In this document: positions 1-64,000 of the stretch, in pieces
Numbering within the stretch: the first letter of the stretch is position 1
Layout of the letters: each line of letters opens with the position of its first letter
Source of the DNA: Candidatus Zixiibacteriota bacterium
GTDB taxonomy: Bacteria > Zixibacteria > MSB-5A5 > GN15 > FEB-12
Assembly: GCA_034439475.1 (NCBI GenBank)
Contig: JAWXAN010000048.1
Location: 1-64,000, forward strand
Length of the DNA: 64,000 bases
Direction: 5' to 3'
Program-made: the position numbers and the translations under genes
The notes under the pieces: generated by a model
The model's database searches: none
The model's input: only the letters and a program-made list of their open reading frames with translations
What the model was told of the DNA's origin: nothing

Positions 1-81
1 GTCAGACGTCATTCGAGCCTGAAGTATATCAGTCCGGTTGACTTTGAACTCATAAACAAATAACCTTAGAAAACTCTCCAT
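1..81 (-). CDS. Possible 5' end of a gene running off the left edge
   Basis: An open frame starts with ATG at 81 and continues through 27 codons to the window edge without a stop (begins MESFLRLF). It lies downstream of the ECF ATPase gene in the same orientation, where an EcfT membrane subunit gene would often sit. The visible residues are too few, and not hydrophobic enough, to identify it. No clear ribosome-binding site is seen. The frame could be chance. Confidence 0.25.
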   Translation of the reverse strand, partial: MESFLRLFVYEFKVNRTDILQARMTSD

Positions 82-148
82 TATTTCAGGGCAAGATCAC
101 ACCCGCCCTACCAGTACGAGACGGCCGGCGCAGCGAATCGCACGAATT

Positions 149-1606
149 TCAATACTGGGTTCCGCGCTTGACCGCTTCTATATCCACAATCTTATCCGCG
201 ATATTCTGCAGAAACATTTCATCGTGGCTGATAATCAGCTGACCGATATCGATTCGCTTCAAATGGTTGGACAAGGCACAAAAAAGCTGGATTGCATTCG
301 CGTCCAATCCAGATGTCGGTTCATCGAATATTATGAACTGCGGTGACATGGACAAAATGCTGATAAAGGCGAGCCGCCGCTTCTCTCCGGCTGACAACGT
401 ATGCGGGTCGCGCTCCGCTAGCGTATCATAATCCAAACCAACCAATTCAAAAAGATGCCTCAACTCAACATAACTAAGTGTCATGCCGAGATTTATAGGC
501 CCGAAAGAAACCTCGTCGCGGCAGGTCGACATGCAGAACATTTTTTCAGGCTGTTGAAAAACCATCCCAATAATTCGCGGATCAACGATAGTTTGTTCTT
601 TCTCTGCGGTTAGCGTATGAATTTGGACGCTTCCTGTATTCGGTTTCAGAAGACCTGTCAGAAGCAGAGCCAAGGTGCTCTTTCCGCTTCCGGTACTTCC
701 TCGCAGGCCGGTAACGTTTTCTGTCTCAAATGAAAAATTAATAGCTGAAAACAGTTCCGGACTGTTAAGAAACGCAAAAGAGAGATGGTGAAGTTTGGCG
801 GCGGTAATTTTTGTGTTTTGCCGCTTAACCAGAAACGAAATTGTCGGGGCCGGAATATTTTGGTTTGGGACATCTGCGAGGAGCCCTATTCTTTTAAGCA
901 TTTCGCTGTCATTCAATATCACCTCAGGTTTGCCATCTGCGGCCACACGCCCCGCATCCAGGATTTCAAGCCTCGAATATCCGCGAGCAGTGTCGAGCGA
1001 CTGCGTAATCCGCAGTTCAATAAGATTTGGATTCCGCGCACGCAAACTGCGCAACTGCTCGTCTAAAATCTCGCGCCCTTTGATGTCAAGAAACGAGTCC
1101 GGTTCATCCAACAGCAAAATAGCCGGATCAGTTATCATCACCGACGCCAAGGCCACACGCTGTTTTTCACCACCTGACAACTGCGATGTGTGACGACTAA
1201 ATAGATGAGAAATCCCAAATTGTTGGGCGGTATCCAACACTTTTTCATGCATTTCACTAAAAGTCATCGCTTGATTTTCAAGTCCAAAGGCGAGTTCTTT
1301 CTCGACTGTAACAGCAACCATCTGATTGTCCGGATTCTGGAAAAGTACGGCAATTTGACCCCTGTCTGTTGAATCCTTATCGCCCCCTGCCCGCTGATGT
1401 GTGATGAAAATCATGCCCGAATCTATACTTAACAGCCCAGCGATTGCTTTAATCAGTGTTGATTTACCCGAGCCGTTTGCGCCCATCACACAAACCGACT
1501 CGCCGGGCCGGAAGGTCAGGGAAATATCTGACAGAGAATCTTTGTCAGATTTGGGATAGCGGAATGTCAAATGGTTGAGGAAAAGCATAGAATGGTTTGT
1601 TGTCAC
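149..1606 (-). CDS. Fused ECF-type transporter ATPase (two ABC domains)
   Basis: A 485-residue protein holds two complete ABC ATPase domains in tandem. Domain 1 (about 8-245) has Walker A GANGSGKST, signature LSGGEKQR and Walker B ILLLDEPD. Domain 2 (about 270-480) has Walker A GSTGSGKST, signature LSAGEKRR and Walker B FIIFDEPT. This matches the fused EcfA1/EcfA2 ATPase that drives energy-coupling-factor uptake of vitamins or metal ions at the inner membrane. The EcfT and substrate-binding S components are not in the window, so the substrate is unknown. The first possible start is GTG at 1606, just after the gcv operon terminator; ATG at 1588 (MLFLNHLTF) also fits the usual domain start. It is separated by the terminator from gcvPB and therefore probably has its own promoter. 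Confidence 0.85.
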   Translation of the reverse strand: MTTNHSMLFLNHLTFRYPKSDKDSLSDISLTFRPGESVCVMGANGSGKSTLIKAIAGLLSIDSGMIFITHQRAGGDKDSTDRGQIAVLFQNPDNQMVAVTVEKELAFGLENQAMTFSEMHEKVLDTAQQFGISHLFSRHTSQLSGGEKQRVALASVMITDPAILLLDEPDSFLDIKGREILDEQLRSLRARNPNLIELRITQSLDTARGYSRLEILDAGRVAADGKPEVILNDSEMLKRIGLLADVPNQNIPAPTISFLVKRQNTKITAAKLHHLSFAFLNSPELFSAINFSFETENVTGLRGSTGSGKSTLALLLTGLLKPNTGSVQIHTLTAEKEQTIVDPRIIGMVFQQPEKMFCMSTCRDEVSFGPINLGMTLSYVELRHLFELVGLDYDTLAERDPHTLSAGEKRRLAFISILSMSPQFIIFDEPTSGLDANAIQLFCALSNHLKRIDIGQLIISHDEMFLQNIADKIVDIEAVKRGTQY

Positions 1607-1620
1607 ATAATATCTTACTT

Positions 1621-1655
1621 AAAAAAACCGGCCTTTCACACGAGGAAGGCCGGTT
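1621..1655 (-). terminator. Terminator of the accC-gcv operon
   Basis: On the minus strand a 10-bp perfect stem AACCGGCCTT/AAGGCCGGTT (1646-1655 with 1626-1635) is followed by a run of seven T. It lies 20 nt past the gcvPB stop and is a classic Rho-independent terminator. Confidence 0.9.
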
Positions 1656-1675
1656 CAATTCAGTTTCAACCGCAA

Positions 1676-3130
1676 TTATCCCTGATAATTCACATCGAGC
1701 ATCCGCGCCGCAGTCGATTCATCGAGACGCCGCACGGGTGTCGTAAAGGGCGCCAAGGTGACTTTTTTGGGGTCGGTCTCCGCCTCACGGGCAATCTGTT
1801 CCATAAACCCGGCGAAATCATCAAGCGTCTCTTTGCTCTCGGTTTCGGTCGGCTCAATCATCATCGCTTCGGGAACGATAAGCGGAAAATAGTTAGTCGG
1901 GGCATGGACACCGAAATCCAGCAGACGCTTTGAGATATCTGAAGTTTTCACGCCAAGCTTTTTCTGGCGGTTGCCGGAAATAACAAACTCATGCATGCAA
2001 TGTTTATCATAAGGCAGGTCATAATCTTTGCGCAAAAGCTCTTTGAGATAATTGGCGTTGATGACCGCATTTTCGGATACCTCGCGAAGTCCTTTGCCGC
2101 CGAGAGTTTTAATATAGGCGTAAGCTCGGACCATGTGGGCAAAATTGCCATAAAAAGCATGGAGTCGGCCAATCGAATGAGGGCAGTCGTAGTTAAGGAA
2201 AGAGCGGCCTTTGTTGTCTTTTTCTACAACCGGAGTCGGTAGATATTTTTTCAACCGCTCAGTCACACCAATTGCGCCTGCGCCCGGTCCGCCTCCGCCA
2301 TGCGGGATGGTAAACGTTTTGTGCAGATTGAAATGCATCATATCAAAGCCAATATCAGCCGGACGAAAGATTCCCATATGAGCATTCAAATTCGCCCCGT
2401 CCATGTACATAAGACCGCCCTTGCCATGGACAATTCGGGTGATCTCTTTGATATTAGTTTCAAACAGTCCCAGCGTATTCGGGTTGGTTGTCATCATCCC
2501 CACCACATGCTCATCCATGACTTCGGCCACTGCCTCGGGAGAGATGACTCCGTGCTCATTTGACTTAATTTGAACGACCTCGAAACCTACCGATGTCACT
2601 GTTGCCGGATTTGTGCCATGGGCTGATTCCGGAATGATGACTTTGTATCGCCGTTCGCCTCCATTTTGAAGCTGGTGGGCACGCATTATCAGCAGTCCCG
2701 CAAACTCTCCCTGCGCTCCGGCAACGGGCTGAAGCGAGACTCCTGCAAAGCCCGATATTTCCCCAAGCATTTCAGCCAATTCATACATGATTTCAAGAGA
2801 ACCCTGAGAGGCAAAATCCGGAGTCAAGGGATGAAGCGCACTGAATCCGGGCATCGCTGCCGCGACTTCGTTAAGCTTGGGATTGTATTTCATTGTGCAT
2901 GATCCAAGCGGATAGAAGCCTTTGTCGATATGATGGTTCTTGACCGACAGATTCACAAAATGCCGCATTACCTGCGGTTCTGAGACCTCGGGCAGATTGG
3001 CATCCTCGGCGCGGAGATACTTTTCAGGAATAGAGTCAAGAATCTCGCGTTCGGTTCGCTCACCGGCAGGCAGGGTATACCCCTGCCGGCCGGGCATTGA
3101 ATGATCATAAATCAGTTGCTTGTCGGTCAC
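1676..3130 (-). CDS. gcvPB: Glycine dehydrogenase (decarboxylating) subunit 2
   Basis: This is the P-protein C-terminal-half subunit (484 residues, normal for the split two-subunit enzyme). It binds pyridoxal phosphate and, with GcvPA, decarboxylates glycine and passes the aminomethyl group to lipoyl-GcvH. The PLP lysine is K271 in NLHKTFTIPHGGGG, followed by the glycine-rich loop typical of the family. The gene is last in an operon with accC, gcvH and gcvPA; unusually, three other genes separate it from gcvPA. The start ATG at 3130 gives the usual N-terminus. No gcvT is present in the window. Confidence 0.95.
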   Translation of the reverse strand: MTDKQLIYDHSMPGRQGYTLPAGERTEREILDSIPEKYLRAEDANLPEVSEPQVMRHFVNLSVKNHHIDKGFYPLGSCTMKYNPKLNEVAAAMPGFSALHPLTPDFASQGSLEIMYELAEMLGEISGFAGVSLQPVAGAQGEFAGLLIMRAHQLQNGGERRYKVIIPESAHGTNPATVTSVGFEVVQIKSNEHGVISPEAVAEVMDEHVVGMMTTNPNTLGLFETNIKEITRIVHGKGGLMYMDGANLNAHMGIFRPADIGFDMMHFNLHKTFTIPHGGGGPGAGAIGVTERLKKYLPTPVVEKDNKGRSFLNYDCPHSIGRLHAFYGNFAHMVRAYAYIKTLGGKGLREVSENAVINANYLKELLRKDYDLPYDKHCMHEFVISGNRQKKLGVKTSDISKRLLDFGVHAPTNYFPLIVPEAMMIEPTETESKETLDDFAGFMEQIAREAETDPKKVTLAPFTTPVRRLDESTAARMLDVNYQG

Positions 3131-3174
3131 TCGTCTTCTTTCATCAATTAAGCCGTGGAAGAAATAGGTTCGCT

Positions 3175-4041
3175 CTACTTTTTCTCTTCGGTCGGTTTCG
3201 CTTTCAATTTGGCAATCTGTTTCTGGGCATAGGCCGTGTCTTCGGAATTCGGATGGTTTTTCATGAACTTTTCGAACGAGGATATCGCCATGGTAGTATC
3301 CCCTTTTTGCCTATATGCAACAGCTGTCATGATGTCGGCCTCTTCAGCGGCTGGGCCTTGTTTGAAGTCGGCGGCAATAGCAGAAAAGAGGGATATCGAT
3401 TTATCATAATCTTTACTGCGCCGATACATATCGGCAATAGCAAGCCGCGACTTGGCCGTCAATGTATCTTTCGGCTCTCCTGCAGATATTACTTTGGTGT
3501 ACCAGCTTTCGGCTTCGACCGATCCGCCGCGGTATTTGTATTTGTCAGCTATCTCAAAATAGAGGGCGCGATCTTCTTTGGTTTTGGCTTGATTGAGCAA
3601 GTCATCAAGCGTCCCGATACCGTTTTTGTAATCAGTCAGGGTTTTCAAGAAAGGTTCTGTCGCCAAATACCCGACAATTCGGTCAATTTCCTTGCCTGTC
3701 TGATCTGTCAGCACAATTGTAGGATACCCAGATACATGATAATGCTTTGCCAAGGCCGAATCAACTTCAGCGTTTACTTTGGTCAGCACCATCTGGGTGT
3801 TAAAGAAATCAATTGCATTTGAATCAACGAACACGACCGTGTCCATAACCTTGCACCAGCCTCACCAATCGGTGAAAAATTTTAGTACAATCGGTTGATT
3901 CTTTGCCGCCGCCTGCTCTATCGCTTCCGGCATGGTCGTGTAAAACGAAGCATGTCCTGGTTCCGATACAAGCGTGGCGCTCGCAGAACTCGCTAAAACA
4001 ACAAGTCCGGCGATAACAACTGCCATTGTCAGTTTGCTCAT
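3175..4041 (-). CDS. Probable selenoprotein: thioredoxin-fold plus TPR protein with in-frame UGA
   Basis: Reading from ATG 4041 gives a signal peptide or membrane anchor (about residues 1-22, MSKLTMAVVIAGLVVLASSA), then a thioredoxin fold with the core FFTDW-TGA-GWCKVMD. The TGA is codon 60 (3862-3864) and sits exactly at the first cysteine of the usual W-C-G-W-C-K redox motif, so the product would be a U-x-x-C protein of 288 residues. Downstream the frame continues without a break: cis-proline segment YHVSGYPTIVL, then about four TPR-like repeats to the Lys-rich C-terminus. The ribosome-binding site AAAGGAG, 6 nt before ATG 4041, fixes the start; the ATG at 3846 just after the redox motif has no such site and would lose the active site. 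A hairpin right after the TGA fits a bacterial SECIS element. The likely role is an exported thiol-disulfide oxidoreductase; its partner is unknown. The alternative is a point mutation or base error turning TGC/TGT into TGA. No sel genes are in the window. Confidence 0.8.
3827..3846 (-). promoter_or_regulatory. Candidate bacterial SECIS hairpin
   Basis: In the mRNA, AUGGACAC pairs with GUGUUCGU (8 bp including two G-U pairs) around a GGUC tetraloop. The loop starts 23 nt after the UGA and has G at its first two positions. Known bacterial SECIS elements lie directly 3' of the UGA with an apical loop about 16-37 nt away and a G in its first two bases; the E. coli fdhF loop also contains GGUC. 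The element lies inside the coding sequence, as bacterial SECIS elements do. Confidence 0.7.
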
Positions 4042-4065
4042 ACGCGCTCTCCTTTTCCACAGAGG

Positions 4066-4449
4066 TTAAACCGTTTTAATATGTACATGTCGATAATTTT
4101 TACCAAGTAATCCCTCAAGCGCGAGGAGGGCTTCTTCCTTAAACTCACGTGGAACCATAAGGACGATTGACTCCTCGCTTTGGTCGATGCCATTGCTGTC
4201 GATACCCTGCGCCTGAATACCGCTCAAATGAATTGATGAAACCATCGATGGTATGTTGACCGAGTGCAGAACTGCCTGGGACCGTTCGGCATTAAGCTTT
4301 CCATTGAGGGCGCAAACGGGGACCCAGCTGTCATCAGGCGATGTCGCCACAGTCGGTGTGAGCGGTTGGGCCACAAGCGTTTTGCCGCAATCAGGACAGA
4401 CCCCGACGGTGGGTTCAAACTCGTATGAACATGACGGACAAAAGGGCAT
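4066..4449 (-). CDS. Zinc-ribbon plus DUF2007-like protein, copy 2
   Basis: A small 127-residue protein. The N-terminus holds a zinc ribbon (CPSC at 4-7, CPDC at about 18-21), followed from about residue 43 by an alpha/beta domain (VPVCALNGKLNAERSQAVL...) that resembles the DUF2007 'putative signal-transducing' family. It is paralogous to the gene immediately upstream: both have the ribbon, the LNAE/LSAD-type segment and a closing EEA.. helix. ATG overlaps the upstream stop by one base (TAATG), with GAGGAG about 9 nt before it, so the pair is translationally coupled. Function is unknown; the location between gcvPA and gcvPB suggests a link to that operon, but this is only context. Confidence 0.75.
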   Translation of the reverse strand: MPFCPSCSYEFEPTVGVCPDCGKTLVAQPLTPTVATSPDDSWVPVCALNGKLNAERSQAVLHSVNIPSMVSSIHLSGIQAQGIDSNGIDQSEESIVLMVPREFKEEALLALEGLLGKNYRHVHIKTV

Positions 4450-4823
4450 TATTGTTTATCTCCTCTATCGGACTTTCGTTTCCAGCGTTCGCCGACAGTC
4501 ATTTCCAAAATGCCCGATGCTTCCTCGGCGAAGGAGCTGGGGACTGATATTTCAAAGAGCGATGAACCTTGGCCATAAAAACTATTCAATGTCAGGCCGA
4601 TCTCTCCAAAATAGCCGGACTTGGATATAACCACGGCGGGTATATTGTACGACATCAATGCTTCGCGGGCAAAATCCGCAGAAAGTTTATCGTCGACTGT
4701 GCCGAGTAACATCCATTCCTGATCTTTCTCGTGTTCCGAATCAACGTCAAGTTCTTCCTTACAGATTGGACAGGTTGTCGCTTCATCGGCCCATTCATTA
4801 TTACATACGGGACAAAACACCAC
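4449..4823 (-). CDS. Zinc-ribbon plus DUF2007-like protein, copy 1
   Basis: A 124-residue paralogue of the following gene. It has the zinc ribbon CPVC...CPIC in the first 25 residues, an acidic linker, then a DUF2007-like fold (MLLGTVDDKLSADFAREAL...). It starts at GTG 4823 (or the next GTG at 4820) inside the 3' end of gcvPA, overlapping it by 23 nt; AAAGGA lies about 10 nt upstream. Function is unknown. The tandem duplication within a glycine-cleavage operon is unusual. Confidence 0.75.
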   Translation of the reverse strand: MVFCPVCNNEWADEATTCPICKEELDVDSEHEKDQEWMLLGTVDDKLSADFAREALMSYNIPAVVISKSGYFGEIGLTLNSFYGQGSSLFEISVPSSFAEEASGILEMTVGERWKRKSDRGDKQ

Positions 4824-6156
4824 TTGAGGTCAATTCCTTTAATCCTGAGACCATCCGGTCAATTTCCGCATCAGTTCGCTTTTCTGTTGTTGCGACAATA
4901 AGACAATTGTCCATTCCGCCGAACCACCTGCCGGCATCGACTCCGGGAAGCACCCCGCGCTCCACCAGAGCAGAGATAATTTCCGCGGCGGGACGGGGCG
5001 TCTCGACTGCAAATTCACGAACAAACGGGGCTTTAAAATACGAACGGTATCCACCCAGCGCAAAAATTCCACGCGCCAACCTCTGCGCTTTTTCTGCCGA
5101 AAGGAGCGCAACTTTTTTGAGACCTGTTTTACCTAAAAGACTCATATACGCTGTAGCCATAGTCGCGCAGAAGGCCTGATTGGTGCAGATATTTGAGGTC
5201 GCCTTATCGCGGCGGATATGCTGTTCTCGTGTTTGGAGAGTGAGGACAAAACCGGGACGGCCATCGACATCTTTTGTGCGGGCCGCGATTCTGCCGGGAA
5301 GATTGCGTATCAGTTCTTTTTTTACAGCAAAAAACCCTACCAGTGGCCCCCCGAATGAAATTGGAATGCCCAATGGCTGACCTTCGCCGACTGCGATATC
5401 CGCGCCATATTCGCCGGGTGTTTTGAGCAATGCCTGAGCAATGGGGTCGACCGTCATGATGAGTTTGCCGCCAACTCCATGGATTATGCGCTCTGCAGTT
5501 TCGATATCTTCGAGCAAGCCAAAGAAGTTTGGCTGGCCAAGCATGACACACGCCGTTTCTTCATTTACAGCATCCTGCAAACGATTGAAATCAGTCAAGC
5601 CCTCTTTCATCGGGATGGTTTCAATCGAGACTTCGCGCGCCGCAAGATAGGTGGCAATAACTTGGCGGTACATCGGGTTGACTGTCTCAGAAAGCACAAT
5701 ATGTTTCCGCTTGGTTGCCGCGCAGGCCAAAATAACGGCTTCGGCGGCAGCGCTGGCGCCATCGTAGAGTGAGGCGTTTGACACATCCATCCCTGTCAGA
5801 CGGCAGATATGGGTTTGGAACTCATAGATTAGCTGTAGTGTCCCCTGCGCGACCTCGGGCTGATAGGGCGTGTACGCCGTCATAAACTCCGGACGCATGA
5901 CGGCCGCAAATTCAGCCGCGGGAATAAAATGGTCATAGATTCCTGCACCAGCGAAGCAGGCGATCTCGGATGAATTTTTCTTACTAATTTGATCAATCTC
6001 GGCCAGCAATTCCATCTCGGAGAGCATAGGAATATCGAGCGGTCGATTCAAGCGGAGGCTGTCGGGAATGGCCCCGATGAGTTCATTGAAATTTTTGACA
6101 CCGATTTTGTCGAGCATTGCTCGGCGATCGTCATCGGTATTCGGAATGAATGACAT
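4801..6156 (-). CDS. gcvPA: Glycine dehydrogenase (decarboxylating) subunit 1
   Basis: A 451-residue protein matching the N-terminal-half subunit of the two-part P-protein. It starts MSFIPNTDDDRRAML and contains the conserved segments YTPYQPEVAQGTLQ, NASLYDGASAAAEA, QPNFFGLLED and the GEGQPLGIPISFGGP loop that completes the active site with GcvPB. Length is normal (about 440-450). It follows gcvH by 64 nt and precedes the zinc-ribbon pair. The subunit lacks the PLP lysine, as expected. Confidence 0.95.
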   Translation of the reverse strand: MSFIPNTDDDRRAMLDKIGVKNFNELIGAIPDSLRLNRPLDIPMLSEMELLAEIDQISKKNSSEIACFAGAGIYDHFIPAAEFAAVMRPEFMTAYTPYQPEVAQGTLQLIYEFQTHICRLTGMDVSNASLYDGASAAAEAVILACAATKRKHIVLSETVNPMYRQVIATYLAAREVSIETIPMKEGLTDFNRLQDAVNEETACVMLGQPNFFGLLEDIETAERIIHGVGGKLIMTVDPIAQALLKTPGEYGADIAVGEGQPLGIPISFGGPLVGFFAVKKELIRNLPGRIAARTKDVDGRPGFVLTLQTREQHIRRDKATSNICTNQAFCATMATAYMSLLGKTGLKKVALLSAEKAQRLARGIFALGGYRSYFKAPFVREFAVETPRPAAEIISALVERGVLPGVDAGRWFGGMDNCLIVATTEKRTDAEIDRMVSGLKELTSSGVLSRM

Positions 6157-6220
6157 AGCTTCTGTTGACTTTCCTTATTCCTATTTCAACTGACTTGCTA
6201 TATTGTGCGCTTTTTGTCGC

Positions 6221-6601
6221 TTACGATACTATCTTTTTATAACCGTCGGCATTGAGCAATTGTTCTACCTGCGCAAGGTTGCTCACTTCAACTTTAATCA
6301 TCCAGCCCCCCCCGTATGGGTCTCTATTGATAACCATCGGATCAGCGTCGAGAGACTTATTGATTTCGAGAACTTTGCCGCTGACCGGCGAAAAAAGCTC
6401 CGAGACCGCTTTGACGGCTTCGATCGTCCCGAAATTGCTCATCTGCTCGATTTTCTTCCCGACATCCGGCAATTCAACAAAAACTATGTCGCCCAGTTCT
6501 CCCTGGGCATAGTCGGTAATGCCAATGGTCGCAGTCGAGCCATTAATTTTAACCCATTCATGTTCTTTTGTGTATTTCAGATCGGCTGGAATATTCACCA
6601 A
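6221..6601 (-). CDS. gcvH: Glycine cleavage system H protein
   Basis: The 126-residue lipoyl carrier shuttles the methylamine intermediate between the P, T and L proteins. The N-terminal KYTKEHEWVK and the lipoylation site IEAVKAVSEL (K64) are both intact. Length is typical. It lies 12 nt after accC and upstream of gcvPA, so it is co-transcribed with a biotin carboxylase gene, an uncommon pairing. Confidence 0.97.
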   Translation of the reverse strand: MVNIPADLKYTKEHEWVKINGSTATIGITDYAQGELGDIVFVELPDVGKKIEQMSNFGTIEAVKAVSELFSPVSGKVLEINKSLDADPMVINRDPYGGGWMIKVEVSNLAQVEQLLNADGYKKIVS

Positions 6602-6613
6602 TCTCCTCCCGAG

Positions 6614-8119
6614 TTATTCTCGATCCGTTAAAGTTGTAACAGTGGCCGGTTCCTGCTGTTCGGTGTTCAAGTTTTCGGTCTCATTGGCCTCAAGACCGTC
6701 GCTCTCAGGGTTTTCTTCCCCTCGTCGGAGCGTGACGGACTTTTTTTTTGAACCGTCTTTTTTGAAGTTCGCCTCGATAAATCCGGTGTTGTACTTTCCG
6801 GCAATGAAATCAGGATGCTGGCAAATTTCCTGATGAAATCCGATTGTTGTCGGCACACCCTGTATGATAAACTCGCTCAAGGCGCCGGAAAGTCGAATTA
6901 TTGCCTCTTCACGAGTTCGCGCTTTGACAATCAATTTGGCAATCATTGAATCATAATAGGGTGGAATGACATAGCCAGCATAGACAGCCTTATCCACCCG
7001 TACACCTGGCCCGCCGGGTATGTGCATCGCTTCGATCTTGCCCGGTGTCGGGCGAAAATCCTTTTCAACATCTTCGGCGTTGATACGCGCTTCAATCGAT
7101 GCCCATTTCGGCTTGATTTCATCTTGGTTATAAATAAGTTTTTCGCCCAGAGCGACTCGGATTTGGTCTTTGACCAGATCGACTTCGTAGGCCTCTTCGG
7201 TGATCGGATGCTCCACCTGGATACGGGTATTCATTTCCATAAAATAGAAATTCAAATCATCGTCGCAGAGAAATTCGATTGTACCCACCCCAAGGTAATC
7301 TACCATCTTTGCGCCCTTAATTGCGGCATCGCCCATTCGTTTACGAAGGTCTTCGGTCATAATTGGCGACGGCGTTTCCTCTATCAATTTCTGGTGCCTG
7401 CGCTGAATCGAGCAGTCGCGCTCACCAAAATGGTAGATATTGCCGTGACTGTCAGCCAGAAGCTGGATCTCTATGTGATGCGGATTGACGATTACTTTTT
7501 CAAGGTACAAATTGGGGTTACCAAAAGCATTGCCGGCTTCAGTGGAGGCTATATGAAAACCCCGTTCGAGCTCTGCGGCATCTCGGCAGATGCGCATTCC
7601 TTTGCCGCCTCCGCCCGCCACGGCTTTAAGAATTACCGGATATCCAACTACTTCTGCAATAGTGACCGCTTCGTCATACGTCGGAACGATGCCTTCGGAG
7701 CCGGGGATAATCGGAACTCCCGCGCGTTTCATTACTTCCTTTGCTTTGGCCTTATCCCCCATCTGGCGGATAGCATGCGATTTCGGGCCGATAAATGTGA
7801 TCCCGCAGGACTCGCACACTTCAGCAAAATCAGCGTTCTCGGCCAAAAAGCCATAGCCGGGATGAATCGCCTGGGCGTTGCAGACCTCAGCTGCGGCAAT
7901 AATTCGTTTGAAATCTAAATATGATTCTTTAGCCGGACCCGGACCAATACAAACATCCTCGTCGGCGAATCGGACATGTAGGGCATCACGGTCAGCCTCT
8001 GAATACACGGCGACTGTCTGAAGTCCAAGTTCGCGACAGGCGCGGATAATGCGAAGAGCTATTTCGCCCCGATTTGCAATCAGGACTTTGGTGAAAGGTC
8101 TATTTTCAATAGTTGTCAT
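6614..8119 (-). CDS. accC: Biotin carboxylase subunit of acetyl-CoA carboxylase
   Basis: ATP-dependent carboxylation of biotin on the carrier protein, the first half-reaction of malonyl-CoA synthesis. The protein has N-terminal [16 protein letters not shown], the ATP-grasp glycine loop GGGGKGMRI, catalytic [15 protein letters not shown] and the C-terminal carboxylase domain. At 501 residues it exceeds the usual ~450 because of a low-complexity, acidic/polar tail after about residue 455 (KKDGSKKKS... to TLTDRE). It is first in the operon that carries the gcv genes; accB is at 10.4 kb and accD at 45.5 kb. The neighbouring gcv genes do not change the assignment, but a pyruvate or propionyl-type carboxylase partner cannot be fully excluded. 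Confidence 0.92.
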
Positions 8120-8171
8120 ACGCGAATATTCGTCCCTTGCTTGGCTTCATCCATTAGCGTAATAAGTTAAA

Positions 8172-8200
8172 AAGATACTGGGATTTACAAGAAATAACAA
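8172..8200 (-). promoter_or_regulatory. Promoter of the accC-gcv operon
   Basis: Minus-strand TTGTTA (8195-8200) and TATCTT (8172-8177) are separated by 17 nt, close to the sigma-70 consensus. The predicted start of transcription is about 45 nt before the accC start, too short a leader for a glycine riboswitch. The rest of the gap to 8523 (about 400 bp in all) shows no gene or RNA I can name. Confidence 0.55.
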
Positions 8201-8523
8201 GTCCGAATATAAAACATAAATTGACTGGTTAACATGTTACCATCTATGACAATCCGTTTTAAAAAGCAGAGTTCATTGATTCATTCCGTACCAACACGTC
8301 GCGAACGAGAAGGCGAGGATTAAATAATGCTCGCATGTCGTCAAACGGCTTAATCCAATAGATTCCTGATACTCTGGCCGTTCTTTGGAACGAAGAATCG
8401 TACATTATTGTGCAAAAGGTGTAGGGCCGCAGATGAATATCTCTTGAGTTTACAGGCCATACTCCCGAGAGACGTTTTTCTTCGGTCGGAAATAGAGCAT
8501 ATATATTGAAAGGAATCAATTTT

Positions 8524-8760
8524 ATGGATGAAAAAAACAAAGGCCAAGGGCGAGGATGGCATGGGGACCCAGCAGGACACGCGGCAGCAGGCCGCAAAGG
8601 TGGCGAGGAAGTCAGTAAGGACCGCCAGCATATGGCTGAAATAGGACGTAAAGGCGGTCAACAATCCGGCGGTAATTTCGCCCATGATCGTGACAAGGCG
8701 AGCGAAGCCGGACACAAAGGCGGAGAAGCCTCGCCCGAGAGCAACGAGAACGAAGAATAG
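8524..8760 (+). CDS. KGG-repeat (YciG/con-10-like) stress-type protein
   Basis: A very hydrophilic 78-residue protein with three glycine-rich repeats centred on AGRKGGEE, IGRKGGQQ and AGHKGGEA, the KGG motif of the small general-stress proteins (KGG domain; E. coli YciG, fungal con-10). The molecular role of the family is not settled; members are induced by stress or stationary phase. The start is ATG 8524, with AAAGGA 9 nt upstream; an upstream TTG at 8506 is in frame but overlaps that site. It stands alone, divergent from accC, with a possible terminator behind it. Confidence 0.85.
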   Translation: MDEKNKGQGRGWHGDPAGHAAAGRKGGEEVSKDRQHMAEIGRKGGQQSGGNFAHDRDKASEAGHKGGEASPESNENEE

Positions 8761-8814
8761 GATTCTACTATCTACGCGGCACTCGAAATTATAGCACAAT
8801 ACTGTTCAAATTGG

Positions 8815-8840
8815 AAAACCCGCTAGCTTGGGGGTTTTTT
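8815..8840 (+). terminator. Probable terminator after the KGG gene
   Basis: AAAACCC pairs with GGGTTTT around a 10-nt loop, with the stem running into a T6 tract, 55 nt after the stop. The short stem makes this weaker than the other terminators in the window. Confidence 0.5.
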
Positions 8841-8898
8841 ATTGGTGTTCTCAATTCCGTCGGGTCTTGGCTTTGGCTGAGTGTAACGAAGACAAAGA

Positions 8899-9057
8899 TG
8901 TGACCTGACGATCACTTGGTACGCGACTGAGACATCCCGCACGAAGAGAAATATCAAAGTCTTGTAGCGCGTCCGCCGCCGCGGACAGACACCACAGCAT
9001 ACCCCTATTCTTCATGCGGGGTGTTTCTGCCCCGCATCATATAACCGTCAGGTCACA
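8899..9057. repeat. Repeat locus A: MITE-like element with 12-bp inverted ends
   Basis: TGTGACCTGACG (8899-8910) recurs inverted as CGTCAGGTCACA (9046-9057), bounding 159 bp. Inside lie a 30-nt segment (8918-8947) shared with loci near 28.38 and 38.03 kb, a CCGCCGCCGCGGAC tract, and a perfect hairpin ATGCGGGG/CCCCGCAT (9014-9021 with 9030-9037). Just outside is a second hairpin, CACATC-TTC-GATGTG (9060-9074). No coding frame or transposase is present, and no clear target-site duplication is seen. It fills most of the gap between the KGG gene and pilT. Confidence 0.65.
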
Positions 9058-9132
9058 CCCACATCTTCGATGTGTGCAAGACCTAACGGAACATCAACCG
9101 AGTTTTGTGGCGCATCCGCCGCCCGACACCAC

Positions 9133-9160
9133 AAAAAAACCCCACCGCAAGCAGTGGGGT
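9133..9160 (-). terminator. Terminator of the accB-pilT operon
   Basis: On the minus strand CCCCAC(T) pairs with (G)GTGGGG around TGCTTGC, followed by T7. It lies about 40 nt past the pilT stop. The same hairpin sequence (CCACCGCAAGC followed by GGGGTACCC) recurs at 28256-28279, so this terminator appears to be part of the dispersed repeat family. Confidence 0.8.
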
Positions 9161-9200
9161 ACCCAATTAAAAGTCATTTCGGCAATTCCGGAGAACCGGA

Positions 9201-10391
9201 TTAGTACTTACTATAACCGCCGGGCATATCCCGAGTGCTTCCGCCAATATTCTGTTTTGGCGGAACCGGAGCCTGCACATTGGGCGTATTTCCCGATGGC
9301 TCTTCGTCCCATCGGTCGGCCGCGCCGGTAATCCCCTTTAATCTGAGATCAAAATCGTCAGGATTGGTAGTCGCGCTCATTGCTTCTTCAAAAGTAAGCA
9401 TCCCCTGTTTGTACAGACGCATAATAGACTGGTCGAAACTCTGCATACCGTACTGTACCCGTCCTTGCTCAAGCAGTTCAGGTATATCAACAGTTTTGTC
9501 CTGGTTCATTATGCACTCGCGAATGGCGCCGGTGTTGACCATTATCTCGAGCGCAGGCACAAGCCCGGGCATATCGGCTCGAGTCAACAGACGCTGGCAG
9601 ACAATCGCTTTGAGTGTTCCTGCCAGAAGCAGGCGAATCTGCTGGTGCTGATGCGGCGGGAAAAATGAAATAATACGAGTAATCGTTTCCATCACATTCA
9701 ATGTGTGCAAAGTGGTGATGACCAGATGCCCGGTGTCGGCGGCGGTCAGCGCAATAGACATTGTTTCCAGGTCTCGAATTTCACCAATCATGATGACATC
9801 CGGGTCCTGTCGGAAGGCATGCCTGAGGGCCGAGGCAAAATTCTCGGTATCTCCGCCGACTTCGCGCTGGGAGATTATTGCCTTCTTGTCGCGATAAATA
9901 TATTCGATTGGATCTTCGATCGTCAAAATGTTGAGCGGTTCAGTCACATTCATTTCTTCTATAATCGAAGCCATTGTGGTCGATTTACCCGAGCCCGTTG
10001 TGCCGGTAATAATAATAAGGCCATGCCGTTCGCGGGCCAGCTTTCTGAGTATGGGCGGAAGATTAAGATCTTCAAATGTCGGCACTGAAGTATTGACCGA
10101 GCGGATGGCTATACCAGTGGTCCCGCGCTGGCGGAAAAGATTTATACGGAATCGTCCCAGCTTGGCAACGCTGAGGGCCAAATCCATTTCATTTTTTCGA
10201 TTGAACCGTTCGAGTTGCTTTTCATTGAGGATCTGCGAGGCAATCTGATCCATATTGTCTATCGTGATTGGATCAGTGGAAATCTGTTCGAGATTGCCGT
10301 TCACTCGCAAATATGGGCGAATACCGACGCGAATGTGGAGATCCGACGCCCGTCGGTTGAGCATCTCCACGAGCATCTGTTTGAGCGTCAT
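9201..10391 (-). CDS. pilT: Type IV pilus retraction ATPase
   Basis: A hexameric ATPase of the PilT/GspE family that powers pilus retraction (twitching motility) at the inner membrane. The 396 residues include the N-terminal PAS-like domain, Walker A GTTGSGKST (about 129-137), the Asp box DPDVIMIGEIRD, Walker B region and His box TLHT, followed by the PilT-type AIRE motif (GAIRECI). It has a Pro/Gly-rich C-terminal tail after about residue 355. It is last in the TPR-pepP-accB-pilT operon. No other pilus genes occur in the window. Confidence 0.93.
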   Translation of the reverse strand: MTLKQMLVEMLNRRASDLHIRVGIRPYLRVNGNLEQISTDPITIDNMDQIASQILNEKQLERFNRKNEMDLALSVAKLGRFRINLFRQRGTTGIAIRSVNTSVPTFEDLNLPPILRKLARERHGLIIITGTTGSGKSTTMASIIEEMNVTEPLNILTIEDPIEYIYRDKKAIISQREVGGDTENFASALRHAFRQDPDVIMIGEIRDLETMSIALTAADTGHLVITTLHTLNVMETITRIISFFPPHQHQQIRLLLAGTLKAIVCQRLLTRADMPGLVPALEIMVNTGAIRECIMNQDKTVDIPELLEQGRVQYGMQSFDQSIMRLYKQGMLTFEEAMSATTNPDDFDLRLKGITGAADRWDEEPSGNTPNVQAPVPPKQNIGGSTRDMPGGYSKY

Positions 10392-10428
10392 GGACGTCCC
10401 TTCTTGAGACTAAGTAAGCTAAAGTCTC

Positions 10429-10935
10429 TTATCCGTTCGGATCGATTAAGAAGAGAGCCTGACCGAATTCAACAGGTTTGCCGTTTTGAGCAAATATCTT
10501 GACAACCCGGCCGCTCACTTCAGCCTCGATCTCATTCATCAACTTCATCGCTTCGACAACGCAAATCACCTGTCCGGCGTTCACTTTTTCATTCAGTGAC
10601 ACGTAGGGATCGACATCCGGCGAAGCCGCCGAATAGAAAGTGCCGACCATTGGGGATTTGATTTCCACCAGCTTACTTATATCTTCGGCAGGCGCGAGAA
10701 CAACTTGAGGTTGCGCCGCCGGGGCTGGAGTGGGAGCAGATGCTTGAGGGGCAGAGGGTTGGGGATTGTATGAGGGTTGGACAATCGCGCCAGTATTGCT
10801 ATGGCCGTTTGTATACGGCGCATGCTTCTGGGTAATCCGAATCTTTCGTCCCCAGCTTGAAACTTCAAGGGACTCAATTTCAGATTCTTCGACCAGACGT
10901 ATCAGTTTTCGAATATATTTTTCATTCATAGGCAA
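10429..10935 (-). CDS. accB: Biotin carboxyl carrier protein of acetyl-CoA carboxylase
   Basis: The 168-residue carrier of the carboxybiotin arm. It has the N-terminal AccB domain (YIRKLIRLVEESEIESLEV), an Ala/Pro-rich linker (about 55-82) and the C-terminal biotinyl domain with the modified lysine K130 in EAMKLMNE. Length is normal. accB normally sits next to accC; here it lies between pepP and pilT, about 2.3 kb upstream of accC, with a terminator and the KGG gene in between. Confidence 0.96.
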   Translation of the reverse strand: MPMNEKYIRKLIRLVEESEIESLEVSSWGRKIRITQKHAPYTNGHSNTGAIVQPSYNPQPSAPQASAPTPAPAAQPQVVLAPAEDISKLVEIKSPMVGTFYSAASPDVDPYVSLNEKVNAGQVICVVEAMKLMNEIEAEVSGRVVKIFAQNGKPVEFGQALFLIDPNG

Positions 10936-11022
10936 TTACAAAGCAAGGCTGGCGAAAAATGCGCTTTCAAACTAAAGTACATGGGCCAGCCAACTCCTGT
11001 AAAAAATGATAGTGAATTCAAC

Positions 11023-12096
11023 TTAGAGCTCCAACAATTTTTTTTCGGCCCTATTGAGCGGTTGACCACCGGATTTGGTCACCAAAACATCGTCTTCTAT
11101 CCTCACACCACCCCATCCTTCAATATAAATACCCGGCTCAATGGTTACCACATTGTTAGCCTTCAGGGTGTCTTTGGAAAGTGAGGAAACCCTCGGTCCG
11201 GTATGGATATAGAAACCTATCCCGTGGCCTGTTCCATGACCAAACATCTTCCCATACCCCGCTTTTGTGATGATATCCCGACAGGCGGCATCGACATCTT
11301 TGGCCGGGGTTCCGGCCTTTACCTTCTTAATGCCTGCCAAGTGGGCTCTGAGGACAGTGTCATAAATCTTCTTCTGGCGGGAAGTTGCCTTGCCCAGAAC
11401 GACTGTGCGGGTGATGTCCGAGACATAGCCATTTACAGTAGCCCCGAAATCAAAGGTGATGAAATCCCCTTTAGCAATTTTCTTAGCCGATGCCCGCCCA
11501 TGCGGGAGGGCAGAACGATGCCCCGACGCGACTATCGATTCAAAGGCTGGTCGCTCAGAGCCAAGCACTGCCATCTGGTATTCAAGTTCCGCGGAGAGTT
11601 CATTCTCACGTATACCGGGCGAAATCATGCTCAGGATTCTCTCAAAAGCCCTATCTGATATTTTGACGGCAGCTTTTATCGATGCAATTTCCACGCTGTC
11701 TTTGACCCATCCAAGCTCGGATAAGATAGAATCGGCTGGGATAAAGATCGCCTCCGGCAGAGCTTTTTGCAGGCGGTTACGCACGGAAATGGTCACATAA
11801 TCCCCGCTGTATCCGTATCGTTTGTTTTTTCCGTGAAGCTGAGTGAGGTCTCCGATGGCCGAAATCACTTCCGAAGGCACAATTGTAATACGGGCGTTTT
11901 TGACTTCGGCTGCCGCCTGTATGGCATAGCGTGAATCGGTAAGAAAGTCAGCCGTTCTGTCTGTCAGAGCAAACACTCCGGCCGTGCCGGTAAATCCGAG
12001 CAGATACCGGACATAATCCAAATGCGTCACAATTATCCCATCCAGGTTTTCAGCTCGGAGTTTTTTTCGAAGTTCTGCGAGGCGTTTGGCGTGCAT
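11023..12096 (-). CDS. Xaa-Pro aminopeptidase-type M24 metallopeptidase
   Basis: A 357-residue protein with the creatinase N-domain (1-125) and the M24 pita-bread catalytic domain. The five metal ligands are visible: D in TFDFGATVNG, D in YVSDITRTV, H in GHGTGHGIGF, E in VTIEPGIY and E in VRIEDDVLV. The family removes N-terminal residues preceding proline (PepQ/YqhT-like proline dipeptidase or aminopeptidase). It is directly upstream of accB, an arrangement also common in Firmicutes and deltaproteobacteria (pepP/efp/accB), although efp is absent here. Confidence 0.9.
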   Translation of the reverse strand: MHAKRLAELRKKLRAENLDGIIVTHLDYVRYLLGFTGTAGVFALTDRTADFLTDSRYAIQAAAEVKNARITIVPSEVISAIGDLTQLHGKNKRYGYSGDYVTISVRNRLQKALPEAIFIPADSILSELGWVKDSVEIASIKAAVKISDRAFERILSMISPGIRENELSAELEYQMAVLGSERPAFESIVASGHRSALPHGRASAKKIAKGDFITFDFGATVNGYVSDITRTVVLGKATSRQKKIYDTVLRAHLAGIKKVKAGTPAKDVDAACRDIITKAGYGKMFGHGTGHGIGFYIHTGPRVSSLSKDTLKANNVVTIEPGIYIEGWGGVRIEDDVLVTKSGGQPLNRAEKKLLEL

Positions 12097-12099
12097 CTA

Positions 12100-12729
12100 T
12101 CAGCTTTCCCTTTCTCTTATTGTTTCCTCAGCCGTAGCCAGTTTGACCGCCAGACGTGGATTGTCGCTTGTCCCTTGAAGGTGCTTGTAGACTTCGGCGG
12201 CAAGGCGAGGATAGCCCTGCGACATATAAAGGTCACCAATTGTTTCCGTAAAAAATATAACCGGCCGCAAGGATACCGGTTTATTGACGACTGGCTCGGA
12301 GGTTCTATTCAGTATGATTGTACGGGTTGTCCCGATCTTATGGGGACGAATATCGGACCGAAGACCTTCGGTATCTGGATCAATTTCAAGAATCCGCTGA
12401 TAATTCGCAAATGCCGTCCACTCATCCCCGTTTTCAAAGCTTATATCCGCCAGATATTTCAACGCGACAAGATTGTCAGGGTCATGCGAGATAACCTCAT
12501 AGAATTGCTGTGAAGCAAGCTCCTTCTGTCCGGCATAAAACAGCGCTTTGGCATAGATGAGCCGTCCGGACAAAAGTGTCGGTTCGTTCACCAATTGCTC
12601 TTTACACAACTGGACAACTCCCGAGTATTTCTTTTCCTCAAGTAGTTTTGCCGCATGGATAGGCCAATAGTCGGAATGAACGAGTGTGGCCTGAGCTGAA
12701 TCCACTGGCGTAATTGCATGTTCTGTCAT
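12100..12729 (-). CDS. TPR protein
   Basis: A 209-residue protein with about three tetratricopeptide-like helical pairs between residues 20 and 125 (e.g. EKKYSGVVQLCKEQLV, AKALFYAGQKELASQQFYEV, DIDPDTEG-type endings) and one more near the C-terminus. It has no signal peptide or catalytic motif. It is the first gene of the pepP-accB-pilT operon and ends 3 nt before pepP. Its partner is unknown. Confidence 0.7.
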   Translation of the reverse strand: MTEHAITPVDSAQATLVHSDYWPIHAAKLLEEKKYSGVVQLCKEQLVNEPTLLSGRLIYAKALFYAGQKELASQQFYEVISHDPDNLVALKYLADISFENGDEWTAFANYQRILEIDPDTEGLRSDIRPHKIGTTRTIILNRTSEPVVNKPVSLRPVIFFTETIGDLYMSQGYPRLAAEVYKHLQGTSDNPRLAVKLATAEETIRERES

Positions 12730-12821
12730 AGAATAAGAAATAAGCAGTTCTTCTGCTCAAAAAGCAAGTGTGGTTATAGGCAGTGCATATTTTTATATAA
12801 CGCGAGATAAAGCTGAAACTG

Positions 12822-13319
12822 ATGCGAAATGATAAAGATTTAACAGAACTACCCGTTCGCAGCCCCCAGCTTCAGCGAGTAGACAAGCGCATTTCAAGCT
12901 GGATGGAGCGCCACGGCATGGTCTTCCTGCGCTATTCGCTCGGCATTATTTTTGTCTGGTTTGGGGCCCTCAAAATATTCGGCATAAGTCCAGCGGCTAA
13001 CTTAGCGGCTCAGACTATTACATCTATTCCCTCAGATATTTTTATTCCTCTGCTCGGGGTCTGGGAAGTGGCCATCGGGCTTGGGTTGTTTTTCAGGCCC
13101 TTGCTTCGCGCCGCTATCTTTCTGCTTTTCTTGCAAATGCCGGGCACTCTGTTGCCGCTGTTTTTACTTCCCGAACAATGTTTCACCAGTGTCCCTTTTG
13201 GATTGACTTTGGAGGGACAATATATCATTAAGAATCTGATTTTAATCAGCGCGGCAATAGTTATAGGCGGCACGGTTCGAAAGAAATCTGACCCGAAAAG
13301 GTTCGAAGAAGCAGTATAA
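12822..13319 (+). CDS. DoxX/YkgB-like membrane protein
   Basis: A 165-residue integral membrane protein with about four transmembrane helices (roughly 33-52, 72-92, 97-117 and 135-152). The segment LRYSLGIIFVWFGALKIFG and the closing IKNLILISAAIVI resemble the DoxX/YkgB (RclC) family, linked to redox or oxidative-stress functions. It is transcribed divergently from the TPR operon and converges on rfaE2 with a 4-nt gap. The exact role is not known. Confidence 0.65.
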   Translation: MRNDKDLTELPVRSPQLQRVDKRISSWMERHGMVFLRYSLGIIFVWFGALKIFGISPAANLAAQTITSIPSDIFIPLLGVWEVAIGLGLFFRPLLRAAIFLLFLQMPGTLLPLFLLPEQCFTSVPFGLTLEGQYIIKNLILISAAIVIGGTVRKKSDPKRFEEAV

Positions 13320-13323
13320 TTCG

Positions 13324-13791
13324 CTAAGTGTACATTTTCTTAATAATTGAACTCGAAGATCGGCCTTTGACAATGCGGACTCGTTTGACCTGACCGCTGT
13401 AGGATTTAAGGAAATCGGCTCCGACTATCTGATCTAATTTATAATCAGCCCCTTTCACAAGCAGATCAGGCCGGATACGCTCAATCAAACTCAAAGGAGT
13501 CGGGTCGCTGAAAAATATGACATAATCCACTGATCGAAGTTCAAGCAAAATCGCCGCCCTATCCGCCTGCTTTTGAATCGGCCGTGATGGTCCTTTGAGA
13601 CGTCGCACCGAAATATCGCTATTCAGTCCGACGACAAGAATATCTCCGAACGATTTGGCTTTCTTTAGATATTCGATATGTCCGCGGTGGACAATATCAA
13701 ACACGCCATTCGTGAAAACAATCCGCTTCCCTTTTTTTCTCAAAGGAGCCAGAATTAGTGCCAATTTGGCAAGAGTTGTCGGTTTGGACAT
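13324..13791 (-). CDS. rfaE2: D-glycero-beta-D-manno-heptose 1-phosphate adenylyltransferase
   Basis: The cytidylyltransferase-like half of the HldE system (155 residues). It joins AMP to heptose-1-phosphate to make ADP-heptose for the LPS core. The nucleotidyltransferase motif FTNGVFDIVHRGHI (HxGH variant) and KGADYK and VKGRSSS segments are diagnostic. A longer frame exists upstream, but ATG 13791 (MSKPTTL) matches the family start. It follows the secreted-protein gene and rfaE1, so kinase and adenylyltransferase are separate proteins here instead of the fused E. coli HldE. Confidence 0.93.
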   Translation of the reverse strand: MSKPTTLAKLALILAPLRKKGKRIVFTNGVFDIVHRGHIEYLKKAKSFGDILVVGLNSDISVRRLKGPSRPIQKQADRAAILLELRSVDYVIFFSDPTPLSLIERIRPDLLVKGADYKLDQIVGADFLKSYSGQVKRVRIVKGRSSSSIIKKMYT

Positions 13792-13801
13792 ACGAAATAT
13801 G

Positions 13802-14716
13802 TCAATACTGATAACGCACGGCGCGGGTCTCGACACTTTTGCCGAGGTATCGGCTTCCGGTGGAGTCGACTTCAAAGCCGTACTCAATTTCTCGGACGGT
13901 CTTTTCCGAACGCATAAGCAGGGTTTCCATCTCAACCAGCATCTCGGTTGTCAGCCGCATGACTCCCCTTCCGGCGGGATAACGCTGCAAGACCGTATCA
14001 GGAATATGAAAAAGGTCTACTATCGCTTTTAGTGAAAGGCCTGAAATTGAGGCAAGTTCTTTCGGGCTGGTTGCTGCCGTAATCTTAGTCTGAACGCACC
14101 ACTTTCCCTGTAAACGGAGCGTATCCATGAGCCTGCTGAGAATGTAATACTTTTGGCTCGCGCCTTCGGGCATGAGATAAAATGCCGTGTCAGTTATTTT
14201 AGAATCGAGCGAGACAACCCGATCCACCAAATTGGCGGCTCGGCCGTTCCACTCGCCAACCTCACGAGCGCTCATTTCTTCGACCGACAATGCCGATTTA
14301 AGGGCCCCGGCAGTATCTGGCGGAAAAATTGAATCAATAACAGCGGGAAGTTTCTCATATCCATTTATCCCGGATGCAAACCCTTCAGCCGTAATATCCA
14401 TACTGGTTTCCAAACTCGCAAATATCAGTTCAAGTGGATTGTCCAAAGACCTGCCGTTGCGAAGGCTTCGCTGGGAGGTAAACTTCGTGTGGAGAACATA
14501 ACCGGAATTTGATTTTTCAAGGGTATGATTGGAAACAATGATGGTCGAGTCTACCTGCCGTTCGCCGGGTGTTATCTGTAACCGCTCCGTCGTGGTTATC
14601 ATGGTGTAATTCACTTTGGGTGGCGGAGAAAAATTCAGAATCCGCGCTTTTGAAGCGAGAACAGATAATGATAATACAAGAGCAAGAATCAGCAGAAGAC
14701 AGGCGGGTTTTTTCAT
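13802..14716 (-). CDS. Secreted protein of unknown function
   Basis: A 304-residue protein starting MKKPACLLLILALVLSLS, a clear signal peptide (cleavage near residue 24). The body is rich in beta-strand-like segments (YTMITTTERLQITPGERQVDS, SGYVLHTKFTSQ) and resembles periplasmic or lipid-anchored proteins of the DUF6263 type, but I do not recognise it firmly. ATG 14716 is chosen over an upstream ATG at 14761 because it places the signal peptide at the N-terminus. It lies between rfaE1 and rfaE2 in the same operon, suggesting an envelope role. Confidence 0.7.
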   Translation of the reverse strand: MKKPACLLLILALVLSLSVLASKARILNFSPPPKVNYTMITTTERLQITPGERQVDSTIIVSNHTLEKSNSGYVLHTKFTSQRSLRNGRSLDNPLELIFASLETSMDITAEGFASGINGYEKLPAVIDSIFPPDTAGALKSALSVEEMSAREVGEWNGRAANLVDRVVSLDSKITDTAFYLMPEGASQKYYILSRLMDTLRLQGKWCVQTKITAATSPKELASISGLSLKAIVDLFHIPDTVLQRYPAGRGVMRLTTEMLVEMETLLMRSEKTVREIEYGFEVDSTGSRYLGKSVETRAVRYQY

Positions 14717-14747
14717 CGCGAGGAACAATCTTTCGTATCCATATACG

Positions 14748-15770
14748 TCAATGGGCTGCAACCCGCTTCAAATTTCCATCTTTAATATGCCGCTCAAGTT
14801 CAAGAGTCAACTGCTCGATGCCTATTGTCGCGGTGCCGATTTCTCCGACAGTATATCCCGCGGCGGCGTTGGCAATGATTGCGGCCTCAATGAGATCGGC
14901 TCCGGCAGAAACTGCGGAAACAAAGGCCGCAATGACGGTGTCTCCTGCTCCTGTGACATCGAATACTTTCCGGGCGAATGTCGGGATATGGGTTGCCGGG
15001 CGGTCAACCTGGAAGAGAGACATCCCTTCGGCGCCTCGAGTAATCAGAATCGATCTGGCTTGAAGTTTTTCAAGCAGGCCATTGCCGACTATCAGTAAAT
15101 CTTCCTCATTGCTAATCCTTCGGCCAAAGGCAAACCCGGCCTCATGGTGATTGGGCGTTATGAGCGAGACATGTTGATATGAAAAGAAATTGGCGTCTTT
15201 CGGATCGACGGCAATGAATATTTTATTCTCTTTGCAGAATGGAATGACTTTGGCCAGCAGAGATTTTGTTATGACACCTTTGCCGTAATCGGAAATAATA
15301 ACTGCCGCTATTTTCGGAGCAAGCTTTTCCAGATGGGACATAATCTCATTTTCAATGTCGTCTGAAAGCGGATGACGGTCTTCGCGGTCGGCGCGAACAA
15401 CCTGCTGGGAATGCGCGATGATGCGGGTCTTAATTGTTGTCTGGCGCGTCTTGTCGACCACAATATGGTCTTGGGAGATTCCCCGCTCATTCAGGAGTTT
15501 TTGAAATTTGAGCGCGGCATCATCTTCGCCGACGGTACCAATCAGAAGCGGGCTGTCTCCGAGCGCGCGTACATTGGCCGCGACATTGGCCGCTCCGCCA
15601 AGCAATATTTTGGTGGAAGATATTTCCACAACTGGCACAGGCGCCTCGGGCGAGATGCGCTCGACCGAGCCGAAATAATACTCATCGAGCATAATATCAC
15701 CGAGTATAAGAACAGATGAACGTCCCATCTGCTCGGTGATTTCATGCATGCGGTCGCGGCTAAGCGGCAT
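14748..15770 (-). CDS. rfaE1: D-glycero-beta-D-manno-heptose 7-phosphate kinase
   Basis: A PfkB/ribokinase-family sugar kinase of 340 residues, the N-terminal half of HldE as a stand-alone protein. It has the N-terminal GDIMLDEYYFGSVERISPEAPVPVV region, the GGAANVAANV sugar-binding segment and the catalytic anion-hole motif DVTGAGDTV (Asp base). It phosphorylates heptose-7-P at C1 in ADP-heptose synthesis. It is first in the rfaE1-secreted protein-rfaE2 operon. Confidence 0.94.
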   Translation of the reverse strand: MPLSRDRMHEITEQMGRSSVLILGDIMLDEYYFGSVERISPEAPVPVVEISSTKILLGGAANVAANVRALGDSPLLIGTVGEDDAALKFQKLLNERGISQDHIVVDKTRQTTIKTRIIAHSQQVVRADREDRHPLSDDIENEIMSHLEKLAPKIAAVIISDYGKGVITKSLLAKVIPFCKENKIFIAVDPKDANFFSYQHVSLITPNHHEAGFAFGRRISNEEDLLIVGNGLLEKLQARSILITRGAEGMSLFQVDRPATHIPTFARKVFDVTGAGDTVIAAFVSAVSAGADLIEAAIIANAAAGYTVGEIGTATIGIEQLTLELERHIKDGNLKRVAAH

Positions 15771-15815
15771 ATGTCTCCTCGGCGTTGGTATAACGCTTTG
15801 GTCTGTTAAAATCAG

Positions 15816-15843
15816 TTGACATGAAGCGTGAATATATTACAAT
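15816..15843 (+). promoter_or_regulatory. Promoter of the DUF3467-GH57 operon
   Basis: TTGACA (15816-15821) and TACAAT (15838-15843) are separated by 16 nt, a near-consensus sigma-70 promoter. Transcription would start about 40 nt before ATG 15893. It is divergent from rfaE1. Confidence 0.75.
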
Positions 15844-15892
15844 GCATGACTATCGACAAGAAAAATTCGGCCATTAGAAATGAGGGTAAAGC

Positions 15893-16234
15893 ATGGCGCA
15901 GACGCCGCAACAGCAAATAAATATCGAACTCGGGGAAAAAGAAGCCGAAGGCATTTACGCCAATATGGCAATGATTACCCATTCACCCACTGAAATCGTC
16001 ATCGATTTCGCCCGTCTCATGCCGCGATCTCCCAAAGCCCGTGTTCTCTCACGGATTATCATGACGCCTATGCATGCCAAACTTCTCCATAACGCGCTGG
16101 CCGAGAATCTGAAAAAATTCGAAGGTCAGTTTGGAGAGATAAAGATTCATGGCGCTCCCGGCGGCGGCGCAAAAACAATCGGTTTCCAATCGGGCGAGAG
16201 CGAAGGGGATTCCACGGAGAACACGAATGCCTAA
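15893..16234 (+). CDS. DUF3467 family protein
   Basis: A 113-residue protein whose central part (INIELGEKEAEGIYANMAMITHSPTEIVIDF and the MTPMHAKLLHNALAENLKKFE helix) matches the DUF3467 family, small conserved bacterial proteins without an assigned function. It overlaps the GH57 gene by 8 nt, so the two are likely translationally coupled. Confidence 0.85.
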   Translation: MAQTPQQQINIELGEKEAEGIYANMAMITHSPTEIVIDFARLMPRSPKARVLSRIIMTPMHAKLLHNALAENLKKFEGQFGEIKIHGAPGGGAKTIGFQSGESEGDSTENTNA

Positions 16235-17975
16235 GGGCTACTTTGCTTTCGTCCTGCACAGCCACCTCCCCTATGTCCTTTCCCATGGCCGCTGGCCGCA
16301 TGGAACCGATTGGATATGCGAAGCCGCAGGTGAAACTTATCTACCGATTCTCCGCATCCTCAATGAACTTGTAGCCGAAGGCTACCACCCGAAACTCACT
16401 ATCGATTTTTCCCCAGTCTTATCCGAACAATTGGCCGACAGTTCATTCAAAGATGAGTTTGTCTCGTATCTGAATCAGAAGATTGAAGCCGCCAAAATTG
16501 ACAGCGAGGAATTTTTTCGCCACGGCAAGACAAATATGCTTGCTAATGCCCACATGTGGGAAAAATGGTACAGTGACACCCTCCTACAGTTCGAAGATAT
16601 TGGTCAGGATATTCTCTTCGAATTTAAAAAACTACAGGACGCCGGAATTGTCGAAATTATCACCTGCGGCGCGACGCATGGCTACTATCCTCTGCTGTCG
16701 CGGGATGAATCGCTTCAGGCGCAAACCAAGGCGGCGGTGAAAAACTATGAGAAACATTTCGGACAGAAGCCGCGCGGGATCTGGCTGCCTGAGTGCGCCT
16801 ATCGACCCCGCTATGAATGGACTCCGCCTGTCGAAATAAACGGAAAACAGGAATCGTATCCACGCAAAGGGGCCGATGAATTCCTCTCTGAAAACGGAAT
16901 TGACTTTTTTATCATCGACACACCGCTTCTGAAAGGCGGCAAAGCTGTCGGGGTATATATCGACCGCTTCGAAGCGTTAAAACAGCTATGGGCACAGTTT
17001 GAGAGCCACTACCAGCCGCGCGCCGAAGAGCATGATAAGTCACCCCGCGAGGTCTACCTTGTCTCCTCGTCATCGGAAGGGAAAAAACCCACCGCCATTT
17101 TCACACGCGATCCAGAAACCGGGATGTTGGTCTGGTCCGGAGAACATGGCTATCCCGGCGATGGCAACTATCTGGACTTTCATAAAAAGCGGTTCCCCGG
17201 CGGACTTCGCTACTGGGCGGTCACATCCCCAAAATCCGATCTGGCGGATAAAGTGGAATACGTCCACACAACTCCGATTAGTCGCATCAACGAGAATGCC
17301 GATCACTATGTCGCCAAAATCGAGCAGATATTGACCGACTACAACGCCGAATCCAAAAGAGAAGGGATTCTGGTCGCTCCGTATGATGCTGAGTTGTTTG
17401 GCCATTGGTGGTTTGAGGGCCCGATGTTCCTCAAAGAAGTACTCAAAAGAATTGATAAAAATAAAAATGTCGATGTCACTTTCCTCAGCGAAGACTTGGA
17501 CCGCCGGCGTCCCAATCAGATAGTGTCAATTCCCGAAGGAAGCTGGGGACAAGGAAATCACCATTACATCTGGCTCAATGAAAGCAATGAATGGACCTGG
17601 AAGCATATATATGCCTGCGAAGCAAAAATGTGCGAATTGGCAAAGCGATGGACAGATGCCAAACACGGGAGTAAAAGCGGATTTGATTTTGAAACCGAGC
17701 AGGTCATTAAGCAATTGGCTCGTGAGCTTCTCCTGATGTCGGCCTCCGATTGGCAGTTCTTGATTTCAACTCTGTCCGCACGCGATTACGCCGAACTCCG
17801 CCTGACAGAACATTACGAGGACTTCGTCCGCCTTGCAGCTATAGCTGAGAAAAAACTTAATCATGAGCAGATATCTAAGGGCGACCGGCAATTTTTGGAG
17901 GACTGCTCCAAACGGGACATCCTCTTTCAGGAACTTGAGATTGAGTGGTTTGCCAAGGTTGAATATCCGGTCTGA
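16227..17975 (+). CDS. GH57-family 1,4-alpha-glucan branching enzyme (DUF1957 type)
   Basis: A 582-residue cytoplasmic glycoside hydrolase family 57 protein. N-terminal FAFVLHSHLPYV carries the catalytic-barrel histidines; the nucleophile glutamate is in GIWLPECAY and the acid/base aspartate in VAPYDAELFGHWWFEGP. A C-terminal helical DUF1957 domain follows (WTWKHIYACE...). The expected reaction is introducing alpha-1,6 branches into glycogen. Start ATG 16227 gives MPKGYFAF, the family N-terminus; the longer frame upstream is the overlap with DUF3467. An alpha-amylase activity cannot be excluded. Confidence 0.88.
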   Translation: MPKGYFAFVLHSHLPYVLSHGRWPHGTDWICEAAGETYLPILRILNELVAEGYHPKLTIDFSPVLSEQLADSSFKDEFVSYLNQKIEAAKIDSEEFFRHGKTNMLANAHMWEKWYSDTLLQFEDIGQDILFEFKKLQDAGIVEIITCGATHGYYPLLSRDESLQAQTKAAVKNYEKHFGQKPRGIWLPECAYRPRYEWTPPVEINGKQESYPRKGADEFLSENGIDFFIIDTPLLKGGKAVGVYIDRFEALKQLWAQFESHYQPRAEEHDKSPREVYLVSSSSEGKKPTAIFTRDPETGMLVWSGEHGYPGDGNYLDFHKKRFPGGLRYWAVTSPKSDLADKVEYVHTTPISRINENADHYVAKIEQILTDYNAESKREGILVAPYDAELFGHWWFEGPMFLKEVLKRIDKNKNVDVTFLSEDLDRRRPNQIVSIPEGSWGQGNHHYIWLNESNEWTWKHIYACEAKMCELAKRWTDAKHGSKSGFDFETEQVIKQLARELLLMSASDWQFLISTLSARDYAELRLTEHYEDFVRLAAIAEKKLNHEQISKGDRQFLEDCSKRDILFQELEIEWFAKVEYPV

Positions 17976-18013
17976 GCGATTCGGCTCTTCATAACATCCG
18001 ACACCATCTTACC

Positions 18014-18225
18014 GCAGGACGACTTGGTAATCTCAGTTCTTCTTTTCTTAATCTCGTAGCGATTCCGCCGCCGGTTCGCCACAGGCAAACGGTTCAGCGA
18101 TTCATCAGGACTTATAAATATGCCCTCACCCCCGCCCTCTCCCATAGGAAGAGGGGGAAACCGAGTACCACTAATATGTCGTTGCGTGGAGCCCTGCTTC
18201 TTAGCAGGACGACGTGGCAATCTCA
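18014..18225. repeat. Repeat locus B: two copies of a 22-nt unit
   Basis: GCAGGACGAC-T-TGG-T-AATCTCA (18014-18035) recurs with two differences at 18204-18225. The last bases, TGGCAATCTCA, match the ends of repeat loci C and D. Between them are a short GTTCGCC palindrome tract and a pyrimidine-rich stretch with hairpin CCCTCT/AGAGGG near 18139-18162. The 382-nt gap between the branching enzyme and the next gene contains nothing else I recognise. Confidence 0.55.
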
Positions 18226-18357
18226 TATTCACAGATATTCGTAGGTAGATGTCTTCTTAGGTTTCGATGACTATTAACAAAGAAATACTGTATCCCCATT
18301 ATCCCCTTTCAGAGCAGTTTTTGTTGACTGCCACCATGCATCAAATACAATAAGGCT

Positions 18358-18573
18358 GTGTCGATAGCCAAACCTCCAACCGCTTGTCCGTACTGCCGCG
18401 AGATGATTCATTCCGAGGCCATAAAGTGCAAACACTGCCGGACAGAGATTGTTGTTCGGCCCGAGAAAAAGACGTCTATCTTAAAGCAATTCAATAACTT
18501 TCGCGTAGGATTTCTGATCGGACTCTGCTTTTCAATTATCCTTGCGGTGCTTGCTTACTTCCAGTTCAACTGA
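18358..18573 (+). CDS. Small zinc-ribbon membrane protein
   Basis: A 71-residue protein. A zinc ribbon CPYC-x14-CKHC occupies residues 10-30, followed by a basic linker and one transmembrane helix (about 50-68, VGFLIGLCFSIILAVLAYF). This layout is common in small predicted membrane proteins of unknown role. The start is GTG 18358. No obvious ribosome-binding site is seen. Confidence 0.6.
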   Translation: MSIAKPPTACPYCREMIHSEAIKCKHCRTEIVVRPEKKTSILKQFNNFRVGFLIGLCFSIILAVLAYFQFN

Positions 18574-18776
18574 CCAATTATTTTTTCATCGCTTAATTAC
18601 GCAAATTCCGACATTCGCCCGACAGAAATAATCATTGTCCGGCTAAATGGTTGGCCCGCCTTTGCCGACTATATATTCAAGCGCAGCAATCAACTACGTC
18701 CGAAATCGGACCAGACAGACAACTTGGCCTGATTCAAGCGCAAAAATAATATGTAGACCAAAAAGGCCTTCTGTTC

Positions 18777-21026
18777 GTGGTTGTGCTGTTGATTTCAATC
18801 TTCTCTCTTATTTTTCTCTTGATGGCTTTAGCCCAAATCATCCGGCTTTACAAACTGGGGCGAGGACAACTCGGCTGGTTAATCTGGGGAATGGGAATTG
18901 GGTCAATATCGATTCTTCAGGCTGTAACAATCATTCAGTCCTTTCTAAGCCCTCAGACTTCTAAGACCGAATTCCAAAGCGAAATAACTGTCTTGATCGT
19001 TTCGCTTCTTTTTGTCAGCGGCACCACTTTTGTGTTTTCATTGCTGAAAACCGCGGTATATCGGAATGCGGCAGATGTGGTGAACGAAGAAAGAATGGAA
19101 CTGCTCGATATGAGCGGAATCGAAGGCATTTTAGTCCATGAAAAAGGCGTTATTGTCGACGCAAATCAAAACCTCTGCACTCTTTTTGGAGCGGGCCGCC
19201 AAGAGATAATCGGCAGGTCTATTTATGACTTTGTGCCGCCCGATTGCCAACATGCCGTCAAACACCATATCAGTTCCGGCAGCACGGCCGGACTCGAAAC
19301 GAAGGCACAAAAAAAAGATGGTTCGGTTTTTCCGGTCGAGACTAATGCAAAGCAAATTTTATATCTGGGACGAAATGTTCGTTCGGTCTCACTGAGAGAC
19401 ATCAGCGCTCGCAAACTCGCAGAAGAAAAACTGCTGAAATCCCTCGCGACCAATCGCGCTCTTCTTGATGCCATCCCCGATATAATATTCCGGGTTCGAA
19501 CTGATGGTACTTTTCTCGATTACAAAGCGTCCAACAGCAATCTGCTGATGGTGCCTCCGGGCTATTTTTTAGGCCGCCGGGTAGGAGATATAATGCCCCC
19601 CCATATTGCAGAATCTATTATGCAGTTTATTTCCAAAGCCCTCAGCACAGGAATGGTGCAGATATTTGAATATGACTTGCATGTCAATGAAGAGGATCAT
19701 TCCTTTGAGGCGAGAATAGCATCATGCGGGGCCAACGAAGTTTTAATTTTGGCTCGGGATATCACCGAGTCCTCAAAGGCCCTCGCCGCGTTGCAGAAAA
19801 GCGAAACCCGATACCGGGCGATAGTTGAGGACCAAACAGAAATGATCTGCCGCTTTCAACCTGATGGAACGATCACTTTCGCCAATGATTCCTACTGCCG
19901 CTACTTCGGAATTGACCGGCATCTATTGATGGGCAGCAATGTAAAGGAAGTGATTCCATCCGAAGATCGTGAGTCAACCTTTGCCCGACTGCGTAGCCTT
20001 AATCCTATTAATCCCGTTGTAATGATAGAGCACAAGGTCTTTCTTAAAAACGGAGCAATCGGTTGGAACCGCTGGACCGACCGTGCCATATTCTCTGATA
20101 GCGGAGAATTGAGAGAGTACCAGGCGATAGGAATCGAAATTACCGAACGAAAACGGGTCGAGGAGGCTCTTCGCGAAAATGAAACGCGGCTCCGCATGCT
20201 CACAAATCAAATCCCAGCCATCCTGTGGAGTATCGATAACAATCTCAGATTCACATCGAGCGTCGGCAGCGGACTTAAGAGGTTGGGCCTCAAACCGAAC
20301 GAAATAATCGGCGTTACTTTGCATAAATTCTTCGGGCCCTCTGAAACTGATAATATCGCAATACACATGCACCGTCAGGCTCTCGATGGGACACCTGTGA
20401 GTTATCCGCACGAATGGGGGGGCAGCAGTTACCAATGCTATCTTGAACCGCTTTTTGGAAGTGATAATGAGATTGTGGGATGTATCGGGGTCGCTGTTGA
20501 TGTGACTGATCAGCAGAACGCGCAACTGGCGCTTACAAGAAGCGAGGAGCGCTACCGCCTGTTCATCCAGCAAAGCAGCGAAGGTATTTGGAGGATTGAG
20601 CTCGATTCCCCAATTAATATCTCTGACAGTCTCGAAAACCAAATCGAGCAGTTTTATAAGCTGGCACGCCTCGCCGAATGCAATGATGCCTTTGCACAAA
20701 TGTACGAGTTTGCAAGCGCTTCAGAAATAATTGGTATTCCGCTGGATAAACTGCTGATTCGGACGGATCCTAAAAATATCGAGTTCCTCTTTGCCTTCAT
20801 TCAATCCGGATACCGCCTGACCGATGTCGAAACGCATGAACAGAACAAGAACGGCGATGACATCTATATTCTCAACAATTTGATTGGGGTCGTTGAAAAT
20901 GGGCTTTTGGTCCGGGCATGGGGCACTCAGCAAAATATCACTGAATTAAAGCGCTCTCAGCATATCGCCCTCGCTGAAAAACAGAGCAAGCTGGAATCAG
21001 ATTTACAAATCAAGACGCTTGTCTAA
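18777..21026 (+). CDS. Membrane sensor with about five PAS domains and no output domain
   Basis: A 749-residue protein starting at GTG 18777. Three transmembrane helices lie in the first 95 residues, followed by about five PAS/PAC units: roughly 108-220, 222-335, 340-465, 468-585 and 590-740. The PAC closings are visible as SLRDISARKLAEE, ARDITESSKAL, GIEITERKRVEE, AVDVTDQQNAQ and TQQNITELKRSQ. The protein stops in the coiled linker after the last PAS, where a histidine kinase, GAF or GGDEF module would normally begin. It may signal through a separate partner or be a truncated kinase. It converges on waaF with a 33-nt gap. Confidence 0.8.
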   Translation: MVVLLISIFSLIFLLMALAQIIRLYKLGRGQLGWLIWGMGIGSISILQAVTIIQSFLSPQTSKTEFQSEITVLIVSLLFVSGTTFVFSLLKTAVYRNAADVVNEERMELLDMSGIEGILVHEKGVIVDANQNLCTLFGAGRQEIIGRSIYDFVPPDCQHAVKHHISSGSTAGLETKAQKKDGSVFPVETNAKQILYLGRNVRSVSLRDISARKLAEEKLLKSLATNRALLDAIPDIIFRVRTDGTFLDYKASNSNLLMVPPGYFLGRRVGDIMPPHIAESIMQFISKALSTGMVQIFEYDLHVNEEDHSFEARIASCGANEVLILARDITESSKALAALQKSETRYRAIVEDQTEMICRFQPDGTITFANDSYCRYFGIDRHLLMGSNVKEVIPSEDRESTFARLRSLNPINPVVMIEHKVFLKNGAIGWNRWTDRAIFSDSGELREYQAIGIEITERKRVEEALRENETRLRMLTNQIPAILWSIDNNLRFTSSVGSGLKRLGLKPNEIIGVTLHKFFGPSETDNIAIHMHRQALDGTPVSYPHEWGGSSYQCYLEPLFGSDNEIVGCIGVAVDVTDQQNAQLALTRSEERYRLFIQQSSEGIWRIELDSPINISDSLENQIEQFYKLARLAECNDAFAQMYEFASASEIIGIPLDKLLIRTDPKNIEFLFAFIQSGYRLTDVETHEQNKNGDDIYILNNLIGVVENGLLVRAWGTQQNITELKRSQHIALAEKQSKLESDLQIKTLV

Positions 21027-21059
21027 AATTAAGTATGATGCCAACGGGCAATCCGCGAT

Positions 21060-22103
21060 TTATCGCACAACCGCTGTCAGTAAATGCGTGACCTCATCCA
21101 TCACAGCCGACACCGAAATCCCCCGCATACATCTCATAAAGTCTTCCCCTTTTAGCGGACAGACATTTTTCACACAGCTTATGCAGGGCAGTTCACTCAG
21201 ACGGATCATTCGTTTGTGGTCAGAGAGCGGGGTTGTTTCCATCGGATCATCAGCGCCTGAAAGCACCACCAGTGGAGTCCCGACAGCGGCGGCCAAATGA
21301 GCCGGGCCGGAGTCGTTGCCGATAAACACTTTGCCTCGCGAGAGAATACCGGCCAGTTCTCGTAATGAGGTTTTCCCAGACAAGTTTACTATCCGGCCCT
21401 GGGAGTCGGAGGCTATCTGGTCACCCGTTGATTGATCATCGCCGGAGCCGATAAGCAGAACTTTTAGATCGATTCGCTCAATAATTTCCCGCGCCAACCT
21501 TGCATAATTTTCACTCCCCCATCGCCGTGATTCAGCTACAGACCTAAACGCTATCACCGCAAATTCATCGGCGTCAGCGATTGAGAATCGTGACAGAAGT
21601 GTATTGGCGGCGTCAGTGTCCTTCTCGTTGAGAAGAAACTTAGGGGATATGTATTCAATGTCCATCCCAGCTCCTCTGCGCAATAGATCGAAATAGACTT
21701 TCGAACGATGTTCAGAGTTGAGCGGCGACGGGGCCGCCAGAGGTCGGGTAAGCAGAAGTCGGCGCCCATCGGAAATATAGCCAATGCGCTCTTTCACTTG
21801 ACCGAGACTAAATCCCGCCGCGGAGCCAAACGATGGCGGCAGGATATAGCCGACATCAAACCGCTCAGGTGTGAGCAGGTCGCGTATCCGCATTACTCCC
21901 ACCAGACCATGAGCCTGTTCTTTGGGAATGGTCATGATTCTATCGACAGCCGGATTTGAGATGAAGAGATCAGCAAGATTTTCCGGAGCGAGTACTGTGA
22001 CTTTTGAGTTCGGGTATGCCTCGCGGGTGTCGTTAATCATCGGCAACGCCATCAGGCAGTCCCCGAGATGATTCGGAACTCGGATTATAATTTTTGTGGC
22101 CAT
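21060..22103 (-). CDS. ADP-heptose:LPS heptosyltransferase (GT9)
   Basis: A 347-residue glycosyltransferase family 9 enzyme that adds heptose from ADP-heptose to the LPS core at the inner face of the cytoplasmic membrane. N-terminal IIIRVPNHLGDCLMALP and the C-domain FIGNDSGPAHLAAAVGTP are the family signatures. It resembles WaaF (heptosyltransferase II) more than WaaC, but the acceptor is not certain. ATG 22103 (MATKIIIRV) is preferred over an in-frame upstream ATG that would overlap the TolC gene. It follows that gene by 4 nt and matches the rfaE genes at 13-15 kb. Confidence 0.88.
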   Translation of the reverse strand: MATKIIIRVPNHLGDCLMALPMINDTREAYPNSKVTVLAPENLADLFISNPAVDRIMTIPKEQAHGLVGVMRIRDLLTPERFDVGYILPPSFGSAAGFSLGQVKERIGYISDGRRLLLTRPLAAPSPLNSEHRSKVYFDLLRRGAGMDIEYISPKFLLNEKDTDAANTLLSRFSIADADEFAVIAFRSVAESRRWGSENYARLAREIIERIDLKVLLIGSGDDQSTGDQIASDSQGRIVNLSGKTSLRELAGILSRGKVFIGNDSGPAHLAAAVGTPLVVLSGADDPMETTPLSDHKRMIRLSELPCISCVKNVCPLKGEDFMRCMRGISVSAVMDEVTHLLTAVVR

Positions 22104-22107
22104 CGTG

Positions 22108-23604
22108 CTACGACGAAAACTTGCTCTCGAGGTCAATTCGGTTGATCAGATAGGTTTTCAGTTCGTCGAGATATTTGTCGCGGGCTTCAAGATGAAAAAT
22201 CTTACTTCCAAGGTAGGTTATCTCAGATATCTGTCCATCTTCATATCTCCCTTTTGCGATCGAAAGACGGTTTTGTGCGAGGTCGATTTGTTTCCGAAAT
22301 ATCTCAAGCCGGCGATAGCTGACATCGATTTGATTGACAAGATTAATAATCGCTGCGCGGGCTGTCTTCTGGGCGCGTTGATATTCTAATCGAGCCTGAT
22401 CGGCCTGAAAGCGCGAGGCTTTGACCGCGGCGCTTCCTGAGCCGCCATCAAAAACAGGCAGTTTGAAGTTAAGGGAAATACCATACGAAGAAGTTTTAAT
22501 GTCATTGTTGAATACGCCGTCGACCCGTCGTGTTTCTACTTTTCCTCGTCCAAAGGAATAATTAAGCCCGAGGTCGCCGGTCAACCCATGTCCAGCCGCC
22601 GAAAAGTCCGCAGCCCTTTTGGCTTTAAAAAATTCATGTTCCGCTTTGTGGATTGAAACCGAGCTTTCCCATCCGTTTATCAGTCTCTCTTTGGTCGCTG
22701 GGTCAAAGTGATTTGTGATAACTGGCTCGGTCGCATTTATCGCTTCGGCGACATCGATGTCAAGAAGTATAGCAAGATCGCGCTTTGTCTGTTCCGCTGT
22801 GGTCTGAATCTCGAACTGCTGAAGCTCGGCATCGAGACGTGTTGAGGTCGATGTTAAGTATGTCTCTTCTGAAACGACCCCGTCAATCAGTTTTGCCGAA
22901 TCGATCGCCGTTTTGAGAGTCGCTGCGTTCAGTTTATTTCCATAGAGCTCTGATTGAAGTGTCGTCTTGAGTGTTCCCATATACGCCTCTACCACTTCTT
23001 TTTTGAGAGCAGCTTCGGCTTCGTAGCGATTCACTTTAGCTATTTCTAAATCGTCACGGCGATTGTGCAGTTCGTTTTTTGCGCTCGATGGTTTGAGCAA
23101 TGGCTGTGAAAATGAGAAGTCAAAAAAACCTCGGCGAGTGTCATCAAACACAACCGAATCCAAAGAGAAGGGCGCGCGAAAATCCGGATACCGTTCCGCT
23201 TGATTAAGCAGATTCGCGCGGACAGTCAGATCGCCGCCAGTTAATAGACTCTGCTTTAACTCGATGAAAGAATTGAAATCAACATTCCGCCTTGGCACCA
23301 GCCCCTTCTGGCCAAAAAATTCATCATACGATTTGTTTGAACTGTATGACGGAACTGATCCATTAATTGAAATCGCCGGAAGATAGAAATTGATACGCTT
23401 GGCGGAATAATTCTGTTCGGCGACTTCGAGATTGCCTTTAATCATTTCTCCGCGGGCAGTGCGTCCAAGTGCGATATCGATTGCTTCGTCCAAAGTCAGA
23501 TCGCGCGCCTTGGCATCAGGTGCATGAACACACAGAGCAATGCACACAGCGGCAATCAGCTGTCTGGATAAACTTGAACTTCCGAGGATATATATTCGAC
23601 TCAT
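22108..23604 (-). CDS. TolC-like outer-membrane efflux protein
   Basis: A 498-residue outer-membrane channel of the TolC/OEP family. It begins with a signal sequence (to about residue 33) and DLTLDEAIDIALGR, the usual N-terminal repeat start, followed by two long helical repeats (ARLEYQRAQKTARAAIINLVNQIDVSYRRLEI near the C-terminus). It forms the outer-membrane part of a tripartite exporter with the permease and fusion protein encoded just upstream. Confidence 0.88.
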   Translation of the reverse strand: MSRIYILGSSSLSRQLIAAVCIALCVHAPDAKARDLTLDEAIDIALGRTARGEMIKGNLEVAEQNYSAKRINFYLPAISINGSVPSYSSNKSYDEFFGQKGLVPRRNVDFNSFIELKQSLLTGGDLTVRANLLNQAERYPDFRAPFSLDSVVFDDTRRGFFDFSFSQPLLKPSSAKNELHNRRDDLEIAKVNRYEAEAALKKEVVEAYMGTLKTTLQSELYGNKLNAATLKTAIDSAKLIDGVVSEETYLTSTSTRLDAELQQFEIQTTAEQTKRDLAILLDIDVAEAINATEPVITNHFDPATKERLINGWESSVSIHKAEHEFFKAKRAADFSAAGHGLTGDLGLNYSFGRGKVETRRVDGVFNNDIKTSSYGISLNFKLPVFDGGSGSAAVKASRFQADQARLEYQRAQKTARAAIINLVNQIDVSYRRLEIFRKQIDLAQNRLSIAKGRYEDGQISEITYLGSKIFHLEARDKYLDELKTYLINRIDLESKFSS

Positions 23605-23628
23605 TGACTTCCCTTAATTAGATAATTT

Positions 23629-24945
23629 CTATTCGTAACGCAATGATTCTATGACATCGAGCCGCGCGGCCTTTTGTGCCGGATACAGTCCAAAGACAAC
23701 TCCCACAGTTGTCGACACCCCCACAGCCAGCACGATCGAAAGCGCAGACACAATTGTCGGCCATCCGGCATAGACGCTTATTCCCTTGGAGATCAACAGA
23801 CCAAGAATCAATCCGATCGTGCATCCGAGCAAACAAATGGTTACGGCTTCAATGAGAAATTGTCGCATGATGTCATTCTGGGTTGCTCCGACCGCGCGCC
23901 GAACTCCGATTTCGCGGGTTCGTTCAAGAACAGTCGCAAGCATGATATTCATAATTCCTATTCCTCCGACGAGAAGAGAAAGTCCGGCAATGGCGCCCAT
24001 GACGATATTGAATATCTCCTGTGTTTTCTGTGTCTGACGGAGAAGAGACTCCGGAACAACAATCTCATAGTCTTCCACACCTGAGTGTCGGCGGGCAAGA
24101 AGTCGCTCGATAAGTTTTGTCACCCCCGATACGTTTTTGAGGTTGGTGACGGTCACGGTCAATTGGTCAATTTCAGGCGTGTTGTAATTCTGTCCGGTGG
24201 AGCCGTCATCAATTATAAAGAAGCGGCCGCGGCCGCCGCCACCGGTCACATTACTGGCCAAATCAGTCCTGTCGAATTTCTTTTGCGCGGTGTTGAACGG
24301 GATATAGACATCTTCGTTGAAATTCTTCAACTGAAGTCCCTCGACTTTGCCCCGTCCGATATATTTGTCAGCCATTACGCCTATGACTGTAAAGTCCAAA
24401 TCCCCTATCCGAACTGCCTTACCAATCGGATCGGAAAAGGCAAAGAGAGATCGTTTTGCTTTTGAGCCCAAGACGCACACCTGTGTAAAATCGGCATTGT
24501 CGCTGTCATTGATAAACCGACCGCTTTGGACTTCAATTGATGACGAGAGCGTGAACTCCGGAGTGGTGGCAACCACCCGCACTGCGGCTTCGTGTCCCCC
24601 ATGAAAAATACTTGTCACCGGCTCAAAACGCTGAGGCACGACGTTGAGAACTAACTCTTTGAACTCGGAGATATTTCGGCCATCCTCCAGAGACAGTCCG
24701 GGGGATTTCTGAAAATTCTCATCGATTCCCGGGCGTTCCTCGGGAGTTTTCGCGTTCACGATTATATTGTTTATTCCCAAAATTGAAATCTGCTCCAGGG
24801 CTTCCTGTTTGGCGCCCTCGCCAATGGAGAGCATGGAAATCACCGCCGCCACACCGATAATAACGCCCAACATGGTGAGAAGGGTGCGGAGTTTGTGCGA
24901 ATTGAGCGATTCGACTGATATTTGAAGGACGCGCGAATAATCCAC
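23629..24945 (-). CDS. MacB-type ABC transporter permease
   Basis: A 438-residue protein with four transmembrane helices: one near residues 18-42 and three at the C-terminus (about 318-345, 365-390 and 398-425). Between the first two lies a large periplasmic MacB core domain. N-terminal LRTLLTMLGVIIGVAAVISMLSIGEG and C-terminal ERTREIGVRRAVGAT are family signatures. MacB of E. coli carries its ATPase domain in the same chain; this protein has only the permease part, and no ABC ATPase lies beside it. It would act in export with the neighbouring fusion protein and TolC-like channel. Confidence 0.9.
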   Translation of the reverse strand: MDYSRVLQISVESLNSHKLRTLLTMLGVIIGVAAVISMLSIGEGAKQEALEQISILGINNIIVNAKTPEERPGIDENFQKSPGLSLEDGRNISEFKELVLNVVPQRFEPVTSIFHGGHEAAVRVVATTPEFTLSSSIEVQSGRFINDSDNADFTQVCVLGSKAKRSLFAFSDPIGKAVRIGDLDFTVIGVMADKYIGRGKVEGLQLKNFNEDVYIPFNTAQKKFDRTDLASNVTGGGGRGRFFIIDDGSTGQNYNTPEIDQLTVTVTNLKNVSGVTKLIERLLARRHSGVEDYEIVVPESLLRQTQKTQEIFNIVMGAIAGLSLLVGGIGIMNIMLATVLERTREIGVRRAVGATQNDIMRQFLIEAVTICLLGCTIGLILGLLISKGISVYAGWPTIVSALSIVLAVGVSTTVGVVFGLYPAQKAARLDVIESLRYE

Positions 24946-26220
24946 TTAACGTCCCTTGCGAGTCATTACTCTGGCTCCAGCCGGCGGCTGTCCTGCCGTT
25001 GGCGCCGATTGACGTCCTCTGTTTAATTCGGGTTCGGTCGCTTTTTCACCCGGTAGGCCGGCTTCGTCGAGGGTCGGATCTATGAGACAGATGCTTTCGT
25101 TACCGTCAAGCCCGGAGAGGACTTCGATTTCCATATCGTTGCGCCGGCCAACTTCGATTGGCATTTCTTTTTTATCATCACGGTAGACAACGGGACGTCC
25201 TTCTTTTTCAAAGACAGCTTCGAGCGGAACCGAAATGATATCATTCATACGGTCGATGATAATCCGTCCCGAAGCAGACATGCCGGGTTTGAAACTGTCG
25301 TCCTTATCGAGGATTGCGATGTCGATATCGAAGACATTGATCTTTGAATTCGGTTCTTTCTTTCTGGCCAGCGTCCCTTTTTTATAAACGATACCTTTGT
25401 ACGTCCTGTCGGGGAAAGCATCAAGCTTGACAATAACTTCCTGTCCCGAGTCTATGGTGCTGGCATCGACTTCGGATGCCGTAGCCCGGACAATCATTTC
25501 TGATAAATCAGGAAGATTCACAAGTCCCTGTCCCGGCCACGGTGAGTCGCCAGCCTGGACTTTGCTCATCGATCCGCCCTTCCAGATCTCAAGATAGACA
25601 ACCATACCGGGAATCGGAGCAGTGACGGTCAACTGCTCAAGCTCCTTCTGTGCGGCATTCACTTTGTCCTGAGCTCGCTGGACTTCGAGTTCCGCTTTCT
25701 GAACATCGGATTTAATCTGATCGAGTTTCGCCTGAAAGTTAAGTTGAGCCAGTTCGAGTTCGAGTTTGGCTTCCTCGGCAAGTTTGGGGGCGTCATGCTT
25801 TTTTTCGTCGTAGTTGCGCTGAGCCTGTTGAAGCTCAAGTTTCAATGATTTGTCCTGGATAGTGTATTCTTTTGTGGTCCGCTCAAGCGCAGTGCGGTTG
25901 ATTTTAAGCGAAGTCTGCTGGTCGGATAGTTCGGTCATGACTTGAGTGACATCAAATTTAACAACCGGATCGCCGATATTGACCATTGAGCCTTCGGGCG
26001 CAAGCCAAGTCAACTGCAGAGAGCGAATTCTTGGAGTGCTCAACACGAATGCCTGTTTGGCATCTATCGCGCCATTGACATTAAGGCCGACAATAAACTC
26101 ACCTTTTTTCACCTGTGCAGTTGGAATGTCAACGGCAGTCGCAAACAGGGCATTGACACCGTAGTAGCCTACTAAGACTACGCCCAAAGTTACACCGACA
26201 ATAATCATCTTTTTCTTCAT
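24946..26220 (-). CDS. HlyD/MacA-like membrane fusion protein
   Basis: A 424-residue periplasmic adaptor: one N-terminal transmembrane helix (about 5-25), a lipoyl/beta-barrel core, and a long coiled-coil hairpin (about 95-205, rich in ELQQAQ and KAELEVQRAQDKV). It links the MacB-like permease to the TolC-like channel. It ends one base before the permease start, so the three genes form an operon ending with the heptosyltransferase gene. The C-terminal tail is Pro/Ala-rich. Confidence 0.88.
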   Translation of the reverse strand: MKKKMIIVGVTLGVVLVGYYGVNALFATAVDIPTAQVKKGEFIVGLNVNGAIDAKQAFVLSTPRIRSLQLTWLAPEGSMVNIGDPVVKFDVTQVMTELSDQQTSLKINRTALERTTKEYTIQDKSLKLELQQAQRNYDEKKHDAPKLAEEAKLELELAQLNFQAKLDQIKSDVQKAELEVQRAQDKVNAAQKELEQLTVTAPIPGMVVYLEIWKGGSMSKVQAGDSPWPGQGLVNLPDLSEMIVRATASEVDASTIDSGQEVIVKLDAFPDRTYKGIVYKKGTLARKKEPNSKINVFDIDIAILDKDDSFKPGMSASGRIIIDRMNDIISVPLEAVFEKEGRPVVYRDDKKEMPIEVGRRNDMEIEVLSGLDGNESICLIDPTLDEAGLPGEKATEPELNRGRQSAPTAGQPPAGARVMTRKGR

Positions 26221-26376
26221 GGAGTATTCCTATGGTTGCAGCGCGATAGCAATCGTTTCAATTTCTCTGTTCAGCCAATATTGTCCGCTTTTGCTCACTC
26301 CGGACGCTAATCCGGTATATCGCCGATGGACGTTTTACGACATTAACATGCCTAAGTTGCATAATGTTTCCACAAA

Positions 26377-27264
26377 TCAGCTTTGCACTTTCCATCGCCT
26401 ATGCGTCCACATCCACTGGTCAGGGTATTGACGAATGGTTTGCTCAAAAAATTCAGTAAATTTTTTGGTGATGGTCAAAATCTCTGTTTCCTCGTTGTTG
26501 GCCGAGCCGGGATAAATAATATCTCCTCGCATAAGAATGTGTGAATCATACTTTTCCCGACGCATCATGAGCGGAATAATCGGGGCTCCCGTTCGTATCG
26601 AAAAATATGCCGGCCCTTTCGCCGTCGAGGCCATTCGGCCAAAAAATGGAACCATGACGCCGCCAGAAGGCGCGTGCTGGTCAGCCACAATGACAGCCAA
26701 GCGATTGGCTTTAAGGGTCTTAAACAGCTGCCTTGCGCTCGCATTGGAAGTAATTATGCCTCCTCCCAAGTCAGCCCTAATCGTATTTACCATCGAATTG
26801 ATGTATTTATTGTGTTGTTTGGCAACCATGAAATCCACTGGAAAGCCCGATGCGGCGACCCAAGCCCCTGTCAATTCCCAATTTCCAAAGTGGCCGAAGA
26901 CAACAATGCCACCTTTTCCGTGTGAAAGTACTTCAATTAATGCTTTTCCTGCTCCGCCGCTTTTGATTATCCGCTTGGCTGTCTCTCCTTTGAGTTTACC
27001 GAGGCGAGCGAGCTCCACAACCGTCCGGCCCATGTTTTCAAATACTTTTCGCGCGATAATGACTCGTTCAGCTTCAGACATTGAGCCATTGAAAGCCTGT
27101 CTGAGATTTTCGAGGGCAATTTTTCGGCGTGAGGCAAGCAGACGATATGTCAGCTTTCCTAAGCCCGCTCCGAAAGCATCGGCCTGTGAGGAAGTGAGTA
27201 AATTTGCGATGAATGCTCCTATTCGCGCCGCAAAGTATTCGAGGCTGTGACTTATTGACGCCAT
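26377..27264 (-). CDS. Lysophospholipid/lipid A acyltransferase (LpxL/HtrB family)
   Basis: A 295-residue membrane-associated acyltransferase. The catalytic HxxxxE motif is HFGNWE (H125-E130), followed by a substrate-binding region (VADQHAPSGGVMVPFFG) and the closing PDQWMWTHRRWK, all typical for the family that adds secondary acyl chains to lipid A. It overlaps the membrane peptidase gene by 13 nt. The exact acyl acceptor is inferred from the LPS genes nearby. Confidence 0.88.
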   Translation of the reverse strand: MASISHSLEYFAARIGAFIANLLTSSQADAFGAGLGKLTYRLLASRRKIALENLRQAFNGSMSEAERVIIARKVFENMGRTVVELARLGKLKGETAKRIIKSGGAGKALIEVLSHGKGGIVVFGHFGNWELTGAWVAASGFPVDFMVAKQHNKYINSMVNTIRADLGGGIITSNASARQLFKTLKANRLAVIVADQHAPSGGVMVPFFGRMASTAKGPAYFSIRTGAPIIPLMMRREKYDSHILMRGDIIYPGSANNEETEILTITKKFTEFFEQTIRQYPDQWMWTHRRWKVQS

Positions 27265-28229
27265 CGCTCGTCATCATCCAGATCGGCCTGCTCCGGTTTG
27301 TCGGAGTCGCCATAATCGAAATCAGTCGATTGAAGCCGCTCTTCGTCCTGCCATTTTTTGTAGAATTTCCTTCGCTGGCGGTATTTTACAATTCCGACAA
27401 CTACAAAAAACAGCGCAATAATGAGCCAAAAGTACATCGTATCCGCCAATAGACTAACAGCATTGAATCGACTATTCAAATATACATGAAACTCCCGCTC
27501 AAAGTCAGGATAATTAGACCCGGTGGAATATAGAAGAGCGCGATCCACGCTGACACCTGTCGAGATTGAATCAAGGAACTGGTTGACGACTATAACTCCA
27601 TATGTGTCAAAAAGATAGTTTACGGCAACAAACGATGTGGAGTAGGCGGTCTGAGCTTGGTTTTCGTTGAACATATTGACATCGTCAATTTGTGAAAGGG
27701 GAATTAATTGATTAAAGACGGCCGCCTTGCTCATGGCCAGGTTGTTCGACCAGTCCCATTCTGATGACGCTCTCATCGAAAGACCCTCGTCGAACCACCG
27801 TGGGGCGCTAAAAAGCCCTGTTCTATCGGCCAATGCCAAATGGGAATACTCGTGTATCAGGAGTTCTTGAAGTGATTGGCTGATATTAAAGCGGCGCGGG
27901 GACTTGATAACGGCCATCTTTCTGTGTGGGATAGCCGCCGCGGCTCCCCAATCAGGGAATTTGCCGCCGATAAGTGAATCAAAGAGCAGCGGGCTTTCAA
28001 CTATGTAAATGGATGGGCGGTAATCGATTGTGTCCTGAAGAAGTCCAGTGAGATGACTTTTTGCATAGTTGAGAGCTGAGTCAACAGCGGACAGGGAAAT
28101 AGATTTTGCAATGTGATACGAGAAGTGAGCGGACTCATGATGATCCAGAGTCTCCGCGCTTGTCTGGGCAGGCTGTAGAGTCAACACCAATAGGAAAACC
28201 ACAGTCGCAATCATTCGCTTGATGAACAT
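27252..28229 (-). CDS. Membrane-anchored gluzincin-like (peptidase MA) protein
   Basis: A 325-residue protein with a signal peptide (MFIKRMIATVVFLLVLTLQP) and the zinc-protease motif HEYSH (about residues 152-156) with a downstream acidic segment RWFDEGLS that could supply the third ligand, as in the peptidase MA/gluzincin families. A transmembrane helix near the C-terminus (FWLIIALFFVVVGIVKY) is followed by a charged cytoplasmic tail. ATG 28229 is chosen because it starts the signal peptide; the frame further upstream runs into repeat locus C. The substrate is unknown. Confidence 0.72.
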   Translation of the reverse strand: MFIKRMIATVVFLLVLTLQPAQTSAETLDHHESAHFSYHIAKSISLSAVDSALNYAKSHLTGLLQDTIDYRPSIYIVESPLLFDSLIGGKFPDWGAAAAIPHRKMAVIKSPRRFNISQSLQELLIHEYSHLALADRTGLFSAPRWFDEGLSMRASSEWDWSNNLAMSKAAVFNQLIPLSQIDDVNMFNENQAQTAYSTSFVAVNYLFDTYGVIVVNQFLDSISTGVSVDRALLYSTGSNYPDFEREFHVYLNSRFNAVSLLADTMYFWLIIALFFVVVGIVKYRQRRKFYKKWQDEERLQSTDFDYGDSDKPEQADLDDDERWRQ

Positions 28230-28254
28230 GGATGCAAGATACGGTTCCGAGAAG

Positions 28255-28440
28255 ACCCACCGCAAGCGGCGGGGTACCCGAACTTGATGCAAACATTCCC
28301 GACACTGTCTTTGCGAGGAGCGAGGCGAAGCTGAGCGACGCGGCAATCTCATGTTCTTCTTCTCTTTGGTGCGCGACAGGGACGTCCCGCACGAAGAAGT
28401 TAGGTGGCCCGTCCACCGCAGGCTCCCGACAACAGAAACA
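28255..28440. repeat. Repeat locus C
   Basis: Three shared pieces lie in a row. At 28255-28279 is a hairpin segment also seen at the pilT terminator. At 28302-28351 is a unit running from ACACTGTCTTTGCGAGGAG to GACGCGGCAATCTCA, matched in reverse at 37799-37890. At 28368-28397 is the 30-nt segment found at 8918-8947 and 38016-38045; the copy here is identical to the one at 38 kb. This repeat occupies the region directly upstream of the membrane peptidase gene. Confidence 0.7.
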
Positions 28441-28459
28441 ATAAATATCCCCTTCTAAC

Positions 28460-28490
28460 AAAAAAAGCCCGGCCAGTAATGGCCGGGCTT
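28460..28490 (-). terminator. Terminator of the outer-membrane barrel gene
   Basis: Minus-strand AAGCCCGGCCA/TGGCCGGGCTT stem around a TTAC loop, followed by T7. It lies about 33 nt past the stop of the barrel gene. The T-rich flank on the other side is weaker, but the stem could also act on the opposite strand. Confidence 0.9.
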
Positions 28491-28522
28491 CAAAAAGCGA
28501 ATAATTCGCTTATAAAATCAGA

Positions 28523-29803
28523 CTAGAACATCTCGTAGAGGGCTGAGATACCAAAATTCATCGTTTCTTCGTTGTAGTTGTTGTCTGTTGATGCGCCGCT
28601 GATGAAGTTGAAACCGTTCAAGAACAGTTCAGGGTTGATATGGGTATCGAGATGGAGACGGTTGAAGTTGAATCCAAGACCGACATAGGTCATGTTATCA
28701 GGGAAGTTGTACTTAGTTTTGTCATTGGTTGAAGCCTCGAATGTCGCATTGTCCCAATACGAGGTAGCTCCAAGGCGGACATCAAGCCATGTCCAGACAT
28801 CGGCCTCAAGACCCATCTTGAAGTAAGGCAGAGTGAAAACATTGAGCTTATCTTCAGTTGCTGTCCCACCAACTGGTGCTACTTTATCTTTCAACGTAAA
28901 GTAGCTGAATCCGAAATCGAGAACTGCGAGAACATTAGTTGTCGGAACATAGTGAAGGCCAGCACCGCCGGAAAAATTAATTCCGCTGAATTCCTGTGTG
29001 CCAAGGGATGTTGAACCACCACCAAACTGATTGGCTTTAAAGCTATAGCTAATGAAACGAGCATGTGGGACTAGAGTCCACTGCGGATTGACTGTATGGA
29101 ACCAACGACCAGCGAGGAAAAAGCTCATATTTCCGTCCGGATCGTTATAGAAAGTGCTATCTGTCGGGCGATCGGTCCATGAAAGTAAGCTCAAGCCAGC
29201 GGCGACATCCCAAGTCGCTGCTGCGTTGGTCAAACCGAGCTTAAAGTCCCATTGGCTGAATGACTCTTCGTCTGAGCCACCACCTGGCGTTGCAGGCTCT
29301 TCTTTAGAGCTGGCACCGCTATAATTGAGGTTAAAGCCAAAATTGTTGCCACCGAGCATACGTCCGTAGAATAGAGAGACACGCTGTGTGCCACTATTGC
29401 TAGTCAGAGGATCGGATGGGAAGGTGAACCAGTTAGTAATATCAGGGGAAGGCAGACGATAGGGTAGCATTGTCGCAAAGCCGTAGTTGCTTAACTCAAA
29501 CGGGTCATTGTCATTATAGAAGTAGGTTCCGAGAACCCATGGTCTGTCGGAGCCGAATTTCCAGTTGATACCGAACTGGGCAAGCGAACCGCCGTCATTC
29601 CAGTCACCGTATTGGTTATATCCGAGTTCGCCGGTGGCGAGGTTCGGATACATATTAATTCTCGACGGCCAGTTCCAGATGTTGGCATCGTCGACGAGGA
29701 TGTCATAGTTTTCACCCATTGTCAATAATCTGTTGTTGGTGGCATTAGCATTCATGCTAAGCGCGACAACAAGAACAAAAGCTGACGTTAAAATTCGTTT
29801 CAT
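28523..29803 (-). CDS. Outer-membrane beta-barrel protein of unknown substrate
   Basis: A 426-residue protein with a signal peptide (MKRILTSAFVLVVALSMNANA) and a body of alternating polar/aromatic strands that ends in an aromatic residue (ALYEMF), as expected for an outer-membrane barrel. Segments such as WDFKLGLTNAAATWDVAAGLSLL and YKFKANQFGGG-like turns support a porin or lipid-type transporter fold. Codon use looks highly biased and the gene has its own promoter, long leader and strong terminator, which fits abundant expression. It is not similar enough to a named porin for me to assign a substrate. Confidence 0.78.
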   Translation of the reverse strand: MKRILTSAFVLVVALSMNANATNNRLLTMGENYDILVDDANIWNWPSRINMYPNLATGELGYNQYGDWNDGGSLAQFGINWKFGSDRPWVLGTYFYNDNDPFELSNYGFATMLPYRLPSPDITNWFTFPSDPLTSNSGTQRVSLFYGRMLGGNNFGFNLNYSGASSKEEPATPGGGSDEESFSQWDFKLGLTNAAATWDVAAGLSLLSWTDRPTDSTFYNDPDGNMSFFLAGRWFHTVNPQWTLVPHARFISYSFKANQFGGGSTSLGTQEFSGINFSGGAGLHYVPTTNVLAVLDFGFSYFTLKDKVAPVGGTATEDKLNVFTLPYFKMGLEADVWTWLDVRLGATSYWDNATFEASTNDKTKYNFPDNMTYVGLGFNFNRLHLDTHINPELFLNGFNFISGASTDNNYNEETMNFGISALYEMF

Positions 29804-30060
29804 TTCTATTTCCTTAGTTAAAAAACATTTCCTTTAAAACAGTGAGGCGGCCCAAAACCGACATTTACCGGATCTGTCCGAAACTGGCTTTTGGTGCGCC
29901 GTTTCAAAATGAGATGAACGGTCATCCCATTTACTGGGTCATAGGCATTCCTCCTTGAGAGAGCCGGTCAAAACCGACTTCAGTACGCTTCCTATGAGCA
30001 TTCTCAAATCAAAATCTATAAGCAAACGAATCTTCTCTTTGGCGCTTCTTCTCATAAGTG
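29804..30060 (-). promoter_or_regulatory. Long structured 5' leader of the barrel gene
   Basis: From the predicted transcription start near 30060 to ATG 29803 the leader is about 255 nt. It can form several hairpins, including TCGGTTTTGACCGG-type, CCCA-GTAAA-TGGG and CGGA-CAGA-TCCG, and repeats GTCGGTTTTG twice. A short frame begins at ATG 30055 (MRRSAKEK..., 38 codons) and an AAGGAGG sits before a three-codon frame at 29942-29931. I recognise no known riboswitch. The start of the barrel gene itself follows AAGGAAAT. Confidence 0.45.
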
Positions 30061-30066
30061 GGGCTA

Positions 30067-30095
30067 ATATTATGAGCCATCCAAAGCGGACACAA
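30067..30095 (-). promoter_or_regulatory. Promoter of the outer-membrane barrel gene
   Basis: Minus-strand TTGTGT (30090-30095) and TAATAT (30067-30072) separated by 17 nt, a good sigma-70 match. No other gene lies between it and the barrel gene. Confidence 0.6.
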
Positions 30096-30208
30096 CAAAA
30101 AAATAAGAATATTCCTCCCCCCTGTTTTTTCCTATTGACATGCCTTAAACAGAAACCAGTCAATAGGTTAGATGGCTTAACACTAAGGATTGAGATGTTT
30201 TTGAGTGA

Positions 30209-31027
30209 TTATTTTTTTGATTTTATTTGCTGCCAGATGGCTTCAAGCTGGTCAAGAGTGAGGCCGTCGAAGCTTTTGTGCTCGGCTTTGACCACTTCTT
30301 CCAGTTGTTTGAAACGATACTGAAATTTGGATAGAGACCCTTTGAGAGCAGATTCGGGGTCGACTCCGACTTTGCGGGCAAGCGATGCTACGGCAAAGAG
30401 CAAATCGCCGATTTCATCTGCTAAACGCTCTTTTTCAAGTGTCGGTTTAGATAGTTCTTCTGAAACTTCCTTAAGTTCCTCATGGATTTTTTCCAGAACG
30501 TCAGCAGATTCCTTCCAGTCAAAGCCAACCCCGCCAGCCTTTTCACCGATGCGGAATGCTTGGGTGAGGGCAGGCATGCTTTTGGGAAGCCCGGACAATA
30601 GAGGCTTTTTGTTGTCTGTTCTCGACTTTATCTTCTCCCATTGGTCGCGAACCTGCTGGGCATCGAGATTGGATCGCTTCTCAAAGACATGTGGGTGGCG
30701 CAGTAGGAGTTTGTTCACAATACTCATGATAGAATCATCGACCGTAAATGTCCCTGCCTCTTTCGCAAGCTGGGCATGGAAAACGACTTGGCAGATAAGG
30801 TCGCCGAGTTCTTCCTTCAGATCGTCGGGATTGCCCGATTCGATTGCTTCGATAACTTCGTAGGTTTCTTCGATGAGATAAGGAAGCAAAGACTGATGAG
30901 TCTGTTTGCGATCCCAGTTACACCCTTCAGGGGAGCGGAGAATTTCCATTAGCCTGACCAAACGCTCAAAAGGGGTTTTTGCAGGGTCAAGAACTTGTTT
31001 TTTTAGGTCGTGCATTATATCAGGCAT
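30209..31027 (-). CDS. mazG: Nucleoside triphosphate pyrophosphohydrolase MazG
   Basis: A 272-residue enzyme that hydrolyses (d)NTPs to NMP and pyrophosphate, a house-cleaning function. It contains two MazG all-alpha domains; the first has the metal-binding EETYEVIEAIE and EELGDLICQVVFHA motifs, the second KELADEIGDLLFAVASLARK-like residues near 205-220. The N-terminal signature RLMEILRSPEGCNWDRKQTH is diagnostic. Length is normal. It is divergent from valS. Confidence 0.95.
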   Translation of the reverse strand: MPDIMHDLKKQVLDPAKTPFERLVRLMEILRSPEGCNWDRKQTHQSLLPYLIEETYEVIEAIESGNPDDLKEELGDLICQVVFHAQLAKEAGTFTVDDSIMSIVNKLLLRHPHVFEKRSNLDAQQVRDQWEKIKSRTDNKKPLLSGLPKSMPALTQAFRIGEKAGGVGFDWKESADVLEKIHEELKEVSEELSKPTLEKERLADEIGDLLFAVASLARKVGVDPESALKGSLSKFQYRFKQLEEVVKAEHKSFDGLTLDQLEAIWQQIKSKK

Positions 31028-31082
31028 CTTTCAATTTTCAAGCCGCATGCCTTAGAACGGCGCTACGGCCAACCGGCCTTTC

Positions 31083-31111
31083 TTGACAAGACTGATAACC
31101 GTCTCTATACT
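31083..31111 (+). promoter_or_regulatory. Promoter of valS
   Basis: TTGACA (31083-31088) and TATACT (31106-31111) with a 17-nt spacer, an almost perfect sigma-70 promoter. It lies inside the extended open frame upstream of valS, which supports ATG 31179 as the true start. The leader of about 60 nt is too short for a T-box. Confidence 0.85.
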
Positions 31112-31178
31112 AACAACTTTTGTAACTGCCACGCATTCGCGTAAACCGCGGCTGGCCAATATAAAGCGAAGTAAAGAG

Positions 31179-33845
31179 ATGAGCAACGAAATCGAACCGC
31201 AACCGAAAAAGTCCTCTGCCTACGACCCTCAGGAAGTTGAAGACAGGTTGTACGCCCAGTGGCTGAAAAAGAAATATTTTCATGGGGACCCCATTTCACC
31301 CAAACCGGCATATTCCATTGTAATTCCCCCACCGAATGTTACATCGATTCTCCATATCGGGCATGCCCTCAATGTAACCATCCAGGATGTGCTTGTTCGG
31401 AAACACCGCATGGGCGGATTCGAAGCCGAATGGCTGCCTGGCTCAGATCATGCCGGTATCGCCACACAAGTGCTAGTTGAAAGACAGCTTGTAAAAGAAG
31501 GACTCACCCGGCGCGAAATGGGACGCGAGAAATTTCTTGAGCGCACCCACGAATGGGCCCACAAAAACAAAGACACTATTTTAGAGCAGATCAAAAAAAC
31601 CGGATGTTCATGCGACTGGGACAGGACGAGATTTACCCTCGACCCGGAACTTTCCCATGCGGTGACCGAAGTTTTCAAGCATCTTTACAACAAGGGGCTG
31701 ATCTATCGCGGAAACCGGATTGTCAATTGGTGTCCGTCGTGCAAAACATCGCTGTCAGACGATGAAGTCGAACATCAGAATGTTGACAGCCATCTCTGGT
31801 TTATCCGTTATAAAGTGAAAGGCTCCGATGATTATCTGACTGTGGCAACAACGCGTCCCGAGACGATGCTCGGTGACACCGCGCTGGCGGTAAATCCGAA
31901 AGATATTCGTTTCAAGAAATACATTGGCAAATCGGTCATCCTCCCTATTCTCGAACGTGAAATTCCGATTATCGGCGACAGTTATGTCGATATGGAGTTC
32001 GGCACTGGAGTGCTGAAAATAACTCCTGCCCACGATGCCAACGATTTTGAAGTCGGAAAACGGCATGACCTACCGCAGATTAATATTTTCAATATTGATG
32101 GCTCGCTCAACGATGAGGCCGGCAAGTTTAAGGGACTCGATCGGTACGAGGGGCGCAAACAGATTGTCGATGAACTGAGCCGCAAAAATCAGATGGCCAA
32201 AATAGATCCGTATGTTCTTTCGGCTCGCACATGCTATCGATGCCACAGCATGGTCGAACCGCTTCTGTCCGAGCAATGGTTTGTCAAGATGGCCGAGTTG
32301 GCCAGACCCGCGCTTGAGGCGGTGAAATTCGGAGAACTTACTTTCTATCCTGAATACTGGACCAAAACGTATCTGCATTGGATGGAAAATATCCGTGACT
32401 GGTGTATTTCGCGCCAACTCTGGTGGGGACATCGGATTCCGGTTTGGTATGCCGAAGATGGCACCATGTTCATTTCAGCAGAGCGTCCATCGGCTAAAGA
32501 GACCAAAGGGTATGACCCGGGGACATTAGTGCAGGATCCCGATGTGCTCGACACCTGGTTTTCCTCATGGCTCTGGCCGTTTTCGACATTCGGCTGGCCG
32601 AATGAAACACCGGAACTAAAGAAATTCTATCCGACAAAGGTTTTGGTCACGGCATCGGAAATTATTTTTCTTTGGGTGGCGCGCATGGTTATGGCAGGAT
32701 ATGAATTCATGGGCAAATCGCCATTTTCGGATGTCTATATTCATGGCACAGTGCGTGATGCCAATGGGATTAAAATGTCCAAATCTCTTGGCAATGGAAT
32801 TGACCCGCTTGAGATCATAGAAAAATATGGCGCGGACTCGCTCCGCATCTCGATGATTCTGGCCACTCCCGACGGCGCTGATCCCTGGATAAGCAAAAAT
32901 ACATTCGAGAATGGGCGCAATTTTGTCAACAAACTCTATCAGGTGTCGCGTTTTGTTATTATGCGACTCGACGGACGCCCGGCCGAACTAAATAAGTTTG
33001 ATGAAAACGATCTGGTTATTTTTGACCGCTGGATACTCTCAAGGCTTGAGCGAACAATCGAGACGGTGAATAAGGCCTTTGATGAGTATCGCCTCGCGGG
33101 GGCATCGAAGACATTGTATAACTTCGTTTGGGATGACTATTGTTCATGGTATATCGAGTTAATAAAACCCGACCAGCCCGGTGTGTCGATTCGGAAAACA
33201 TCGCTCGATGTTGCGACGTATGTGCTTGATAAAATCCTGAAACTCATGCACCCCTTTGTGCCGTTTGTGACAGAGGAGATTTATCAACAGTTGATTGGCG
33301 ACACCGAAGCAACAATCACTTTTGGGCCTTGGCTTGAGAATGAAAAGCATTACCGCGATGACGCGCTAGAGGATTCGCTCAAACAAATTCAGGAAGTGGT
33401 AACGGCCGTACGCGGGATGCGGGTGGAGCTGAATGTCCCGCCCGGCAAAAAAGCTGATTTGCATATCCGGGTAAGAGAGGAATCGCATGCTGAACTGCTT
33501 CAGAACCATGCCGAATATTTCAGGTCATTGGCGCGTGTCGAGAATTTGACCGCCGGAACGACTGTCAAGAAACCCCCTTTTTCGGCATCGGCGGTGATTG
33601 CGGGCGCGGAAATATATTTGCCCCTTTCGGGACTTATAGATATTGATGTCGAAAAAGGTCGCCTGCAGAAAAATCTCAATGAGCTTAAAGTCCAGCTTGA
33701 GAAACTCTCCAAGAAAATGGGGAATGCCGATTTTCTGGCCAATGCGCCGAAAGATGTGATTGACAAAGAGAAGACAAAACGCGAGGATTATGAGGAGCGT
33801 ATTGAACGCCTGAACCGAAACCTTGAACAGATAATGGGCTGGTGA
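31179..33845 (+). CDS. valS: Valyl-tRNA synthetase
   Basis: An 888-residue class I aminoacyl-tRNA synthetase. It has the HIGH motif in ILHIGHALN (about 55), the editing domain with TVATTRPETMLGDTAL, the KMSKS motif in GIKMSKSLGNG (about 529), the anticodon-binding domain and a C-terminal coiled-coil arm (after about 820) typical of ValRS. ATG 31179 follows the promoter and AAAGAG. Length is normal. Confidence 0.97.
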   Translation: MSNEIEPQPKKSSAYDPQEVEDRLYAQWLKKKYFHGDPISPKPAYSIVIPPPNVTSILHIGHALNVTIQDVLVRKHRMGGFEAEWLPGSDHAGIATQVLVERQLVKEGLTRREMGREKFLERTHEWAHKNKDTILEQIKKTGCSCDWDRTRFTLDPELSHAVTEVFKHLYNKGLIYRGNRIVNWCPSCKTSLSDDEVEHQNVDSHLWFIRYKVKGSDDYLTVATTRPETMLGDTALAVNPKDIRFKKYIGKSVILPILEREIPIIGDSYVDMEFGTGVLKITPAHDANDFEVGKRHDLPQINIFNIDGSLNDEAGKFKGLDRYEGRKQIVDELSRKNQMAKIDPYVLSARTCYRCHSMVEPLLSEQWFVKMAELARPALEAVKFGELTFYPEYWTKTYLHWMENIRDWCISRQLWWGHRIPVWYAEDGTMFISAERPSAKETKGYDPGTLVQDPDVLDTWFSSWLWPFSTFGWPNETPELKKFYPTKVLVTASEIIFLWVARMVMAGYEFMGKSPFSDVYIHGTVRDANGIKMSKSLGNGIDPLEIIEKYGADSLRISMILATPDGADPWISKNTFENGRNFVNKLYQVSRFVIMRLDGRPAELNKFDENDLVIFDRWILSRLERTIETVNKAFDEYRLAGASKTLYNFVWDDYCSWYIELIKPDQPGVSIRKTSLDVATYVLDKILKLMHPFVPFVTEEIYQQLIGDTEATITFGPWLENEKHYRDDALEDSLKQIQEVVTAVRGMRVELNVPPGKKADLHIRVREESHAELLQNHAEYFRSLARVENLTAGTTVKKPPFSASAVIAGAEIYLPLSGLIDIDVEKGRLQKNLNELKVQLEKLSKKMGNADFLANAPKDVIDKEKTKREDYEERIERLNRNLEQIMGW

Positions 33846-33922
33846 GGATAGAAAATGAGTCTGTATGGATTGTTGTTGCTAAAGAAGGCAATAAAACGCT
33901 TATTCTTATTATGAAGCAGTGT

Positions 33923-33951
33923 TTGACAAATCTTTCTTGTCTTCTTGTAGA
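33923..33951 (+). promoter_or_regulatory. Possible promoter of the DNA methyltransferase gene
   Basis: TTGACA (33923-33928) and TGTAGA (33946-33951) with a 17-nt spacer; the -35 is perfect but the -10 is weak. It lies about 45 nt before the GTG start in an A+T-rich gap. Confidence 0.45.
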
Positions 33952-33994
33952 CAGATTCGTAATTAAATAGCTAAAGAGTAAGAGCAAGCTATTT

Positions 33995-36736
33995 GTGAAT
34001 CGAGAACTGGATCTCATCGCCGCCGATACTCATGAAACAATAGAGCTTCAATCGAAGGCAGAAGGTCACAAACTAAAGCCAGTCAATCCCATCACAAGTC
34101 CGGTTCTGGCACAAGCCCACACCGCCATTTATAAAATGCATCGCTACTACGCACGGCGGCCACACAATGTTTTCTCACGCCTCATTAAGGAATACACAAA
34201 CCCTTCTGATATAGTACTTGACCCTTTTTGTGGGGGAGGAGTTACGGTCGTAGAGGGCCTAAAACTTCGTAGAAAAGTGGTCGGTGTAGACTTGAACCCT
34301 CTTGCAACATGGATAACACAAGTAGAGTGCGAACCTATCGATATTGATGTTTTCACAGAACTATTTGCGAAATGGTACGATGAATGCAAGAAAGCAATCA
34401 GCCCTCTGTTTGGTTCTGAATGTCCAAAGTGCCTCACGGTTTCAGCGGCTTCTTGGTTTGAGTGGTCAAATGTCATAATATGCCCTCATTGCGAGGTCGA
34501 AAACGTGCTTGCGATTAGCAAGAAACTCAGGGCGGGAGTTTTCGAATGCTTCAATAAGCGTTGCAGGGCTAAGCTAAAACCCAGTAAATGCATTAGAAAA
34601 GACGATAGGATGATTGCGACATTTTTAGATTGTAGCAAGTGCGGATACAAGGGGCGAGCGGACTCATCAACTTACGACGTAGAGAAATTCGATAAATTAG
34701 TAAAATCAGAATCCAGAATTATTCATAATAAAGGCTTAGATATTCCGCAGGATGAATTTCCTGATATGGATCGCGCGAGAGATGACAATATTTTCGGCAA
34801 AGGAATTAAATACTTTAAAGATTTTATGACCGTACGTCAACGATTAGCGATGGCAATGGCCAAGAAATATCTTCCGCAAGATTCCAAAAAACCCAATGAA
34901 ATAAACGCTTTGAATCATCTCTTTTCAGGAACACTTCGATTCACAAATAAATTTGTTTTTCAAAGTGCTGGCTGGCAGAGTGGAAAACCGATTGAGTGGG
35001 CCGGACACAATTATTGGTTGCCTTTTCAGTATGTGGAGCTAAATCCTATTGCCCCGATTCAGAGAAGATATTTGGCTATTAAATCTGGAAAGAACGAACA
35101 AAGAAAGCTTATCGGCACTTTCTACAAGTCTCCGAGAACCCGTACACCTTGGAAAGAATTACAAAATGGAGCAACATGCTGGCTACTCACGCAATCAAGC
35201 CATAAGATCAACATGCCGGATGCTTCCATCGATGCGATAATTACTGACCCACCGTTCGGTGGGAATGTGCAGTACGGTGAATTGTCAGATTTTTACCTTG
35301 TATGGGTTAAGGATTTATTAGGGCTAAAGGGACTTTCCGACAAGTCACAAGAAGCAATAGAAACACGGCATCAGGGATTTGATGGTGCAAAAGATCGAAA
35401 ATTCTACGAGGAGACTTTATATAGGATTTTTAAAGAGTGCCGACGCGTAATAAAGCCAGACGGATGGATGGTTATGACTTTCCACAATCGTGATCTGGGT
35501 GTTTGGATGTCCCTTCATAGAGCCGCACTCCGCGCGGGATTCCGCCTTCCTTTAGAATCTGAAAGTGCTACAAGGGGAATGGTTTATCAACCGCCCGTTG
35601 AGAATTATCAACAGACAATCCACCAGAGAGCGGCCGGCTCAATGCTTGGAGACTTCATACTTTCCTTTAAGCCGGTCGATGTTCCGACATCAATAGAGAG
35701 CGTCAGAGCACAGTTGAGTTCAAATGAAGAAAAAGATTTACAAAACAAAGCTGCAGGCATTATCCAACACCATGGGGGTGCTGATGAGACGACATTAATG
35801 ACTGGCCTTATTCCGTTTATGCATGAAAAATCAATACTCCACCGAATCGCTAGATATGATTTAAAGTTTCTTCTCTCTAACGGACCTTTCACTTTTATAC
35901 CGAAAGAGAAAAAATGGTTTACTAACGATATGTTGGATGGTGGGACTACCTTGAAGCCAATGGATGTAATCCCTGCAGAAGCTCTAGTTCAGGATATTGT
36001 CTTCAGTTTTCTTACTGAACACAAGCAAGCCACAATGGACGAGTTGTTGGTGTCTATTTATAGCCAGCTTGTAAATTCTCATCGACCTCAAATCAGTACA
36101 GTGGATAAAGTTGTTTCCAAATACTGCAAAAAGAAAAAAGTTAAGGGCGAAAAAAGAGAACTTTATGTTTGGAATCCGTCAACTCGAACACCTTCGCAAC
36201 ACTTAACTGCCAAGAGTTCTCAAATCTCAATGGGACTTCAACTCACGCCAATGCGCGACCACAATTCCATAATCGAGAATTTGGCCGTTCGGTTCAAGAA
36301 GAAGGGATTGGACACGCACGTCGGAATGACTGAGCAACGCAAATCGCCGATTCTCAGAGCATTAAGCTTAACTTTAAGTGGGTTGGAACTTGGGTTACCA
36401 CCAAAGGCTTTTAAGGTGATTAGAGAAATAGATTTGATTGCATTGCAAGACCACACAATGATTGCGGCTATTGAGGTCGCTACTTCAATTTCTACATTCA
36501 ACAAAGCAATAAATGATCGCTTTCGAAATATCCTCCAAGTTGCTCCTAACTTGCGCGTAAGTCTAAATGTCATTGTTAATGATGAAGATCACAAAAAGGC
36601 TTCCGAGGAGTTATACTCACCTGCCAACATTAAGTCCGGACTTTCTGGCCGCGTCAAACTTTTTAAGACGAGCCAACTAGCAAGTACGGATATATTAGAA
36701 TTACTAACTGAGAACCGAAACGTAAAATCAAGTTGA
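33995..36736 (+). CDS. DNA methyltransferase with inserted zinc fingers and nuclease-like C-terminus
   Basis: A 913-residue protein starting at GTG 33995. SAM-binding motif DPFCGGGVTVVEG is at about residues 74-86, and the catalytic N6-adenine/N4-cytosine motif DPPFGG is near 418. Between them lie four CxxC pairs (CPKC, CPHC, a CFNKRC variant, CSKC), a zinc-binding insertion seen in DUF1156-type DNA methylases. N-terminal HRYYARRPHNVFSRLI also matches that group. Around 805-835, IREIDLIALQDHTMIAAIEV resembles a PD-(D/E)xK nuclease core, though the final lysine is not evident. Its base composition is clearly more A+T-rich than its neighbours, with AGA/AAA-rich codon use, and it separates valS from the glycosylase gene, suggesting acquisition by transfer. 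A single-gene restriction-modification or phage-defence role is inferred; no partner gene is nearby. Confidence 0.8.
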   Translation: MNRELDLIAADTHETIELQSKAEGHKLKPVNPITSPVLAQAHTAIYKMHRYYARRPHNVFSRLIKEYTNPSDIVLDPFCGGGVTVVEGLKLRRKVVGVDLNPLATWITQVECEPIDIDVFTELFAKWYDECKKAISPLFGSECPKCLTVSAASWFEWSNVIICPHCEVENVLAISKKLRAGVFECFNKRCRAKLKPSKCIRKDDRMIATFLDCSKCGYKGRADSSTYDVEKFDKLVKSESRIIHNKGLDIPQDEFPDMDRARDDNIFGKGIKYFKDFMTVRQRLAMAMAKKYLPQDSKKPNEINALNHLFSGTLRFTNKFVFQSAGWQSGKPIEWAGHNYWLPFQYVELNPIAPIQRRYLAIKSGKNEQRKLIGTFYKSPRTRTPWKELQNGATCWLLTQSSHKINMPDASIDAIITDPPFGGNVQYGELSDFYLVWVKDLLGLKGLSDKSQEAIETRHQGFDGAKDRKFYEETLYRIFKECRRVIKPDGWMVMTFHNRDLGVWMSLHRAALRAGFRLPLESESATRGMVYQPPVENYQQTIHQRAAGSMLGDFILSFKPVDVPTSIESVRAQLSSNEEKDLQNKAAGIIQHHGGADETTLMTGLIPFMHEKSILHRIARYDLKFLLSNGPFTFIPKEKKWFTNDMLDGGTTLKPMDVIPAEALVQDIVFSFLTEHKQATMDELLVSIYSQLVNSHRPQISTVDKVVSKYCKKKKVKGEKRELYVWNPSTRTPSQHLTAKSSQISMGLQLTPMRDHNSIIENLAVRFKKKGLDTHVGMTEQRKSPILRALSLTLSGLELGLPPKAFKVIREIDLIALQDHTMIAAIEVATSISTFNKAINDRFRNILQVAPNLRVSLNVIVNDEDHKKASEELYSPANIKSGLSGRVKLFKTSQLASTDILELLTENRNVKSS

Positions 36737-36741
36737 AATAA

Positions 36742-37341
36742 ATGATATATTCAGACTGTCTGATTTACCTCTCGAAGAAAGATGCGGTGCTTCGCAGAAT
36801 CATTAAAGAACTGCCGCCGCTCACATTCAAAAAGAAACGCGGCGGGTTCGACGCCATTGTCAAAATCATCACCGGACAACAATTGTCCGGCAAAGCGGCT
36901 GAGTCTATTTTTAACAGACTTCGCGCGCTCAACAATGGAAAACCGCTCACTCCAGAGTTTGTCGACAGGATTGCAGACACGACACTGCGCGAAGCCGGCC
37001 TGTCGACTGCAAAAATAATCGCGGTTCGAGCGTTGATAGAAAAGATAGCATCCAAAGAACTTCGGATCTATCGTTTTTCTAAAATGACGGACGAAGAAAT
37101 AACCGAAGCCATCACCCAGGTCAAAGGGCTTGGGCCGTGGAGTGCGCAGATGTATCTCATGTTTGTGCTTCACCGTCCCGATGTTTTTCCCATCAATGAT
37201 TTGGGCATCAAGCGCTCGGTTCAAAGACTCTATGAAGTCGAGGCGACAGTCGATGAGCTTATTGCCCTGAGCGATAAATGGCGTCCGCATCGAACGACTG
37301 CGGCCTGGTATCTCTGGCATTCTCTCGCGAACAGACCATAA
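36742..37341 (+). CDS. AlkA-like DNA-3-methyladenine glycosylase
   Basis: A 199-residue helix-hairpin-helix GPD base-excision glycosylase. It has the HhH motif VKGLGPWSAQM (about 128-138) and the catalytic aspartate in PINDLGIKRSV (about 152-162); IVKIITGQQLSGKAA is the conserved first-helix segment. It lacks the N-terminal domain of E. coli AlkA, so it is of the short form. It starts 5 nt after the methyltransferase gene but has the base composition of the surrounding chromosome. Confidence 0.88.
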   Translation: MIYSDCLIYLSKKDAVLRRIIKELPPLTFKKKRGGFDAIVKIITGQQLSGKAAESIFNRLRALNNGKPLTPEFVDRIADTTLREAGLSTAKIIAVRALIEKIASKELRIYRFSKMTDEEITEAITQVKGLGPWSAQMYLMFVLHRPDVFPINDLGIKRSVQRLYEVEATVDELIALSDKWRPHRTTAAWYLWHSLANRP

Positions 37342-37397
37342 GTCCGTACGCCGCTTAGGACTTGGGTGTTTGTCTTATTACCACAGATCACACTGCA

Positions 37398-37706
37398 ATG
37401 AGCGATACTATCGAGCTTTCTGACATAAAATCATACCATGACCTAAAACGCCTTTTTGGGAAAGAGTCCGTGCAGGCTGTGGTGCGCTATATTGCATGGC
37501 ATAACCGCCTGACGATGACTCCAATCATTACTGTATGGCAGGCGGTGAGCATGGGATATTTTGTTGAAACACGCGCTCTTGACCTGCTCTTTTATTCGAC
37601 GGTGAAGAGATTCTGGGATGGAAAGTACGGGATAGGAATCACGTCGCTTGAGGAATGCCGCGCGATGGCGCGAGAACTTGAGGGGTATCTTTATCCCGCA
37701 GAGTGA
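37398..37706 (+). CDS. Hypothetical protein
   Basis: A 102-residue protein beginning MSDTIELSDIKSYHDLKR; an alternative upstream ATG is at 37362. It is predicted mostly helical with segments SVQAVVRYIAWHNRL and ALDLLFYSTVKRFWDG, has no signal peptide, membrane helix or cysteine pair, and resembles nothing I know. It lies 56 nt after the glycosylase gene, possibly co-transcribed, and before the largest repeat-rich gap. Confidence 0.55.
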   Translation: MSDTIELSDIKSYHDLKRLFGKESVQAVVRYIAWHNRLTMTPIITVWQAVSMGYFVETRALDLLFYSTVKRFWDGKYGIGITSLEECRAMARELEGYLYPAE

Positions 37707-37798
37707 AACCGAAGGCGATACACAGCGCGAGTCTCTCTGTATGTTGGCAACGTCATATTCTGTTTCATGAGTATCCAGTATGAGACCAAAAGACGAAC

Positions 37799-38280
37799 TG
37801 AGATTGCCGTCCGCCGCGGCGGACCCGCCGTGGAGGGTCGCTCCTTGTGGAGGGTCGCTCCTTGGAAGTCGCTCCTCGCAACGACAGTGTTGGCAATGCC
37901 ATCCTCATTTCGATGTCACCCTAGCGCCTGCCCGCTGTGGCGGGGAAGCTGGGGTCCATCTTCTCTCTAATCTTGTACCACACTCCGCCGCGGCGGACGG
38001 TGTGATTCGAATATTGGTGCGCGACAGGGACGTCCCGCACGAAGATCAAAACAAATTCCCTCAGCGGGCAGGCGCTAGGATAATATAGAATACAGAATCG
38101 CTGAACCGCAGTCCCGACATTCGTGGGGACGGTGTGATTCTCGCCAACAAGGATAATAAAGACCCGCGGGGCATAAGAATGACTCGCGCTACATGACTGT
38201 CGGGCGAGGGCGCCTGACAGCACAGACTATAAACATGTGATTGCCGCGTCAGCGGACGGGCTTCCCAGCGCTATCAGATA
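37799..38280. repeat. Repeat locus D: the largest cluster of dispersed repeat pieces
   Basis: Within a gene-free gap of 673 nt (37707-38379) lie four pieces. 37799-37890 is the reverse of the locus C unit, and contains GGAGGGTCGCTCCTTG-type tandem copies. 37975-38006 is a 32-nt segment, matched at 30 of 32 positions in reverse at 52797-52828. 38016-38045 is identical to the 30-nt segment at 28368-28397. 38197-38221 (CTGTCGGGCGAGGGCGCCTG...) is matched in reverse at 52721-52746. Palindromes such as CCGCCGCGGCGG abound. No CRISPR-like regular spacing and no coding frame that looks real. Confidence 0.75.
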
Positions 38281-38301
38281 CTAAGAAAAAAGTTATCACA
38301 C

Positions 38302-38336
38302 AAAAAAAGACTGTCCGGAGGGGGTGGACAGTCTTT
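38302..38336 (-). terminator. Terminator of the GGDEF-like gene
   Basis: Minus-strand AAAGACTGTCC/GGACAGTCTTT stem (38326-38336 with 38306-38316) followed by T7, 44 nt past the stop codon. Confidence 0.9.
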
Positions 38337-38379
38337 AGGGAATGGAAGTAAAAACAACGAGGGTAGATAATTTCGTCGA

Positions 38380-38880
38380 TTAATTTCTATGTCGAAGCGC
38401 CATGTCATGCAAATATTCTGAAAGTGTCTTTGCTCCTGCGGCATCGGGATACGATGCCATTTCCAGCGAAATCAATTCACCTGTGCTCTGGCCGGACTTG
38501 GATGCGATATGCTGGCTTATAAGTTCACCAAGTCTTTTCCCTGCCGTTTCGGCACCTTGACGTGGAGTCTCGGGAAAGAGGATTGTCAGAGATGACTCAT
38601 CGACAAGGGTAACATGGTCACACGCACGGGCGTTTTGACGGACGATCTGATATAGATCCTGACAAAGATCCAACACGGAAAGCTCCGCTTTCTGGCAAAT
38701 TGCTTCGAGATCAAAGACAACAAGCGAGACAAAAACCCGGTATCGCTCGGCTCGCTTCAGTTCTATTGTGGCTTTCTCCAGAAAGTTCTGAAGGCCGAGA
38801 TCAGAGGCGGCTTCTATTGGTAATGTGCTTTTTGTTTCCAAATCGTAATCCTTGGTTTCCTGAGCTATCTGACAAGACAT
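38380..38880 (-). CDS. Degenerate GGDEF-like domain protein
   Basis: A 166-residue protein whose body resembles the GGDEF (diguanylate cyclase) fold: an ELKRAERYRVFVSLVVFDLE entry strand, a DLYQIVRQNARACDHVTLVDESSLTILFPET core and an ETAGKRLGELI helix. The GG(D/E)EF active-site signature is replaced by VDESSL, so it cannot be a cyclase. The first ~25 residues look unstructured. It is monocistronic, with its own promoter and terminator, beside the NtrC-type regulator. A role as a nucleotide-binding or protein-interaction module is inference. Confidence 0.65.
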   Translation of the reverse strand: MSCQIAQETKDYDLETKSTLPIEAASDLGLQNFLEKATIELKRAERYRVFVSLVVFDLEAICQKAELSVLDLCQDLYQIVRQNARACDHVTLVDESSLTILFPETPRQGAETAGKRLGELISQHIASKSGQSTGELISLEMASYPDAAGAKTLSEYLHDMALRHRN

Positions 38881-38913
38881 AAAGCAATTCTTATTCCGAT
38901 TTTTTGAAAGGAT

Positions 38914-38942
38914 GTTTTACCAGAAAAGCTTTCCCATGTCAA
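38914..38942 (-). promoter_or_regulatory. Promoter of the GGDEF-like gene
   Basis: Minus-strand TTGACA (38937-38942) and TAAAAC (38914-38919) with a 17-nt spacer, about 35 nt before ATG 38880. Perfect -35, moderate -10. Confidence 0.6.
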
Positions 38943-39128
38943 GGAGCAAGAGCATGATGATATCCGCCCATTTTGTTTTATTTCAAAGAGTTAGGCTAGT
39001 CTTTAGGCGGCAAGAATTACGAAAACTGGCCAGCAAACTGGTCAGTCACGCAAAACATTGCGCTATTTTTGCACTATGAACGTGGTGAAATAATGTAACT
39101 TAAATCAGGTCTTGAGGATGCTGACTTG

Positions 39129-40568
39129 TTACTTGGTGGAATTGAGGTTGTAATCTTTGATCTTATAGAGGAGAGAACGATAGCTAATATCGAGCAAATC
39201 GGCGGCTTTACGCCGGTTCCAGTTAGTCTTATTTAGAACTTCAGCGATAAGTTTTCTTTCTTCGTTGGCGATTGTCTTTCCGACCCGATTTTTCAGCGAA
39301 TAGTCATCGCCGCGTACTTCGGTGGCGGCATTGCCATCTGCTGCATAGACATGGACTGGCTGGCGAACATCCGCATAAATCGGCATGGAATGAAGACCGG
39401 CTCCGGCTAATTCTATTAGTTCGATAATTATCGCTTCGTCTCCACGCACGACTACCTGTTTTATCATATTTTCCAACTGACGCACATTTCCGGGCCAGCG
39501 GAATGAGACGAGGTGCTGTATTGTATCATTTGAGACGGCGGGATATTCTTTTTCGTACTGCTTGTTGTACTTCTTGATGAAATGGTTGACAAGAAAAGGA
39601 ATATCCTCGGGTCGCTGCCGGAGCGGCGGGAGAAAGAGGGTGATCTCATTTAGACGGTAGAATAAATCATCGCGGAAGCCCTGCTCTTTTATGGCAAGCT
39701 CCAGATTCCTGTTTGTCGCGCATATAATCCGGACATCGACATGGATATTGTGTATCCCGCCAACCCGAACAAATTCCTGTTGTTCAAGGACCTGGAGGAG
39801 TTTGGATTGCAGTTCCATAGGCATATCGCCGATTTCATCGAGGAAGATGGTCCCTTTGTTGGCAAGCTCAAAACGTCCCTGCTTGTTCTTGTGGGCGCCG
39901 GTGAAGGCTCCTTTTTCATATCCGAAGAGTTCCGCTTCAAGCAAATCTCTTGGAATTGCGGCGCAGTTGACTTTGACAAATTCCTGGTCACGACGCGATG
40001 AAAGCTCATGGAGTGACCGAGCGGCAATTTCCTTACCTGTGCCCGATTCGCCGCGAATCAGGACCGTCAGTTCGGAATCTGCAACCTGTTCGATGATACT
40101 CTTCACTCGGGTCATCGGCTCGGAATCACCGATAAATCCGTTGTAATTAGTGCGCGATTGGAGTTCTTTTTTGAGCTGTCCGATTTCGCTTTTCATGCGT
40201 ATGCGGTCAAGTGCGACGTTGAGGTGTATTTCGACTTCCTTGACATCGAACGGTTTCGGGATGAATTCCGCCGCTCCAAGTTTCATCGATTCGACCACAT
40301 ATTTTGTGTCTCCATGGCCGGAGATCATTATAACATCGGGTCTATTTTCCTGGCGGTTGAGTTTTTCGAGAACCTCAAGGCCTGTCATGCCCGGCATTTT
40401 GATATCGAGAAGTATCAGGTCCGGCTTTTCGGTTGAGACCATTTGAATGCCTTCGATGCCATCACGGGCTGAAAGAAACTCAAATGATGTGGACAGCCCT
40501 TCGGAGAGGAGCCAAGCGATTTTGGGGTCATCGTCTATGACGAGTATCTTAATTTTTTGTTTGGCCAT
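39129..40568 (-). CDS. NtrC-family sigma-54-dependent response regulator
   Basis: A 479-residue three-domain regulator. The receiver domain (about 1-120) has phospho-acceptor D55 in LILLDIKMPG. The AAA+ domain (about 142-375) has Walker A GESGTGKE, the sigma-54 contact loop GAFTGA and GTIFLDEIGDMP. The C-terminal Fis-type helix-turn-helix is NRRKAADLLDISYRSLLYKI. It would activate RpoN-dependent promoters when phosphorylated, most likely by one or both kinases encoded immediately upstream. A promoter and two inverted repeats lie in the 144-nt gap before it. Confidence 0.95.
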   Translation of the reverse strand: MAKQKIKILVIDDDPKIAWLLSEGLSTSFEFLSARDGIEGIQMVSTEKPDLILLDIKMPGMTGLEVLEKLNRQENRPDVIMISGHGDTKYVVESMKLGAAEFIPKPFDVKEVEIHLNVALDRIRMKSEIGQLKKELQSRTNYNGFIGDSEPMTRVKSIIEQVADSELTVLIRGESGTGKEIAARSLHELSSRRDQEFVKVNCAAIPRDLLEAELFGYEKGAFTGAHKNKQGRFELANKGTIFLDEIGDMPMELQSKLLQVLEQQEFVRVGGIHNIHVDVRIICATNRNLELAIKEQGFRDDLFYRLNEITLFLPPLRQRPEDIPFLVNHFIKKYNKQYEKEYPAVSNDTIQHLVSFRWPGNVRQLENMIKQVVVRGDEAIIIELIELAGAGLHSMPIYADVRQPVHVYAADGNAATEVRGDDYSLKNRVGKTIANEERKLIAEVLNKTNWNRRKAADLLDISYRSLLYKIKDYNLNSTK

Positions 40569-40583
40569 ATATTATGTTCTGCC

Positions 40584-40655
40584 TTGCCGCTAAGTATCGG
40601 CAATATTAGGATAAAATCAAGGCGTTTTTCTTTAGATTTGCCGATTTTCGGCAAA
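40584..40655 (-). promoter_or_regulatory. Promoter with two TTGCCG inverted repeats before the NtrC gene
   Basis: Minus-strand TTGATT (40615-40620) and GATACT (40593-40598), spacer 16 nt. The -10 lies inside the inverted repeat TTGCCG-N8-CGGCAA (40584-40603). A second, perfect repeat TTTGCCGA-TTT-TCGGCAAA (40637-40655) lies just upstream of the -35. Two copies of the same half-site around a promoter suggest a regulator-binding site, possibly autoregulation. The upper repeat is not followed by a T run, so it is not a terminator. Confidence 0.5.
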
Positions 40656-40712
40656 ATTCTGCATTATAAAGAGGGGGCGCGCCTGAAAACGAAGGTGGGA
40701 GTACCGAATATG

Positions 40713-42851
40713 TTAATGTTGGAGCGGGAAATAAACGGTAAAAGTTGTACCTATTCCCTCAGATGATTCAACTTTAAGGGTGCCGTTGTGGGCAGAAATG
40801 ATACGCTCCACGACCACAAGTCCGAGTCCGGTGCCGGTTTCTTTGGTTGTGTAATAACGGTCGAAGACCTGTGAGAGGTGTTCTTTTTTGATGCCAACAC
40901 CGGTGTCGATTACTTTTACCGCAAGATAATCCTCTTTTTTGTGATCAGGCCGCTCCTGACATCCCACGACGGTCAGCGAGCCTCCTTTGGGCATGGCATC
41001 GATGGCATTAATAAACAAATTGAGAAACATCTCCAAAATTTGATTTTTATTGGCAATGACCTCCCAACTTGAGTCATCGAATACGGCTTCAAACTTGACC
41101 TTGCCCTTGCGGAGATCTGGCGCGACAAGTTCCGCGGAGCGTGAAATAGTATGTCTGAGGTCAAATTTAGTCGTCTCATATTTGTTTGGATTGGAAAAGT
41201 CAACAAGCTCACGGACAAGCTCATTCATCCGATGAACTTCTTCCTCAGCAGTTTTAAAGAAATCGGAATTGTCACAAATCTCCGGCCAGCGTTGTTTCAG
41301 AATCTGGAGGCCGCCGCTGAAAGAGGTGAGCGGTTTACGTAGGTCATGTGAAATTTCAGAAATCATATTCCCCATGGTGATAAGGCGGGTCGCATTGAGA
41401 AGTGTCTTCTCTTTTTCAAATAGGAGCGCCGATTGAGAAACTACCAGCCGCGCCAGAGACATGTCTTCGTCGCTGTATGTCCGCTCGCTTTCCGAACCGA
41501 AATAGAATAGATACGCAAGCTCTCCATTTCGAAGAGTCGGAATGGCCATATAGGCGCGATCGGGCTTTGGATACTGCGAGCGCTCGGATATTTTCTCGCC
41601 AATAAAAGCGGATAGTGACTGAAGATCGGTCAGGTCGAGCGAGTCGATTTCCAATTGTGTCAAGTTTATCTGACTCCGCTGGGCTTTTGATATATCGATC
41701 TTGCCGCTATCGGTTTGTGGCAAATCTGTTTCGCCGATTGAGCTATCGGGACTGAGGATTCCGGTCGCGGCATTCCAACTGAACCAAACGGCGTAGTCAA
41801 TTGGAAACACGCGACGGAGCTTATCAACAAGTGTTGTCCGAAAACGCACCAGCGAATCCATGACCGGAAGTTCATTTGACATTTCCTGAAGGATTTCAAA
41901 TTCAACCAGACGTCGGCGGCTCTTCTCGAATTCGTAGGCATCGTCTACAGCAACCGCGGCCTGGGATGCGAAAGTTGTAAGCAAACGGAGGTCATCGTCG
42001 GTGAATTGCTGACCGTCCTGTTTATTGGCCATATTGATGACGCCAAGAACGTTATTTTTAATCTTTAGAGGCGTGCACAGCAGCGAGGCGGCACCGTACT
42101 TGTCACGATTCATACGGCGAAAGCGGTCATCATTTTCGACATTGGCAACCATGAGGGCCTCGCCCGTTTTGGCGACATATCCAGATATAGATGCCCCAAT
42201 CGGCAGGCGGGTGTTAAGAATAATGTCGTTTTCAAGTCCAATAGCCGCGGCGATTTTCAAAAACTCTTTGCGCTCGTCAAGGAGCATGATCGAGCCGATC
42301 TGCGCCTCGGTGACAGTCGCGGCAAGGGTGACAATCTGACGGAGCAAATCATTGAGATTAATCGAGGACCCGATAGATTTGCCGGCCTCATACAGCGCGT
42401 TGAGTTCCCCCACTCTTCGATTGAGGATAAGGTTGGACAGCTTTAGTTCTTCCAGAAGGCGAAATCGGGCAAGCTCACTGCGTCGTTTGTCCAACGCTCT
42501 ATTTACTGCAAAGAGCAGGTAAGTAAACTCAACCGGTTTTAAGAGATAATCATCCGCTCCCTGAGAGACGGCATGGATTGCGGTATCGAGCGAACCATAG
42601 CCGGTCATGAATATAACAGGGATGCCTTCGTCCTGTTCTTTGACGGCTTTCAAAATATCAAGCCCGCTCATGTCGGGCATTTTAATATCGGTTATGACCA
42701 AGTCGACTTTTTCTGCTCGGATACGTTCGATTGCTTTGGAGGGAACCTGAAAGGTTTCGACTTTATAACCATCCCCCTGCAGGAGAACGGAAAGGGAATC
42801 GCACATCCCCTTTTCGTCGTCGATAATCAGGATTTTTTCAAACGAAGCCAT
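40713..42851 (-). CDS. Hybrid sensor kinase: receiver-GAF-GAF-histidine kinase
   Basis: A 712-residue soluble protein. It has an N-terminal receiver domain (D55 in LVITDIKMPD), a short coiled linker, a GAF domain (about 165-310), a second, more divergent GAF-like region (about 325-470), a HisKA dimer domain with the phosphorylated histidine in MISEISHDLRKPLT (about 500), and a C-terminal ATPase domain with N box NLFINAIDAMP, DTGVGIKKEHLSQVF and GTGLGL. A receiver at the N-terminus suggests a relay from the upstream GAF kinase to this protein and then to the NtrC regulator. No membrane helices. Confidence 0.92.
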   Translation of the reverse strand: MASFEKILIIDDEKGMCDSLSVLLQGDGYKVETFQVPSKAIERIRAEKVDLVITDIKMPDMSGLDILKAVKEQDEGIPVIFMTGYGSLDTAIHAVSQGADDYLLKPVEFTYLLFAVNRALDKRRSELARFRLLEELKLSNLILNRRVGELNALYEAGKSIGSSINLNDLLRQIVTLAATVTEAQIGSIMLLDERKEFLKIAAAIGLENDIILNTRLPIGASISGYVAKTGEALMVANVENDDRFRRMNRDKYGAASLLCTPLKIKNNVLGVINMANKQDGQQFTDDDLRLLTTFASQAAVAVDDAYEFEKSRRRLVEFEILQEMSNELPVMDSLVRFRTTLVDKLRRVFPIDYAVWFSWNAATGILSPDSSIGETDLPQTDSGKIDISKAQRSQINLTQLEIDSLDLTDLQSLSAFIGEKISERSQYPKPDRAYMAIPTLRNGELAYLFYFGSESERTYSDEDMSLARLVVSQSALLFEKEKTLLNATRLITMGNMISEISHDLRKPLTSFSGGLQILKQRWPEICDNSDFFKTAEEEVHRMNELVRELVDFSNPNKYETTKFDLRHTISRSAELVAPDLRKGKVKFEAVFDDSSWEVIANKNQILEMFLNLFINAIDAMPKGGSLTVVGCQERPDHKKEDYLAVKVIDTGVGIKKEHLSQVFDRYYTTKETGTGLGLVVVERIISAHNGTLKVESSEGIGTTFTVYFPLQH

Positions 42852-42861
42852 CAGCGCTGCC

Positions 42862-44247
42862 TTATTCCTTTACTCGCGGAAGAACAATATCGATGCGTCC
42901 ACCGAAATTCATATTACTGAATGTTATCGACCCGTTGTGGTTTTTTATTATTCCATAGCAGACAGACAATCCCAAGCCCGTCCCTTTGCTTGCCTCTTTG
43001 GTGGTAAAGAATGGTTCAAATATTCGCGGGACCAGTTCAGGCGGTATACCTGTTCCGGTGTCCTGAAACGACAGCGTGATATTGTCTTCGCCGCTTTCGA
43101 TGCCGACGGTCAGTTTGCCGGAATCGGGCATTGCATCGCGCGCATTAATAATCAAATTTAAGAACACCTGTTTTAACTGTTCAGAATCACCTTTTATATA
43201 AACCGGTTGAGCGTTATACGCGCGAATGGTTTCGATAAGTCCCATAGCGAGCGGACGCTCCATCAAATTCAAAATAGTGTCGACTTCGGCGGTTAAGTTT
43301 AATGTCATAAACTGAGTTGCCTCAGGGCGGTGCATTTGCAGAAGCTGACGCACGATCCGGGCTATCCGGTCAATTTCGCCGCTGATGATATCGGCGTACA
43401 TTTGAGCCTGGGCATTTCGCTCGTTGGTGCGCCGCATGAGGAGCACATAATTCTGGATAATTCCGAGCGGATTGTTGACCTCATGGGCGACCCGCGCCGA
43501 CATTTCTCCAAGAGCCGCAAGTTTTTCAGTCTGCAACAGTTGGTGCTGGGTTTCGCGAAGCAGACGGGTGGCCGTGTTGACGCCTTCAAAGAGCAGCGCA
43601 TTTTCGATTGCAACGGCAATTTGATTGGCAAGAACAGAAAGGAATTCGAGGTCATCAGTGCTGAAAACACCGCTGGAGATTTTGTCAGCCATGGCAAAAA
43701 TGCCGCTCAATTTACTCTTGTAAATGAGAGGAACGATGACACCCGATGGAAACCGGCTCAGAATGGAATGCTCAGATGGCGTCACCAGTTCCCCTGTCAA
43801 TTCATCAACCAGAATCGGTCTGTTGAGACGGGTTAAGTAATCTGTAAGTCGCGACGACGTAACAAAATGCTCATCTGTGTCAGGGAATTCCCCTGACCCT
43901 TTGGCCTTGGCAAGGAAGAATTTGTCCTTATGCCCTTCTCGGGACAAGAAGATAGCCCCTTTTGCCACGCCGACCTGTCCCAGACAGGTGAAAATAAAAC
44001 TGTCGAGCAGTGTTTGGTATTCCAAGACCGAATTAATATTTCGGCTGATTTCGAAGACAGTATAAAGGTCAAATATTTTTCGTTTCAACTGGCGATTAGT
44101 GTCGCTGAGAAGCCGGACTTTTTCTTCGAGTTCTTTTTCAAGAGTCGCAACGGCTTTGATTGTCGTCTCTTTTGCAGGTTTGGTTGCCGTCGATTTGGCT
44201 GTAGTCCTGACTGGCAACGCCTTTTTTTTTCTAGAGAGTTCGCTCAT
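42862..44247 (-). CDS. GAF-domain histidine kinase
   Basis: A 461-residue soluble kinase. A Lys/Ala-rich start and coiled coil (about 30-65) precede a GAF domain (about 70-215), then HisKA with the phosphorylated histidine in ARVAHEVNNPLGII and an ATPase domain with NLIINARDAMP, DTGTGIPPEL and GTGLGLSV. It overlaps the end of folC by 4 nt and is 10 nt from the hybrid kinase gene, so the three signalling genes continue the serS-folC transcription unit. Confidence 0.92.
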   Translation of the reverse strand: MSELSRKKKALPVRTTAKSTATKPAKETTIKAVATLEKELEEKVRLLSDTNRQLKRKIFDLYTVFEISRNINSVLEYQTLLDSFIFTCLGQVGVAKGAIFLSREGHKDKFFLAKAKGSGEFPDTDEHFVTSSRLTDYLTRLNRPILVDELTGELVTPSEHSILSRFPSGVIVPLIYKSKLSGIFAMADKISSGVFSTDDLEFLSVLANQIAVAIENALLFEGVNTATRLLRETQHQLLQTEKLAALGEMSARVAHEVNNPLGIIQNYVLLMRRTNERNAQAQMYADIISGEIDRIARIVRQLLQMHRPEATQFMTLNLTAEVDTILNLMERPLAMGLIETIRAYNAQPVYIKGDSEQLKQVFLNLIINARDAMPDSGKLTVGIESGEDNITLSFQDTGTGIPPELVPRIFEPFFTTKEASKGTGLGLSVCYGIIKNHNGSITFSNMNFGGRIDIVLPRVKE

Positions 44248-45535
44248 GACCGTATGAAACCCTCCAGGAATTCTCCTACAAGATAATGCGATCCTATAAT
44301 TGCGATGGGCATCGTCTGTTGTGGAGACAGTTGTCGTTTTTTGGCCGTCGCCAATGCGCTTCGGAGTGATCCTGAAGGGATGATTTCGACCCCATGCCAG
44401 TCCATTTCTTTTATAAACTCCGCCAGCTCGACACTTCGGTGGGTTTTCATCGGGACAAGGGTGAACCGTGCGGCAACGGGGGCGAGTTCGTCGATCATTT
44501 TCTGATGTTCTTTTTTCTTCACAAACCCGGCGATAATATCTGCTTTGCGATGCGGAAACATTCTCCTGAATGTATCGGCAAAAGCACGCGAGCCGCCCAC
44601 GTTATGACAGACATCCAAAATTAAGGTAGGCTGGCCCTTCTTCTCCACAATCTGAAAACGCCCGGGCCAGTCGGTTGATTTGATCCCGTGGATTATGGCT
44701 CGTTTTGATAGAGGGAATCTATTCGTATTAAGTATCGAGGCGGCTTTGATTACAAGAGCGGCGTTGATAAGCTGATGCGTCCCTTTCAGTGACGGAGCCA
44801 AATGTGATATCTTCATGTTATCTGACCTGTAATCGAGTAAAAGCTTGGTTTTGTCGGCTTTGAAATCTCGCGAAGAAATTGTCTGATACTTTGTACCCAC
44901 CAGTTTTGCTTTCTTCTTCAGAATTACAGAGGCTTCAGCAGGAACCAGCCCACTCAAATGCGGCACCTCGGCTTTAATAATGCCAGCTTTCTCCGAAGCA
45001 ATCTGGGCCAAAGTCGAGCCGAGGATGTCGGTGTGGTCAAAACTGATGTCGGTTGTAATGGTCAGCAAGGGATGGAGCACATTTGTGGCATCGAGACGCC
45101 CGCCAAGTCCGACTTCGATGATTGCAATATCGACTTTCTGTCTGGCGAATTGATCGAAAGCCAGCGCGGTGACTAATTCAAAGAAGGAGACTTTTTTTTT
45201 ACAAGTTGGGCGCGATGGCGGTTTACAAAAGCAAGCACAGTCTGCGCCGGGATATATTTTCCATCGATTTGGATTCGTTCGCGAAAATTAACAAGGTGGG
45301 GAGATGTATACAGCCCGGTTTTGTATCCGGCGGAGCGACAGATAGAGGCAAGCATCGCTGATGTTGAGCCTTTGCCGTTGGTTCCGCCAATATGCACCGT
45401 CTTATATTTCGACTGCGGATTGCCAAGGGTCGCCAAAAAATCCTGTATATTCTCCAGTCCGAGCTTCATTCCAAAAAATTCTCGCGAGAAAATAAATCTT
45501 TCAGCCGCTGAGTACGTGGTGTAATAGTTCATCAT
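44244..45535 (-). CDS. folC: Folylpolyglutamate/dihydrofolate synthase, frames joined by a -1 shift
   Basis: The enzyme adds glutamate to folates and joins dihydropteroate to glutamate. The 5' frame (ATG 45535 to a TAG at 45173) has the P-loop GGTNGKGSTS and TSPHLVNFRERI; the 3' frame has VSFFELVTALAF, IIEVGLGGRLDATN, FDHTDILG and EKAGIIKAE. They meet at nine A (45192-45200), where GTA-AAA-AAA-AAG carries the heptamer A-AAA-AAG in the phase that lets a ribosome slip back one base into the 3' frame. Joined, they give about 430 residues, the normal FolC length, with no other defect. Recoding (ribosomal or by RNA-polymerase slippage), a homopolymer sequencing error, or a recent inactivating mutation are the three explanations. 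Start overlaps accD by 4 nt. Confidence 0.85.
45192..45200 (-). promoter_or_regulatory. A9 slippery run inside folC
   Basis: In the mRNA the run reads GU-AAAAAAAAA-GUC, in zero frame GUA AAA AAA AAG. A AAA AAG is the slippery heptamer of E. coli dnaX. A -1 slip leads to GUC UCC UUC, the conserved FolC frame; without it translation ends six codons later at UAG. I see no convincing internal Shine-Dalgarno upstream; downstream pairing was not resolved by eye. Confidence 0.55.
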
Positions 45536-46377
45536 AAGGGTTTCCTCATGTAGTTGAGGAGGCGGATAATCGTATCTCGAAGTTCTTTGCGTTCGACGAT
45601 TTTATCCAGAAAACCCTTTTCCATGAAGAATTCCGACGACTGAAAGCCCTCGGGTAAATCTTGCCCTATTGTCTGCTGAATAACCCGGGCACCGGCAAAG
45701 CCAAGCAATGCTTTCGGCTCGGCGATAGTGACATCTCCCAGCGACGCAAATGAGGCCATGACACCGGCAGTGGTCGGGTTGGTCAGCACTGAGATATACG
45801 GCAGATGCTGTTTGGCGAGAATAGAGAGCAGGCCGGAGGTCTTGGCCATTTGCATGAGCGAGAGAATTCCTTCCTGCATTCGCGCTCCGCCTGAACAGGA
45901 GACAATAATGAGCGGGACATTGTGTTTGATAGCGCGTTCGATAGTGCGCGCTACTTTCTCACCTACAACAGAACCCATCGAGCCGCCGATGAAGGCAAAA
46001 TCCATAATGGCGAATGAAATTGGCATACCACCCATGCCGGCCAAGCCGGTTATCAGACCCTCGGTTCCTCCTGCTTTTTCATTGGCTTCTTTGAGACGGT
46101 CAGGATATCGTTTTGAATCTTTGAATTTGAGCGGATCACCCGAATGTAAATTGGTATCAAATTCATCGAGATGACCGTCATCAAGCAGAATCGAAATATA
46201 TTTCTGGCTTGGAATGCGGAAATGATAATTGCAGCTTGGACAAACCCACAGAAGCTGCTCCATTTTTTTGCTGTATACAATTTCGCCGCATGAAAGACAT
46301 TTACTCCAGAGCCCTTCCGGAATATTCATCTTTTCCTGATCCGGCAGACCAGATTTTGTTTTGCGGAACCATTCCAT
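45532..46377 (-). CDS. accD: Acetyl-CoA carboxylase carboxyltransferase subunit beta
   Basis: A 281-residue protein with the N-terminal four-cysteine zinc ribbon (CLSC at about 27-30, CPSC at about 46-49) and a crotonase-like carboxyltransferase domain (GGSMGSVVGEKVARTIE, CSGGARMQEGILSLMQMAKTS). With AccA (not in the window) it transfers CO2 from biotin to acetyl-CoA. accD next to folC is a common bacterial pairing. It ends with a 4-nt overlap into folC. Confidence 0.96.
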   Translation of the reverse strand: MEWFRKTKSGLPDQEKMNIPEGLWSKCLSCGEIVYSKKMEQLLWVCPSCNYHFRIPSQKYISILLDDGHLDEFDTNLHSGDPLKFKDSKRYPDRLKEANEKAGGTEGLITGLAGMGGMPISFAIMDFAFIGGSMGSVVGEKVARTIERAIKHNVPLIIVSCSGGARMQEGILSLMQMAKTSGLLSILAKQHLPYISVLTNPTTAGVMASFASLGDVTIAEPKALLGFAGARVIQQTIGQDLPEGFQSSEFFMEKGFLDKIVERKELRDTIIRLLNYMRKPL

Positions 46378-46379
46378 GG

Positions 46380-46868
46380 TCAGCGCTCTCTGCCGGGATA
46401 TTCAAGTGTTCGAGTCATCACCAATGCATCCTCAATAGGGTTGTGGTAATATTTTGGACGGCGGTAGAGGAGCGAAAATCCATACTTTTCATAGAAGAGC
46501 TGGGCATCTGTATTCGAAGGACGAACTTCCAAAATTATAGTCTCGCATTTATGCTCACGGGCCATAGATAAGATATGCTCCAGCAGATGTTTTGCAACTG
46601 ATTTCCGACGGAAGGCGGCGCTTACGGCGATATTGGCGAGATGTAACTCATCCAGCACAATAAGATAGCAGGCATAGGCGACAATTGAGCCATCGGCTTC
46701 GGCCACCAGCCCCCCCCAGTCGGAATCTTCGGATATTTCATGAAATGATTGTTCGGGCCAGGCATCGGAGAATATTTCACGTTCCAATTTTGCAACGGTT
46801 GAGATATCGGCTTCAACCATGCCGCGAATTGAGACAGCGTGTTCATTGTCTTTGCTGGCGCTGTTCAT
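46380..46868 (-). CDS. rimI: Ribosomal-protein-alanine N-acetyltransferase
   Basis: A 162-residue GNAT acetyltransferase. The acetyl-CoA loop is RRKSVAKHLLEH and the catalytic C-terminal region is SNTDAQLFYEKYGFSLLYRR, typical of RimI, which acetylates the N-terminus of ribosomal protein S18. ATG 46868 is preferred to an upstream ATG because it leaves the expected RimI N-terminus and only a 26-nt overlap with tsaB. The tsaE-tsaB-rimI order is widespread. Confidence 0.92.
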   Translation of the reverse strand: MNSASKDNEHAVSIRGMVEADISTVAKLEREIFSDAWPEQSFHEISEDSDWGGLVAEADGSIVAYACYLIVLDELHLANIAVSAAFRRKSVAKHLLEHILSMAREHKCETIILEVRPSNTDAQLFYEKYGFSLLYRRPKYYHNPIEDALVMTRTLEYPGRER

Positions 46869-47538
46869 AGCGAATTTCCGCAGATGATTTTTGTATATAA
46901 AGCGGCTGAATCGAAGCGATATCGGCGAAGTCTTCTGTTTCGAGTTTTTCCCGCCCAAGATAGAGCAACTCGGATGCGTTATTGTCGAGTTCATCGAAAC
47001 CGGGGCAGATTTGATGATCCGATAACACATCTTTCAAAGAAAACCCGATTCCTATGGCCAGCTCGGTTCCAATAGATGAGGCTAAGTCAGGCAATTTCAC
47101 GACCTGAATGGAGAGCATCTCGGCCTTGCCCTTGGACATCGGTGCCATAATAAACTCATCGCGGGTTATTTTCACAATTGCCCAGAGCCGGTCGGTGATG
47201 GAACGAGTCTTCATTGCGGCAATCTCAAAAACACTTACGGCAACAATCGGAATATCGAGGGCGACTGCGATCCCTTTGGCAGCGGCAAGGCCGATTCTCA
47301 AACCCGTAAAAGAGCCGGGTCCAATTGAGACAGCGAGGGCGTTGATGGCTGTTCTATCCAACCCGCTTGATTCAAGCAGTTCCTGAATTTTTTTCATGAT
47401 TACCTGGCCATGTGTCCGCTCGTCTTCGGCAGTTGACTGCACCGAGCGGTCGCTTCCAAAACTCAGGGCGAGTTTGAGTTTTTGGCCCGAACTGTCAATG
47501 GCGAGGACGTTTTGATATTTTTCGTCGAAATGATTCAT
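46843..47538 (-). CDS. tsaB: tRNA threonylcarbamoyladenosine biosynthesis protein TsaB
   Basis: A 231-residue ASKHA-fold protein that forms the TsaBDE complex for the t6A modification of tRNA. N-terminal VLAIDSSGQKLKLAL and the GPGSFTGLRIGLAAAKGIA segment are diagnostic. ATG 47538 overlaps the tsaE stop by 4 nt. tsaD and tsaC are not in the window. Confidence 0.94.
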   Translation of the reverse strand: MNHFDEKYQNVLAIDSSGQKLKLALSFGSDRSVQSTAEDERTHGQVIMKKIQELLESSGLDRTAINALAVSIGPGSFTGLRIGLAAAKGIAVALDIPIVAVSVFEIAAMKTRSITDRLWAIVKITRDEFIMAPMSKGKAEMLSIQVVKLPDLASSIGTELAIGIGFSLKDVLSDHQICPGFDELDNNASELLYLGREKLETEDFADIASIQPLYIQKSSAEIRYEQRQQRQ

Positions 47539-47966
47539 GACCCAATCCGGGTGATGACTATTTTTCGTTCGGTCTCGCCCACAATTGAGAAATCGATAAG
47601 ATAGTATTGACTTGGAAGTTTGTCCTGCGCCTTTTCGCCCCATTCGACAACAGTCAAGCCGGTCCGGCCGATATAGTCGTCCCAGCCGATTTCATATAGT
47701 TCAGTCGGGTCATTAATTCTGTAGAGGTCGAAATGGAAGATAGGACGCTCGGAAGGATATTCGTTCACAACAGTATAGGTGGGGGAACTGACCGTCGCTT
47801 CTTCGATTCCGCGAGCTATCGCAAGCCCTTTGACAAATGTTGTCTTGCCTGAGCCGAGTGCGCCTCTCAGCACCAGAACTTCCCCTTCGGGAAATGTAGC
47901 CGCGAGTTTTTGGGCAAGTGATTTGGTCTCGCTCTCAGAATGAGAGATAATCTCCAGTGCTTTCAT
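47535..47966 (-). CDS. tsaE: tRNA threonylcarbamoyladenosine biosynthesis ATPase TsaE
   Basis: A 143-residue P-loop ATPase with Walker A GALGSGKTTFVKGLA, the SPTYTVVNEY switch and FHFDLYRI, which together identify TsaE, the activating ATPase of the t6A complex. It starts 9 nt after porX in the same direction. Confidence 0.95.
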   Translation of the reverse strand: MKALEIISHSESETKSLAQKLAATFPEGEVLVLRGALGSGKTTFVKGLAIARGIEEATVSSPTYTVVNEYPSERPIFHFDLYRINDPTELYEIGWDDYIGRTGLTVVEWGEKAQDKLPSQYYLIDFSIVGETERKIVITRIGS

Positions 47967-47975
47967 AGAACGTTA

Positions 47976-49535
47976 TCACTTGGGAGTCATGACAGCAACC
48001 GGAACAACCATCTCTTCGAGCGAGATGCCGCCATGCTGGAACGAATTCTGAAACTGCCTGACCATCTCATTGTAGTTATTAGGGTAAACAAAATAAAAGT
48101 CTTCTTTTGCGATGATATAGGTCGTCGCCAAGGTAAACGATGGCAGACGCCACTGCTCGGGTTTTTTCACAAGAATGGAATCCTTGGGATCAGAGTTCAG
48201 ATTGTCGCCGTATTTATAGCGAAGATTGGTGGAGGTCGAACGGCGTCCATGCGCCATCGTCCCTCTCCGGCATAGTACGGAGCCATGGTCGGATGTCAGC
48301 ACAATGGTAAAGTCCCGTGCGGCGAAAGATTTCAAAATTGCAAAGAGTGGAGAATGTACAAACCATGTTCGCATGAGGGTACGGAAGGCCGATTCGGTTC
48401 CGGCAATTTCTTTTAGAATAACATTATTTGAGCGGCCATGCGCCAATATATCCAGAAAGTTAAAGACCAGCGCGACAACCGGGCTGTCGAAGAGATCAGC
48501 GACTCGTTTTGCAAGCTCTTCGCCTTCGGTATTGTTGAATATTTTATGGTAGCGCAGTTGTCGATCATAGCGGAGTCCATTGCGAGCGAGATTGTCTATG
48601 AGAAATCTATCCTCGAAGCGATTGAGCGATCCTTCGTCCTGCACGGCATAGTTATCCGGATACTGGCGGTGGATATCATCGGGGAAAATACCGGCAAAAA
48701 GGGCGTTGCGGGCAAAGGGTGTGGCAGTCGGAAGCATTGAGAAATAATAATTGCGCTGGATATTATAGAAGTCTGCAAGCAGTGGTTCGACAAGCATCCA
48801 CTGGTCGAGACGCATGCAATCGACAACAACAAAGAGCACCTTCTTTTTTTTCTTCAGTTCAGGCACAACATATGTGCTGACGATATCCGATGACAAGAGC
48901 GGCCGCTTGTTGCTTTGGAGCCAGCGCGGATACTGGCTTTCTATATATTTTGTGAACTCGACATTCCACTCTTTCGATGTTCCCTCGTGGGTCTCCTTGA
49001 GACCTTGATCATTGCTTTCATCGAGGTCGAGATTCCACTGGGCGATGGTGCGAGCGGCTTCGTGCCACTCTTCCGGCTCCATTGCGCCATACATGCGCTG
49101 ATTGAAGCGATTTATTTCTGTGATGTAGCGTCGCATTGATGACGAGCCTATAATTTTTTTGGACTCGAGTCTTCGTTTGATGACAGAGAGGACCTGAGAG
49201 GGCACAACCGGTTTGACGATATAGTCGTCGATCTTTTGTCCTATCGCCTGCTCCATCAAGCTCTCTTCTTCCGATTTTGTTACCATGACAACGGGCAGGT
49301 GCGGGCGAATCTCTTTGATTTCCTCGAGGGTGGTAAGGCCGTCTTTTCCGGGCATCATTTCATCGAGCAATACGAGGTCAAAGAGTTCATCGCGGACAGC
49401 TTTGATAGCGTCATCGCCGGACATTACGCCTTTGACTTCGAATCCTTTGCCTTCGAGAAAGATAATGTGCGGTTTCAGTGCGTCTATTTCATCATCCACC
49501 CAGAGAATTCTTCCCTTGTCTTGTGCAACGGCCAT
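47976..49535 (-). CDS. porX: PorX-type response regulator with PglZ phosphatase domain
   Basis: A 519-residue cytoplasmic protein. The receiver domain (1-125, phospho-acceptor D58 in LVLLDEMMPG, W12 in ILWVDDE) and three-helix linker are followed by a PglZ/alkaline-phosphatase-like domain (about 215-519), with the nucleophile-type threonine in LPTATPFARNALFAG and the metal-binding SDHG near 425. This architecture is that of PorX, which in Bacteroidetes controls type 9 secretion and gliding and hydrolyses cyclic and linear oligonucleotides. Here its neighbour is a membrane histidine kinase, a likely partner. No type 9 secretion genes are seen in the window. Confidence 0.9.
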   Translation of the reverse strand: MAVAQDKGRILWVDDEIDALKPHIIFLEGKGFEVKGVMSGDDAIKAVRDELFDLVLLDEMMPGKDGLTTLEEIKEIRPHLPVVMVTKSEEESLMEQAIGQKIDDYIVKPVVPSQVLSVIKRRLESKKIIGSSSMRRYITEINRFNQRMYGAMEPEEWHEAARTIAQWNLDLDESNDQGLKETHEGTSKEWNVEFTKYIESQYPRWLQSNKRPLLSSDIVSTYVVPELKKKKKVLFVVVDCMRLDQWMLVEPLLADFYNIQRNYYFSMLPTATPFARNALFAGIFPDDIHRQYPDNYAVQDEGSLNRFEDRFLIDNLARNGLRYDRQLRYHKIFNNTEGEELAKRVADLFDSPVVALVFNFLDILAHGRSNNVILKEIAGTESAFRTLMRTWFVHSPLFAILKSFAARDFTIVLTSDHGSVLCRRGTMAHGRRSTSTNLRYKYGDNLNSDPKDSILVKKPEQWRLPSFTLATTYIIAKEDFYFVYPNNYNEMVRQFQNSFQHGGISLEEMVVPVAVMTPK

Positions 49536-49538
49536 TCG

Positions 49539-50801
49539 CTATTCCTTTATTTCGCCCGAATTCGGGAGAATGATTTCAAATACAGTTTCGCCGGGTCGAG
49601 AACGCGCAAGTCTGACACGTCCGACATGATACTCTTCCACGATGCGTTTGACGAGTGTCAGTCCCATTCCCCAGCTGCGTTTTTTTGTCGAAAACCCGGG
49701 TCGGAAAATCTTCCGCGATGCCGCAGTCGATATCCCGCCCCCGTTGTCGATTATATTTATTTGTACACCCTTTTTGTCCTGTGTCATGGCAGTTTCAAGA
49801 AAAATCCGCCCGCTTTTAGGGTCCACGGCCTGAAGTCCGTTCTTTACCAAGTTCTCTAAAACCCAGCCAAAAAGCTCAGGGTTCAGCATAACCATGCCTA
49901 TTAGACCCGGCCTGAAATCAATTTGTGTCCCTTTCCCTTCAAAGGGGAGCCGCCTGCGATAATATTCGGCCGTTTCACGAATTAGCTCATTTAGATCACA
50001 CTCCTGCAGTTTCGGTATGGAGCCGATTTTACCGAATCGATTGGCAACTCGTTGAAGCCGGTCGACATCAATGTTCATATTTTCGACCGTATTATCAAGC
50101 AATGATTCAATCTGTTCCGGCGATAGCTCGGAACGGTTCTCCTTATTCATAAGCTCAAGCCAGCCAAGCAGTGAGGAGATGGGTGTGCCGAGTTGGTGAG
50201 CCGTTTCCTTGGCCATTCCAACCCAGATAAGACGCTCTTCGCTCCGACGAATATTCTGAAATCCGATTATGCCTACTATCATGAACGCCAAAACCACGGC
50301 GACCTCAACAAACGGCATGAGCTTGAGTTTGCCAATAATAGCCGGATCGCCATAACAGAGAGAGTTTATCTGCAGGGTGCCGTAGAAGATGGGAAATACA
50401 CGATTATCGTGGCGCATCTCGGCGGCCATGGAGTTAAGTCGTTCGATTGTCGCACGGGTGGTGTCGCTGTCGTCCAGTTCCGGAACGTTTCGCCATTGGA
50501 TGGGATTGTTGTCTTTATCCAGGACGATGATAGGAAATGTCGCCTTGATAATTATTTCATCAAAAATAAACTGCAACTCTTCGCCCGAGGTCGGCGAATT
50601 GATAGCAAGCTCGAACAGTTTGGCATATCGCTCGACTTGAGCCCGGGTATCTTCTTTGAGATCTTCGATGAGCCGAAAAGAATACCATATAAACAATGCG
50701 GAAATAAAGGCGACTCCAAGCATGAGAAAAGTCTTGAAGAGAGTCGATTTCCCTATGTAGAGGTCTGAAGTAGTCGAAGAAGTCTTCGGTTCGGGGGGCA
50801 T
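49539..50801 (-). CDS. Membrane histidine kinase adjacent to porX (PorY-like)
   Basis: A 420-residue sensor kinase with two transmembrane helices (about 26-46 and 158-178) bracketing a periplasmic sensor of about 110 residues. The HisKA histidine is in KETAHQLGTPISSLLGW, a form typical of this Bacteroidetes-type kinase group; the ATPase domain has NLVKNGLQAVDP, DNGGGI and WGMGLTLVKRIV. It sits 3 nt before porX and is the obvious candidate to phosphorylate it. Its start codon overlaps the serS stop. Confidence 0.9.
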   Translation of the reverse strand: MPPEPKTSSTTSDLYIGKSTLFKTFLMLGVAFISALFIWYSFRLIEDLKEDTRAQVERYAKLFELAINSPTSGEELQFIFDEIIIKATFPIIVLDKDNNPIQWRNVPELDDSDTTRATIERLNSMAAEMRHDNRVFPIFYGTLQINSLCYGDPAIIGKLKLMPFVEVAVVLAFMIVGIIGFQNIRRSEERLIWVGMAKETAHQLGTPISSLLGWLELMNKENRSELSPEQIESLLDNTVENMNIDVDRLQRVANRFGKIGSIPKLQECDLNELIRETAEYYRRRLPFEGKGTQIDFRPGLIGMVMLNPELFGWVLENLVKNGLQAVDPKSGRIFLETAMTQDKKGVQINIIDNGGGISTAASRKIFRPGFSTKKRSWGMGLTLVKRIVEEYHVGRVRLARSRPGETVFEIILPNSGEIKE

Positions 50802-52063
50802 CAGGAAATTCTTTCCGCCCCCTGCATATACGGTCGAAGGACCTCGGGGATAGTGATAGTTCCATCCCCATTCTGGTAGTTTTCCAAAATAGCAGGAATA
50901 AGGCGCGCCAACGCCACACCTGAGCCGTTGAGTGTATGGGGGTGATGAATCTCTTTATTTTCATCGCGGAATCGGCATTTCATCCGTCGGCTCTGGAAGT
51001 CTTCAAAATTGGAAACCGAGGAGATTTCCAAATACTTCTCGACTCCTGCACACCAGAGTTCAAGGTCATAGCATTTGGCGGCGGCGAATGAGAGATCCCC
51101 TGATGCGAGCAACAGAACACGATAGGGAAGTTTGAGGCCTTGCAAAATCTTCTCTGCCTGCGCGACCAGTGTTTCAAGTTCGTCGTAGGAGTTTTCTGGA
51201 CGAACAATTTTGACCAGTTCGACCTTGTCGAATTGATGCACCCGGATCATTCCTCGGGTGTCTTTGCCAGCCGAGCCGGCTTCACGTCGGAAACAGGGAG
51301 TGTACGCAACCATACGGATGGGCAGTTGGTCGGCGTTGATTATTTCCTGCTTATAGAGATTGGTGACTGGGACCTCGGCTGTAGGAATCAGGTAGAGATT
51401 ATCCCCTTCGGTTTTGTACATATCATCGGCGAGTTTTGGCAGTTGGCCAGTTCCGTACATGGTGTCAGCATTGACAATATGCGGGACATTGACCTCGGTA
51501 AAGCCATCGGCGGAATGCAGATCGAGCATATAATTGATAAGGGCACGCTGGAGTTTTGCCCCCATCCCTTTGAGGACATAAAATCCCGAGCCGGTGATTT
51601 TTGCCGCTCCGGCGAGATCGAGAATCCCGAGTTTTTCGCCAATTTCCCAATGAGGAAGTACTTTGAAGGTGGTCGGGGCGGGTTCACCCCAATTGCGGAC
51701 AATGACATTCGCGGCCTCGCCGCCTTCGGGGACCGACACATGGGGCAAATTGGGTACCCAGCTAAGAGTTGACTGCAGGAGTTCTTCGATGTCCCGAAGT
51801 TCTGTGTCAAGAGCGGTTATGTCGTCGCCGACGTGCCGCATGGCTGCGACATCGGCATCGGTGGTTTCGCCAGCCTTCTTCTTTTTGGCAATTTCTGCAG
51901 AAACGCGATTGCGCTCGGCTTTGAGCTGGTCGGCCTTGGTGAGGATGCCGCGCCGTTTGACGTCGATCGCCAGGATTTGGTCTATATCGCAATTGCTGTT
52001 TTTGCGGAGAACACCTTGTTTGACAAGTTCGGGATTTTCACGGATAATTTTTAAATCAAGCAT
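50801..52063 (-). CDS. serS: Seryl-tRNA synthetase
   Basis: A 420-residue class II synthetase with an N-terminal tRNA-binding coiled coil (about 28-110), motif 2 FRREAGSAGKDTRGM (about 255-270) and motif 3 GSGVALARLIPAILEN (about 378). Length is normal. It is the first gene of the long minus-strand operon through the signalling genes; a strong promoter and a possible attenuator lie before it. Confidence 0.97.
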   Translation of the reverse strand: MLDLKIIRENPELVKQGVLRKNSNCDIDQILAIDVKRRGILTKADQLKAERNRVSAEIAKKKKAGETTDADVAAMRHVGDDITALDTELRDIEELLQSTLSWVPNLPHVSVPEGGEAANVIVRNWGEPAPTTFKVLPHWEIGEKLGILDLAGAAKITGSGFYVLKGMGAKLQRALINYMLDLHSADGFTEVNVPHIVNADTMYGTGQLPKLADDMYKTEGDNLYLIPTAEVPVTNLYKQEIINADQLPIRMVAYTPCFRREAGSAGKDTRGMIRVHQFDKVELVKIVRPENSYDELETLVAQAEKILQGLKLPYRVLLLASGDLSFAAAKCYDLELWCAGVEKYLEISSVSNFEDFQSRRMKCRFRDENKEIHHPHTLNGSGVALARLIPAILENYQNGDGTITIPEVLRPYMQGAERIS

Positions 52064-52113
52064 CAGTTTCCTAATTTGTTATACAGTATCGGGCATCAAG
52101 AGGGAAAAAAGAT

Positions 52114-52133
52114 TGCTAAATGCGACTTTAGCA
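52114..52133 (-). promoter_or_regulatory. Terminator-like hairpin in the serS leader
   Basis: Between the promoter and serS, minus-strand TGCTAAA-GTCGCA-TTTAGCA forms a 7-bp stem followed by ATCTTTTTT (52111-52105). It would end transcription before serS unless an alternative structure forms. No complete T-box is present: the leader is only about 90 nt. An attenuation role is inference. Confidence 0.4.
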
Positions 52134-52157
52134 CAGTCTCCCGTTTCCACCCAACTT

Positions 52158-52186
52158 ATTATACGGTAATAACAAAGATTAGTCAA
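52158..52186 (-). promoter_or_regulatory. Promoter of the serS operon
   Basis: Minus-strand TTGACT (52181-52186) and TATAAT (52158-52163) with a 17-nt spacer, a near-perfect sigma-70 promoter. Transcription would start about 90 nt before serS. Confidence 0.85.
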
Positions 52187-52243
52187 ACTGGGGGGAGGAA
52201 TAGCACATCTGCTCTGAACTCTTGCCATGTCGATAAAATTTCC

Positions 52244-52272
52244 TTGCCTTATTGTCACAAGGAAGGTATTCT
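52244..52272 (+). promoter_or_regulatory. Promoter of rpmB
   Basis: TTGCCT (52244-52249) and TATTCT (52267-52272) with a 17-nt spacer, about 33 nt before ATG 52305; AAGGAG precedes the start codon. Divergent from the serS promoter. Confidence 0.7.
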
Positions 52273-52304
52273 TCCGGTCTGTTTAGAAGGAGTTATAAGA
52301 AATT

Positions 52305-52526
52305 ATGCCAAGAATGTGTGAATTATGCGGTAAGAAGACGACTTTCGGTCATAATGTCTCTCACGCTCATAACCTGACCAGCCGCCGTTGGTTGCCGAAC
52401 CTACAGGAAGTTCGCGCCTATATAAACGGTGTACCGAAACGAATTCGTGTCTGTACCTCGTGCCTCAAAGCGGGTAAGGTTATCAAGAATTCGAACGCCA
52501 AGCGCACAAAATCTGCCGCGGCTTAG
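52305..52526 (+). CDS. rpmB: 50S ribosomal protein L28
   Basis: A 73-residue L28 of the zinc-binding (Cys-rich) type: CELC at residues 5-8 and CTSC near 55-58. The typical [16 protein letters not shown] is present. It is a single-gene unit with its own promoter and terminator. Confidence 0.97.
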
Positions 52527-52606
52527 TAGAATACAGACCTCTCAGCAAATATGCTGATTTGAATCTGTCCTGACGCAGTTTGACTGCATGACATTGACTA
52601 TTGAGA

Positions 52607-52634
52607 AACCATCGCAGAAACGCGGTGGTTTTTT
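52607..52634 (+). terminator. Terminator of rpmB
   Basis: AACCATCGC pairs with GCGGTGGTT (9 bp, one G-T pair) around AGAAAC, followed by T4-6. It lies about 80 nt past the stop codon. Confidence 0.85.
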
Positions 52635-52720
52635 CACTCCCAATAAAATATGAGCAAATGGATCACTTTAAAGATGTGATAGTATTAAAGCAAACATCTT
52701 CTTATTTTTCCCTTAGAAGT

Positions 52721-52828
52721 GCTGTCAGGCGCCCTCGCCTGACAGCTAAATTAGAGTATCGGGCGCGAGGGCGCCCGATACCACACAACGAGTACGATCA
52801 CACCGTCCGCCACGGCGGAGTATGGTAC
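52721..52828. repeat. Repeat locus E
   Basis: Three palindromic pieces lie between rpmB and ftsZ. A 26-nt hairpin at 52721-52746 (GCTGTCAGGCGCC...) is shared in reverse with 38197-38221. A perfect-arm hairpin GTATCGGGCG.../...CGCCCGATAC lies at 52756-52781. A 32-nt segment at 52797-52828 is 30/32 identical to the reverse of 37975-38006. Immediately after, a GTACGTGGCTGGTG/CACCAGCCACGT hairpin occupies about 52825-52862. The gap of 484 nt holds no gene. Confidence 0.7.
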
Positions 52829-52884
52829 GTGGCTGGTGCACGGGGACGTACACCAGCCACGTAAAAAGATGAGTTGGACAAAAT

Positions 52885-52919
52885 AATAAACCGCCGGCAG
52901 GGTAGTTAAGCCGGCGGTT
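52885..52919 (-). terminator. Terminator of the division/cell-wall cluster
   Basis: Minus-strand AACCGCCGGC/GCCGGCGGTT (10 bp, 52910-52919 with 52889-52898) around TTAACTACCCT, followed by TATTATTTT. It lies about 90 nt past ftsZ. Confidence 0.8.
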
Positions 52920-53010
52920 AGGTTGAGGAACCAAAACAATAGAGCGTCTTTAGCGGTGCTCTATATTTTTTATCTGTCGGATCTCATCGCATAGTCGATG
53001 AGCGTCTTCT

Positions 53011-54291
53011 TTATCGGTTGTTGTCATCCAATCTTCTGATATAGGCAGGGATTGTGCGGTCATCCTCGGCGAATATCGGAACGCGGTGGCGGTGGCGGTT
53101 GCCGTTTCCATTCAGACGGTTATAACCGCCATTTTCGTGGCTGGCAACTGCGGCTGTCTCCCCCGACTGATCATTTTTGACTTCTGCAGGCATTTGTACA
53201 TCCGACGTTGTGAAGTTACCCACAGTCATGGCCTCGGTTGGGAAAAGTGTAATGGCCTTGGCAGAAGCGCCATCCTTTGACTTTGTATCGACCGCGGCAA
53301 TAATAGCCGGTTTGTCATCGGCTCCCAGCCCGGTCGCTATTACCGTCACCCGCATTTGGTTGTTCATATTGGGATCGATAACGGCCCCAAAAATGATATT
53401 GGCATCAGCGCCTGCGGCTTCATAAATCAGTGATGTCGCAGTGTTGACATCAAAGAGGGTCATATCCTCACCGCCGGTAACATTAATAAGGACACCCTGC
53501 GCGCCGCTAATGGACACTTTCTCAAGCAACGGTGAGCTTATTGCCAAACGGGCGGCATCTACTGCCTTTTCGTCTCCTTCGCCCGCTCCGGTGCCCATGA
53601 TAGCTTCGCCCATCTCAAGCATGACTGTGCGTACATCGGCAAAGTCGCAATTGATAAGACCGGGGATTGTGATAAGATCCGAGATACCTTTTGTAGCCTG
53701 ATGCAGAACATCGTCGGCTGTCGCGAAGGCGTCAGACAATGTGGTCTTCCTGTCAACAATCTCAAGCAGACGTTCGTTGGGGATTATTATCAGGGTATCC
53801 ACTTTTGACTTCAGTTCAGCCAATCCTGCGCCGGCGCGGTCAATTCTTTTCTTTCCTTCAAATCGGAATGGTTTTGTCACAATAGCGACAGTCAGCGCGC
53901 CTGATGCTTTAGCAATTTCAGCAACTACCGGCGCGGCTCCTGTTCCTGTTCCGCCACCCATACCGGCAGTGATGAATACAAGGTTTGGTTTGCCAATCGC
54001 TTCGCGGACTTCCTGGCGGCTTTCTTCCATTGCGAGCCGTCCGATTTCAGGATTTGCTCCGGCGCCAAGTCCGTTGGTTGTGTCGCGGCCGATCTGAATG
54101 CGCTTCTCGGCCATACTCTGATCAAGTACCTGGGCGTCGGTGTTGATCGCTATAAACTCCACCCCTTTTAATCCCGATGCAATCATGCGATTGATTGCGT
54201 TCCCTCCGCCTCCGCCAACGCCGCTGACTTTGATGCTGGCATAGCCGACATAATCGGCTGCGAAATTGAATTGATGTTTTTGAACCGCCAT
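53011..54291 (-). CDS. ftsZ: Cell division protein FtsZ
   Basis: A 426-residue tubulin homologue that forms the division ring. The GTP-binding signature [10 protein letters not shown] (about 111-120), the T7 loop [11 protein letters not shown] with synergy aspartates, and N-terminal [13 protein letters not shown] are present. A long variable linker (about 335-410) is followed by the C-terminal peptide IPAYIRRL that binds FtsA. It is the last gene of the cluster. Confidence 0.98.
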
Positions 54292-54317
54292 CTCACCTTC
54301 TCCTTAAACGCTCGTGG

Positions 54318-55538
54318 TTAAAACTGTTTAGTGATCCAATTTTCCATTTTTCTAATCCAAGATTTCATACTACCTCGATGCTGGTCTTTTGCTTCGTGTT
54401 TAAATCCATACTGCATCAGAGCATGGACGGTGGCATAACGCACCGAATTCAACTCATCCGGTGTATGCTCTATACCGCGTATTACGCCGCGTCGAACCGG
54501 CATGGAGAACATTTGCTCGGCCAGTTCAAGTGTCCCAGGCAGAAGCGACCCTCCGCCGGTAAGAACCAATCCACCAGTGAGGGACTTGTTGCGAGCTTCC
54601 TTCTTTATCTCCCGCCCGACAAGGGCAAGAATTTCTTCCATTCGCGGTTCACATATTGAGGCAAGTACATTTCGGGAAAGCTCCCGCATTGACCGTCCCG
54701 CGATGCCTGGGATATGAATCATATCAGCAGGATCGACGAGCGAAGCCAGCGCGGCGCCATGAGCGATTTTTAGTTCTTCAGCCTGATCAATCGTCATTTT
54801 GAGCCCGATTGCAATATCATTGGTGACATGTCTCCCGCCGACAGGTATGACGGCTGTGTGGCGAATGGCATTGTCATAAAAAAGCGAGACATCGGTAATC
54901 TCTCCGCCGATATCTACTGACACACTGCCGGTTTCGGTCTCGCGTTCGGTCAGCACAAACTCTGAGAGCGCCAGAGATTCCAAAACCATGTGATCAATCC
55001 CAAGTCGACTTCGCTCAAGAGCGCGAAAAATATTCTTGGCCGATGTCACAGAAGCGGTGACGATATGGGCTTGGACTTCAAGCCGGACACCAGACATTCC
55101 GACCGGGTCTTTGATATTCGTCTGATCGTCGACTGAGTAATCCTGCGGAATTACATGGATAATCTCACGGTCTACCGGGATAGCAATGGTACGTGCGGCT
55201 TCAATTGCCCGTGTCATATCAAGGCTTGTGATCTCATGATCGCTTCGTCCAATTGCAACCACCCCGTGGCTGTCTATGGAACGGATATGTTCTCCGGCGA
55301 TACCGACGGTCACACGGTCGATCTCGGTGCCAGAGACAAGCTGGGCATCGTCGATTGCTTTTCGAATTGATTTCACTGTCTTATCCATATCCACTACCAT
55401 ACCGCGTTTGAGACCGTCGACCGGAGCATGGCCGTGTCCAATAACAAAGATGCCGCCGCACGAGTCTCGCTCTCCGATTATGCAGACAATTTTTGATGTG
55501 CCGATATCGAGTGCGGCAACCATGCTCTCACCGGCCAT
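54318..55538 (-). CDS. ftsA: Cell division protein FtsA
   Basis: A 406-residue actin-like protein that anchors FtsZ to the membrane. It has N-terminal VAALDIGTSKIVCIIGE phosphate-1 motif, the SVDIGGEITDVSLF phosphate-2 loop, GLVLTGGGSLLPG adenosine motif, and a C-terminal amphipathic tail (WIRKMENWITKQF) for membrane binding. Confidence 0.97.
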   Translation of the reverse strand: MAGESMVAALDIGTSKIVCIIGERDSCGGIFVIGHGHAPVDGLKRGMVVDMDKTVKSIRKAIDDAQLVSGTEIDRVTVGIAGEHIRSIDSHGVVAIGRSDHEITSLDMTRAIEAARTIAIPVDREIIHVIPQDYSVDDQTNIKDPVGMSGVRLEVQAHIVTASVTSAKNIFRALERSRLGIDHMVLESLALSEFVLTERETETGSVSVDIGGEITDVSLFYDNAIRHTAVIPVGGRHVTNDIAIGLKMTIDQAEELKIAHGAALASLVDPADMIHIPGIAGRSMRELSRNVLASICEPRMEEILALVGREIKKEARNKSLTGGLVLTGGGSLLPGTLELAEQMFSMPVRRGVIRGIEHTPDELNSVRYATVHALMQYGFKHEAKDQHRGSMKSWIRKMENWITKQF

Positions 55539-55540
55539 AT

Positions 55541-56473
55541 TTATCCGCGGTTTCCTTCCAATGTTTTTCTGCTGTTTGTTTTCTTCTTGGGCGTTTTTGA
55601 AATCGGTTTATTGGAAGTTTTTTTTGCGTGTGTTGGAGTAATTTTGGCGTTTGAGACTGCGGGTATAGTTGCTGCTGCCACGATGACGGTCGAATCAGCA
55701 ATACTATCAATTATTTCAAAAGCAGCAAAGCTTTCTTTGGTCGTATCGGGAATCGTGTCCTGGGCGACTCTGATAACGATTCCCTCAAAGCGGGCATCAT
55801 AAGCAACAGTGCTGTCTGTTGGGGGTGTAAACTGCTCCATAAAATTTGAAAAGGAAACTATCTGTGAATAGAACTCGGTCTCGATGACTTTGACCCTGAC
55901 CGGAAACGACGCAAATTTCACCTGGAGCATCTCAGAAGACCCAAAGTCTATTTCAGAAATATCTCTGTAGATACTCGAATTCTCCTGCTCAAGTTTGAGC
56001 AGTTGCGGAATAACCATTCGAACGCGGCTATCCTCGCAGTAGCGATAGAGCGTTCCGGAAAGGACGTTGGTCATTACCGGCTGATCCCAATCGGAGAATG
56101 ACTCTGACAATTTTACAACTCGCCCTTCGGCGGTTACACCGCGCATGACACCGCTCACTTTATCGACGACCAGCGACAAAGAAGTAAACTCATTAGTCCT
56201 GATTTGAAGTTTGGAAGGAAGAATGTAGTCAATATCTACCTTTACGACTCCTTTGCGGCTCATGATTTCTTTCGCCATTTCATCAAGCGGCTGTTGGAGA
56301 AGCATTTTATCATGTGACAGCGAAAAGCGGTTTGACCAGTCAAGCAGCGGCTCATCATCCAAAGTTACAGCTTTGAGTGTGGCAATTTCCGTGAAATGAA
56401 TAAGCCCGATGAGCGCAAGTCCGGCCAGTGTGAGTCCAACAACAATGAATTTCAAAATCCTGCCGAAAGTCAT
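55541..56473 (-). CDS. ftsQ: Cell division protein FtsQ/DivIB
   Basis: A 310-residue bitopic membrane protein with a short cytoplasmic N-terminus, one transmembrane helix (about 8-28), a POTRA-type domain (about 33-100) and a beta domain (about 105-235). The C-terminus after about 270 is Lys/Thr/Pro-rich (KTSNKPISKTPKKKTNS) and longer than usual. Position between murC and ftsA supports the call, since the sequence itself is poorly conserved. No ddl or murB is found beside it. Confidence 0.85.
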   Translation of the reverse strand: MTFGRILKFIVVGLTLAGLALIGLIHFTEIATLKAVTLDDEPLLDWSNRFSLSHDKMLLQQPLDEMAKEIMSRKGVVKVDIDYILPSKLQIRTNEFTSLSLVVDKVSGVMRGVTAEGRVVKLSESFSDWDQPVMTNVLSGTLYRYCEDSRVRMVIPQLLKLEQENSSIYRDISEIDFGSSEMLQVKFASFPVRVKVIETEFYSQIVSFSNFMEQFTPPTDSTVAYDARFEGIVIRVAQDTIPDTTKESFAAFEIIDSIADSTVIVAAATIPAVSNAKITPTHAKKTSNKPISKTPKKKTNSRKTLEGNRG

Positions 56474-56474
56474 A

Positions 56475-57908
56475 TTAGAGTATCTCGCGGAGTTTCTCCA
56501 ACACGGGGTGTTTGATGTGAGTAATTGAACCGGCGCCGATTATTAAAATAGCATCGCCCGGCCTTACAATTCGCGCGATTTCTGTTATGGCGTTTTCTTT
56601 TGTCCCGACACAGACAAAATCACCAAGTCCCAGCTTTTTGGCTTCGTCACGGATAAGTTCCGATGTCACTCCCGGAATCGGCAGTTCACGCGCCGGGTAG
56701 ATATCAGTCAAAATTGTCTTGTCGGCGATGGCAAGCTGCCGGGCAAAATCAGCCGCGAAATCTCTTGTGCGGCTATACAGGTGCGGCTGAAAGACAGCGA
56801 TAACCCGCCTGCCCAAAGTTTCTTTTGCCGTACTGAGAGTGGCATGAATTTCTGTGGGGTGATGGGCATAATCATCTATCACCAGCACATTTTTTACTTC
56901 GCCTATTCGCTCAAAACGCCGTCCTACCCCGGTAAATCCGCGCAAGGCATCGGCAATTGTCGGAAATGATACGCCAAGTTCCACCGCTGTCGCGGTCGCC
57001 GCTAAAGCATTGGCAATGTTATGTCGCCCGGGAACTCGGAGAATTATCTCACCAAGCAAATCACCACCCTGGTAGACCGAGAATGTACTTCGCTCTGATT
57101 CAATTTTTATATCGACCGCGTGGAAATCGGCATCAACTGAAAATCCAAATGACTTGTGCGGGCGGCTTATCCGCGACCTGATAGCCCCCAGAGCCGGATC
57201 GTCGGCGGAGATAATTGCCGAGCCGTAAAATGGGACGCGGTTGATATATGTCAAAAAGGCTTCTTTAAGGTCGTCGAGGTCGCGATAGCAATCCAGATGA
57301 TCGGCTTCGACATTCAGGACTACGGCCATCGAAGGAAACATTGCCAGAAACGAGCGATCGTATTCATCGGCTTCGGCGACAAGATAGTCGCCCGAACCTA
57401 ATGTTGCGCCAGTGCCAAGTTCAGCCACAATTCCGCCCACAATGAGAGTTGGATTGAGGCGGGCTTCGCGAAGGATACGGCCTATCATCGATGTTGTTGT
57501 TGTCTTCCCGTGTGTGCCTGCGATTCCGATGGAGAATTTAAGTCGCATCAGTTCGCCGAGCATTTCAGCCCTTTTGATAACAGGAATGCCGCGTCGACGG
57601 GCCTCGATCACTTCGGGATTGTTCTCGCCGACGGCGGACGAAATGACCACGACATCGACATCGCTCACATTAGCGGAACGATGGTCGGCATAGACAGTTA
57701 AGCCAAGCTTTGCAAGATATTCGGTTACTTCACTCGGCATGCTGTCAGATCCGGAAACGGTGTATCCGAGGTTGTGCAAAATCTCGGCGATACCTGACAT
57801 ACCGGCTCCGCCAATTCCCACGAAGTAGAGTTTCTTTATCTTGCCGAACATAAGTGTATCACAAGCAAAGGGTTTGAGTGTCGTGTGTGGGGCTGTTTCA
57901 ATTTTCAA
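56475..57908 (-). CDS. murC: UDP-N-acetylmuramate--L-alanine ligase
   Basis: A 477-residue Mur ligase adding L-Ala to UDP-MurNAc. FVGIGGAGMSGIAEIL at the N-terminus, the ATP loop GTHGKTTTTSM and DDYAHHPTEI are diagnostic. Two starts are possible: TTG 57908, with GGAGGAG about 5 nt upstream and a 4-nt overlap with murG, and ATG 57851 (MFGKIKK), which matches the usual N-terminus but has no ribosome-binding site. The TTG is preferred on the binding site. Confidence 0.96.
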   Translation of the reverse strand: MKIETAPHTTLKPFACDTLMFGKIKKLYFVGIGGAGMSGIAEILHNLGYTVSGSDSMPSEVTEYLAKLGLTVYADHRSANVSDVDVVVISSAVGENNPEVIEARRRGIPVIKRAEMLGELMRLKFSIGIAGTHGKTTTTSMIGRILREARLNPTLIVGGIVAELGTGATLGSGDYLVAEADEYDRSFLAMFPSMAVVLNVEADHLDCYRDLDDLKEAFLTYINRVPFYGSAIISADDPALGAIRSRISRPHKSFGFSVDADFHAVDIKIESERSTFSVYQGGDLLGEIILRVPGRHNIANALAATATAVELGVSFPTIADALRGFTGVGRRFERIGEVKNVLVIDDYAHHPTEIHATLSTAKETLGRRVIAVFQPHLYSRTRDFAADFARQLAIADKTILTDIYPARELPIPGVTSELIRDEAKKLGLGDFVCVGTKENAITEIARIVRPGDAILIIGAGSITHIKHPVLEKLREIL

Positions 57909-59068
57909 TTCGCTCCTCCGGTTACAACCTGTCGACGTGACGTAGTTTCGATTCGTGACAAAATATCCTCGGCTATAAGATCGACCGCAGGACGTCTATT
58001 TTGATTGCTCAGATGTAGTGCCGCTTTCATTTTCTGAGCGCGATCTGATTCGAGTAAAGCAACAGCGCGGCTGAGCAGATCATCACACTCAAGCTCGGAT
58101 TCTTCGATAACCTCAGCGCATCCTCGTTCCACGAACGCAATCGCGTTCTTCCTCTGATGGTCGCCTGCCGCATAGGGGTACGGGATGAGAATGGCCGGCA
58201 GTTCGCAGGCCTCGAGCTCGGCCAGTGTGAGCGCTCCGGCGCGAGCGATAACTAGATCAGCCGCGGCATAGACGAGCGGCATACGGTTTTCAAATGGGAA
58301 AAGGGCGTGAATCCCAACGGCTTCACCCGCAGTGGCGACTACATCCGAGTAGTCCCTTTTTCCAGTTTGCCACAACAACTGATAGTTGTTGTTAATAGCA
58401 TGAGTTTTTGAACTGTGTAAAATTGCGTTGTTGATAGCTCGGGCCCCCTGTGAGCCGCCGAGAATAAGGATTGTCTTCTTCTGTGGATCCAGCTTGAATG
58501 CTTTGATTGCATCGGCTCGGTCCCCCTGAGAAATCGTGCTGCGTACGGGATTGCCTGTGAAGACGGTGTGTGACGAATCTGAAAGCATGCTTTTGGCTTC
58601 GGCAAATCCCAAATAGACGCACTCGGCATGAGCGGCAAGCTGACGGGTGGCTATACCCGGGAACGAATTTTGTTCCTGAATGACAGTCTTGATTTTTTTT
58701 GAAACAGCCGCTCTAAGAACAGGGAGGGAGACATATCCCCCGGTGCCGATGACGATATCTGGAGAAAACTGTTTCATGAGCGCTCCCGCTTTGATCAAGG
58801 CTCCGATAAAGAGGAACGGAACGAGCAGATTCTTTAGGGTGAGCGACCGCACCAAGCCGCGAACATTGATGAGATGCAGTGGGTAGCCGAGATTGTCTTT
58901 GATGCGATATTCGATCCCGCGTTTTGTCCCGACAAAAAGAATGTCGACCGATTGATGACCTTGGAGCATTTCCTTTATGCGATCAGCTATAGCTATCGCA
59001 GGATAAAGATGGCCGCCGGTGCCTCCTCCGGCAAAAATCAATTTGAGTGGACGATTGGTAGGGTTCAT
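57905..59068 (-). CDS. murG: UDP-GlcNAc:lipid I N-acetylglucosaminyltransferase
   Basis: A 387-residue GT28 glycosyltransferase that turns lipid I into lipid II at the inner face of the membrane. The GGGTGGHLYPAIAIA loop 1, LGGSQGARAIN and the RAGALTLAELEACELPAILIP donor site are present. It overlaps ftsW by 4 nt and murC by 4 nt. Confidence 0.96.
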   Translation of the reverse strand: MNPTNRPLKLIFAGGGTGGHLYPAIAIADRIKEMLQGHQSVDILFVGTKRGIEYRIKDNLGYPLHLINVRGLVRSLTLKNLLVPFLFIGALIKAGALMKQFSPDIVIGTGGYVSLPVLRAAVSKKIKTVIQEQNSFPGIATRQLAAHAECVYLGFAEAKSMLSDSSHTVFTGNPVRSTISQGDRADAIKAFKLDPQKKTILILGGSQGARAINNAILHSSKTHAINNNYQLLWQTGKRDYSDVVATAGEAVGIHALFPFENRMPLVYAAADLVIARAGALTLAELEACELPAILIPYPYAAGDHQRKNAIAFVERGCAEVIEESELECDDLLSRAVALLESDRAQKMKAALHLSNQNRRPAVDLIAEDILSRIETTSRRQVVTGGAN

Positions 59069-60162
59069 CGAACTGTAACCCTACGAGAGAGATTGAGCAA
59101 TACGCCAATGGCCGCGCTTGAAACTAAAAGCGACGACCCGCCATACGAGATAAAGGGCAACGCAATTCCGGTTACTGGCAGGATGGCAGTCACCATACCG
59201 ATATTAATGGCAATGTTTACAAAGAGCGACCATGTCAAGCCTGCGGCGAGAAGGAATCCAAATTTATCCGGCTGTCCCGCGGCAATTTTACAGCCGCGAT
59301 ATATGTAGAGAAGCGCGCCAAGTACCACAAGTAAACCAACAAAACCAATTTCCTGTCCGGCAGCGGCGAATATAAAATCAGTATAAGGATACGGCAGAAA
59401 CCAGAGCTTTTGGGTTCCTTCGCCAAGTCCCGTCCCCATTAGCCCGCCTGCGCCGAGTGTCAATGCCGACTGTTTTACCTGATAGCTCCCCGTAAGCGGA
59501 TCAGAGACAGCGGCCAAATGGCTCATGACACGCGCTTTTTTGTAACCGATGACAAATATCACCAGCAGTGCAGTTCCAACCAGCGGCAGACCGGCTGTCA
59601 GCAGGTGACGAATGCGCGCTCCGGCGAGAAAGAAGATGCCGAGCGCGGTTATACCCGCCACTAAAACCGTACCGAGGTTTGGCTGAAGCAATATTAGCCC
59701 CAGCCCGACACCGATAATCGGGGCATAGGGCATGATAAGCTGTCTGACATCGGCAATATTTCTTTTGGGATTCGACAACGAGAACGCCAGAAACACGATA
59801 AGCAGAAACTTGAAAAACTCAGATGGCTGCACTGTGAGCGGGCCAAGCATGAGCCAGCGCTGGGCTTCGTTTCGCGCAGGCATGACAAACACCGCAAGCA
59901 AGGCGATCATGGTGAGCAGTAATGCGGGGACTGAATAGATTGCGAGTCGTTGCAAATCGAGTTTAAGAATTAGAAATATCGCCCCAAGCGACATCAAGGC
60001 CCACACGAATTGACTTTTGAAAAAATACAAATGCGAACCATAACGGCTTTCAGCTATAATCGATGACGACGAATAGACCATGACAATGCCGATAATGAGT
60101 ACTCCCAAATAGGCAATGAGCAGTCCCTCATCGAATCGTGTTTCAGCCGGAGATTTTTTCAT
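59065..60162 (-). CDS. ftsW: Lipid II polymerase/division protein FtsW
   Basis: A 365-residue SEDS-family membrane protein with about ten transmembrane helices that polymerises septal peptidoglycan. LILLQPNLGTVLV, the catalytic-loop FPYPYTDFIFAAAGQEIGFVG and ISYGGSSLL match the family. ATG 60162 gives a short cytoplasmic start (MKKSPAETR) and overlaps murD by 20 nt; the longer open frame upstream is non-coding in that frame. Confidence 0.95.
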   Translation of the reverse strand: MKKSPAETRFDEGLLIAYLGVLIIGIVMVYSSSSIIAESRYGSHLYFFKSQFVWALMSLGAIFLILKLDLQRLAIYSVPALLLTMIALLAVFVMPARNEAQRWLMLGPLTVQPSEFFKFLLIVFLAFSLSNPKRNIADVRQLIMPYAPIIGVGLGLILLQPNLGTVLVAGITALGIFFLAGARIRHLLTAGLPLVGTALLVIFVIGYKKARVMSHLAAVSDPLTGSYQVKQSALTLGAGGLMGTGLGEGTQKLWFLPYPYTDFIFAAAGQEIGFVGLLVVLGALLYIYRGCKIAAGQPDKFGFLLAAGLTWSLFVNIAINIGMVTAILPVTGIALPFISYGGSSLLVSSAAIGVLLNLSRRVTVR

Positions 60163-61534
60163 TGCTCTTCTTTCCGTTACGAAGTCCGGCGACAGCCGCT
60201 TTGAAGGCACGGCCACGGTGTTCAAAATTTTCAAACATATCAAACGAGGAACAGCCCGGCGAGAGAAGCACCGTATCGCCGGGCATAGCCAATTCAAAGG
60301 CTGTGATGACGGCTTCTTCCAATGAGCTGGCAAACTGTGTTGAGAATGATTTGGCGAGCGCCACAAATATCTTTTCTTTAGCTTCGCCTATCGCGATCAG
60401 CCCTTTTACTTTGCCCCTACCGGCCTCTATCATAGGAGCGTAGCTCCCCCCCTTGTCGCGTCCACCGCAAATAAGAACAATCGGTTGCTCGACTGATTTG
60501 AGCGCGTAACAAACCGAATCGACATTGGTCGCTTTGGAATCATTGATAAAATTGACCCCCGCGACCCTTCCGGCCCGTTCAAGTCTATGCTCCACACCGG
60601 GGAATCTTTTGAGAACGAGTGCCACGGTTGAAAGCGAAAGCCCAAGCGCGACTCCGACCGCCAGGGCGGCGGCGGCATTCTGCAAATTGTGCGGGCCAGG
60701 GATGAGAATGTCTTTGGCGCTCAGGACTTGGACGAGCTGGCCGTCTTTTTTAACACAGAGCGAGCCATCGCGCACGACAATGTCTGACTCGATTAAAGGA
60801 ACGGTCGAGAAGTAGATTTTCCGAGCCGAACTGGCCGGGTTGTCGGATGATATTTCGGCGTCCCCTTTATTGACAATAAAATAGTTGTCTGCGTTCTGGT
60901 TTTCTGTGATTCGGTATTTTGCCTTTTTGTAGTTTTCAAAGCCGCCATGCCAGTCCAGATGATCCGAAGTAAGATTGAGCAGGAGCGCGACATGGGGTTT
61001 GAAATCGGCTATAGTTTCAAGTTGAAAGCTCGAGGCTTCAACGACCGCATATGCGTTGTCGTTAATCTGGTCGGCGATTTCGGAAAGCGGCAACCCGATA
61101 TTCCCGCAGATAAAAGCTTCGTGTCCGGCGGCTTTGAGTATATCGCCGATGAGTGTGGTCGTGGTGGTTTTGCCGTTTGTGCCGGTTATGGCAATTATTT
61201 TACCGCGACAGACCCACGAGCCAAACTCAAGTTCTGAAAAGACCGGGATGCCTCTGGTGCGGGCCTGCTGTAAAATCTCAAGTGACAGAGGTACTCCCGG
61301 CGAGACGATAATGTAGTCGCTCTGAAGTAGCCGCTCGGTGTGGCCGCCCGTTTCATACGAAATGCCGAGCTTGGTTAGTTCAACAGTCTGAGACAGAACC
61401 TTTGACTCAAGAGCGGAATCAGAGACATATGGTTTCCCGCCGCGGCGAAGAGCCAGCCGGGCAACAGCCATGCCGGAGCGGGCCATCCCAATGATGCCGA
61501 TATTTCGTCCGAGTATGCGTTCTTCGAGGGTCAT
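60143..61534 (-). CDS. murD: UDP-N-acetylmuramoylalanine--D-glutamate ligase
   Basis: A 463-residue Mur ligase. N-terminal NIGIIGMARSGMA, the ATP loop GTNGKTTTTTLIG, NLTSDHLDWHG and FINDSKATN are characteristic. ATG 61534 overlaps the mraY stop by 4 nt and is preferred to an upstream in-frame start. Confidence 0.96.
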   Translation of the reverse strand: MTLEERILGRNIGIIGMARSGMAVARLALRRGGKPYVSDSALESKVLSQTVELTKLGISYETGGHTERLLQSDYIIVSPGVPLSLEILQQARTRGIPVFSELEFGSWVCRGKIIAITGTNGKTTTTTLIGDILKAAGHEAFICGNIGLPLSEIADQINDNAYAVVEASSFQLETIADFKPHVALLLNLTSDHLDWHGGFENYKKAKYRITENQNADNYFIVNKGDAEISSDNPASSARKIYFSTVPLIESDIVVRDGSLCVKKDGQLVQVLSAKDILIPGPHNLQNAAAALAVGVALGLSLSTVALVLKRFPGVEHRLERAGRVAGVNFINDSKATNVDSVCYALKSVEQPIVLICGGRDKGGSYAPMIEAGRGKVKGLIAIGEAKEKIFVALAKSFSTQFASSLEEAVITAFELAMPGDTVLLSPGCSSFDMFENFEHRGRAFKAAVAGLRNGKKSNEKISG

Positions 61535-62619
61535 CGTACCTTCAATGTTGCCAAGGTCAACAAGGCGCACATTGCGCCGACTATCCAAAACCGGATAACT
61601 ACTTTTGATTCATGCCAGCCCGAGAGTTCAAAATGATGATGGAGCGGTGCCATTTTGAAAACCCGTTTTCCACCGCGATAGCGATATGATAAAATCTGAA
61701 TGATAACCGACAGAGCCGTGACCACGAAGACACCTCCGACAATTACCAACAGCAGTTCTTTTTTAACCAGAATTGCTATTGCGCCCAGTGCGCCGCCAAG
61801 GGCCAGCGAGCCAGTGTCACCCATGAAAACCTGGGCAGGATGCGAATTAAACCAGAGAAATCCCAACGCTGAGCCAATAGCCGCGCCGCAGAAAATGGCA
61901 AGTTCACCGCTTCCGGGGAAATACTGAATCTGCAGATAGTGAGACCAGTCGAGCCGTCCTGAGACATACACCAGTCCGCCGAATGCCATAAAGCAGAGAG
62001 CACATAGACCGATTGCAAGCCCGTCGAGTCCGTCGGTGAGATTGACCGCATTCGAGGAGCCGGTCAATACAAGAACGACAAACGGTCCGAAGAGTATACC
62101 GAGGTTCAGCACGTAATCTTTCAGGAATGGAATACTGGTGACCCCATCGTACCACCCTTCTGGCGCGAAATAAAACAGCCCGACTGTGAAAAGTGTGCCG
62201 AGGATGAGTTGTCCGATGAGCTTCTTGCGCGCCACAAGTCCTTTGGGCTGTCGTTTGATCGCTTTGAGATAATCATCAAGAAATCCGAGCGCTCCAAGCC
62301 AAACGGTTACCATTAAAACCATAAGCACGTAGAAGTTTGTCAGGTTCGCCCAGAGAAGAGTCGGAATGACTATTCCGGCAAGAATAATAAGGCCGCCCAT
62401 TGTGGGTGTGCCGGCTTTTTTCTTGTGTGTGGCTGGTCCCTCTTCGCGGATATTCTCTTTGACCTGATACTTTTGCAAAAGACGAATAAAGAGCGGCCCG
62501 AGAATCAAACAAATTATCAGCGCCGTAACGGTCGCGCCCGCGGTGCGAAAAGTGATATAGCGGAAGAGGTTGAAACCGCTAATCTGTTCTGAGAGCGGAT
62601 AGAGCAAATGGTACAACAT
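61531..62619 (-). CDS. mraY: Phospho-N-acetylmuramoyl-pentapeptide transferase
   Basis: A 362-residue membrane enzyme with about ten helices that makes lipid I. The aspartate motifs GFLDDYLK and NLTDGLDGLA, and the loop-E region FMGDTGSLALGG and PLHHHFE, are all present. The start codon shares one base with the murF stop (TAATG). Confidence 0.97.
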   Translation of the reverse strand: MLYHLLYPLSEQISGFNLFRYITFRTAGATVTALIICLILGPLFIRLLQKYQVKENIREEGPATHKKKAGTPTMGGLIILAGIVIPTLLWANLTNFYVLMVLMVTVWLGALGFLDDYLKAIKRQPKGLVARKKLIGQLILGTLFTVGLFYFAPEGWYDGVTSIPFLKDYVLNLGILFGPFVVLVLTGSSNAVNLTDGLDGLAIGLCALCFMAFGGLVYVSGRLDWSHYLQIQYFPGSGELAIFCGAAIGSALGFLWFNSHPAQVFMGDTGSLALGGALGAIAILVKKELLLVIVGGVFVVTALSVIIQILSYRYRGGKRVFKMAPLHHHFELSGWHESKVVIRFWIVGAMCALLTLATLKVR

Positions 62620-64000
62620 TAGGATTTTGCTCCCTGTTTCAATTGAACCGCGTCCACTATTGCCTCAAGACCCACACCACGCGAGGCTTTTAGATAGACT
62701 ATGTCACCGGAGTTGACGATGGATTTCAGACCAATTGCAGCCTCGGCTGCGTTTTTGAAATGTAGGAGTTTGTTTCCAGATATTCCATGCTCAAGGGCTT
62801 TGTCGAGGATATGTCTCGAAAGCGGGCCGACAAGCACTATCTGGTCGAAATGTAGTTCGGATAAGAGCTGACCGATTTCGCGGTGATACTCGACTTCGTT
62901 CTCGCCAAGTTCCAGCATGTCGCCCAAAACAATTACCCGTCGTCCGGTCGATTTGATTTTTTCAAAAGAGATAAGTCCCGAGCGGACAGAATCGGGATTG
63001 GCGTTGTAACAATCAACTATGTAAGTGGTATTGTCGATCGTAACCGTCTGTCCGCGCATTGGGGCAGTGGAGAATTCAATTTTTGAAGTATCCACAGCAT
63101 CGAAGGTATACCCAAGGGTTTTTGCTACCGCATATCCTGCAAGCAGGTTGTAGACTTGGTGATCGCCGAAGAGCGTCATATTGAATTGATCTCCTTCGAT
63201 TACAATAAGCGATCCGCCTGAAGCCCGAGACTTTACGAAGTCAGGCATGAAGGCTGCTATGTTCTTCACACCGAAGGTAACTGCATCGGGACGGATTTTT
63301 TTAATTTCATTGACAAGCAATAGGTCGTCGCCGTTGACAACCACAGGCGCGCTGTTTGGCAACGACTCAACAAGTGAAACTTCTTCTTTTAAAACGCCTT
63401 CTATTGTTTGCAGGAATTCAAGGTGCGAAACTGCGACATTGGTAATGGCAACTATATGCGGTTGTACTATTTCCGCAAGCTGACTCATCTCGCCTGGAAG
63501 CGATACGCCCATTTCCATGACGGCAAGCTTTGTCTGCGACGGCATCGCGAATATCGCCATAGGCGCGCCGAAAAGGTTGTTGAGGTTGCCCGGTGAGCGG
63601 TAGGTGTTCGGTTCGACCGCATTTAATAACTGATAGCTGATTTCTTTTGTGGTCGTCTTCCCATTTGAGCCGCTTATGCCAATACGGCGGACATTAATGC
63701 TGTCGCGGTACGTAGCTGATAACTTAAGCATCGCTTCATAGCTGTTTTGAACAGTGACAATCGGCGAGACTGATTCAAATTCGCTCAAACGGGGAAAGTT
63801 GAACTCGGCTATAATACCACCTGCGCCGCGTGTTAGCGCTTGATCGATATACTGATGACCGTCGACGCGTTCTCCTTTGAGCGCGATAAACAGTTCGCCG
63901 GGTTTTACTGTCCGACTGTCGATAGAAACGCCCATGAAACTTTTCTGAGTGTGGGGACTTTTGAGAAGGGTCCCGCCGGTTGCAGCTGCAAGTTGATCAA
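62619..64000 (-). CDS. murF: UDP-MurNAc-tripeptide--D-Ala-D-Ala ligase, 5' end off window
   Basis: The Mur ligase adding D-Ala-D-Ala to UDP-MurNAc-tripeptide. An internal ATG at 63935 looks like a start, but the frame stays open to 64000 and encodes DQLAAATGGTLL, the conserved MurF N-terminal segment, so the true start lies beyond the edge. GVSIDSRTVKPGELFIAL, the ATP loop GSNGKTTTKE and YNANPDSVRSGL confirm the family. At least 460 residues are visible. murE presumably lies upstream. Confidence 0.95.
   Translation of the reverse strand, partial: DQLAAATGGTLLKSPHTQKSFMGVSIDSRTVKPGELFIALKGERVDGHQYIDQALTRGAGGIIAEFNFPRLSEFESVSPIVTVQNSYEAMLKLSATYRDSINVRRIGISGSNGKTTTKEISYQLLNAVEPNTYRSPGNLNNLFGAPMAIFAMPSQTKLAVMEMGVSLPGEMSQLAEIVQPHIVAITNVAVSHLEFLQTIEGVLKEEVSLVESLPNSAPVVVNGDDLLLVNEIKKIRPDAVTFGVKNIAAFMPDFVKSRASGGSLIVIEGDQFNMTLFGDHQVYNLLAGYAVAKTLGYTFDAVDTSKIEFSTAPMRGQTVTIDNTTYIVDCYNANPDSVRSGLISFEKIKSTGRRVIVLGDMLELGENEVEYHREIGQLLSELHFDQIVLVGPLSRHILDKALEHGISGNKLLHFKNAAEAAIGLKSIVNSGDIVYLKASRGVGLEAIVDAVQLKQGAKS

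Follow-up and report, generated by a model that had tools for sequence, protein, structure and literature searches.

The stretch of DNA analysed here (64,000 nt, referred to throughout as the window) carries on its minus strand a gene at 3175..4041 whose reading frame is interrupted by one in-frame TGA. The question raised by this locus is whether that codon directs the insertion of selenocysteine (Sec), and if so what kind of selenoprotein results. Read through the TGA, the frame from ATG 4041 to the TAG stop at 3177-3175 comprises 288 codons and gives a protein of 288 residues, in which the single TGA is codon 60 (3862..3864, minus strand) within the sequence FFTDW-U-GWCKVMD. A ribosome-binding site, AAGGAG, can be read directly at 4049..4054 (minus strand), with a spacing of 7 nt ahead of the ATG. 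A sequence-only reading of the window had already proposed an in-frame TGA with open frames on both sides and a strong ribosome-binding site at the upstream ATG, and the read-through translation bears this out. Its warning that ordinary gene callers lose the active site also holds, since ORF calling without recoding splits the gene into a piece of 78 aa (3824-4060) and one of 223 aa starting at ATG 3846. Its placement of the TGA at the first position of a redox motif also stands on translation and homologue alignment, but the general form of this motif is corrected here to U-x-x-C (UxxC), of which UGWC is the version found in the window and UKYC, USWC and UPGC are among the variants of relatives.

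Homologues of the window protein are spread throughout its phylum. They were matched in 61 of 61 order-level genomes (with only a weak thioredoxin match in G032, G047 and G058) and, at E 1e-25 or better, in 120 of the 132 genomes of the phylum set, and their nearest named records are Candidatus Zixiibacteriota. Aligning them for Cys or Sec at codon 60 was a check suggested by the earlier reading, and across 121 homologous loci the codon is TGA in 65, TGC or TGT in 53, Ser in three and nothing else; the in-frame UGA is therefore aligned with the Cys of homologues, TGA or Cys occupies the position in 118 of 121 loci, and Sec is present in about half of the homologues. Rates of substitution in eight close pairs point the same way, as dN is 0.12-0.71 upstream of the UGA and 0.13-0.27 downstream, against a dS of 0.64 to saturated, which indicates protein-level constraint on both sides. 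Sec60/Cys60, cis-Pro107, R121 and T144 are invariant in 60 aligned rows and C63 is nearly so; this alignment excluded the three Ser loci, evidence that the active residue may disappear and that some lineages can do without redox activity. The motif itself appears to degenerate in certain lineages. Among class-level homologues, six loci (L202, L210, L200, L213, L215 and L222) have Ser for the first or second Cys (SPWC, SAYS, CPWS), and one genome (G070; L195/L209) has a copy linked to the glycine cleavage (gcv) genes that is without active-site residues (SKWS) and a second copy, away from gcv, with UxxC (UGAC).

The genome contains what is needed to decode Sec. In the assembly from which the window is drawn (2.66 Mb, 98.7% complete), one tRNA-Sec scores above cut-off (66.6 bits; identified by ARAGORN as SeC, anticodon TCA) on contig C22, where selB (311.7 bits) and selA (519 bits) adjoin each other, and a Sec-type selD (381 bits) lies on contig C4. 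A tRNA scan over the whole window found no tRNA, the tRNA-Sec being on another contig. A genome missing selB and tRNA-Sec would have counted against the sequence-only reading, and the reverse is found, with tRNA-Sec, selA, selB and selD all present. The selD gene (L166/L047) has an in-frame TGA of its own at the catalytic position (CAGUASK), making SelD itself a selenoprotein. In the order-level set, selB is above cut-off in 28 of 31 TGA genomes; G035 has tRNA-Sec and no selB above cut-off, G043 and G044 have sub-threshold selB matches only, and all three assemblies are incomplete. The machinery is kept in most Cys genomes too, so that Cys is usually not a result of the loss of Sec decoding; in one Cys genome (G002, 85% complete) neither selB nor tRNA-Sec was seen. 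A second and probable selenoprotein family was observed in five genomes (L159-L163 in G036, G033, G057, G035 and G040), about 395 aa in length, with a signal peptide, a thioredoxin-like N-terminus, UxxC in the pattern [ED]-DU-[EQ][FY]C..AAR.A (for example FVHEDUEFCQAAARDAE) and a long helical tail.

Downstream of codon 60 there is a bSECIS-type hairpin (3828..3845, minus strand) with a 7 bp stem and a GGUC apical loop (3835-3838), the stem starting 19 nt past the first base of the UGA and the loop lying 23 nt after the UGA. The published bSECIS model describes a loop of 3-9 nt with a G in the first two positions, a stem of at least 4 bp, a distance of 16-37 nt from the UGA and an MFE of at most -7.5 (PMC13188914), and the window falls within these limits, its GGUC loop lying at a distance of 23 nt and its local hairpin having an MFE of -8.0 kcal/mol. 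The hairpin, with consensus T[G/C]GAcAC-GGUC-GUgUU[C/G][A/G] in the window's family, has 7/7 pairs in 31 of 31 TGA genes of that family and is intact in 4 of its 19 Cys genes (Fisher p 2e-9, kinship ignored), several others of which have decayed copies. Covariation was assessed in 30 sequences, in which 100% of cells are paired and pairing does not exceed 48% once the partners are slid; there are 10 double-change cells, against zero for slides of -3 to +1 and no more than two for slides of +2 or +3. One stem pair shows a compensatory swap (G-C in 21 sequences and C-G in nine) and a second varies between C-G and U-A. The G-C/C-G swap involves the third base of codon 66 and that of codon 71, so that residue 71 changes from Phe (TTC) to Leu (TTG), which implies that the RNA fixes the residue. 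Codon choice is constrained in the same region, with a same-codon fraction at codons 66-70 (same-residue comparisons) of 0.91 in Sec genes vs 0.40 elsewhere, and of 0.49 in Cys genes vs 0.41 elsewhere. The 60 nt after the window's UGA fold no better than shuffles (z 0.16), so the case for a SECIS rests on conservation and covariation; the local 25-nt hairpin folds better than shuffles (z -2.8). An Rfam scan of the window gave zero matches, which is uninformative because bacterial SECIS elements are too diverse.

The signal is not of one form across the phylum. The hairpin of family f2 (UCGAUAC-CGUGAC-GUAUCGA) and that of one class-level family (AACGCU-UGGAU-AGCGUU, distance 16) are unlike that of the window's family, which suggests that different lineages have built the signal anew. 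A pooled structure alignment of f1 and f2 was dropped because hairpin register and loop length (4 vs 6 nt) disagree, and f1 was counted alone. No hairpin fitting the published bSECIS model was found in the TGA genes of two kinds of distant lineage, f3 and some class-level families. In f3 (L150, L151 and L147) the region after the UGA is conserved and contains a GAUGGAC...GUUCAUC stem, which is possibly a different SECIS form.

On this sequence evidence the gene at 3175..4041 is very probably a real selenoprotein gene in which UGA codon 60 is read as Sec, and we infer that Sec is incorporated there in the living cell. Some bacteria are known to read UGA through without Sec, and the codon might be read as another residue, either under a reassigned code or by near-cognate read-through as Trp or Cys. 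This is highly improbable, since 12 of the window's 33 ORFs of at least 300 aa end in TGA, from which it follows that the code is not reassigned, since the TGA at codon 60 swaps with Cys and Ser codons only and never with Trp, and since it goes together with a SECIS-type hairpin in genomes that have tRNA-Sec and SelB. That the TGA is a true stop, whether in a pseudogene, by sequencing error or between two separate ORFs, is scarcely credible: standard ORF calling does split the gene, but 65 loci of separate assemblies have TGA at this codon, which refutes a stop in practice, the remaining loci have Cys or Ser there, purifying selection acts on both sides of it, and a conserved SECIS accompanies the complete Sec machinery.

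The residue at codon 60 has a labile history. A tree of 57 scored rows, with motif columns excluded, needs 12 changes, and one built quickly from 121 rows requires 18 between Sec and the rest; with a midpoint root the latter gives 11-13 changes from Sec to Cys and 5-7 from Cys to Sec, root and direction being uncertain. Independently of rooting, six genera (g3, g12, g18, g20, g30 and g39) have both Sec and Cys forms, and in five of these the hairpin persists, intact or partly decayed, in the Cys members (G002, G011/G071, G017, G036/G079/G081-G083 and G049). The gene has evidently switched many times between Sec and Cys, leaving decayed RNA signals behind. SECIS remnants after a Sec-to-Cys change were described earlier in a few families (PMC1794560), and a 2026 review considers bacterial Sec-to-Cys conversions rare and found mainly in FdhA and SelD (PMC13188914), a rarity with which the repeated conversion seen here contrasts.

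The architecture of the protein, which the sequence-only reading had given as a thioredoxin fold with a TPR tail, is upheld by both Pfam and AlphaFold. A predicted signal peptide of about residues 1-22, MSKLTMAVVIAGLVVLASSASA (3976..4041, minus strand), is supported by the sequence, a survey of N-termini and a helix at residues 3-17 in the AlphaFold2 model; it is followed by a thioredoxin domain of about residues 33-137 (3631..3945, minus strand), delimited by Pfam, AlphaFold, Foldseek and invariant columns and containing the UxxC motif and cis-Pro P107, and by a TPR-like helical tail of about residues 145-280 (3202..3609, minus strand), seen with Pfam and AlphaFold. Thioredoxin (PF00085) and Thioredoxin_2 (PF13098) match above cut-off, in addition to TPR/BamD-like repeats, and the AlphaFold2 model, built with 60 family rows (pLDDT 95.1, pTM 0.87), has an N-terminal helix, a thioredoxin fold at 33-137 and then helices up to residue 280. 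Most homologues have a hydrophobic N-terminal segment, and a rough pattern finds a lipobox in 53 of 121. Most relatives outside the phylum are short thioredoxins that lack the TPR tail and come from Bacteroidota and Ignavibacteria, and near-full-length Cys forms occur there in two MAGs only, both distant (26-27%).

The claim that this is not a described selenoprotein family has to be divided. It does not hold for the thioredoxin domain, which belongs to a known UxxC group: a 'thiol:disulfide interchange protein' (PF13098, UxxC) is a predicted selenoprotein in Table 1 of the 2026 catalogue (PMC13188914), and 'Trx-like 2' (cd02953) is an earlier listed kind (PMC2398784). The window protein shares with these a thioredoxin fold of the DsbD gamma/Thioredoxin_2 group with Sec first in UxxC but, going by their descriptions, differs in being exported with a fused TPR, for which none is listed, and in having a gene with a fixed place between gcvPA and gcvPB in one phylum. 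For the fused architecture the claim does hold, as an exported thioredoxin-TPR protein is absent from the text and Table 1 of the catalogue of 119 families (PMC13188914), and none is described for Zixibacteria in the literature searched, which omits most subscription papers. Against NCBIfam the protein stays below the cut-off of every model. The best match by E-value is TsoB (NF045694, rhodanese/DsbD fusion-like), which matches through its C-terminal DsbD-like part only (70.5 bits vs a cut-off of 805); the window protein has no rhodanese domain, and TsoB is catalogued with two Sec in a UxxxxU motif (PMC13188914). UxxC selenoproteins of thioredoxin fold are therefore already known, and the exported thioredoxin-TPR architecture is the new part.

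As to function, a role as a cell-envelope thiol-disulfide reductase or isomerase is moderately probable by analogy. The thioredoxin domain has DsbD gamma as its best Foldseek match (33% identity, TMt 0.72-0.76), and resembles DsbD gamma and DsbH in its periplasmic redox-active motif; unlike DsbD, which has alpha, transmembrane and gamma domains, the window protein has the gamma-like domain only, with a TPR tail in place of the others. SelB, acting on the hairpin 23 nt after the UGA, would deliver Sec-tRNA at codon 60; the selenolate would then attack a client disulfide, Cys63 would resolve the mixed selenenyl-sulfide, and the protein would be recharged by DsbD, of which the genome has one complete copy (704 aa) as a separate gene and which is proposed as electron donor by analogy. 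The TPR helices of the C-terminal tail are a probable docking site for clients or partner proteins; both the redox direction and the clients we infer.

The main functional rival is an envelope counterpart of the chaperedoxin CnoX (YbbN), a holdase and redox protector instead of a general reductase, whose TPR tail would bind unfolding clients while Sec protects their thiols. CnoX likewise joins an N-terminal thioredoxin domain to a C-terminal TPR domain, and structures of YbbN, a known fusion of this type, are the top three Foldseek matches by architecture, but the global TM is only 0.30 (rmsd 22 A to 3qou), with domains placed differently and a different thioredoxin subtype, that of the window protein being closer to DsbD gamma. 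The window protein has UxxC or CxxC, against SxxC in E. coli CnoX. It is moreover exported, whereas CnoX is cytoplasmic and works with GroEL, to which it hands its clients (PMC8129009). Location and fold arrangement rule out plain identity with CnoX, and a chaperedoxin-like role is possible though rather unlikely.

Two further proposals concern the neighbourhood of the gene, which lies in an operon-like run of minus-strand reading frames that overlap or almost touch. The kept order is gcvH (6221..6601; PF01597), gcvPA for the glycine cleavage P-protein alpha subunit (4801..6156; PF02347, synteny), zr2 (4449..4823), zr1 (4066..4449), the selenoprotein gene and gcvPB for the beta subunit (1676..3130; domain match, synteny). 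Between gcvPA and the selenoprotein gene, zr1 (127 aa, with a CxxC...CxxC zinc-ribbon N-terminus) and zr2 (a 124-aa zinc-ribbon protein with a weak DUF2007-like part) are operon partners conserved across the phylum (4066-4823), with sub-threshold Pfam matches only. Elsewhere in the window, 8506-8760 encodes a KGG-repeat stress-induced small protein (PF10685). Every order-level locus checked has gcvPA and/or gcvPB flanking the selenoprotein gene, and where only one flanks, the missing gene falls at a contig end or past a short flank. At class level flanking by gcv holds in nearly all loci, with six elsewhere and two without a downstream gcvPB, and one relative outside the phylum (L098) has a gcvPA-like gene nearby.

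This constancy would favour a protein that directly serves glycine cleavage, for instance by keeping a partner's thiols reduced. Such a functional link is improbable, as the protein has an export signal or lipobox while glycine cleavage is cytoplasmic, six class-level TGA loci sit elsewhere, and the synteny may mirror shared regulation only. More doubtful still is the proposal of a selenium gauge, in which the operon would sense selenium through the UGA. Shortage of selenium would cause termination at codon 60, some 690 nt ahead of gcvPB would stay untranslated, and polarity would lower the P-protein beta subunit, making glycine cleavage track the supply of selenium, a control that lineages changed to Cys would lose; since those lineages keep the same gene order, such a gauge cannot explain the arrangement. 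An envelope reductase or isomerase is the reading we retain.

The locus adds to the known selenoproteins an uncatalogued architecture that is near-universal in a candidate phylum and is split by ordinary gene callers. The sequence-only reading is extended here by the SECIS, the place in the operon, the occurrence throughout the phylum and the turnover between Sec and Cys. The hairpin that dictates Phe or Leu at residue 71 shows clearly how the structure of an RNA can constrain an enzyme beside its active site. Intact, half-decayed and lost hairpins form a natural series, from which the order and pace of SECIS loss may be read in one orthologous gene.
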